Shown in pieces: positions 1-35,677 of a stretch of DNA of 35,677 nt. The stretch covers positions 777,939-813,615 of the forward strand of contig CP136752.1 of the NCBI GenBank assembly GCA_033471095.1. The letters are read 5' to 3'. The notes below the pieces were generated by a model that was not told where the DNA came from, ran no database searches, and worked only from the letters and a program-made list of their open reading frames with translations. Positions within the stretch are counted from its first letter, which is position 1. Each line of letters begins with the position of its first letter. The translations under genes were made by a program, and so were the position numbers. This DNA is from Nitrosopumilaceae archaeon AB1(1) (GTDB lineage Archaea > Thermoproteota > Nitrososphaeria > Nitrososphaerales > Nitrosopumilaceae).

Positions 1-846
1 CAGTGGAATGAGGGGGAGCCATATGAAATTGGTGTTACCATTCAAGATGGCACACGTTTCTCCTCAGCAGTGGATGCGGCATCTCCGTTGTTGGAACCGT
101 CAAAAGATCTCTTTGTTCGTCTTGGTCTTATTGGGATTTATGTGGGTATAATACCCATAATGATTGGATTATTGTGGCTACCGTTCATTAAGAAAATGAA
201 CTCTTCATACTATCGCTTCTTTTTAGCACTTACAGTTGGTCTACTAATATTTTTGGGAATTGACTCTGTTGCCGAAGCTGGTAAAGTCGTCGATGAAAAT
301 ATTGCTGATATTTTTGATGGTACTATGTTGATTGCTATTAGTCTAATCTCTTCATTTCTAATTCTTCATTATTTGGGAGGGCGTCTACGTAAAATAAGTT
401 CAAGTCCATTCATACTAGCATTATTAATAGCGATTGGAATTGGAATACATAATTTTGGCGAAGGTCTTGCTATAGGTGCATCTGTAGCATTAGGCTCAAT
501 ATCTCTTAGTACATTTCTCATTGCTGGATTTGCAATTCATAATGCTACTGAAGGAATTGCCATAGCGTCACCTATTGCAAAACGTAAATCATCAATACTT
601 TTGCTCGTGGGTTTGGGAGTTCTTGCAGGAATTCCCGCTGTATTTGGTACATGGATTGGGGGATTTACATTTCTACCATTTCTATCTGTAATGTTTCTGG
701 CCATAGGTGCCGGTGCACTATTTCAGGTATCCTACTCTGTGTTATCGTGGATACGCGAAGATGACAAATCCCTATCTTCGCCCTCTACTGTTGGTGGACT
801 GATTTTGGGATTTATCATATTATACATCACTAGTATTGTTATCTGA
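1..846 (+). CDS. ZIP-family divalent metal transporter, 5' end outside window
   Basis: The frame is open from base 1, so the true start lies upstream; the GTG at 70 is only the first internal start-like codon. The first ~35 visible residues are polar and look extracytoplasmic. They are followed by about seven or eight hydrophobic segments. Two ZIP metal-site motifs are visible: HNFGEGLAIG in one membrane helix and HNATEGIAIA in the next, where His, Asn and Glu line the transport path in this family (Zn, Fe or Mn uptake). The gene ends in TGA at 844-846. I infer metal import across the cytoplasmic membrane; the metal cannot be told from sequence. The extra N-terminal extracellular stretch is longer than in a minimal ZIP protein. 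Confidence 0.88.
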   Translation, partial: QWNEGEPYEIGVTIQDGTRFSSAVDAASPLLEPSKDLFVRLGLIGIYVGIIPIMIGLLWLPFIKKMNSSYYRFFLALTVGLLIFLGIDSVAEAGKVVDENIADIFDGTMLIAISLISSFLILHYLGGRLRKISSSPFILALLIAIGIGIHNFGEGLAIGASVALGSISLSTFLIAGFAIHNATEGIAIASPIAKRKSSILLLVGLGVLAGIPAVFGTWIGGFTFLPFLSVMFLAIGAGALFQVSYSVLSWIREDDKSLSSPSTVGGLILGFIILYITSIVI

Positions 847-935
847 ATATTTCATGATTGATGTCTGATTTTGATTCAATTCTTTCATACCATTCCTAGC
901 TGACATTAATAGATACGATTTTCTCAAATAAATCA

Positions 936-1050
936 AGCCGGTCATAGCGTTGGGGTGCGACCCAGTCTCATTCCGAACCTGGAAGTCAAACCCAATGTCG
1001 CTGTTGTGTTACTAAGGTGCGAGAGCTCTTGGGAAGCAGCAGTACTGGCG
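936..1050 (+). rRNA. rrf: 5S ribosomal RNA
   Basis: The stretch is GC-rich in an AT-rich background. The ends pair: GCCGGT at 937-942 with ACTGGC at 1044-1049. The interior holds the 5S loop B/C type sequence around 972-990 (CATTCCGAACCTGGAAGTCA) and a loop E/helix IV region at 1016-1032. Length between paired ends is 113 nt, slightly short of the usual ~120, so each end may extend a few bases. A T-run follows directly. No 16S or 23S gene is nearby; stand-alone 5S genes are usual in Thaumarchaeota. Confidence 0.9.
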
Positions 1051-1056
1051 TTTTTT
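1050..1056 (+). terminator. T-rich terminator of 5S rRNA
   Basis: A run of six T directly after the closing stem of the 5S gene (GTTTTTTC). Archaeal RNA polymerase terminates at such T-tracts. Confidence 0.6.
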
Positions 1057-1060
1057 CATA

Positions 1061-1072
1061 AATATAATATAC
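1061..1072 (+). promoter_or_regulatory. TATA box for the small zinc-finger gene
   Basis: AATATAATATAC lies with its centre about 27 nt before the TTG at 1094, the distance expected for a leaderless archaeal transcript. It supports that TTG as the start. Confidence 0.5.
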
Positions 1073-1093
1073 AGTATAATTTGAATTACTATA

Positions 1094-1222
1094 TTGCAAA
1101 AGTGTGTTGTTTGTGGAGAGGGATTTGATAATGATATTAGATTCCTCAATCACATGATGGAAAAACATGGATTTCGAAATTCAAACATTTCAAAACCTGA
1201 TCGAAATAGTAGGGGCTACTAG
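1094..1222 (+). CDS. Small C2H2 zinc-finger protein (42 aa)
   Basis: The frame starts at TTG 1094 (an in-frame TGA lies at 1082) and ends with TAG at 1220-1222, one base before the convergent aminopeptidase stop. The product begins MQKCVVCGEGF and carries a textbook single finger: Cys-x2-Cys-x12-His-x4-His, with Phe and Leu at the usual core positions (GF, then FLNHMMEKH). The remaining ~20 residues are polar and rich in Asn, Ser and Arg. Such one-finger proteins are common in archaea and are thought to bind nucleic acid or act as small adaptors. The TATA box at 1061-1072 fits a leaderless mRNA. It is easily missed because of its size and TTG start. Confidence 0.7.
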   Translation: MQKCVVCGEGFDNDIRFLNHMMEKHGFRNSNISKPDRNSRGY

Positions 1223-2674
1223 TCATACATTTGATAAATATTTTAAAATTAATCTTACACCATATGCTGTTGCGCCTTTTGGATTATAAGATTTGTATTT
1301 TGTAGCTCCCTGTGTCCATGCAGTACCTGCAATGTCAATATGTGCCCACGGTGTTTTGTTTATCGCATTTTTCAAAAATGCTGCAGCAGTAATTGTTCCT
1401 GCAGCTCTGCCAATTCCCATGTTTCTAATATCTGCAAAATCTGATTTTACCATATCCATATAGTCATCATCTATTGGTAATCTCCACAACTTTTCACAAG
1501 TAACTTGTGATGCATCTAGAATTTTTTCAGCAAGACTGTCGTTATTTGATACTAGCCCTGCAACATTATTTCCCAGTGCTACTATACATGCTCCAGTTAG
1601 AGTGGCAAAATCTATTATTGCTCTGGGGGAGTATTTCTTTTCCCCATATGATAATGCATCTGCTAGAATTAGTCTACCTTCTGCATCTGTGTTTAGAATT
1701 TCAGCAGTTTTACCACTGAATAATGTTACAATATCCCCTGGTCTGTATGCTTGCCCATCAGGCATGTTTTCAACTGATGGGACGATTCCAACTATGTTCA
1801 AGCCTAGTTTGAGTTCGGCAACTGCTTTTACTATTCCTAAAACGACACATCCACCACATTTATCAAATTTCATTTCCTCCATTTTCTCACCCGGTTTCAA
1901 TGATATTCCACCAGTGTCAAATGTGACAGCTTTACCTACGAGTACAATTGGTCTTTGTTTTCCAGCTCCATTATATTCCAAAGTTATCAGTTTCGGCTCG
2001 TTTTTACTTCCTTGCCCTACGGCTACTATTCCTCCAAATTTACCTTTGATTAATTGTGCTTTTCCAAGTATGTTTATTTTCAAACTATTTGTTTTTGCAA
2101 TTTTTTTTGCATAATCTGCCAATACCGCAGGTGTGCATTCACTTGGGGGTAAATTGCATAATTCTTTGGTAAATACAACACATTCAGAGATAATTTTTGC
2201 GTGTTTTACTGCTTGTTGATTTAATTTATTTCTCTGTGCTATAATTTTGAATTTTGTAGGTAAATTTTGTTTCCTTGTTTTATATTTACTAAATGTATAC
2301 ATGGCAGGAATTACCCCCTCGATTATATTTTGTATGATTACGTGTTGTTTTTTTAATTGACTTGGTAATACAAAAACAAATTCGTTTAATTCCAACTCTT
2401 TTATTTTTTTTGCAACTAGACCTGATACATGTCTTATGATGTCATTATCTTTTTCATGACCTTTGATACTAGCAAGAATAATTCTTTGTGCCGATGTTTT
2501 TGTATGAATAGTTGTAATTTTTTCATGATGTACGTCCTTTATACCGCTCTTTACAATATCCGGTGAACCTTTTACCATTTTTGTGTCGTCTGCTATTAAA
2601 AGACACAATGCCTGTGTTTTTATTTTAAACGGATTCTTTGATTCTAATGTTACTTGCATGTACATTACTGTCAA
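1223..2674 (-). CDS. pepA: Leucyl aminopeptidase, M17 family
   Basis: A metallo-exopeptidase that removes N-terminal residues from peptides in the cytoplasm. The C-terminal catalytic domain has all the family's metal and catalytic residues. Lys and Asp lie in VGKAVTFDTGG (about residue 247), Asp in MKFDKCGG, and Asp, Glu and Arg in the M17 signature NTDAEGRLILADAL (about residues 328-341). The N-terminal ~160 residues form the less conserved macro-like domain. The length of 483 aa is normal. The longest start is TTG at 2674; ATG codons at 2665 and 2659 lie closer to the expected distance from a TATA-like CTTATAGTA and are more likely. The gene runs against the zinc-finger gene, with which it abuts end to end, and it may share transcription with the downstream-oriented neighbour at 2703-3062 only weakly. 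Confidence 0.92.
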   Translation of the reverse strand: MTVMYMQVTLESKNPFKIKTQALCLLIADDTKMVKGSPDIVKSGIKDVHHEKITTIHTKTSAQRIILASIKGHEKDNDIIRHVSGLVAKKIKELELNEFVFVLPSQLKKQHVIIQNIIEGVIPAMYTFSKYKTRKQNLPTKFKIIAQRNKLNQQAVKHAKIISECVVFTKELCNLPPSECTPAVLADYAKKIAKTNSLKINILGKAQLIKGKFGGIVAVGQGSKNEPKLITLEYNGAGKQRPIVLVGKAVTFDTGGISLKPGEKMEEMKFDKCGGCVVLGIVKAVAELKLGLNIVGIVPSVENMPDGQAYRPGDIVTLFSGKTAEILNTDAEGRLILADALSYGEKKYSPRAIIDFATLTGACIVALGNNVAGLVSNNDSLAEKILDASQVTCEKLWRLPIDDDYMDMVKSDFADIRNMGIGRAAGTITAAAFLKNAINKTPWAHIDIAGTAWTQGATKYKSYNPKGATAYGVRLILKYLSNV

Positions 2675-2702
2675 TCATAATACTATAAGTATTTGAGTAA
2701 TT

Positions 2703-3062
2703 TTATATCAATTTCTTTATCTTTTTATTTGTAATTAGACTAGCTGAACGCCAGAATACTGCATTGGCATTTTTACAACTAGACGGGTTGGGAAATTTTT
2801 GTCTCTTTCCATTACCCTTTTGTAATATGATACATTTCATCAAAGGAATTATTCCTGCACGTCCTCCATACGCTGTAGTTTTATCTATAAACCAAAACAT
2901 CTCTAGTACATCCAAATCATTAATTCTTTTGTGCCATATTTTTGCCTCATCTGTATAATGTCCTACAAGCGTTATCTTCCCTCTTGATAAGACATCTATT
3001 CCTTTAGCAAATTTTGTACACAAGAAACAATCATTGTCAAATAATATGGTGAATTCTTGCAT
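2703..3062 (-). CDS. DCC-family (DUF393) thiol-disulfide protein
   Basis: A protein of 119 aa that begins MQEFTILFDNDCFLC. The D-x-x-C-x-x-C pattern right after the first beta strand defines the DCC/DUF393 family, which has a predicted thioredoxin-like fold and thiol oxidoreductase activity. A central RAGIIPLM segment and a basic C-terminal tail also match the family. There is no signal peptide, so it should be cytoplasmic. It lies 28 bp before the aminopeptidase on the same strand. The substrate is unknown. Confidence 0.75.
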   Translation of the reverse strand: MQEFTILFDNDCFLCTKFAKGIDVLSRGKITLVGHYTDEAKIWHKRINDLDVLEMFWFIDKTTAYGGRAGIIPLMKCIILQKGNGKRQKFPNPSSCKNANAVFWRSASLITNKKIKKLI

Positions 3063-3161
3063 ATGTGTATATTAATTCACTATAATTAAATTTTTTACCT
3101 TTCGGTATGACCTGAAAATTTCTATCAAGCTTAATATTCTAAAATTTAATATCGAATCTAT

Positions 3162-4820
3162 ATGGGTTTGAATTATTATTCTATTAAAAAACATATTCTC
3201 AAGGCTCGAAAATTAGTCATACGTGGTACCACAGCTGCAGGCTCTGGGCACCCTGGTGGTTCTTTCTCAATGGCAGAGATTCTAGGATGCATATTTACTA
3301 ATCATTTAAAGTTTGATCCAAAAAATCCAAACTGGGAAGATCGTGATAAATTGATTCTATCAAAAGGTCATGCGTCACCAGGTCTGTTTTCAAATATGGC
3401 CATTGCAAAATACTTTGAGCCATCAGAGTTGGATACTTTGAGACAATTTGGTAGCAAGTTACAAGGTCATCCTGATTTGAAATGTCCTGGTGTAGAGTTT
3501 TGTGGTGGCTCGTTAGGAATTGGACTGTCATTTTCTATTGGTTGTGCACTAGCAGCTAAACTTGATGGAAAGGATCAGCATATCTATACCATAATGGGCG
3601 ATGGTGAATCTGATGAAGGACAGGTTTGGGAAGCTGCTATGACTGCTTCAAAATATAAAATTGATAATCTAACTCTAATACTAGATAGAAATTTTTTACA
3701 ACAGGATTCTTACACTGAAAAAATTATGCCATTAGATACTGAACTACTTGATATGAGATTATCCACGATGAGAGATCCTGAAAAATGGAAGACGGGTATG
3801 AAGTGGAAATCCTTTGGTTGGAATGTTTTAGAAGTGGATGGTCATAAAACTGAACAATTGAATCGAGCTATATTACAGGCTCGTAGCACAAAGAATGTCC
3901 CAACTATAATCATTGCTAGAACAATAAAGGGGAAAGAGATAGAGCATATGGAGCATAATCCAAAATGGCATGGCAAGGCACCTGCACCTGATATTGCACC
4001 TATAATTAATTTAGAATTGGATTCCCAATTCATGATTGCCCCCTCTATAATAGCTGGAGATATGTCTAATCTTGAACGTGAGGTAGAAAGATGTGTAGAG
4101 GGAAAGGCAGATTATATTCATCTTGACGTTATGGATGGGGTCTTTGTTCCCAACAAAACTTTTGACCATGATACCATTAGTAAATTACGGCCAATAACTG
4201 ATACACCATTTGATGTTCATCTCATGATAAATGATCCTCTAAAACATGTGAAAGACTATGTCTCTGTTGGAAGTGATATAATTACTGTACATGCAGAAGT
4301 CTGTGACGCATCTAGTTTTGGAGAAATATTTGATTATTTAACACAGCATCAAATCAGCGCCGGTCTTGCAATAAATCCTGATACTGAATTACCTTTATGG
4401 GCAATTCCGTTTATTTCAAAATTAGATCAGTTAATTGTTATGTCTGTAGTTCCAGGTAAATCTGGACAATCATTTATAGAATCTACTCACATGAAAACAC
4501 AAAATCTTATGAAACAATTACAAGAAAATAATTTTGCAGGTTATGTTGAGATTGATGGAGGTGTGAATCTAGATAATATTGGTATGTGTTTTGATGATGG
4601 TAGTAGAATCTTTGTTGGGGGCAGTGCCATTGTTGGGCAATCTGATGTATCTAAAACAATTCGTAAATTCCGTGACGCAGTTTTGATTGCACGCAGGCGT
4701 AATTTGTTAAATTATGCTAAAAAACTTGGAGGAGATACACTTGTTGAGAAATGGATTAATCTACACGAGATTGGTGCAAAACAAGATCAATTACGTACTA
4801 TACTTGAGGATATGGCCTAA
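3162..4820 (+). CDS. Fusion: transketolase N-terminal subunit + ribulose-phosphate 3-epimerase
   Basis: Residues 1-285 match the N-terminal half of transketolase. They have GSGHPGGSFSMAEILG, LSKGHASPGL, and the thiamine-diphosphate motif GDGESDEGQVWEA starting near residue 146, followed by DRN. Residues ~290-507 are a complete ribulose-5-phosphate 3-epimerase barrel: APSIIAGD, HLDVMDGVFVPN, DVHLM, VVPGKSGQSF, DGGVN and GGSAI. The His and Asp metal ligands and both catalytic Asp are present. About 45 extra residues at the C-terminus (starting RRRNLLNYAKKLGG) are helical and unassigned. The frame is continuous across the junction; an internal ATG at 4032 sits exactly at the epimerase start and could also be used. 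The gene lies 2 bp before the transketolase C-terminal subunit. Together the two supply one transketolase and the epimerase that feeds it xylulose 5-phosphate. Confidence 0.9.
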   Translation: MGLNYYSIKKHILKARKLVIRGTTAAGSGHPGGSFSMAEILGCIFTNHLKFDPKNPNWEDRDKLILSKGHASPGLFSNMAIAKYFEPSELDTLRQFGSKLQGHPDLKCPGVEFCGGSLGIGLSFSIGCALAAKLDGKDQHIYTIMGDGESDEGQVWEAAMTASKYKIDNLTLILDRNFLQQDSYTEKIMPLDTELLDMRLSTMRDPEKWKTGMKWKSFGWNVLEVDGHKTEQLNRAILQARSTKNVPTIIIARTIKGKEIEHMEHNPKWHGKAPAPDIAPIINLELDSQFMIAPSIIAGDMSNLEREVERCVEGKADYIHLDVMDGVFVPNKTFDHDTISKLRPITDTPFDVHLMINDPLKHVKDYVSVGSDIITVHAEVCDASSFGEIFDYLTQHQISAGLAINPDTELPLWAIPFISKLDQLIVMSVVPGKSGQSFIESTHMKTQNLMKQLQENNFAGYVEIDGGVNLDNIGMCFDDGSRIFVGGSAIVGQSDVSKTIRKFRDAVLIARRRNLLNYAKKLGGDTLVEKWINLHEIGAKQDQLRTILEDMA

Positions 4821-4822
4821 TT

Positions 4823-5797
4823 ATGACAGACGTAGAATACGGTGATATGAGAACTGCTTATTCTGATACTCTAGTAGAGATGGGGGACAAGTATCCGAAT
4901 GTAGTGGTCTTGGGAGCAGATACCACAGATTCACTAAAGACATCTCAATTTGGTAAAAAATTCCCCAACCGTTTCTTTAATGTAGGAATTGCAGAAGCGA
5001 ATATGATATCTGTTGCCGCAGGTCTTGCCATGTCTGGTAAAACTGCATTTGCAAGTACATACGCCATATTTCTTCCCGGACGATGCGTGGATCAAATTAG
5101 AAATTCCGTAGCATATCCGACACGACCAGATAAAAAAGGTCTTGATGTAAAGATGGTTGTATCACATGGAGGATTAACAGTTGGCGCTGATGGTGGTTCT
5201 CACCAACAAACTGAAGACGTCGCGATAATGCGTAGTATTCCAAATATTCAAGTTTTAATTCCTGCAGACTCTGTATCTGTATCTGCCCTTACCCGTATAA
5301 TGACTACTAATTATGGTCCATACTATATGAGAATGGCACGATCTAAAACACCAATAATTCATGACAAATCTCAGGAATTTACAGTTGGAAAATGTATAAC
5401 TGTACGTGATGGTTCTGATTGTACTATTTTATGCTCTGGAATTACAGTTCACATGGCTTTAGAGGCAGCTGCCAGTCTCTCAAAACAGAATATATCTTGC
5501 AAGGTTGTAGATTGCTTCTCAATCAAACCTATTGATTCTGCATCCCTCGAGTCGTATGCAAAAGAGACAGGTGCAATTGTAACATGTGAGGAGCACAACA
5601 TTATGGGTGGTCTAGGTTCTGCAGTGGCCGAATCCGTATCCGAATCTTATCCGGTACCGATAACTCGAATAGGGATAAGAGATTCATTTGGAGAATCTGC
5701 ACGAGACTCTGAGATCCCACTCTTATTGGAGAAACATGGAATCACATCTTTTAATATAGCCAAAGCAGTCCAAGATATTCAGGTAAAAAAACGATGA
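4823..5797 (+). CDS. Transketolase C-terminal subunit
   Basis: 324 aa, matching the pyrimidine-binding and C-terminal domains of transketolase. The conserved Glu that activates thiamine diphosphate is in FNVGIAEANM (about residue 54-63), followed by AAGLAMSGKTAFASTYAIF. The middle has a HGGLTVGADGGSHQ segment and the C-terminal domain has EEHNIMGGLGSAV. It works as a heteromer with the N-terminal half encoded just upstream; split transketolases are usual in archaea. It starts 2 bp after the fusion gene and overlaps transaldolase by 4 bp (ATGA at 5794-5797), so the three genes form one operon for the non-oxidative pentose phosphate pathway and ribose 5-phosphate supply. Confidence 0.93.
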   Translation: MTDVEYGDMRTAYSDTLVEMGDKYPNVVVLGADTTDSLKTSQFGKKFPNRFFNVGIAEANMISVAAGLAMSGKTAFASTYAIFLPGRCVDQIRNSVAYPTRPDKKGLDVKMVVSHGGLTVGADGGSHQQTEDVAIMRSIPNIQVLIPADSVSVSALTRIMTTNYGPYYMRMARSKTPIIHDKSQEFTVGKCITVRDGSDCTILCSGITVHMALEAAASLSKQNISCKVVDCFSIKPIDSASLESYAKETGAIVTCEEHNIMGGLGSAVAESVSESYPVPITRIGIRDSFGESARDSEIPLLLEKHGITSFNIAKAVQDIQVKKR

Positions 5798-6444
5798 AAA
5801 TTTTTCTAGACACTGCAAATCTTGATGAAATTAGAAAGTATAATGATATGGGTCTTTTAGATGGAATTACAACAAATCCCTCTCTACTTGCAAAAGAACA
5901 AGGGGATCCAAAGGATGCCATGAAAGAAATTTCTCGTATAATAAAAGGAGATGTAAGTCTTGAGGTGGTATCTACAAATTATGATGGAATGATGGAAGAA
6001 GGTTTCAAACTATGCGAGTATGGTTCTAACGTTGTAGTAAAGTGTCCTATGACTTCAGATGGTTTACGGGCATGTACATCTTTTGTAGAAAAATCCATTC
6101 CTGTGAATATAACTTTGATTTTTTCAGCTAATCAAGCTCTGTTGGCTGCAAAAGCTGGAGCAAAATACGTGTCCCCCTTTATCGGTCGACTCGATGATAT
6201 TGGATTTGACGGTATGCAACTGATAAGGGATATAAAAACAATATTTACTAATTATAATTTCAATACACAAATTCTTGTTGCTAGTATTCGTCATCCATTG
6301 CATGTAATTGAGGCTGCAAAAATTGGTGCTGATGTAGTAACACTTCCACCTGCAGTTCTTGGAAAAATGTTAAAACACCCTTTGACTGATCTTGGTCTTG
6401 ATGCATTTTTGAGTGATTGGAAAAAAACAAATTCTACTCTATAA
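5794..6444 (+). CDS. tal: Transaldolase, short TalC/FSA-type
   Basis: 216 aa, the length of the small transaldolase/fructose-6-phosphate aldolase subfamily. It opens with MKIFLDTANLDEIRK and GITTNPSLLAKE. The Schiff-base lysine is K83 in VVVKCPMT. Later come NITLIFSANQALLAAKAGA and YVSPFIGRLDD, both family hallmarks. The reaction moves a dihydroxyacetone unit between sugar phosphates; within this operon transaldolase rather than aldolase activity is the more likely role. ATG overlaps the preceding stop. Confidence 0.92.
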   Translation: MKIFLDTANLDEIRKYNDMGLLDGITTNPSLLAKEQGDPKDAMKEISRIIKGDVSLEVVSTNYDGMMEEGFKLCEYGSNVVVKCPMTSDGLRACTSFVEKSIPVNITLIFSANQALLAAKAGAKYVSPFIGRLDDIGFDGMQLIRDIKTIFTNYNFNTQILVASIRHPLHVIEAAKIGADVVTLPPAVLGKMLKHPLTDLGLDAFLSDWKKTNSTL

Positions 6445-6459
6445 CATAATAACCTATTC

Positions 6460-6467
6460 TTTTAAAT
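6460..6467 (+). promoter_or_regulatory. TATA box deciding the start of the 57-aa gene
   Basis: TTTTAAAT is centred 24 nt before ATG 6488. This makes 6488 the start and rules out the longer frame from 6413 that runs into transaldolase. Confidence 0.5.
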
Positions 6468-6487
6468 CATTTCTCACTGTGTGTATT

Positions 6488-6661
6488 ATGCGAAAAGATG
6501 CTATTCGTTCACACCGTCTTAATTATCTACTACGTTTGTATAGACAAAACCACCATGAACGCCATTTATACATGCGCGCAAAACTTATGGGTGTCTCTGA
6601 TGCCACTGCTCGTAATTATACAAAATCAGTCATTAGCAAAGCAAAATCACTCAAAATTTAA
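6488..6661 (+). CDS. Small basic protein with a helix-turn-helix-like core (57 aa)
   Basis: It begins MRKDAIRSHRLNYLLRLY, with many Arg, His and Lys residues. The segment MGVSDATARNYTKSVISKAK looks like a helix-turn-helix in which ATARNY would be the recognition helix. There is no signal peptide or membrane segment. I do not recognise a named family. Nucleic-acid binding is inferred from charge and the helix pattern only. The gene has its own TATA box and stands alone. Confidence 0.6.
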   Translation: MRKDAIRSHRLNYLLRLYRQNHHERHLYMRAKLMGVSDATARNYTKSVISKAKSLKI

Positions 6662-6740
6662 AGATCTGACATTTTAGGTTATATATAATATATCTACTGG
6701 TGATCAAATTCTATTAATATTATGCCATTTTGATTAAATC

Positions 6741-7433
6741 ATGTCTGATCTACTTTTACCTTACGTTGATAAATTGATCCAATTACAAAAAGGAGACACG
6801 AACATACTGCTTAAAATTCAAAGGGCTTGTCAACAAAATGAAATATTATCTATATCAGAACGTGATTATGTAGCAAAATTAGCAAAACAGTATATTGGTG
6901 GATATGTGGATCCCTACTTTACTGAATCGTCAATTCCCTCTACACCGCCGCCTCTGCAACCAAAAATATCAAAACCTATCCCACAAAGTATGACACAAGC
7001 AGAAAACCTAACAATACAAATTCATAAAACAAAGTCTAAATTACCATTTGTAAAGATTGGAATTGTACTAGGCATACTTTGCGTAATTGGAATATTAGGA
7101 GTTGTTATTTTGAATAATACTGTTGGTACTTTACCTGTTGGTACTTTACCTGTTGTTACTACGAGTGAAAAGTTACCTCTCTCACTTGATCAACGTACAT
7201 ACAATAAAGGTGATATAATATCCATTTATGGTGTAGCTACTACTCCTACTGTTACAATTACAATTACTACACAAGATACAGTAGTTTGGAGTGAAGTTGT
7301 TGATGTGTATGATGATGTATTTTCCACTTTGTTAATTGCCGGTGGTTCTGATTGGAGTGGTTCTGGTGTTTATACAGCAACAGCATTGATTGATTCAACA
7401 CGTTATACTCTTAATTTTGATTTTGTAAATTAA
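6741..7433 (+). CDS. Membrane-anchored protein with extracytoplasmic beta domain
   Basis: 230 aa, function unknown. Residues 1-65 are polar and helical, residues 66-95 are Pro/Gln-rich, and one strong transmembrane helix follows (about 101-125, IGIVLGILCVIGILGVVIL). After it comes an exported domain starting LSLDQRTYNKGDIISIYG. This resembles the Ig-like beta domains of the PEFG surface proteins elsewhere in this window (pattern D-x-x-x-Y-x-x-G-D-x-I-x-I-x-G). No PEFG tail is present; the protein is anchored by its central helix, with the N-terminus predicted inside. A 15-bp unit is repeated twice just after the helix (7122-7151). A TATA-like CTATTAATATTA lies about 25 nt before the ATG. The gene overlaps tbp tail to tail by 4 bp. 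Confidence 0.6.
   Translation: MSDLLLPYVDKLIQLQKGDTNILLKIQRACQQNEILSISERDYVAKLAKQYIGGYVDPYFTESSIPSTPPPLQPKISKPIPQSMTQAENLTIQIHKTKSKLPFVKIGIVLGILCVIGILGVVILNNTVGTLPVGTLPVVTTSEKLPLSLDQRTYNKGDIISIYGVATTPTVTITITTQDTVVWSEVVDVYDDVFSTLLIAGGSDWSGSGVYTATALIDSTRYTLNFDFVN
7122..7151 (+). repeat. Two tandem copies of a 15-bp unit
   Basis: GTTGGTACTTTACCT occurs twice without a mismatch, coding for VGTLP-VGTLP in the linker between the membrane helix and the outer domain. It is in frame, so copy-number change would only alter linker length. Confidence 0.85.
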
Positions 7434-7993
7434 TTTTCATAAATCATTAAATCTTTTTCTTCAAGTAGTGCATGCAAATTATTTACTGAACGATACACAT
7501 CGGGTTCTTTCTTGGCACCTGTACATACTAGTTTACCTGATGCGAATAAGAGTATGACTGTCTTCGGTTCCAACATACGATGAATTAGACCTGGAAATTG
7601 CTCTGGTTCATACATACTTCTTGGAAGAGTTCTTGCTGCCTTTTCTAGATGAATCTTTCCACCCAAATTTATGGCCGCTACAATATTCTGAACCACAATT
7701 ACTGCATCCTTTTTAATTGAAACCTTTTCACTTCTGAGTTTATTCACCACTGTTCTTACAGCTTTTATTGCCATTTCTTCAGATTTTGCTCCAGTACACA
7801 CCATCTTACCTGTTCTGAATATAAGAGTGGCTGTTCTAGGGGATTTCAATCGAAATACAAGCCCTGGGAATTGATCAGGGTGATATTCTGTGTCTGGAAA
7901 TTTTTTAGTGATTTCATTAAGATTTATTTTTTGATTTACTGATGCCGAAGCTACTACATTCTCGATACTAACAATAGGTTTTGTCTGTCTCAC
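7430..7993 (-). CDS. tbp: TATA-box-binding protein
   Basis: General transcription factor that binds TATA boxes and recruits TFB and RNA polymerase. At 187 aa it has the two direct repeats that form the saddle. Repeat 1 has YHPDQFPGLVFRLKSPRTA and FRTGKMVCTGAKSEE; repeat 2 has YEPEQFPGLIHRMLEPK and FASGKLVCTGAKKEP. The start is GTG at 7993, since an in-frame TAA lies five codons upstream. A TATTTATA box (8016-8023) is about 26 nt before the start. A second, palindromic TATA-like site lies nearer the start. The gene has an overlapping convergent neighbour and no operon partner. Confidence 0.95.
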   Translation of the reverse strand: MRQTKPIVSIENVVASASVNQKINLNEITKKFPDTEYHPDQFPGLVFRLKSPRTATLIFRTGKMVCTGAKSEEMAIKAVRTVVNKLRSEKVSIKKDAVIVVQNIVAAINLGGKIHLEKAARTLPRSMYEPEQFPGLIHRMLEPKTVILLFASGKLVCTGAKKEPDVYRSVNNLHALLEEKDLMIYEN

Positions 7994-8002
7994 ATAGTGT
8001 GT

Positions 8003-8023
8003 TATTTAAATACCCTATAAATA
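8003..8023 (-). promoter_or_regulatory. tbp promoter with a second TATA-like palindrome
   Basis: TATTTATA at 8016-8023 (read on the minus strand) is at the standard distance from the GTG start. TATTTAAATA, a perfect palindrome, sits at 8003-8012 between that box and the start codon, where it would overlap the transcription start region. TBP binding there could give autoregulation; this is inference. Confidence 0.45.
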
Positions 8024-8068
8024 CATAAACCTATAATTCCAATATTCCGAGAATTATACAATTTAGCA

Positions 8069-8521
8069 TTAATGATGATTTATCCACTGATATCTGTATT
8101 CTTCCTCAATTATCTCTCTTTTCATATCTGCCAAAGTATTTTTCTCATCGACAGACACATCAAATATTCCCAGTGCCCCTTTGTATGGTATTGGTATTCT
8201 TAAGCGATGTGGATTTTGAAATAGAAATCCATATTTATTTTTATTACTAGTCATATTTGCTAAATGTTTTTTATAATCTTCTTTCAGTTTTATTTTAGTT
8301 GGATATTTTTTTGTAGTGTACAATTCTACGTATCCTATAATAAAACCTGTTTGCATTCTTTTTTTAATTTTTAATCTCTTACAATCTTGTGTTCTAATTT
8401 TTTGTGGAGCGTGAATTAATAATTTACCACGATAATTTGTATTCCAAGTTCTCAATTCTATTATTTTCTTTCCATCTATTATCAGATTTGCAAATGGTTA
8501 ACATACTGAAATACATTTCAT
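8069..8521 (-). pseudogene. ASCH-domain protein gene interrupted by an in-frame TAA at codon 8
   Basis: From ATG 8521 the frame reads MKCISVC, then TAA at 8500-8498, then PFANLIIDGKKIIELRTW and on without interruption to 8069. ASCH/PUA-like proteins typically open with a Gln-Pro pair before the hydrophobic helix, followed by GKKTIELR and a W-x-T-x-x-RG-x-x-x-IHA stretch. All of this except the Gln is here (ELRTWNTNYRGKLLIHA). TAA differs from a Gln CAA by one C-to-T change. The ATG overlaps the stop of the VWA gene as ATGA, supporting it as the original start and the gene as last in that operon. Without readthrough, translation could only begin at TTG 8455, losing the first strand and helix. 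ASCH domains bind RNA or nucleotides; the role here is unknown. It may be a real pseudogene or a sequence error. Confidence 0.75.
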
Positions 8522-10083
8522 GGTGAATTTAATATACCCAATATTTTTTTTGGAATATCATTTAGATTATACACTGCCAGTGATTTTTCATATCCTAATT
8601 GTTTTAAATTATTTGCAATATTCATTGAACGTATAATATCTGAACCAAGCCCAATTGATATCATACTTGTTCCAATATTTTTAAATAAACTAGTCATACG
8701 TCTAACTGCATCAGGGTCAGATGGTTCTCCATCTGTTAATGTAAGTAAAATATCAGGTTTTTTCGTCGATACAAGATGATGCATTTTATTATACACGTCT
8801 GCCAAAGGGGTGCCACCATTTGCCTGCACCGATGCAAGTCTTTTTGCACAGGTATTATTCCATTTTACCCCCTCGTCTTTTATAGACCAGCACATAACTG
8901 CCCTATTCTCTGTGTTGAATGCGTATATGGAAAATTTAATCCTCAGATATGCTAGTACCTCACATAGAGATAGTGTGGTTTTTTTATACTTGATTTGATT
9001 TGATGCTATGCTTGAGGAATGATCAAGAAGAATCATAATTCGTGTTTTTATAATTTTTCTAAAATCTTTTAAAAATGGTTTAGAGTCTTCAATGTAAGAC
9101 TCTGCATCAAATTCATCACCGTAATCCTGTACATGTTCTTCTCTCCAACCTGTTCTCCAAGAGCGAAATTTGATTTTTAAACTTGATATAAAATCATTGT
9201 CATAGATTGACATCTCATTTACATTTTTATGATTCGGTGTGCTAATCCCTATAATCTTATTTCCAACACCTTTGGATTCATTTTTACGATTCTCGTGGAT
9301 TATTGCGTTAAATTCATTCTTTATCTCTTTTCCTTCTAGTGCTTTTTTTGGTTCAATTTTACTAAAATACTCTCTATTCTGTGAGATTTTTTTTAATGCA
9401 TTTAACACCTCTTCTTCATTCATTGGTATATTCTGTCCTCTTTTGAACAATGGAATTGAAATGGTAAGTAGTGAATCAATTTGAAGGATTTTTATAATCT
9501 CCACAATTTTTTTACTAATCCACTCAGTACCATAATTATTCTCTAGTGATTTATTTAGTATATTTTTTGCAAGTATAGTTGCTTTTTTAATTTTCACAAC
9601 ATCATTTGCTGGAATATCTCCCTTGAAATCATTTAATAAAAAATATTGATAAAAAGCCTCTACTATTCGGGCTCTTCCATACACTGAGGATAACAATGGT
9701 CTATTTCTCCAAATGCGCTCATAATTTACAATCAATTCCCTGTCCATTCCTCTCCATATCTTTCTTCCAAGCATCTCTATACGCCGTGTCTCTATTGTAT
9801 TTAGGATAAATCCAAACACATGATCATCGCTTAATATCTTGTCGCAGTAGTAGATCCTCATGGACTCGTACCAGAGAGTTGTTCTCAATTGTCTATACTT
9901 GTCAAAATCATCTCCTGAATATTTTTCAATTGATGGTAATGTTATGATGGCATTTTGCAAGTGTGTTTTTGGTCTATTGATATTTGCAAATTCTACTTTG
10001 ACATTTTTATTAAATGCCCATCTACGTGCAAGAAATGTTGTAATCTCTATTAACGAATCATCACGTAGATATGATATCTGCAT
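8518..10083 (-). CDS. VWA-domain protein (CoxE/NorD-like), partner of MoxR ATPase
   Basis: 521 aa. The C-terminal third is a von Willebrand A domain with an intact metal-ion site: LLDHSSSIAS (about residue 353), GGTPLADVY (about 423) and LTDGEPSDPDA (about 449). The N-terminal ~250 residues are helical and charged and resemble the variable N-terminal part of NorD/CbbO-type proteins. It starts directly after the stop of the AAA+ gene and its stop overlaps the ASCH ATG. In characterised pairs of this kind (CbbQ-CbbO, NorQ-NorD) the ATPase and the VWA protein form a chaperone machine that activates or remodels a metal enzyme. The client here cannot be read from the window. There is no signal peptide; it is cytoplasmic. 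Confidence 0.85.
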   Translation of the reverse strand: MQISYLRDDSLIEITTFLARRWAFNKNVKVEFANINRPKTHLQNAIITLPSIEKYSGDDFDKYRQLRTTLWYESMRIYYCDKILSDDHVFGFILNTIETRRIEMLGRKIWRGMDRELIVNYERIWRNRPLLSSVYGRARIVEAFYQYFLLNDFKGDIPANDVVKIKKATILAKNILNKSLENNYGTEWISKKIVEIIKILQIDSLLTISIPLFKRGQNIPMNEEEVLNALKKISQNREYFSKIEPKKALEGKEIKNEFNAIIHENRKNESKGVGNKIIGISTPNHKNVNEMSIYDNDFISSLKIKFRSWRTGWREEHVQDYGDEFDAESYIEDSKPFLKDFRKIIKTRIMILLDHSSSIASNQIKYKKTTLSLCEVLAYLRIKFSIYAFNTENRAVMCWSIKDEGVKWNNTCAKRLASVQANGGTPLADVYNKMHHLVSTKKPDILLTLTDGEPSDPDAVRRMTSLFKNIGTSMISIGLGSDIIRSMNIANNLKQLGYEKSLAVYNLNDIPKKILGILNSP

Positions 10084-10881
10084 TTAACTCACAAACATAG
10101 ATGTTATTATATCACTTACTTTTTGATACTCGATATCTCCCCATTGTGAATATACATTTCCAAATGTTATCACTGCTGCTTTTTTTGGAGATACTCCTTG
10201 CTCTAACATCTTGCCGAATGCTATGGTCTCTCTAATACTTGGTGAATAATCAATCTCTTCTACCGATGCGGCATCTCGTAATGTATTTGCAAGTTTGATA
10301 CCTTGTTGCAAGGCGGATTTGTCTGATATGTGTGGCACATGTTTCTGTACAATCTCCATTTCTACATCTTCTGGTGGATATTCTAATCTGATTCTTATTG
10401 GAAATCTGCTAATTAATTGTGGTGGGAGTTCTTTGGTACCAATATGTGTGAGTGGATTTATTGTAGCTACAACAAACCATTCTTTGGACGCTTTAATTAT
10501 TTCACCACTAGATTCTTTGAGTATCATCTGCCTACTATCATCTAGTGCCTCATCGAGTCTTAGTAAGACATCTGCCTCTGCGGCATTTAATTCATCGAGG
10601 TATAGTACGTTACCAGATTTCATAGATTTAATCAGTATTCCCTCATCAAATCCAATTTGTCCATTATCAAGAGTTTTTGATCCAATCAAATGACTCTCTC
10701 TTGTTCTTAAAGAAAAATTAATAGATTCCATACCAACATTTTTGAATTTGATGAATTCTCGAACTAGTGCTGTTTTACCTGTTCCTTTTGGCCCAATAAT
10801 TAATACGAAAATTTTAGATTTATACGCAATATCTAACACTCCTATTGAATCGTTCCAATCTAAATAAGATATGTCTGCCAA
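10084..10881 (-). CDS. MoxR/CbbQ-type AAA+ ATPase
   Basis: 265 aa, a single AAA+ module. Walker A is GPKGTGKT (residues 30-37), Walker B is VLYLDELN (92-99), sensor 1 is the Asn of ATINP (141), and an arginine-finger-like SRF lies at 158-160. The short length without extra domains and the VWA gene directly downstream fit the MoxR/CbbQ/NorQ group, ring ATPases that work as chaperones for cofactor insertion or complex assembly. The start is TTG at 10881. AT-rich boxes at 10891-10910 suggest its own promoter rather than readthrough from the reductase gene upstream (39 bp gap). Confidence 0.88.
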   Translation of the reverse strand: MADISYLDWNDSIGVLDIAYKSKIFVLIIGPKGTGKTALVREFIKFKNVGMESINFSLRTRESHLIGSKTLDNGQIGFDEGILIKSMKSGNVLYLDELNAAEADVLLRLDEALDDSRQMILKESSGEIIKASKEWFVVATINPLTHIGTKELPPQLISRFPIRIRLEYPPEDVEMEIVQKHVPHISDKSALQQGIKLANTLRDAASVEEIDYSPSIRETIAFGKMLEQGVSPKKAAVITFGNVYSQWGDIEYQKVSDIITSMFVS

Positions 10882-10920
10882 CTAATTCTAAATTATTTAT
10901 GTCATTATTTAATGTATGAT

Positions 10921-12369
10921 TTAATTTCTAAATTTACCCAATCTTTCATTGGATTCATCAAGAATTTTATGTAATTCAATATTCCACATTTCAAATCCAT
11001 CTGGTGATTCTGGATAATTATAGTAATGAGTGGTCAATTTTTTATTCTGTTTTGTTGTAAATCTCAAACCATCGGCAAGAGTTTTGCTGAGTAATCCGTG
11101 CATGAGTGCTTGGATTTTTCCAATACCACTAAAGTTAGGGTGCTCTCCCTTTGATATTGCCTCTACATCAAGATCATTTAAGAAATGTTTCATACCATAA
11201 TCGATCTCTTTATTTGTGAGTTTCTGTATTAGTCTACGAAATATCTCCAATCCAGTCGTTTTATACCCATATTCGTTGATGAATTTTTTGTTATAATTCC
11301 ACAATCCTACTTCGGTCACATCGTTAGATTCTATTGCCTCAACTACACATTTACCTGCAATTGTTCCTGCCACTATGGCCGGACCGATACCTCCTGCGTC
11401 TAGTGGTTTTGGCATCCACGCCGAATCACCTACGAGTATGAATCCATTTGCAACCATACAATCATTTTGTCTACGCACTGATACCTGAAAGTTACCAGTT
11501 GCATTATTCGAATCTTCTGGATCTTGAGATAATTTTGGATTTGTTATGGATGTATTTCTAGATACATACTCTTCAATTAATGTTGAAACATTATCTTTCT
11601 TTCCGAGTCTTTTGTTTCTCTCTTCTAGTAGGGTCTTCTCTACACCCAATCCGATATTTACTTTGTTCTCTGACTTTGGAAACACCCAACCATATCCTCC
11701 AGGTGCAATATCTTGATTTAGATGTATTATACAATAATCTGGATCAAAATATGTTAGATTTTTATCCTTTGGTTCAAAATACATTATATGTCTACCAGTT
11801 GATTCTACGTCCTGTCGATTTATTTTCTTCTCAATTTTTCTGGTATTTTCTATACCGTTTCTCAACATGGATGTCATACCAGTTGTATCTACTACTACCT
11901 TGGCTGTTTTTTTGTATGGTTCTTTATTTTTCAATCCCTTTACACCAACAATTTGATTATTATCATATAGCAATCCTGTAAGATTTACACCATGTATTAT
12001 TTCTGCCCCTCTTTTTATTGCACGTTCATTTTGCATCTGTGGTAGTACCTGTCTATTCAACATGTATCCTTCACCATCAAATGGTATGGATGTCTCTCTA
12101 TTCGGAGAGAATGCCATAACCCCTTTTACATAATGTTCGATCTCAGGCTTTGTCCATTCAATCTTTATTCTATCTGTCATGTAATCTACGGCTTCCTTAC
12201 TTACAGCATCACCACAAACCCATCCATGTACACTCTTCTGTCCGGGCATATTGGCAGGGCTTCGATTTACTACCAGTACTTTGAGATTTTGATTGTGATG
12301 TAAAACAGACTGTGCCACAATTGTACCTGCTAGACCTCCGCCTGCTACAATTACATCATACTCTGCCAT
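10921..12369 (-). CDS. Geranylgeranyl reductase family FAD-dependent oxidoreductase
   Basis: 482 aa. The N-terminal FAD-binding fold is MAEYDVIVAGGGLAGTIVAQ. The family motif containing the active-site region, HGWVCGDAVSKEAVDYM, follows at about residues 49-65, then GGYGWVFPKSENKVNIGLG and GDSAWMPKPLDAGGIGPAI (the second FAD motif). Enzymes of this group saturate isoprenoid chains, in archaea mainly the geranylgeranyl groups of membrane ether lipids. Archaeal genomes often carry several paralogues with different lipid or quinone substrates, so the exact substrate is open. TATTTAAAA at 12392-12400 lies 27 nt before the ATG, giving a leaderless mRNA. Confidence 0.88.
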   Translation of the reverse strand: MAEYDVIVAGGGLAGTIVAQSVLHHNQNLKVLVVNRSPANMPGQKSVHGWVCGDAVSKEAVDYMTDRIKIEWTKPEIEHYVKGVMAFSPNRETSIPFDGEGYMLNRQVLPQMQNERAIKRGAEIIHGVNLTGLLYDNNQIVGVKGLKNKEPYKKTAKVVVDTTGMTSMLRNGIENTRKIEKKINRQDVESTGRHIMYFEPKDKNLTYFDPDYCIIHLNQDIAPGGYGWVFPKSENKVNIGLGVEKTLLEERNKRLGKKDNVSTLIEEYVSRNTSITNPKLSQDPEDSNNATGNFQVSVRRQNDCMVANGFILVGDSAWMPKPLDAGGIGPAIVAGTIAGKCVVEAIESNDVTEVGLWNYNKKFINEYGYKTTGLEIFRRLIQKLTNKEIDYGMKHFLNDLDVEAISKGEHPNFSGIGKIQALMHGLLSKTLADGLRFTTKQNKKLTTHYYNYPESPDGFEMWNIELHKILDESNERLGKFRN

Positions 12370-12431
12370 GTTACAAAAATTATATTTTCTGTATTTAAAA
12401 CCATATTGGTTATTTGTTTTAAATAATTTCT

Positions 12432-12503
12432 GGGTCAGTTCGTCGCGGGTTCCTCAAGGCATAGATGCTCGGACTGGAGCGGCTGGATCCTCATTCCCTT
12501 GTT
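12432..12503 (-). ncRNA. Candidate C/D-box guide RNA in a GC-rich intergenic block
   Basis: This block is far richer in G+C than the flanking AT-rich DNA and has no reading frame. On the minus strand it holds a C-like box ATGAGGA (12494-12488), a D'-like CCGA (12472-12469), a C'-like TTGAGGA (12457-12451) and a perfect D box CTGA (12438-12435). The C-to-D span is 60 nt and the C'-D spacer is 12 nt, both typical of archaeal methylation guides. A TATA-like CTTATAGC (12530-12523) lies about 26 nt before the predicted start. Against it, both C-type boxes deviate at one position, the D'-C' spacer is long, and a T-run at 12502-12507 plus a TTTTAAAT box at 12417-12424 would suit a plus-strand RNA equally well. 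An RNA gene is likely; its strand and class are uncertain. Confidence 0.45.
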
Positions 12504-12531
12504 TTTTCAGAGTAATCTGAATGCTATAAGT

Positions 12532-12954
12532 CTAATTAGTGAATAATTTATCTCTGTATGTCTCTAACATGTCTTTCTTGGTATATACTGGAATGTGAAT
12601 TTTTATTCGAACTGAACCTGTTTCACTAATTACTATTTTATCCTCAACTATTTTTTGCTTGTCTAAACGCAAGTACAGAGCAGATTGACCCTGTATGTCA
12701 TTCATCTCAAATATCATCTCCATGTCATCCTTGGATATGTTTGATTTTATAATATCTAGTATGTGCCAAGCACGTTTATTTTTCAACTCATATCTGACTA
12801 ATTGTATGGGGTTATCGTGATGTCCTATAAGATCTTGTACAGTTAATTCACTCTCTGATACTCCCAAATTTTCTTGTATATGGTTGTAAATATTTTGTCT
12901 ATTCTCTGTAGCATGTGTAATAACTGTAATTTCTATGATAATTTTTTCAATCAT
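12532..12954 (-). CDS. RNA-binding protein of the DUF54 / exosome-associated family
   Basis: 140 aa beginning MIEKIIIEITVITHATENRQ. It matches the archaeal DUF54 (PF01877) family: an initial strand with a His-Ala-Thr-Glu turn, GHHDNPIQLVRYELKNKR in the middle, and LYLRLDKQ near residue 100. This group has an L5-like RNA-binding fold and is annotated as exosome-linked, with a molecular role not settled. It starts 5 bp after the stop of eS1 on the same strand, so the two share an mRNA and a link to ribosome or RNA metabolism. Confidence 0.75.
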   Translation of the reverse strand: MIEKIIIEITVITHATENRQNIYNHIQENLGVSESELTVQDLIGHHDNPIQLVRYELKNKRAWHILDIIKSNISKDDMEMIFEMNDIQGQSALYLRLDKQKIVEDKIVISETGSVRIKIHIPVYTKKDMLETYRDKLFTN

Positions 12955-12959
12955 TATTG

Positions 12960-13571
12960 TTATGCTTTGAGTAGAGCAATTTCTGCATCTGCGGTTCGAA
13001 TTAATTTTACTTTTTCTAATCCAACATGACGAATTCTAATTATTTTTTTAGCAGCTGCCATAATGTCTGAATTTATTTTTCCATAACACGCAGCTTGAAC
13101 AAATTGATCTATAGTCATACCTGGAATTGTTTTTTCCATAATTTCTTTTGCAATTAAACGTAAAGCATGTTTTCTTGATGTGTTTAATGGTCTATGTGTT
13201 AACAATATCACTTTGATTCTGAAAATATAACCATCTTTGGTTTCACATTCTAAAATAAAATTTACTTTGGAAGATCCACGTCTAACCAAACTACGTAGAA
13301 ACTCTTTTGCATATTCATATTGCTTAAAGATAGTATATGCAATTTCACCTTCTACCTTTGATATTTGAAAATAGATCTTGTATTGATTTTGTGAAATATC
13401 TCCTTTGACTATGTCGTGTAACGTTACCTCTAACACTCTGCCAATTGCTCCTTTGTCACTAGTTATGGGTACATAACCGATATCTATATTGTTGAATGCA
13501 TCTGGCGCTTGTATGGTGACCCAGCGTTTCTCTCTCCATTTGTCCTTTACACGTCCTTTTCTTCTAGCCAA
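12960..13571 (-). CDS. rps3ae: 30S ribosomal protein eS1 (S3Ae)
   Basis: 203 aa with the basic N-terminus MARRKGRVKDKWREKRW, followed by VTIQAPDAFNNIDIGYVP, FQISKVEGEIAYTIFKQYEY and LTHRPLNTSRKHALR, all typical of archaeal/eukaryotic eS1. It is a component of the small-subunit platform. The start is TTG (Met-Ala-Arg-Arg), placed 26 nt after a TATATTTTAG box on the minus strand (13600-13591). The gene is first in a two-gene operon with the DUF54 protein. Confidence 0.92.
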   Translation of the reverse strand: MARRKGRVKDKWREKRWVTIQAPDAFNNIDIGYVPITSDKGAIGRVLEVTLHDIVKGDISQNQYKIYFQISKVEGEIAYTIFKQYEYAKEFLRSLVRRGSSKVNFILECETKDGYIFRIKVILLTHRPLNTSRKHALRLIAKEIMEKTIPGMTIDQFVQAACYGKINSDIMAAAKKIIRIRHVGLEKVKLIRTADAEIALLKA

Positions 13572-13590
13572 TTTCTAAAATGTGAATATT

Positions 13591-13632
13591 CTAAAATATA
13601 AGGGTAGGCTTACCTATAATGCTATATTTTAG
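13591..13632. promoter_or_regulatory. 10-bp inverted repeat in the divergent eS1 / PEFG promoter region
   Basis: CTAAAATATA at 13591-13600 is mirrored perfectly by TATATTTTAG at 13623-13632. A smaller nested repeat, TAGG...CCTA, lies between them. The left arm is also the TATA box of the eS1 operon. The PEFG gene's own TTTAAATA box is at 13651-13658. The arrangement looks like an operator or a mirrored TATA element; this is inference. Confidence 0.45.
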
Positions 13633-13681
13633 TACATATCATACTCTAAGTTTAAATATGCTTATACTTTTTTAAGAAATA

Positions 13682-14500
13682 ATGAAAAATCGCTTTACCG
13701 CAATTATCCTATCTGTAATTTTAGTATCGGGTCTAGCTTTTGTTCCTGCATATGGACAAAATCTACCTCTTACAATAACTACTGACGCAAATGAATATGT
13801 TGGTGGAGATCGTGTAACAGTGTCTGGAATTGCCAGCACTTTATTTGACGGTGCGATTACTCTACAAGTATTCGCACCAAATGGTAATCTTGTATATATA
13901 GATCAACTTTCACCAAGTTCCAACGGTGCATACTCTGCAAGTATTGCACTAAATCCAATCTGGACTGATGGTGAATATGTAATCGAATCTCAATATGGAA
14001 GTCTAAAAGCTAAAACATCTTTCTTTATTGGTGATAGTACTGGGTCTACTGAAATAAATCCTACATTACCTCCATTGCGAGACAATGAAATGCGTGTATC
14101 TGATACTAGTGAAGTTATATCCTTTGAAATCACTGGTGGTAGCATTAACAATGTATTAGCAAATACTGCAGATACATCTTTGATCGTAACAATCACAGCT
14201 GATGATGATGGAGAATTGACAATCACTATACCAAGAAATGTATTAGATGCAACTGGCACATATGATGACTTTATTGTACTTATCGACGGAGAAGAGCGTG
14301 AATTTGAAGAAATTTCTACTACTAGTTTAAACAGAGTTTTACGAATTCCTTTCTTAGCTGGAGATACAGAGATTGAAATTATTGGAACCTTTGTTGTACC
14401 TGAATTTGGTACAATTGCAATTATTGTATTAGCAATAGCAATTATATCTATTATTGGTCTATCATTCAAATCTAGACTAACAATACCATCTTCAATTTAG
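13682..14500 (+). CDS. Secreted PEFG-CTERM surface protein
   Basis: 272 aa with a clear signal peptide (residues 1-25, MKNRFTAIILSVILVSGLAF, cleavage near AYGQ). An Ig-like region follows with DANEYVGGDRVTVSGIAS, then a second beta domain with DDDGELTITIPRNVLDATG. The C-terminus is FVVPEFGTIAIIVLAIAI and a short basic tail: PEFG motif, membrane helix, positive residues. This is the thaumarchaeal PEFG sorting signal, thought to be cut by an archaeosortase and to leave the protein attached to the cell surface. A TATA box at 13651-13658 is 27 nt before the ATG. Function beyond the envelope is unknown; the broken gene at 22731-23586 and the gene at 21885-22670 are paralogues. Confidence 0.85.
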   Translation: MKNRFTAIILSVILVSGLAFVPAYGQNLPLTITTDANEYVGGDRVTVSGIASTLFDGAITLQVFAPNGNLVYIDQLSPSSNGAYSASIALNPIWTDGEYVIESQYGSLKAKTSFFIGDSTGSTEINPTLPPLRDNEMRVSDTSEVISFEITGGSINNVLANTADTSLIVTITADDDGELTITIPRNVLDATGTYDDFIVLIDGEEREFEEISTTSLNRVLRIPFLAGDTEIEIIGTFVVPEFGTIAIIVLAIAIISIIGLSFKSRLTIPSSI

Positions 14501-14509
14501 TACATTACA

Positions 14510-14525
14510 TTTTTTTTCTATTTTT
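14510..14525 (+). terminator. T-rich terminator after the PEFG gene
   Basis: Two T-runs (seven and five T) lie about 10-25 bp after the stop codon of the PEFG gene. Confidence 0.45.
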
Positions 14526-14565
14526 ATATACGACAATAAACTATCTGCATCTAAAATTTTCTGAC

Positions 14566-16143
14566 TTAGAGTTTCTTTGTCTCAATCTTTGGAGCACTAA
14601 CAGAACGACTCCTAGCATATTTTGCCATAATTTCATCTGGTGTGCGGCCATTAAACAGATCTTTACACAATCCTCTCAAGTATCTCATAATTGCCCATGT
14701 ACCTGCTTTGATGATACCGTACATGAATACCTTCATGGGAGGACCATAGGTTTTGTTTCGTAATATGATTGGAATGATGTCATTAATTACACGCAAATTA
14801 TTCTCCCAACATTTCCAAAAGAGTGTAAACTGTGCTTCATTTAGATTACCAAAATGCATTGAATTTTTTTCACTAAAATCTTGATATAGTAATGGCGCAA
14901 CTAGTCCTCTGAAATCCGTGGCTCTAAAGTCTTGCAGCATATCCAAAGTATATGATACATCATCTGGAGTCTCATCTGGCCAACCAATAATTATCGTAGC
15001 TGCCGGAAACCAATTGTTTTGATTTAATATTTTTGCACCTTCTCTAACTACACTACCCCACTCATCTGTTGAAAATGGTTTAGTCTTGACTCCTAGATGT
15101 TTTTTTACCAAAGATGGAGACACTGTCTCTATTCCAAGATTTGTTGCAAGCCATCTGTTATTTTCATGCTGATTATTTATCGTAGAGATGTCTTGTAATA
15201 GTTGTGGATTTGCAGCTACGGCTGAGAATGTCATATGTGTTGTCCCTACGAAATTTGCCCCCAGACTCTTCAGACCTCTCCATAATTCTGTAATCGCGTC
15301 TCGGTTTGGTTGAAAATCTTTGTTATCACATCCATACAGTAACATCTCATCTGAATGAATCCATATCGAGTCAAAACCATAATTGAGATTGATTTTTGCC
15401 TCTTTTTGCAGTCTGTCTAGTGGTAAATCTTTCTTTGATCTTTTATTCACATCACAAAAATCACAACCCCTACCACAACCACGCATTGCCTCAATCAATG
15501 AATTTACTGTAGGACCTTCAATTACTGGAATATCTTGTATGTTCTTTACAAAACAGTGCAACAGTTCTGGAGCATCTCCTGACTCTAAATCATTAAATAA
15601 ATCCAATGCTAGTTCATCTGCTTCACCTACTACTACTGTGTCAATTCCGTGAACCTTCATTCTATCTGTCCTTGCAAGCTCCCATGCTCCATTTCCTCCA
15701 ACTACAACTTTGAAATTATATTTCTTTTTTAATTGAATAATATTTGCACACATTCTTTTGAATTTCATAGCAACATAGGATAATTTTTCAGGAGACATGG
15801 TAGTAGTGACAGGCGCCATTCCTAATGGATCCATCACATTTATTCCTACAACCTTTGTATCCTCTCCCACACATCTGTCTAGATAATCTGGATTTGATAC
15901 AAATATCTCCTTTCAATCATATCCTTGCAATAATGCACTCTCTACTCTTCGTAATCCTACTTGAGCTACTTTGGCCTCACCGGTAATTTTATCTGTCTCC
16001 ACTGGTGGACAAAATACTTTGTCAAACACCCATTCAGGTAATACTTCGTAGGGCCCACATGCAATGAAACCATAAAGAAAATTTCCTCTATAATTTGTCA
16101 TCAAACTACGATCTGCGGTGAGCACTATGCGTTTTCCAGACAT
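14566..16143 (-). pseudogene. B12-binding radical SAM protein, interrupted by an in-frame TGA
   Basis: One continuous frame runs from ATG 16143 to 14566 (525 sense codons) except for TGA at 15915-15913 (codon 77). The upstream part (76 aa, MSGKRIVLTADRSLMTNYRG to LLQGYD) and downstream part resume smoothly: the codons after the stop read KEIFVSNPDYLDR, then VGEDTKVVGINVMDPLG of a cobalamin-binding-like domain. The radical SAM cluster motif MRGCGRGCDFCDVN (Cys-x3-Cys-x2-Cys) is in the second part, with IIIGWPDETPDD beyond it. TGA is one C-to-T step from CGA (Arg), which would suit that charged turn. If the stop is real, the second part could start only at GTG 15870, losing the first part of the fold. 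The reaction is unknown. The gene stands alone and is divergent from the VIT transporter. Confidence 0.8.
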
Positions 16144-16196
16144 TATTCTGCTTACTCTAAGTATGGTATATATGATTTTACTGACTTTGTTATAAT

Positions 16197-16919
16197 ATGC
16201 CTGAAATTACAGAACCCAGACACATTGAACCGCACATGTCCGAGTCTAGTAGTATTAGGGATTTTGTATTTGGATTCGGTGATGGAATTAATACCTCACT
16301 TGGAATTGCAGCTGGCGTAGGTGGTGCAAATGTATCTTCGGATATAGTTGTTCTTGCATGTCTTGTAGGAATGTTTACTGGAGCCAAGGCGATGGCAGTT
16401 CAAAATTATCTTGCAGTAAAATCACAGCGAGAATTACTCCAATCCGAGATAAAACGTGAAATGTGGGAAATTGAAAATAAACCTGATATTGAACGTAAAG
16501 AAATTGTAGATATCTATAAAGCAAAAGGTTTTTCTGGTAATGATTTGGATATGATTGTAAATAAAATCACATCTGATAAAAAAGTCTGGCTTGATACAAT
16601 GCTTGCAGAAGAGTTGCATCTTAATTTAGATATTATAGGTAGTCCTATCAAAAGTGCTATTCGTATGTTTGTATCTTTTCTCGTTGGTGGTATATTACCA
16701 ATAATACCTTTCTTTTTTGGTACAGGTCTATCTCCACTTTTAATAGCTGTTGGCATTAGTCTATCTGTATCTTTCTTTGTTGGAGCTGTCAAGTCTAAAA
16801 TAACAAAGACTAGTATACTCAAAGGCGGAATTGAGATGGCCGGTCTTGGTACTGGTATTGCGTTAATTGGATTTGGTATTGGAACCGAACTGACAAATCT
16901 AGGTATAGTATCAATCTGA
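16197..16919 (+). CDS. VIT1/CCC1-family iron or manganese transporter
   Basis: 240 aa. The first membrane helix carries the family signature IRDFVFGFGDGINTSLGIAAGVGGA. A second helix is followed by a charged cytosolic stretch rich in Glu (about residues 70-135, including ERKEIVDIYKAKGFSG) that matches the metal-binding domain of plant and fungal vacuolar iron transporters. Three more hydrophobic helices complete the five-helix pattern. In archaea it should move Fe2+ or Mn2+ across the cytoplasmic membrane, probably outward for detoxification. ATG 16197 is used, with TATA-like DNA at 16165-16175. Its end overlaps larB tail to tail by 9 bp. Confidence 0.87.
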   Translation: MPEITEPRHIEPHMSESSSIRDFVFGFGDGINTSLGIAAGVGGANVSSDIVVLACLVGMFTGAKAMAVQNYLAVKSQRELLQSEIKREMWEIENKPDIERKEIVDIYKAKGFSGNDLDMIVNKITSDKKVWLDTMLAEELHLNLDIIGSPIKSAIRMFVSFLVGGILPIIPFFFGTGLSPLLIAVGISLSVSFFVGAVKSKITKTSILKGGIEMAGLGTGIALIGFGIGTELTNLGIVSI

Positions 16920-17675
16920 TTTCTTTGCAATTTGTGATGCAATAGCACCTGCGCCTATACCATTATCAATATTTACAACCGCAAGCCCAAGGGCACAGCT
17001 CTGTAACATTGATGCAAGAGCTGCCACACCCTTCTCTCCATACCCGTATCCTACTGATGCAGGTACACCGATCACCGGAACACTAGATAGTGTTGATACT
17101 ACTGTGGCTAAGGCCCCTTCCATACCTGCTATGACTATTATACACTTTACGTTATTCGATATCATCTCTTTTAGTACTGGAAATATTCGCTGTAGACCTG
17201 CAACTCCCACATCATAATTACAAATGCATTTGCATTTCATTGCTGTACACATTAATCTTGCCTCCTCTCCAATACCAATATCTGATGTACCTGCTGTAAT
17301 TATTCCAACAGTACCTACAAACCGTTTTGATTTTTTATTATAAATAATTATACTAGTTGTATTTTTTCCAATATCTATTTTCTTTTTATTTTTTTTTGCA
17401 TATTCAATTATTTTTGTATAATCTTTCTTTTTTAATCTAGATATGATCACGTTATCTGATTTTTCTAATACTTTGATCACGATTTTTTTAATTTCATCAT
17501 ATTTTTTATTCTCTGCAAATATTACTTCTGGAATTCCTCTGCGTCTACTACGTCCAATATCAACTTGCGCTATATTTTCAATTTTCTGTAAGGCATAAAG
17601 ATCAAGTAATTTTTTAGCATGTGTAATGGTAATCTGTTTTTTTTGGATAGACTCTAAAATCTCTTGTAATTCCAT
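16911..17675 (-). CDS. larB: Nickel-pincer cofactor biosynthesis protein LarB
   Basis: 254 aa. LarB carboxylates and hydrolyses nicotinic acid adenine dinucleotide, the first step to the nickel-pincer nucleotide (NPN). The C-terminal half has the AIR-carboxylase-like core typical of LarB: VGIITAGTSDIGIGEEA, YDVGVAGLQRIFP, CIIVIAGMEGALATVVS and VPVIGVPASVGYGYGEKG. The N-terminal part, with DIGRSRRRGIPEVIFAE, also matches LarB and separates it from PurE. The gene lies 31 bp after malate dehydrogenase on the same strand. The other two biosynthesis proteins, LarC and LarE, are encoded divergently a kilobase away. Confidence 0.9.
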   Translation of the reverse strand: MELQEILESIQKKQITITHAKKLLDLYALQKIENIAQVDIGRSRRRGIPEVIFAENKKYDEIKKIVIKVLEKSDNVIISRLKKKDYTKIIEYAKKNKKKIDIGKNTTSIIIYNKKSKRFVGTVGIITAGTSDIGIGEEARLMCTAMKCKCICNYDVGVAGLQRIFPVLKEMISNNVKCIIVIAGMEGALATVVSTLSSVPVIGVPASVGYGYGEKGVAALASMLQSCALGLAVVNIDNGIGAGAIASQIAKKSD

Positions 17676-17706
17676 ACATTGTTGTTAATCTTTATTTGAT
17701 AAATAT

Positions 17707-18621
17707 CTAAAGGTCTATGCCATTAAGTGATTTCTTTACATTCTCTACTGCCGCATTCATAATACCTTTCTCTTCCTCGTTTAAATTCAGTGTTATGATC
17801 TTCTCAATACCATTTCTTCCAATCACCGCTGGCACTCCGACACAGACATCAGAATACCCATACTCTCCATTAAGATATGCTGATACTGGTATTACTCGTT
17901 TTTTGTCATGTATGATGGCCTCAATCATTGCAGATATTGCATTTCCGGGTGCATGTACTGTCACTCCTTTCAACTCGATGATCTTCGCTGCCACATTTTT
18001 TGTATCCTGAATAATTTGTTTCTGTTTGTCATCTGCAATGAGATCTTGTAGTGGTATCCCCGCTACCGTTGCAAATCTAATTAGTGGAAGCATATTCTCA
18101 CCGTGCTCTCCAATTACTAGTGCCTCTATCACACCCCTAGAATAATTCGTAGATTCATGAATGAATTGCTTGAATCTAGACAAGTCTAGCATGCCACCCA
18201 TTCCAAACACTCTACTTTTATCAAAACCTGATGTCTTGTAGGTAATGTGTGTGATAGGATCTAGTGGATTTGTAACTGGAATTATTATAGAATCACTAGC
18301 ATATTTTTTTATATTAATTGTGATATCTTTTACTATTCCTGCATTAATTTTTAACAAATCCATTCTAGTCATTCCAGGCTTTCTTCCAGATCCTGCAACT
18401 ATTACAACAACATCTGAACCTTTCATATCTTCATAATTATTTGATCCTTTAACGTTACAATCTATGCCATACTCAGATAGCATATGATTAATATCCATTG
18501 CCTCACCCTGTGGTAGTCCCTTTGCAATATCTAAAAGTAAAATCTCTTTATCTAGTTTTTTTAACGCACAAAACATGGCAGCATCTCCGCCCACTTTTCC
18601 ACTACCTATGATAGTTATCAT
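17707..18621 (-). CDS. mdh: Malate dehydrogenase (NAD-dependent, LDH-like fold)
   Basis: 304 aa. Nucleotide-binding motif GSGKVGG (residues 6-12), then Asp31 at the end of the second strand, which favours NAD over NADP. The substrate loop [13 protein letters not shown] has Arg80, the residue that marks malate rather than lactate dehydrogenases, and Arg86. LDLSRF has the conserved Asp-Arg pair, and the catalytic His is H173 in [10 protein letters not shown]. It interconverts malate and oxaloacetate in central metabolism. It is first in a probable operon with larB. A TTTAATTATT box (18650-18641) lies about 25 nt before the ATG. Confidence 0.93.
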
Positions 18622-18640
18622 ACAAATATACTTGATACTG

Positions 18641-18720
18641 AATAATTAAATCTAATGTAATGAAATTACTAATGAAATTACTAATGAAATACACTTTGAA
18701 TCGATTATAACTTATATGTA
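18641..18720. promoter_or_regulatory. Divergent promoter region of mdh-larB and larC-larE-nifS
   Basis: A minus-strand TATA box (18650-18641) serves mdh and a plus-strand box, CTTATATGTA (18711-18720), serves larC; each is about 25 nt from its start codon. A 12-bp repeat sits between them and could let one regulator control both operons. I have no direct evidence for such a regulator. Confidence 0.5.
18659..18690 (+). repeat. 12-bp tandem repeat between divergent promoters
   Basis: AATGAAATTACT occurs twice in full and once in part (first 8 bases), without mismatch, in the 118-bp gap between mdh and larC. Such direct repeats between divergent TATA boxes resemble operator arrays, but replication slippage alone could also make them. 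Confidence 0.8.
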
Positions 18721-18739
18721 TTTTTAAATTATTCTACAC

Positions 18740-19939
18740 ATGGTTCTTGTAATTGATGCTCAAATTGCAGGCATATCCGGCGATATGTTGCTATGCTCTC
18801 TTGTACACTTGGGGGCTGATTCATCTAAGATTATTCATGGTGTTAAACACGCTGTCACCTTTTTGCCAAATTCTTCTATTAATGATATCGAATTCGTCAA
18901 AGTGAATAAAGGAGGAATTCAAGCAACTAGTTTAAAATTAGATATTACTAATGATACAGATTCACGTAGCGGAAAGGATATGATTACTTGTATTACACAG
19001 GCAATTGAATCTCTACAACTCTCTGATTCTGCAAAACAATTTACTAAATCTTGTATTATTCATCTAATCAATGCCGAATCTAAAATACATGGCGTCTCAC
19101 CTGATTCTGTTCATCTTCATGAGGCCTCTAGCATTGATACTATTGTAGATATTGTAGGATGTGCCATTGCACTTGATGATTTAGGTATATTTGGAGATGT
19201 CGTGATATCAACACCTGTAGCTGTGGGTGGAAAATCTGTTACTTTTTCACATGGAGTAATGTCTAATCCTGCTAGTGCAATTCTTGAAATTTTTTCTCAA
19301 ACCTCTACAAATATTGTGGGCGGTCCTGTAGATGTGGAACTGACTACTCCTACAGGTGCTGCACTGCTTGTAAATCTTGCAACTCTTCATCAAAAATTTT
19401 ATCCCACAATGAATGTAGATACCGTTGGATATGGAGCAGGCTCTCGTGATTTAGATGGAGTATCTAATGTACTGAAACTTGTTCGTGGAAACATTACTGA
19501 TAATCATGATTCTATCAATATTCTTGAAACTAATCTTGATGATGTATCTGGTGAATTGCTGGGTCATCTGATTGATACCCTCATGAGTAATGGGGCAGTA
19601 GATGTTACCATTGCCGCAGGAATTACGAAAAAAAGTAGACCCACACACTTGGTGACTGTTTTGTGTATGCCATCGAACACTGAGAAACTTTTAGAACTAC
19701 TGCTCTCTGAGACTCGTACACTAGGTGTACGTGTTAAATCCTCTGAAAGATTTGTGCATCTGCGTGATGTACAGTCAGTTGATGTAATAATTAATGGTGA
19801 AACATTTACAATACAATGCAAAGTATTTGACGGTCATATGAAACCAGAATTTGATGATGTTGCAAAGATTGCTAAAAAATTAAACATGCCACTAATAGAT
19901 ATTAATGAAATGATTCTCACACAACTTGGAAATAAATAA
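18740..19939 (+). CDS. larC: Nickel-pincer cofactor biosynthesis protein LarC
   Basis: 399 aa. LarC inserts nickel into the pincer nucleotide using CTP (cyclometallase). The N-terminus DAQIAGISGDMLLCSLVHLGA matches the LarC/DUF111 opening. Further family segments are VHLHEASSIDTIVDIVG, GPVDVELTTPTGAALLVNLA and LETNLDDVSGELLGHLIDTL. In some bacteria LarC is made by ribosomal frameshifting between two reading frames; here one frame covers both halves. The stop is directly followed by the larE ATG. A TATA box at 18711-18720 sets a leaderless start. Confidence 0.92.
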   Translation: MVLVIDAQIAGISGDMLLCSLVHLGADSSKIIHGVKHAVTFLPNSSINDIEFVKVNKGGIQATSLKLDITNDTDSRSGKDMITCITQAIESLQLSDSAKQFTKSCIIHLINAESKIHGVSPDSVHLHEASSIDTIVDIVGCAIALDDLGIFGDVVISTPVAVGGKSVTFSHGVMSNPASAILEIFSQTSTNIVGGPVDVELTTPTGAALLVNLATLHQKFYPTMNVDTVGYGAGSRDLDGVSNVLKLVRGNITDNHDSINILETNLDDVSGELLGHLIDTLMSNGAVDVTIAAGITKKSRPTHLVTVLCMPSNTEKLLELLLSETRTLGVRVKSSERFVHLRDVQSVDVIINGETFTIQCKVFDGHMKPEFDDVAKIAKKLNMPLIDINEMILTQLGNK

Positions 19940-20731
19940 ATGACAAAACTAAATGTCCTTACAAGTTGGTTTAAAGACAAAAATTCCTGCATGGTGTCTC
20001 TATCTGGAGGTGTGGATAGTGCTTTGGTCGCATACGCGGCCCACACTACTCTTGGGAATAATTCCATAGCTGTTACTGCTGATTATAAAACACTCTCACA
20101 AGAAGAGCTGAAATCTTCAAAAAGAATCTGTAAAGAGATTGGAATTAAACAAATTATTATAGAGTATGATGAATTAGAAAACGAAAATTTTGTAATTAAT
20201 GATAATACTCGTTGTTTTCATTGTAGAACTGAACTTGCTACACATTTACGTACTGTTGCAGACGAAAATCATATTGATGTGATTGTAGATGGCACTAATG
20301 TAGACGATATGCAAGAGTATCGTCCAGGAATTGCTGCCATGAAAGATGGTTTGATTCAGAGTCCACTACTTGACACTGGTTTTACAAAAAAAGATGTACG
20401 AACAACTGCCAAACAAGTTGGATTATCTATTCATGATAGACCATCAAACTCGTGTCTTGCATCACGAATTCCGTGGGGTCAGAGAATTAATAATGAACAA
20501 TTGTTACGTATTGATCTTGGCGAGACTATGATTAAACAAGTTGTTCAGGTAAAGCAATTACGTGTACGTGATCTTGGTGGTAACGCACGAATAGATATGG
20601 ATTTTGATGATCTATGTCTACTAAGTGATGCTAAAAAAAATATTATATCGACTAAACTGAAGATGCTTGGGTTCAAAACAGTCTCTTTTAATTCTAAAGG
20701 GTACAGTACTGGAAATGTAAATGTGGTTTAG
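19940..20731 (+). CDS. larE: Pyridinium dicarboxylate sulfurtransferase LarE
   Basis: 263 aa. LarE adenylates the pyridine dicarboxylate made by LarB and adds sulfur to both carboxylates. The PP-loop ATP site is SGGVDS (residues 22-27). The conserved RCFHC gives Cys92 and Cys95. Cys172 in PSNSCLASRIP corresponds to the Cys that donates its own sulfur in Lactiplantibacillus LarE, or holds an iron-sulfur cluster in other LarE forms. VDGTNVDDMQEYRPG is a further family match. It sits between larC and a cysteine desulfurase with gaps of 0 and 2 bp, which suggests sulfur delivery by the downstream enzyme. Confidence 0.93.
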   Translation: MTKLNVLTSWFKDKNSCMVSLSGGVDSALVAYAAHTTLGNNSIAVTADYKTLSQEELKSSKRICKEIGIKQIIIEYDELENENFVINDNTRCFHCRTELATHLRTVADENHIDVIVDGTNVDDMQEYRPGIAAMKDGLIQSPLLDTGFTKKDVRTTAKQVGLSIHDRPSNSCLASRIPWGQRINNEQLLRIDLGETMIKQVVQVKQLRVRDLGGNARIDMDFDDLCLLSDAKKNIISTKLKMLGFKTVSFNSKGYSTGNVNVV

Positions 20732-20733
20732 AA

Positions 20734-21888
20734 ATGATTTACCTAGATAACGCCGCATCTACAGCTATTCATCCTGATGTACTTGACGCGATGCGACCAT
20801 ACTTTACACAAGAGTATGGAAATCCATCTTCAATTCATAGATCTGGTCGTGTATCGAGAAGAGCAATATTTGATGCGCGTGAACAAATTTCAAAATTAAT
20901 AGGTTCAACCCATGACGAAATTTTATTCACTTCTGGTGGCACAGAATCCAACAATATGGTATTCAATATTGTTTCTGGGGGTAAAAAGAGACATGTTGTT
21001 ACAAGTAGTATCGAGCATGAATCTGTTTTACAACCTTGTAAAAAACTCGAATCTATTGGTTTTGATGTTACATATCTGCCTGTAGATGAATACGGAATTA
21101 TTAACACAGAGATGATACATGATGCCATACGTGATGATACGTGTCTTGTGAGTGTAATGTTTGCAAATAATGAAGTTGGAACCGTACAAAATATTAGAGA
21201 TATTGGAAAATTATGTAAAAGATATAATGTATCATTTCACACTGATGCTACACAAGCTCTTGGGAAAATCCCAATAGATGTACATGATTTATGTATTAAT
21301 TTAATGTCAATATCTTCACACAAAATTCACGGTCCCAAAGGCGTTGGCGCGTTGTATGTACAAAATGATCTAGAAATTTTACCATTAATTTTAGGTGGTG
21401 GTCAAGAAAATGGTATGCGCTCTGGTACAGAAAATGTATCAGGTATAGTCGGTTTTGGAACTGCCTGTAAAATTGCTATGGAAAATATGTCAAAAAATAT
21501 ACAAGCAATGATGTCTATGCGCAATAAATTAAATGATAAAATTCAAAGCACACTAAAACACATAGAGTATAACGGTCATCCTACACAACGACTCCCAAAC
21601 AATTCTCATTTTACATTTTTAGGATTAAATGGTGAAGATTTTATTGTCAAATTAGATGAAAATCATATATCTGCATCTACTGGCTCTGCATGTTCTTTGA
21701 TATCTCAACAAGAATCTCATGTTTTAAAAGCTATGAATTTATCATATGAACAGATCTTAGGTTCATTACGTCTGACAGTGAGTTCTTTGAATACACTTGA
21801 GGAGATGGAAAAAGCATCTGATATACTAATTAGTACTGTAAATGATCTACGACGTGTATCGCCATATCGTGAAAAATATGGATTTTAA
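20734..21888 (+). CDS. Cysteine desulfurase (NifS/IscS family)
   Basis: 384 aa PLP enzyme that takes sulfur from cysteine. Opening MIYLDNAASTAIHPDVLDAM; FTSGGTESNNM binds PLP; HTDATQALGK; the Schiff-base Lys is in SSHKIHGPKG (about residue 197); the catalytic persulfide Cys is in ASTGSACSLISQ (about residue 319). The tail HVLKAMNLS...LGSLRLTVS is typical. Genes of this family usually feed iron-sulfur assembly. Its place 2 bp after larE makes delivery of sulfur to LarE, or building of a LarE cluster, an attractive extra role. No scaffold gene is adjacent. The end overlaps a PEFG gene tail to tail by 4 bp. Confidence 0.92.
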   Translation: MIYLDNAASTAIHPDVLDAMRPYFTQEYGNPSSIHRSGRVSRRAIFDAREQISKLIGSTHDEILFTSGGTESNNMVFNIVSGGKKRHVVTSSIEHESVLQPCKKLESIGFDVTYLPVDEYGIINTEMIHDAIRDDTCLVSVMFANNEVGTVQNIRDIGKLCKRYNVSFHTDATQALGKIPIDVHDLCINLMSISSHKIHGPKGVGALYVQNDLEILPLILGGGQENGMRSGTENVSGIVGFGTACKIAMENMSKNIQAMMSMRNKLNDKIQSTLKHIEYNGHPTQRLPNNSHFTFLGLNGEDFIVKLDENHISASTGSACSLISQQESHVLKAMNLSYEQILGSLRLTVSSLNTLEEMEKASDILISTVNDLRRVSPYREKYGF

Positions 21889-22670
21889 ATTATTTTTGTA
21901 CGATTAACAACTATTATGCTAGCGATTATCAGCTCCAACAAAACCATTATGCTAGTTGCACCAAATTCTGGTATGACGTATGTACCGATTATTTGTACAC
22001 GCTGTGATTCATCCGTGAATGGAATTATTAATGTGCGATCAGTATCTGTTGACGCTTTCTCTTCTACGTCAACTTGAAATCCGTCTACTAGTACAATATA
22101 TGGAATAGTTTTACCTGTGTGATCTTGTGACATCATTGCACTATTTGGAATAGAAACTTCCAACACTCCTTTCTTCTCTGCATTTATGTAAATGTCTAAA
22201 GATAACTCATCGAATAGTATCTTTGCATCAGTAATGGTTCCTCCATTAATGGTATACTCTAGATCAAATGTTCCTGAATTTCCCGCTGCAACTTCTTTTA
22301 TTCCCAACACATCTTTCATAACTTGTGCCTCTATTATCAAAAATTGTATTGCAGTTTTACTCTTACCATAACTTGACTGAATAGTAAATGGGGTACTTGT
22401 ATCCCAGTTATCTGCTTGTTTGATCTGTATTGTAAAACTTCCATCCTTTGCAGGTATTTCTTGCCAAATTTGTAACAGAGATTCACCCTGATCTAACAAC
22501 TTTGTCAGAATTGGCGTACCTGAAATAAATGGTTGCACCTTGCCTACCAGTGTTATAAATTCCCCTTTTTCATAAATGGGTTTGTCTGTCTGTATGTCTA
22601 TGCTAGATTGTGCAAAAGCAGACGATGTTCCAAATCCTACTATTATAATTAATAAAATTGTTAATCTCAT
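21885..22670 (-). CDS. Secreted PEFG-CTERM surface protein
   Basis: 261 aa. Signal peptide MRLTILLIIIVGFGTSSAFA, then QSSIDIQTDKPIYEKGEFIT, an Ig-like start shared with the paralogues at 13682-14500 and 22731-23586. A second beta domain has GVLEVSIPNSAMMSQDHTG. The C-terminus is TYVIPEFGATSIMVLLELI and a basic end: the PEFG sorting signal, with an unusual Glu inside the membrane helix. It should be exported and attached at the cell surface. No enzymatic motif is visible. Confidence 0.82.
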   Translation of the reverse strand: MRLTILLIIIVGFGTSSAFAQSSIDIQTDKPIYEKGEFITLVGKVQPFISGTPILTKLLDQGESLLQIWQEIPAKDGSFTIQIKQADNWDTSTPFTIQSSYGKSKTAIQFLIIEAQVMKDVLGIKEVAAGNSGTFDLEYTINGGTITDAKILFDELSLDIYINAEKKGVLEVSIPNSAMMSQDHTGKTIPYIVLVDGFQVDVEEKASTDTDRTLIIPFTDESQRVQIIGTYVIPEFGATSIMVLLELIIASIIVVNRTKII

Positions 22671-22730
22671 ACGTGTATTTAGAAATATTATACATTATAT
22701 CTATTTATCAAAATTTCTTTATTATATTAT

Positions 22731-23586
22731 TCATCTAATAATTTTCAATCTAGATGAAATCACAATACATCCTATTATACCAACAACTAGTATCAATGGT
22801 ATGATTGCACCGAATTCAGGAACAACTGAAGTTGCGTATATCTCTATTTTTTGTGAGTTTTTTGAGAAATCAATCTGAATTTGCGTCTCATCCAGCATAC
22901 TGTAGGCAGACTCATCACCATTAATCATCACTCCTTGTACATCTCTTAATACATCTGTATGTGGATTAATTATTAATATTCCATTATTTGTTCACTCTAT
23001 CATAATCGTAAGAATATTTTTCTCTCCATCTATGACGGCACCAGTTACTGTCCCATTACTAATATTAAATTTTATACAATATCCTGATGCTAGAAATTCA
23101 TAATCTTCACACTGAATATTTGTGTCTTTTACCACATTTCCAACTATGACATCTATTTTGTTTTTAATTTCTGGACCGTATTGTACTTTGATGGTATATA
23201 CACTATCTTTTTCCCACAATGGTCCCAAGGTTTGTATTTCTGTAGAAAAAGATTTATCTTTACTTACACTGAGTTGATTGACTGTGATTATATTTCCCTG
23301 TTGATTAGTTACAACTAGTGTTACCACTTGTCCTACTCTGATATTTTGTATCATACCTTGTATGACTATGCTGTCTCCATAACTGTACACTGATTTATCA
23401 GTATTAACTTCCAAAGGATAAACCACGAAAACCCCCTTGGCTTTGTCTCCATCAGCTGTACACTGATTTATCAGTATTAACTGTAATTGGAATATTTGAT
23501 CCTATTTGTGCAGTGCTTGCAGGTACTGATGCCACTAAAAATAACACTACTATTCCAAAAACTATACCATACAATTCTTTATTCAT
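22731..23586 (-). pseudogene. PEFG-CTERM surface protein gene with frameshift and in-frame stop
   Basis: The ATG at 23586 opens a signal peptide (MNKELYGIVFGIVVLFLVAS) and the usual start ITVNTDKSVYS, then the frame hits TGA. One base too many near 23453 (AGCTGATGG against AGTTATGG in the second copy) accounts for the shift. Removing it joins the frame to the 144-codon stretch that continues to 22995. That stretch ends in TGA (22994-22992), after which the same frame resumes as TNNGILIINPHTDVLRD and ends in SVVPEFGAIIPLILVVG plus a basic tail, the PEFG sorting signal. So signal, body and sorting tail are all present but split in three. It is either a true pseudogene or a locus with sequence errors. 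TATA-like DNA lies before the ATG. Confidence 0.75.
23373..23481 (-). repeat. Direct duplication of about 72 bp inside the broken PEFG gene
   Basis: A 26-bp sequence (23383-23408) recurs exactly at 23456-23481, and the match extends with one indel through GTCTCCAT. Both copies encode VNTDKSVYSYGD. The spacing is 73 bp; 72 bp would keep the frame, so the single extra base explains the frameshift. Confidence 0.8.
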
Positions 23587-23778
23587 GATGATTTAATTAT
23601 TTCGTATATATTTAAAAATTTAATATGTCCATATACCCAAGTACTCTCGATTATTTTTAATCCTCTGTATCGGAAATCAGATAAATAGCTAATCTGCCTT
23701 TATGGGCATATCTGTGTCGTGTATGATTGGTCATTGTGTTTTAAATTGCTAAATGTATCGTAGCCGTCTGATAAACTC

Positions 23779-23799
23779 ATGGTAAATATATATTACCAT
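23779..23799 (+). promoter_or_regulatory. TATA box of the RNA polymerase operon framed by an inverted repeat
   Basis: ATGGTAA (23779-23785) and TTACCAT (23793-23799) are perfect inverted copies around ATATATA. The enclosed TATA would place transcription start near 23813, downstream of the GTG at 23804. This rules out that longer start for rpoH and supports ATG 23840 with a leader of about 25 nt. The symmetric arms overlap the BRE side of the box and could bind a regulator. Confidence 0.55.
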
Positions 23800-23839
23800 T
23801 TCTTTGGTTCATCAATATTGTTTATTATTATTAATCACA

Positions 23840-24106
23840 ATGAAGGTGTTTTGCACGGTTAAGAAAAACCCAATAATTGTACCAGATCATGTTTATGTTC
23901 CAAAACATGAAATTCTTACTTTAGAAGAGGCAAAAGCTGTATTGAAACAGTATAATTGTAAAGCTACAGAATTACCATTAATTTATGCCAATGATCCTGC
24001 TATAGTTAGTCTTGGTGTAAGACCCGGTGATTTAATAAAAATAACGCACAAAAGCGCTACTGCTGGTCAAAGCTTGTACTATAGATATGCGGTGGAAGTT
24101 CCATGA
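23840..24106 (+). CDS. rpoH: DNA-directed RNA polymerase subunit H (Rpb5-like)
   Basis: 88 aa from ATG 23840. It matches the archaeal H subunit, the C-terminal domain of eukaryotic Rpb5: VPKHEILTLEEAKAVLKQY, then LPLIYANDPAIVSLGVRPGD, IKITHKSATAG and a YYRYAV ending. The N-terminus is slightly longer than the minimal form. It overlaps rpoB by 4 bp (ATGA) and is the first gene of the polymerase operon. Confidence 0.93.
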   Translation: MKVFCTVKKNPIIVPDHVYVPKHEILTLEEAKAVLKQYNCKATELPLIYANDPAIVSLGVRPGDLIKITHKSATAGQSLYYRYAVEVP

Positions 24107-27100
24107 GTCATCCATCAAACAAACGTTGGCCAATTATACAGGATATTTTATCCAAAGAGGGTATCGCACGTCAACATCTAAACTCATTTAATGAATTTTT
24201 AGATGTAGGGTTACAAAGTATAATTGATGAGGCTGATCATATTGAAATTGAAAATACAGATTATCCATATCGTATCAAGTTGGGTAAAATAAAACTTCAA
24301 CCTCCACGTATGATTGAATTGGACGGCTCAATCACTAGTATAATTCCTGCCGAAGCACGTCTTCGAAATATTACATATGCTGCTCCACTTATGATGGAAG
24401 CTAGTGTTGTAGAGGATGGTAAAGTTTTAGAAAATAAATTCATCAATATTGGAGAGGTACCAATAATGATAAAGTCACATGCATGTATTTTGAATAGTTT
24501 AACTGATGATAAATTAATTGATTATAGTGAAGACTCTCATGATCCTGGAGGTTATTTCATCATAAATGGATCTGAGAGAGTTGTAGTAGGATTAGAGGAT
24601 CTCTCTTACAATAAAATTATAGTAGACAAGGAGATGATATCCAACAAAGTTGTTTATAAAGCCAAAGTATACTCTTCAATCGTAGGTTATAGGGCTAAAT
24701 TAGAATTAATTATGAAAGATGATGGTCTAATTGTAGGTAGAATCCCAGGCTCACCTGTTGATATTCCTGTAGTAACTCTGATGCGTGCACTTGGCATGGA
24801 ATCAAATCGTGATATTGCCACATCTGTATCTCTTGTAGATGAAATACAAGAATCCTTAGAGGGATCATTTGAAAAGGCAAGCAATGTTTTGACATCCAAA
24901 GATGCGATTGTATACATTAGTAAAAGAATTGCGCCAGGAATGTTGGAAGAATTTCAAATAAAACGTGCAGAGACTCTACTTGATTGGGGATTGTTACCAC
25001 ACTTGGGTAAACGTCCAGAGAACCGTAAAGAAAAAGCTCTATTTTTGGGTGAGGCTGTATGTAAATTATTAGAATTAAAACTTGGTTGGATAATTCCTGA
25101 TGACAAAGATCATTATGGTAATAAAGTGATTAAATTTGCCGGTCAAATGTTGGGTGATATTTTCCGAACTGCGTTTCGAAATTTAATCCGTGATATGAAA
25201 TATCAACTAGAACGTTCTGGTCAAAAACGAGGAATCAATGCAGTAGCTGCCGCTGTTAGACCTGGCATAGTTACAGATAAACTCAACAATGCAATTGCAA
25301 CAGGAAATTGGGGACGAGGTCGAGTTGGTGTAACTCAGCTTTTAGATAGAATAAACTACCTTTCAACAATAAGTCATCTGAGACGAATACAATCACCACT
25401 GAGTCGTACACAACCTAATTTTGAAGCACGTGATCTACACGCAACACACTTTGGCAGAATTTGTCCTAGTGAAACACCAGAAGGCTCAAACTGTGGTCTA
25501 GTAAAAAACTTGGCACTATCTGCATTAATATCAATTAATGTACCATCTCAGACTATCATAGAAAAAATCTATGAGATTGGTGTAGTGGGGTTGACCGATT
25601 CTACTGATGATGTAAAGAAAAACTCTGCAAGAATTTTTGTAGATGGACGATTCATTGGATATTATAAAGATGGTATCAAACTTGTTGAATCCTTACGTGA
25701 TATGCGCAGAACAGGTAAAATACATCCACATATCAGCATTGCATTTAGTGAATCTGAAGAGTCAAAATCTACCCGACGTGTATACATAAGTTGTAACGCA
25801 GGTCGTGTTATGCGACCCTTGATTATTCTTGAAAATGGTCAACCTCTATTAACACAAGTCCATTTAACAAAAATCACCAAACGTGTAATTCAATGGACAA
25901 ATCTTTTAAACAATGGTATAATTGAATTGATTGATGCAAACGAAGAAGAGAATTGTCTAGTAACACTTGATGAAAAAGATGCTTCTGGTTATACACATAT
26001 GGAAATATTCCCATCGGCAATTCTTGGAGCCGGAGCTTCTATAATTCCATACCCTGAACATAATCAATCTCCAAGAAATACTTATGAGGCTGCTATGGCA
26101 AAACAGAGTCTTGGATTTTCAAGTCCAATGATGAGTACTAGTACATATGTTCGTCAACACTTTATGGTATATCCTCAAACTCCAATGGTAACTACAAAGG
26201 CTATGGGACTTTTAGGTCTAGAAGATTGTCCTGCTGGTCAAAATTGTGTAGTAGCTGTACTTCCATTTGATGGATATAATATTGAAGATGCCATCGTTCT
26301 TAGTCAGTCATCAATCGATCGTGGATTGGCAAGATCTTTCTTTTATCGAATTTATGATGCAGAGGCCAAGCAATATCCTGGTGGAAAGCGTGACACATTT
26401 GAAATTCCAAGCGTAGAGGATGATATTCGTGGTTACAAAGGAGAGCGTGCATATCATCTGTTAGAAGCTGACGGTGTAGTATCAAAAGAATCTAATGTTG
26501 TTGGTGGTGATATTTTGATTGGCAAGACTAGCCCACCTAGATTTATGGGTGAGTTTAACGAATTTGAGACTCCTGGTCAAACAACTCGCCGTGATACTTC
26601 AGTTGGTGTAAGACCTTCTGAAACTGGTGTTGTAGATACTGTAATCATGACTCAGTCAAATGAAGGTGGCAAAATGTACAAAGTACGTGTTCGTGATATG
26701 CGAGCACCAGAAATTGGAGACAAATTTGCAGCAAGACATGGACAAAAAGGTGTACTTGGAATACTGGCCAAAGCCGAAGATCTTCCATACACTGCAGAAG
26801 GATTATCACCAGATGTATTAATAAATCCACATGCGTTTCCCTCTAGAATGACTGTTGGTATGTTTATGGAATCTATCACTGGTAAGGCAGCTGCACTCCG
26901 AGGTAGTCAATTTGATGGTTCTGCATTTGTTGGTGAAAAGATGGATGAGGTCCGTAAAATAATGGAAGTTTCTGGTTTCAAATATTCTGGTAAAGAAGTA
27001 ATGTATGATGGAAGAACAGGTAAACAATTCCCAGTTGAGGTATTCATCGGAGTTGTATATTATCAAAAATTGCATCACATGGTAGCTGACAAGATTCATG

Positions 27101-27453
27101 CCAGAGCTAGAGGTCAAGTACAAATGTTAACAAAGCAACCTACCGAAGGTAGAGCACGAGGCGGTGGTCTTCGATTTGGCGAAATGGAACGTGACTGTAT
27201 AATTGCCTATGGTGCATCTATGATACTCAAAGATCGATTACTTGATGAATCAGACAAATCTGACATTTATGTCTGTGAGAGATGTGGTCTAGTTGCATAC
27301 CATGATGTAAAACAACGCAAGTATGTCTGCAGAGTCTGTGGTGATAAATCCAAAGTATCTTCTGTATCTGTTGCATATGCATTTAAATTATTGCTACAAG
27401 AAATGCAAAGTCTCAACGTTGCGCCTAGATTGATAATTCAGGAGAAGATTTAA
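24103..27453 (+). CDS. rpoB: DNA-directed RNA polymerase subunit B (unsplit)
   Basis: 1116 aa, a full-length beta-like subunit, not divided into B' and B'' as in many methanogens and halophiles. Recognisable parts: RRIQSPLSRTQPNFEARDLH and HFGRICPSETPEGSNCGLVKN (fork and substrate region), GYNIEDAIVLSQSSIDRG, RDMRAPEIGDKFAARHGQKG with the active-site Lys residues, and TEGRARGGGLRFGEMERD. The C-terminal zinc site CERCGLVAYHDVKQRKYVC-x2-C is intact. It overlaps rpoA by one base (TAATG), the usual coupled arrangement. Confidence 0.97.
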   Translation: MSHPSNKRWPIIQDILSKEGIARQHLNSFNEFLDVGLQSIIDEADHIEIENTDYPYRIKLGKIKLQPPRMIELDGSITSIIPAEARLRNITYAAPLMMEASVVEDGKVLENKFINIGEVPIMIKSHACILNSLTDDKLIDYSEDSHDPGGYFIINGSERVVVGLEDLSYNKIIVDKEMISNKVVYKAKVYSSIVGYRAKLELIMKDDGLIVGRIPGSPVDIPVVTLMRALGMESNRDIATSVSLVDEIQESLEGSFEKASNVLTSKDAIVYISKRIAPGMLEEFQIKRAETLLDWGLLPHLGKRPENRKEKALFLGEAVCKLLELKLGWIIPDDKDHYGNKVIKFAGQMLGDIFRTAFRNLIRDMKYQLERSGQKRGINAVAAAVRPGIVTDKLNNAIATGNWGRGRVGVTQLLDRINYLSTISHLRRIQSPLSRTQPNFEARDLHATHFGRICPSETPEGSNCGLVKNLALSALISINVPSQTIIEKIYEIGVVGLTDSTDDVKKNSARIFVDGRFIGYYKDGIKLVESLRDMRRTGKIHPHISIAFSESEESKSTRRVYISCNAGRVMRPLIILENGQPLLTQVHLTKITKRVIQWTNLLNNGIIELIDANEEENCLVTLDEKDASGYTHMEIFPSAILGAGASIIPYPEHNQSPRNTYEAAMAKQSLGFSSPMMSTSTYVRQHFMVYPQTPMVTTKAMGLLGLEDCPAGQNCVVAVLPFDGYNIEDAIVLSQSSIDRGLARSFFYRIYDAEAKQYPGGKRDTFEIPSVEDDIRGYKGERAYHLLEADGVVSKESNVVGGDILIGKTSPPRFMGEFNEFETPGQTTRRDTSVGVRPSETGVVDTVIMTQSNEGGKMYKVRVRDMRAPEIGDKFAARHGQKGVLGILAKAEDLPYTAEGLSPDVLINPHAFPSRMTVGMFMESITGKAAALRGSQFDGSAFVGEKMDEVRKIMEVSGFKYSGKEVMYDGRTGKQFPVEVFIGVVYYQKLHHMVADKIHARARGQVQMLTKQPTEGRARGGGLRFGEMERDCIIAYGASMILKDRLLDESDKSDIYVCERCGLVAYHDVKQRKYVCRVCGDKSKVSSVSVAYAFKLLLQEMQSLNVAPRLIIQEKI

Positions 27454-29654
27454 TGTCCGTACAAACTATCAAATTTATTCGTGCGATAAAATTTTCTGTT
27501 TGGTCCCCAACTGAAATACGCAAATATTCTGTTGCTGAAATTACAGCTCCGGAAACATATGATGAAGATGGTATCTCAGTTCAAGGTGGATTGATGGATG
27601 GTCGTCTTGGTGTTTTAGAACCAGGACAAAAATGTCTTTCGTGCGGTAATACTGCTGCTAGATGTCCTGGACACTTTGGACACATTGAACTTGCCGAACC
27701 CGTACTACACATTGCATTTATTGAAAATATTCATAAATTATTATTATCTACATGTTGGTCATGCTCACGTCTAAAAGTAAGTCCATCAGAATTGGAAAAT
27801 TTTTCCAAGATTTTAAAGAAAGAGGCAGCATATACTATTGTCTCTCAAAAACGTATTCCAGAAATGATTCTAGAGAAATCTAGAAAATCCAAAGACTGTC
27901 CACATTGTGGTAAAATACAACGTGAATTGATCTTTACAAAACCTACAATATTCATTGAACGTGAAGAGGGAAATGAACATAGACTCTTACCAATAACTGT
28001 ACGATCTAGATTCACTCAGATATTAGATGAAAATCTAAAATTATTGGGATATGATCCTACAACTGCACGCCCAGAATGGTTTATCCTACAAACTTTACCT
28101 GTTCCACCAGTTACAGTGCGCCCATCAATTGTATTGGAAACTGGTATTCGTTCTGAAGATGATTTAACACACAAGATGGTAGATATCATTCGTGTTAATC
28201 AAAGACTCAAGGAGAGTAAAGAGGCAGGAACTCCACCACTAATTGTACAGGATCTAGTAGATCTTTTACAATATCATATAACAACTTACTTTGATAATGA
28301 AGTGTCTGGAATCCCTCAAGCTCATCATCGTTCTGGTAGACCACTGAAAACACTAACTCAAAGACTCAAAGGCAAAGAGGGACGCTTTCGTGGTTCATTG
28401 TCTGGAAAACGTGTAGATTTCTCCAGTAGAACTGTAATTTCTCCTGATCCAAATCTAAATCTCTCGGAAGTGGGTGTGCCAAAAATTGTAGCCATGAAAC
28501 TTACTATTCCTGAGGTTGTTACTGAATGGAATATTGAAAGAATGAAACAACTAGTAGTTAACGGCCCTGCTATATTTCCCGGAGTAAACTATATCGTGCG
28601 TCCAGACGGAGTAAAAATTCGTCTTGATTTTGTAGAAGATCGTTCTGTAATTGCAGATACACTTGATATTGGTTACCTTGTAGAGCGTCATTTGAACAAT
28701 GGTGACATTGTAATGTTTAACCGACAACCCTCTCTTCACCAAATGTCAATCATGGCTCATTATGTACATGTATTGCCTGGTAAGACATTCAGACTCCATC
28801 CATCAGTCTGTCCTCCTTATAATGCAGATTTTGATGGAGATGAGATGAATCTACATGTGCCACAGAGTGAAGAGGCCAGAGCAGAGGCCATACTCTTGAT
28901 GCGTGTACAAGATCAATTAATTTCCCCACGATATGGTGGTCCAATTATTGGTGGTCTGCGTGATTTCATCACTGGATCATATCTGTTAACTAAAGATGGT
29001 ACTACACTTGGACTAGAAGAATTTTCAAATTATGCAATGCTCGGTGGTTATGATGGTCCACTTCCTAAACCTGATTCTACTGATAAACAAGGTAATCCTG
29101 CATATACTGGTAAACAGTTATTCTCTTTATTTCTTCCATCCGACTTTAACTATGTCATTACATCAAAGTGGTCTAAAGGAACAAAAGGTCCTCAAAAAGA
29201 TGTAGTAATTAAAAATGGTATTCTTCTTAGTGGAGTTATTGATAAATCATCAATCGGTGCTGAAGAACCTGAAAGTGTACTTCACCGTATAACTAAAGAT
29301 TATGGTAACTCTGATGCTAAAAAATTCCTAAATTCTATATTAATTATAGTAAAACAATTTATCACTCATTATGGATTTAGTTATGGTTATGCTGATCTAG
29401 AATTATCTGAAAAAATACGTAAAGAGATTCTAGATGGTATTGACTCTACTTATGATCAAATATATGATTTAATTGCACAAGCAAAGAAAGGTACACTAAA
29501 ACTTACACGTGGACTATCTCCAGATGAAACTCTAGAGGCGTATATAGTCAATGAGTTATCCAAAGCTCGTGATTTAGCTGGAAGTACAGCTGACAAGAAT
29601 TTTGATCATAGCAACGCCGGTAGAATAATGGCAACAACAGGTGCCCGTGGCTAA
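27453..29654 (+). CDS. rpoA1: RNA polymerase subunit A, N-terminal part, ending at an in-frame TAA
   Basis: 733 aa. Contains the clamp zinc motifs CLSCGNTAARCPGHFGH and CPHCG, the RFRGSLSGKRVDFSSRTVIS segment, RQPSLHQMSIMAH, and the catalytic magnesium site YNADFDGDEMNLHVP (Asp residues near 458-462). It ends GARG-TAA at 29652-29654, within the conserved GARGS-x-x-N motif that normally precedes the bridge helix. The same frame continues at once as the next entry, and the sum of 1263 codons equals a normal unsplit thaumarchaeal RpoA. The archaeal A'/A'' split lies more than 100 residues further on, after the bridge helix, so this break is not that split. If the stop is real, this fragment lacks the bridge helix and trigger loop. 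Confidence 0.9.
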   Translation: MSVQTIKFIRAIKFSVWSPTEIRKYSVAEITAPETYDEDGISVQGGLMDGRLGVLEPGQKCLSCGNTAARCPGHFGHIELAEPVLHIAFIENIHKLLLSTCWSCSRLKVSPSELENFSKILKKEAAYTIVSQKRIPEMILEKSRKSKDCPHCGKIQRELIFTKPTIFIEREEGNEHRLLPITVRSRFTQILDENLKLLGYDPTTARPEWFILQTLPVPPVTVRPSIVLETGIRSEDDLTHKMVDIIRVNQRLKESKEAGTPPLIVQDLVDLLQYHITTYFDNEVSGIPQAHHRSGRPLKTLTQRLKGKEGRFRGSLSGKRVDFSSRTVISPDPNLNLSEVGVPKIVAMKLTIPEVVTEWNIERMKQLVVNGPAIFPGVNYIVRPDGVKIRLDFVEDRSVIADTLDIGYLVERHLNNGDIVMFNRQPSLHQMSIMAHYVHVLPGKTFRLHPSVCPPYNADFDGDEMNLHVPQSEEARAEAILLMRVQDQLISPRYGGPIIGGLRDFITGSYLLTKDGTTLGLEEFSNYAMLGGYDGPLPKPDSTDKQGNPAYTGKQLFSLFLPSDFNYVITSKWSKGTKGPQKDVVIKNGILLSGVIDKSSIGAEEPESVLHRITKDYGNSDAKKFLNSILIIVKQFITHYGFSYGYADLELSEKIRKEILDGIDSTYDQIYDLIAQAKKGTLKLTRGLSPDETLEAYIVNELSKARDLAGSTADKNFDHSNAGRIMATTGARG

Positions 29655-29657
29655 TCC

Positions 29658-31247
29658 TTGAATATTGGTCAGATGGCCGGCTCCCTTGGACAACAATCTA
29701 GACGTGGTGAGAGACTTCTTGTAGGTTATAACAACCGTGCCCTCTCATATTTTAAAGAACATGATGATAATCCAAACGCACATGGATTTGTAAAATCTAA
29801 TTATCGTGATGGTCTGTCTGCACTAGAATTCTTCTTCCACGCTATGGGAGGCCGTGAAGGTCTAGTAGACACCGCTGTACGTACTCAGCAAAGTGGATAT
29901 ATGCAAAGAAGACTGATTAACGCACTAGAGCATATTCGTTTAGAGTATGATAAAACTGTCCGTGATCCTCATGGACACATCGTACAATTTCTCTATGGGG
30001 AAGATGGCATTGATGTCGCAAAAAGTGATCATGGTGAGGCCTTTAATGTAAATCGTCTTATAGAATCTGAAAAAATTGTTGATGTTGGAGCCAAAGCTAA
30101 ATCTGCAGATATTAATGAATTGACAAAAAAATATACTGCTACTTTTAATGCTAGATTGAAACAATTAGTTGTTGATGCACTACTTGTAGGTGAACTGAGT
30201 AAATCAGGAACCGAAAAAGTATGTAAAAAAGGATTAGACTTGTACAACAAAGCACAAGCTGAACCTGGACAAGCAGTTGGAATTGTCACTGCTCAGTCGA
30301 TTGGTGAACCTGGAACTCAGATGACATTACGTACATTCCACTTTGCAGGAATTCGTGAACGAAATGTAACTCTAGGATTACCACGACTCATTGAATTAGT
30401 GGATGCTAGAAAAAAGCCTGTGACCCCTACCATGGACATATATCTTGACTCTAGAATCAAAACTTCTCGTACCGATGCAATCGATGTTGCTAGAAATGTT
30501 TTACAAACCAAAGTATCTTCCTTGATAAGTAGTGCTGACACAAATTATTCTACAAATATCAAATTAGATTTGAATGAGAATCGTCTATCTGAGCGTGGAT
30601 GTACCGCTGAAGATGTTGAAAATGCTCTATCTTCTAATAAAAAATTCAAAATTGATAGACATGATAACGTCTTGTTGCTTGTCATAGCTGAAGAATCTGA
30701 CGTACCGACTGTAATTGCACTACGAAATAAAGTGTTGAATACAATTGTAAAGGGAGTACAAGATATTGAACGTGTAACTTTGATACAAAAAGATAATGAA
30801 TGGGTAATACAGACAACTGGTTCCAACATATCAAAATTACTAGAGGTTAAAGGTATAGATCGATGTAATGTACGTACAAACAATGTTTCTGAAATTGGAG
30901 CAACTCTTGGAATCGAGGCTGCACGTAATGCATTAATTTATGAATTAAACACCACGCTTGCAGATCAAGGTTTGGAGGTAGATATTCGTTATATCATGTT
31001 GGTAGCTGATTTAATGTGTTCACGCGGTTACATGCAACAGATCGGCAGACACGGCGTTGCAGGTACCAAAGATAGTATTCTTGCACGTGCAGCATTTGAG
31101 ATTACCGTACCTACCATTGCTCATGCTGCTTTAGGTGGATCTATAGAAACTCTCAAAGGTGTTACTGAAAATGTGATCGTGGGAAATAACATTCCAATTG
31201 GTAGTGGAACCGTGGATCTCTACATGCAAGTTTCAAAGTCAAAATAA
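29658..31247 (+). CDS. rpoA2: RNA polymerase subunit A, C-terminal part (bridge helix to end)
   Basis: 529 aa counted from TTG 29658, three bases after the TAA that closes the previous entry, in the same frame. It opens with [19 protein letters not shown] (funnel region), then the bridge helix [33 protein letters not shown], the trigger-loop region [19 protein letters not shown], and the C-terminal [17 protein letters not shown]. Start options are weak (TTG 29658; the first ATG is at 29673), with no clear ribosome site after the stop. This favours one original gene interrupted by a stop, through mutation, sequence error or readthrough. A 5' part this long is larger than a classical A'' subunit (about 390 aa). 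Confidence 0.88.
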
Positions 31248-31328
31248 CCCTCTAGATGTATAACACACAAAATATTTCATTCAATTTACTCGTAAAGATA
31301 TAAATCATACGTAAAAATTATTTTATAA

Positions 31329-31637
31329 TTGGCAAAATTGTTAGAGAAAGCATTACGTGATGCTATAAAAGAAGATCAATACATACTCGGTACTAAACAA
31401 GTTTTATCATCTCTTGATAAATCCAAATTTGTAATTGTGTCTACATCTGTACCTGAGAAAATAAGAGTTAAACTAAATGAAATGGTTAAAAAAAGTAAAA
31501 TTCCCATTTTAGACTACAAGGGTACGTCAGTTGCATTAGGACGTCTTTGTGGACTGCAATTTCATGTATCTACTGTATCTCTTTTAACTACAAACGAATC
31601 TAGTGTTCATGCTATTCTAGGTGAAGCTAATGAGTAA
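31329..31637 (+). CDS. rpl30e: 50S ribosomal protein eL30 (L30e)
   Basis: 102 aa from a TTG start (Met-Ala-Lys-Leu-Leu). Matches the L7Ae/L30e fold: LEKALRDAIKEDQYILGTKQV, FVIVSTSVPE in the second strand, and LDYKGTSVALGRLCGLQF, the RNA-contact loop. Its position between rpoA and nusA is conserved across archaea. An 81-bp gap after rpoA contains a TATA-like segment near 31297-31306, so it may also have its own promoter. Confidence 0.92.
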   Translation: MAKLLEKALRDAIKEDQYILGTKQVLSSLDKSKFVIVSTSVPEKIRVKLNEMVKKSKIPILDYKGTSVALGRLCGLQFHVSTVSLLTTNESSVHAILGEANE

Positions 31638-31673
31638 TAATTACTCTATACAGCCAAGGTGTAATTTACTCAT

Positions 31674-32141
31674 ATGACACAATCTATAAAATTAACTTCT
31701 GATCAGTTGGGGTTGTTATCGGCGTTTCAAAGAATAACTCACATAACTGCCTATGATTGTATCGATGACACAGAGCGTGACAGAATCATTTTCGTGGTAA
31801 ATAATAAAGATCTTGGTCTTGCTATTGGCAAGGGTGGTGTTACAATAAAGAAATTAATACACTCTATAAAGAGAAATGTTGAATTGGTTGAATATAATAA
31901 ATCTCCTGAAATTTTTATCAAGAATATCTTGGGTTCAAAATATGTACATAAAGTAGTAGTGAATGAAAGGCTCGATGGCTCCATGCAAGCAATAGCTACG
32001 GTAGATGCACAAAATAAAGGTCTAGTAGTAGGCATGGAAGGCCGTCATATCAAAAAAGCCAGACTCATGGCAGCTAGACATTTTGGAATCAATCATATTG
32101 CAATAGATACATCTCTAGATATTATGGAGGATGAAGAATAA
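31674..32141 (+). CDS. nusA: NusA-like KH-domain transcription factor
   Basis: 155 aa, made of two KH domains only, as in archaeal Nus[20 protein letters not shown] in the first, and [19 protein letters not shown] in the second, where the usual GKGG is GMEG. It lacks the S1 and N-terminal domains of bacterial NusA. It binds RNA and is thought to act in termination or processing. It overlaps uS12 by one base (TAATG). Confidence 0.92.
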
Positions 32142-32578
32142 TGGCAAAATCACCTCTTGGCCTCTTTGCAGGTCGTGTTTTGAAGACCAAACGTAAACGT
32201 CAAAGATGGTCCATCTCTGTATACAAACGTAGACGACTCGGATTGGATTGTAAATCAAATCCATTTGCCGGTTCTCCTCAGGCACGTGGAATTGTGTTAG
32301 AAAAAGTAGGTATTGAGGCGAAACAGCCAAACTCTGCTGTTAGAAAATGTGTCCGTGTACAATTAATTAAAAATGGTAAAACTGTTACTGCGTTTCTTCC
32401 TCGTGACGGAGCAATGAACTTTATCGATGAACACGACGAAGTTCATCTTGAAGGTATGGGTGCAACACAAGGAGGGGCAATGGGTGATATACCTGGTGTT
32501 AGGTTTAAGGTATTCAAAGTTAATGATACTTCACTTCATGAGCTTGTAATTGGTAAAAAGGAGAAACCACGAAGATGA
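32141..32578 (+). CDS. rps12: 30S ribosomal protein uS12
   Basis: 145 aa. Contains the decoding-centre motifs [20 protein letters not shown] and [19 protein letters not shown]; the Lys and Pro-Arg-Asp residues are the positions linked to accuracy and streptomycin response in bacteria. The N-terminal [15 protein letters not shown] is archaeal in type. It overlaps nusA by 1 bp and uS7 by 4 bp, so translation is coupled. Confidence 0.96.
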
Positions 32579-33162
32579 CCATGTTGTTATTTAGAAAATG
32601 GGATACTAGTGAGATTAAAACTCTAGATAATAGTCTGTCTGATGTCATATGTACCAAAGAGACCATTTATCCAATGTCATTTGGACGTTCTGCACTAAAG
32701 CGATTCAATAAAATTGATGTACACATTGTGGAACGATTGGCCAATAAAATGATGCATTTTGGTAAACGTTATGCTAAAAACACTGGTATGATGGCAGGTA
32801 AAAAAATATCTATATTTAATATAATTCAAGTTGCCTTTGATATAATTTATCTAAAGACTGGTAAAAACCCAGTTGAGGTACTGGTAAGAGCTGTTGAAAA
32901 TTCTGCACCAAACGAAGATACAACAAGAATTGTTTATGGTGGCACTGCCTACCATGTATCTGTAGATATTGCTCCACTACGTCGTGTAGATCTTGCATTA
33001 AGGTTCATTGCCGATGGTGTTAAAGAGGCAACATTTTCAAATCCAAAGGCTATTGAAGAATATCTTGCAGAACATTTGACCATGGCCGCTAGCAATAACC
33101 CTGATGCCCCTTCTGTAAAAAAGAAACACGAGCTTGAACGTATTGCTCAAGCATCAAGATAA
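32575..33162 (+). CDS. rps7: 30S ribosomal protein uS7
   Basis: 195 aa. Matches archaeal uS7: [20 protein letters not shown], then [39 protein letters not shown] and the C-terminal [14 protein letters not shown]. It nucleates the head of the small subunit. The start overlaps uS12 (ATGA); a second ATG at 32581 is possible. It ends 2 bp before the 3' end of a tRNA gene on the other strand. EF-1 alpha, the common next gene in other archaea, is absent here. Confidence 0.95.
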
Positions 33163-33164
33163 AC

Positions 33165-33272
33165 TGGTAGCCCGAGGCAGATTCGAACTGCCGTCCCCGC
33201 GTATCCACTCGTGAGATCCAGAGCGCGGAATCCTTGATCTGATGTATCATTTGACCGCTAGACTATCGGGCT
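33165..33272 (-). tRNA. tRNA-Gln (anticodon CTG) with two introns and encoded CCA
   Basis: On the minus strand the acceptor AGCCCGA (33272-33266) pairs with TCGGGCT (33175-33169), followed by discriminator A and CCA (33167-33165). The T arm is GGCAG-TTCGAAT-CTGCC. Removing 17 nt from the D loop (33250-33234) and 15 nt from the anticodon loop (33217-33203) gives a standard 76-nt tRNA. It has D stem GTCT/GGAT, loop AGCGGTCAA, anticodon stem CCGCG/CGCGG and loop CTCTGGA with CTG at positions 34-36. CTG reads CAG, so glutamine. Each intron is bordered by a short direct repeat (TCAA; TGGAT), so exact splice points can slide by a few bases. The anticodon-loop intron is at the usual 37/38 site; the D-loop one is non-canonical. 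Confidence 0.88.
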
Positions 33273-33402
33273 ACTAGGCAAGTTTTCTTGTCTTAAGAAT
33301 ATAACTTGTGTGGAATTTTTGATTCTATTTTTTTGAATATGATTAATCATTCATAATCTTGATAGATGGTATCATAAAATTTAGAATATATTTTCAATAA
33401 CT

Positions 33403-33413
33403 CATATATTATG
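33403..33413 (+). promoter_or_regulatory. TATA box of the proteasome beta gene
   Basis: CATATATTATG is centred about 25 nt before ATG 33432 and supports that start. The gap between the tRNA 5' end and this box holds nothing else I can identify. Confidence 0.5.
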
Positions 33414-33431
33414 TAAAATATTAGACGAATT

Positions 33432-34028
33432 ATGTCTTATATGTATATGCCAGGTGCTACTGCTGTTGGTATCACTTATGATTCTGGAGTTGTTTTTGCA
33501 AGTGAGAAACGAGTTGCCTATGGTAATTTTCTAGTAAGTAAAACCACAAAAAAAACTTTTCAGATAACCCCCAAAGTAGGTGCGGCATGCGCAGGACTTG
33601 TAGCAGACATGCAATTATTAACACTTCAAATATCCGCTCTTGCAAAGATTCGGTTATTAGAATTACAACGTGATATTCCACAAAATACTATTGCTAAAAT
33701 GATGTCCAACATGATGTATGAACGTCGTTTCTTCCCACTACTTACCCAAGTTATTGTAGGCGGTGTAGTGACCAAGCCATCAATATATACACTTGATCCG
33801 TTAGGATTCGTTTTACCCGATGACTATGCAGCTGTCGGAACAGGCGCAGAGATGGCTTTGGGCGTATTAGATCCTTCCTTTAAGGAAAATATGTCACAAG
33901 ACGATGCACTAGATTTGGCTATTCGTTCTGTCAAATGTGCAACAATGCGTGATTCATTTAGTGGAGATGGAATTGATACTCTTGTTATAAATGCCGAGGG
34001 CTCCAAAATGCAAACACTAGCAGCTTAG
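33432..34028 (+). CDS. psmB: Proteasome beta-type subunit lacking the catalytic Thr1
   Basis: 198 aa. Compared with the active start TTTVGI of archaeal beta subunits, this one reads PG-ATAVGI: the residue at mature position 1 (A9 of the precursor) is Ala. The other active-site residues are in place: E17 in VVFASEKR, K33 in KTTKKTFQI, and the later RDSFSGDGIDT with Asp and Ser. The propeptide would be only 8 residues. So the fold and ring contacts should be normal but the subunit cannot cleave peptides or process itself. Many Thaumarchaeota and Crenarchaeota have two beta genes; a second, active one should be elsewhere in this genome. Start supported by the TATA box at 33403-33413. Confidence 0.88.
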   Translation: MSYMYMPGATAVGITYDSGVVFASEKRVAYGNFLVSKTTKKTFQITPKVGAACAGLVADMQLLTLQISALAKIRLLELQRDIPQNTIAKMMSNMMYERRFFPLLTQVIVGGVVTKPSIYTLDPLGFVLPDDYAAVGTGAEMALGVLDPSFKENMSQDDALDLAIRSVKCATMRDSFSGDGIDTLVINAEGSKMQTLAA

Positions 34029-34504
34029 ATGTTTACTAGAGATTTTGCGCTTTCCCAATATTGATCAGAGATATGATGAATATTCCTCAATACTCTTCCT
34101 TTACTCATAACTTTCATCTCCTCACTTGATATGATAGATAATCCAACTGCTAGAAATTTTCCATGTGATTCTTCCTTTATACAAACAATTTCATCTTTGT
34201 CAAATTCTGTGTTTTCTTTGATTCCAGGTCTCATGACATCTGCCCCATTACACATGAACTTTATCGCCCCTGAATCTACCGTCACACTAGGAAATCGTAC
34301 AAGACTGCCTTTATCTGATAAAAATGGTATGTATCTGCCATCTATGACTAAAGCCATGAATTCTTTACCACTAATCAACTTTGAATCATCTGTGATTTGA
34401 TGCTCTTTGAGATTTTTGATCTTTGGAATGTCTAATTTCCACTCTCTCTTAATTTGCTCTAGTATAACATTTGACTGACTCTTTGTTATCAAATTTGACT
34501 TCAT
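34025..34504 (-). CDS. PUA-domain RNA-binding protein (MCT-1/ligatin-like)
   Basis: 159 aa. The N-terminal ~70 residues (MKSNLITKSQSNVILEQIKR) form the pre-PUA domain. The C-terminal part is a PUA domain with GSLVRFPSVTVDSGAIKFMC, NGADVMRPGIKE and GKFLAVGLSIIS. This layout matches the archaeal relatives of MCT-1/Tma20, which in eukaryotes act in ribosome recycling and re-initiation; the archaeal role is not settled. It overlaps the homoserine dehydrogenase stop by 4 bp (34501-34504), so it is the second gene of that operon, and overlaps psmB tail to tail by 4 bp. Confidence 0.85.
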   Translation of the reverse strand: MKSNLITKSQSNVILEQIKREWKLDIPKIKNLKEHQITDDSKLISGKEFMALVIDGRYIPFLSDKGSLVRFPSVTVDSGAIKFMCNGADVMRPGIKENTEFDKDEIVCIKEESHGKFLAVGLSIISSEEMKVMSKGRVLRNIHHISDQYWESAKSLVNI

Positions 34505-35493
34505 CGAGTCATCTCTTTTTTAATATCGATTAAATCACGCAAGATGGCACTTGCAGTCTCTGTACCCCCTGCACCTCTACCGATTATTGTCTGGGTGCCA
34601 GAATGACTTGACGTAAAAGACACAGCGTTAAGAGTGCCATTTACACACAGTGGATCATCATTATCAATCTCTTTTGGCGACACTTTTAATCCTCCATTAC
34701 ACGATGCAATTAATTTTATCGCCTTTTTTGATTTTTTTGCAGAATCGACTTGGACCTGTGTTACATTTCTAATTCCTGTACAATCTACATCAGATAGTGT
34801 CGCCTTTGTTCCCATTATCCAATTTGCCATGATTACTAGTTTAGCAGCTGCATCAAGTCCGTCCAAGTCCAATGCTTCATCTGCCTCCATGTATCCTTTT
34901 CCTCTTGCATCTTGTATTGCATCTTCTGGTGACATTCCATCTCTCATATTTGATAAAATATAATTTGTGGTTCCATTAAGTATTCCATTAAACGACTCTA
35001 TGCTCTCACCTTGCAAACTACTCTTTGCATAATCTAAGATTGGTGTTCCGCCACCAACAGTTCCGCTAAATTTAAACAACACGTGATTGTAAACTGCCAA
35101 TTCCAACAATGATGGAAATGCTAATGCAAGTGGACCTTTATTTACTGATATTACATGCATTCTTTTTTTAAGAGCAGTTGTGATATGTGATAATCCTGGT
35201 TGTGCATCTTTATAGTTGCTAGGTGTAGTCTCAATTAAAACATCTGCACTGATATTTTCAATCAGCGATGTGCCACTTTCTTTTCCCTGTGATACAGTGC
35301 CCTTGCTTTTTTTATCCTCTAGTAATTTTTTCAGACTCAAACCCATCGTGTCTGTGGTGCCACCACCAGAATCGAATACTCCAACCAACCTGTTTTTCAG
35401 TCCATACTGAGAGTACATCTCATCGGCCCTAGCATCTAGCAGAGTCACTAGGCTCTGCCCTACGACTCCAAACCCACACAGTATTATCCTCAT
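34501..35493 (-). CDS. hom: Homoserine dehydrogenase
   Basis: 330 aa, the short form without aspartokinase or ACT domains. Nucleotide-binding opening MRIILCGFGVVGQSLVTLLD; catalytic core with GTVGGGTPILDYAKSSLQGE, LNGTTNYILSNM and GKGYMEADEALDLDGLDAAA followed by the conserved Lys. It reduces aspartate semialdehyde to homoserine for threonine and methionine synthesis. ATG 35493 has ATTTTAAAT (35525-35517) 27 nt upstream. The lack of an ACT domain means no built-in threonine feedback site is visible. Confidence 0.95.
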   Translation of the reverse strand: MRIILCGFGVVGQSLVTLLDARADEMYSQYGLKNRLVGVFDSGGGTTDTMGLSLKKLLEDKKSKGTVSQGKESGTSLIENISADVLIETTPSNYKDAQPGLSHITTALKKRMHVISVNKGPLALAFPSLLELAVYNHVLFKFSGTVGGGTPILDYAKSSLQGESIESFNGILNGTTNYILSNMRDGMSPEDAIQDARGKGYMEADEALDLDGLDAAAKLVIMANWIMGTKATLSDVDCTGIRNVTQVQVDSAKKSKKAIKLIASCNGGLKVSPKEIDNDDPLCVNGTLNAVSFTSSHSGTQTIIGRGAGGTETASAILRDLIDIKKEMTR

Positions 35494-35516
35494 ACACTGC
35501 CTAATATGATGGAATT

Positions 35517-35525
35517 ATTTAAAAT
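35517..35525 (-). promoter_or_regulatory. TATA box of the hom operon
   Basis: ATTTTAAAT on the minus strand, centred 27 nt before the ATG of hom; fits a leaderless transcript. Confidence 0.5.
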
Positions 35526-35633
35526 ATGATATATCGTACATTTCTTCGATATAATGAAAATATGGTTTTCTGTGATTTGATTAAAATGGATAATCCACGA
35601 TTTGTATAAATTAGAGTAATTTTAAAACAACAC

Positions 35634-35677
35634 ATGAGAAAATCCATAGAGAATCTTCATACTAGTAAAATAACTGG
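35634..35677 (+). CDS. Start of an unidentified gene, cut by the window end
   Basis: ATG 35634 opens a frame of 14 complete codons (MRKSIENLHTSKIT) to the end of the window. TGTATAAATTA at 35603-35613 is centred 26 nt upstream, the same geometry as the other leaderless genes here, which is the main support. Too short to identify. Confidence 0.4.
   Translation, partial: MRKSIENLHTSKIT

Follow-up and report, generated by a model that had tools for sequence, protein, structure and literature searches.

Does the reading frame at positions 3162 to 4820 of the window (the whole 35,677-nucleotide stretch of DNA analysed here) encode a genuine fusion of the N-terminal half of a split transketolase (TkN) with ribulose-phosphate 3-epimerase (RPE), and, if so, how did the two come to be joined and what would the joining achieve? 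The frame opens with an ATG at 3162 and runs without an internal stop for 552 codons to a stop at 4818-4820. The gene for the C-terminal transketolase subunit (TkC) and a transaldolase-family gene follow it. The features are as follows.

3162-4820, plus strand: TkN-RPE fusion gene, 552 aa in a single open frame; homologues are full length in more than 100 genomes
3195-3980, plus strand: transketolase N-terminal (ThDP/PP) domain, residues 12-273; PF00456 Transketolase_N, E 4e-43
3738-3788, plus strand: loop insertion in TkN, about residues 193-209; from the alignment, with low model confidence
3981-4034, plus strand: junction, residues 274-291; the TkN C-terminal helix leads directly into RPE strand 1
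4032-4034, plus strand: ATG at the RPE boundary, Met291; a proposed internal start whose start codon is not conserved
4035-4631, plus strand: ribulose-phosphate 3-epimerase domain, residues 292-490; PF00834 Ribul_P_3_epim, E 5e-52
4674-4817, plus strand: C-terminal helical tail, residues 505-552; from the alignment and the AlphaFold2 model
4823-5797, plus strand: transketolase C-terminal subunit (Pyr and C domains), 324 aa; PF02779 and PF02780
5794-6444, plus strand: TalC/FSA-type transaldolase (likely), 216 aa; PF00923 TAL_FSA, with fsa_talC_mipB above its cut-off

One frame, two complete domains and their operon

A preliminary description of this locus proposed that two complete domains for consecutive pathway steps are truly joined in frame, with all visible catalytic residues present, and both proposals stand. 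The two Pfam matches are complete and far above their cut-offs, and the RPE half also scores above the cut-off of NF004076. By sequence search the closest PDB relative of the TkN half is chain AAA of 6yak (E 6e-68), which is the N-terminal half of an alpha2beta2 transketolase encoded by split genes, and the RPE half matches many solved ribulose-phosphate 3-epimerases. The TkN ThDP/metal motif and substrate histidines (H30, H70, H103, D147-G-E, N177 and H270) show no variation across 101 aligned fused proteins, and neither does the RPE catalytic and metal set of Ser295, His320, Asp322, His353 and Asp465. The residue equivalences are drawn from yeast transketolase for TkN and from human RPE for the epimerase, and we take them to apply here. 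The loop insertion in TkN is found in most sampled fusions from the same family and is missing both from split relatives and from the second family that has the fusion.

The other half of transketolase and a transaldolase-family gene, which the preliminary description places next in the operon, were identified there by Pfam at 4823-5797 and 5794-6444. The TkC frame begins 2 nt past the fusion stop, and the transaldolase-family gene shares an ATGA overlap with the TkC gene before it. Transketolase is thus laid out as in other split-gene forms, with the PP domain on one chain and the Pyr and C domains on another. Because fsa_talC_mipB comprises fructose-6-phosphate aldolase and TalC transaldolase, the product of 5794-6444 is, from its sequence, likely but not certain to be a transaldolase rather than a fructose-6-phosphate aldolase. 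A genome-wide family search gave a single PF00834 match and a single PF00456 match, both in the fusion gene, and pentose-phosphate interconversion therefore rests on this single protein. One RpiA is encoded elsewhere in the genome, which also has an archaeal amoA. Two further features of the window are a 5S rRNA gene (RF00001) at 934-1053, between a ZIP-like gene and an opposite-strand leucyl-aminopeptidase gene, and a LarC-like nickel insertion protein at 18740-19939 (PF01969, E 3e-105), with a class-V aminotransferase gene nearby at 20734-21888.

Distribution and origin of the fusion

Within a set of 61 genomes comprising the window's own and its relatives, the full-length fusion was found in 35 of the 37 from the same family; no match came from the other two, both of them fragmented drafts (88-90% complete). 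A sample of 397 genomes from the phylum extended this to every one of the 74 genomes in the same family and all 9 from a second ammonia-oxidiser family, and among the matches listed for that sample the TkN-RPE order occurred nowhere outside these two families. A scan of named genomes, taken as the best 80 loci, recovered Thaumarchaeota including Nitrosopumilus, Nitrosopelagicus, Nitrosarchaeum and Nitrosotalea; all 80 loci are archaeal and nearly all are titled Thaumarchaeota, so that the scan is uninformative on other phyla.

The fused proteins form one group in phylogenetic trees, with ultrafast bootstrap values of 99 for the concatenated alignment, 100 for TkN and 76 for RPE; the f14 sequence in these trees has a long branch and an unstable placement. 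The gene order TkN-RPE-TkC-TAL is retained by most families of the same taxonomic order that lack the fusion, and in two of them (f2 and f3) the stop of TkN overlaps, as ATGA, an ATG in the RPE frame (L034 to L037). Since unfused relatives share this arrangement, some with ATGA overlaps, a single origin is probable: the common ancestor of two ammonia-oxidiser families would have lost the stop codon between TkN and RPE. An apparent fusion in family f9, where a match read through two stops, was rejected as two adjacent genes.

Families f2 and f3 are amoA-positive with separate TkN and RPE genes, and would fit Nitrosocaldaceae-like deeper branches. A fusion that dates to after the split from lineages of this type, in one such event, explains the data. 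Two amoA-positive families being unfused, the fusion does not go hand in hand with ammonia oxidation, and we rejected it as a marker of that metabolism itself. It is instead a clean marker that separates two ammonia-oxidiser families from ammonia-oxidising lineages with separate genes. Both in the ocean and in soils, ammonia-oxidising archaea rank among the most abundant autotrophs.

A fusion of the same domains in the opposite order, RPE-TkN, of about 537 aa, occurs in a single genus that belongs to a different class of the same phylum (L049:1596-3212 in genome G328 and L050:1684-3297 in G332; 83% identical to each other); of the 251 genomes searched in that class, only these 2 have it. A ribose-phosphate pyrophosphokinase-like gene lies upstream of it and TkC follows. 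Given the opposite order and an identity of only about 26% between its RPE part and that of TkN-RPE, it is taken as an independent fusion event. That this pair of domains has been fused twice independently argues mildly for a selected advantage.

Proposed coupling, the junction and the C-terminal tail

In this protein the ThDP-binding half of the split transketolase carries the cell's only ribulose-phosphate 3-epimerase at its C-terminus. By homology, the TkN part is predicted to pair with TkC, which has its own gene, in an alpha2beta2 transketolase whose PP subunits would bear epimerase domains. The epimerase would interconvert ribulose-5-P and xylulose-5-P, the latter being the donor ketose of transketolase, so that the non-oxidative pentose phosphate pathway would have two of its reversible steps, one directly following the other, held in proximity at a fixed 1:1 stoichiometry. 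We infer this physical coupling and any kinetic benefit from it. RPEs are usually dimers or hexamers, which may count against tethering to an alpha2beta2 enzyme. The linker enters the epimerase at RPE strand 1, which in TIM barrels is at the end opposite the active site, and direct tunnelling between the active sites is for this reason less likely than co-localisation. Taken together, the data are in our view likely to be best explained by a bifunctional subunit in which RPE is tethered to a split transketolase, produced by a single-origin fusion through stop loss. The fusion thereby makes the coupling of consecutive steps in this pathway testable.

It may be, though we think it somewhat unlikely, that the fusion is a neutral accident, in which co-transcribed genes lost a stop codon and gained no functional coupling beyond equal stoichiometry. 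Such an accident would be eased by a gene order, ATGA overlaps included, that was in place before the two genes fused, and one event followed by vertical inheritance is enough to explain the distribution. It sits less easily with the lack of any reversal in the 74 + 9 genomes, with a linker whose length does not vary at all, and with the separate joining of this pair of domains, in the opposite order, in another genus.

The junction itself is strikingly uniform. From the WHG at the end of TkN to the I/V-A/S-PSI that starts RPE there are 23 residues in all 105 distinct fused proteins. Unfused TkN proteins end about 15 residues past WHGKAP and several unfused RPEs start 1-4 residues ahead of IAPSI, and the fusion is therefore nearly end to end. 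The preliminary description pointed to the ATG at the epimerase boundary, 4032, as a possible start for a free epimerase. The codon is indeed present, and ATG occupies this position in 70 of the 105 homologues and TTG in 13, at the place where the RPE of unfused relatives begins. In the other 22, however, the codon cannot start translation (CTA, CTT, CTC, CTG, TTA, TCA, GCC, GCG, GCA or TTC), and SD-like bases lie upstream in only 3/105, a weaker point as many archaeal genes have no SD. As the codon varies and SD-like bases are rare, a free epimerase from 4032 is unlikely to be a conserved product; methionine or leucine at position 291 fits a buried hydrophobic residue. That a free epimerase is also or mainly made, whether by internal initiation at this ATG or by proteolysis at the junction, is likewise opposed by a linker of invariant length that is predicted with good confidence to be helical, and we consider it very improbable. 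An artefact of sequencing or assembly that joined two genes can be dismissed, for although an in-frame stop in rpoA of the same assembly, lacking in 25 relatives, makes single-base errors possible, the same open junction in more than 100 genomes excludes the stop or frameshift near 4020-4035 by which two proteins might have been made, and Padalko et al. 2024 (PMC11237513) describe the fusion from independent work.

The stop in rpoA (27453-31247) is a TAA at window 29652-29654, with the same frame on both sides. In 25/25 relatives rpoA reads through uninterrupted for about 1260-1310 aa, and the TAA is either an assembly base error or a recent nonsense change.

An AlphaFold2 model of the fusion, built with 52 sequences, had a pTM of 0.84 and a mean pLDDT of 82. 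The junction helix (residues 279-287) leads into the barrel, with pLDDT of about 81-90 across this block. In TkN, pLDDT falls below 50 at residues 178-208, and the active-site loops are poorly modelled in the absence of the TkC partner. In fold searches the RPE half matched 2fli and human RPE with target-normalised TM-scores of 0.92-0.93 (0.93 for 2fli) and an rmsd of 1.7, and the TkN half matched 6yak with a target-normalised TM-score of 0.81. Beyond the barrel, as many as 45-50 further residues form a C-terminal tail, which is present in all aligned fused homologues, shorter in the second family, and in the alignment is not present in the sampled free RPEs. It is modelled with high confidence as a long helix (496-533) and a second helix (539-551), and Trp531 is nearly invariant among the 101 aligned fused proteins. 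The tail was considered as a known domain and this was rejected, as it has no PDB relative by sequence.

It is conceivable, though rather doubtful, that at least two archaeal fusions of RPE and TkN, in both orders, arose because a physical complex of RPE with transketolase is selectable in the non-oxidative pentose phosphate pathway, with TkN-RPE forming a structured bifunctional assembly with TkC that is aided by the fusion-associated tail.

Comparison with known systems

The preliminary description knew of no such enzyme, and on this point it was mistaken, at least at the sequence level, at which the fusion is already known through a report in mSystems. Cluster 341.1 of that paper (Padalko, Nair and Sousa 2024; PMC11237513) is a Tkt-N/Rpe fusion, present in 73 of the 98 Thaumarchaeota assemblies. 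The window gene has the same two domains in the same order and in frame, TkN and then RPE, and comes from the same group of organisms, and is a member of this cluster. To the passages there on the fusion, the present analysis adds the anatomy of the junction, the test of the internal start, the phylogenetic limits of the fusion, the C-terminal tail and the fusion of reversed order. No paper on the biochemistry of the TkN-RPE fusion was found in the literature searched.

The closest solved relative of the TkN half belongs to the transketolase of Carboxydothermus hydrogenoformans (ChTK-N and ChTK-C; 6yak), which likewise has TkN and TkC on separate chains. The single chains are inactive and together form an active alpha2beta2 enzyme (PMC7661550). 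Unlike the fusion described here, this enzyme is bacterial and has no attached epimerase. Free RPEs (PDB 2fli and 3ovr; PF00834) share the TIM-barrel fold and the catalytic and metal residues with the window RPE, which differs from them in its position behind TkN and in the helical tail that follows it. The archaeal Hps-Phi fusion of the ribose-from-fructose route, discussed in PMC11237513 as well, also joins consecutive steps in pentose-phosphate supply, but it involves other enzymes and another pathway and, unlike the window fusion, has been validated experimentally.
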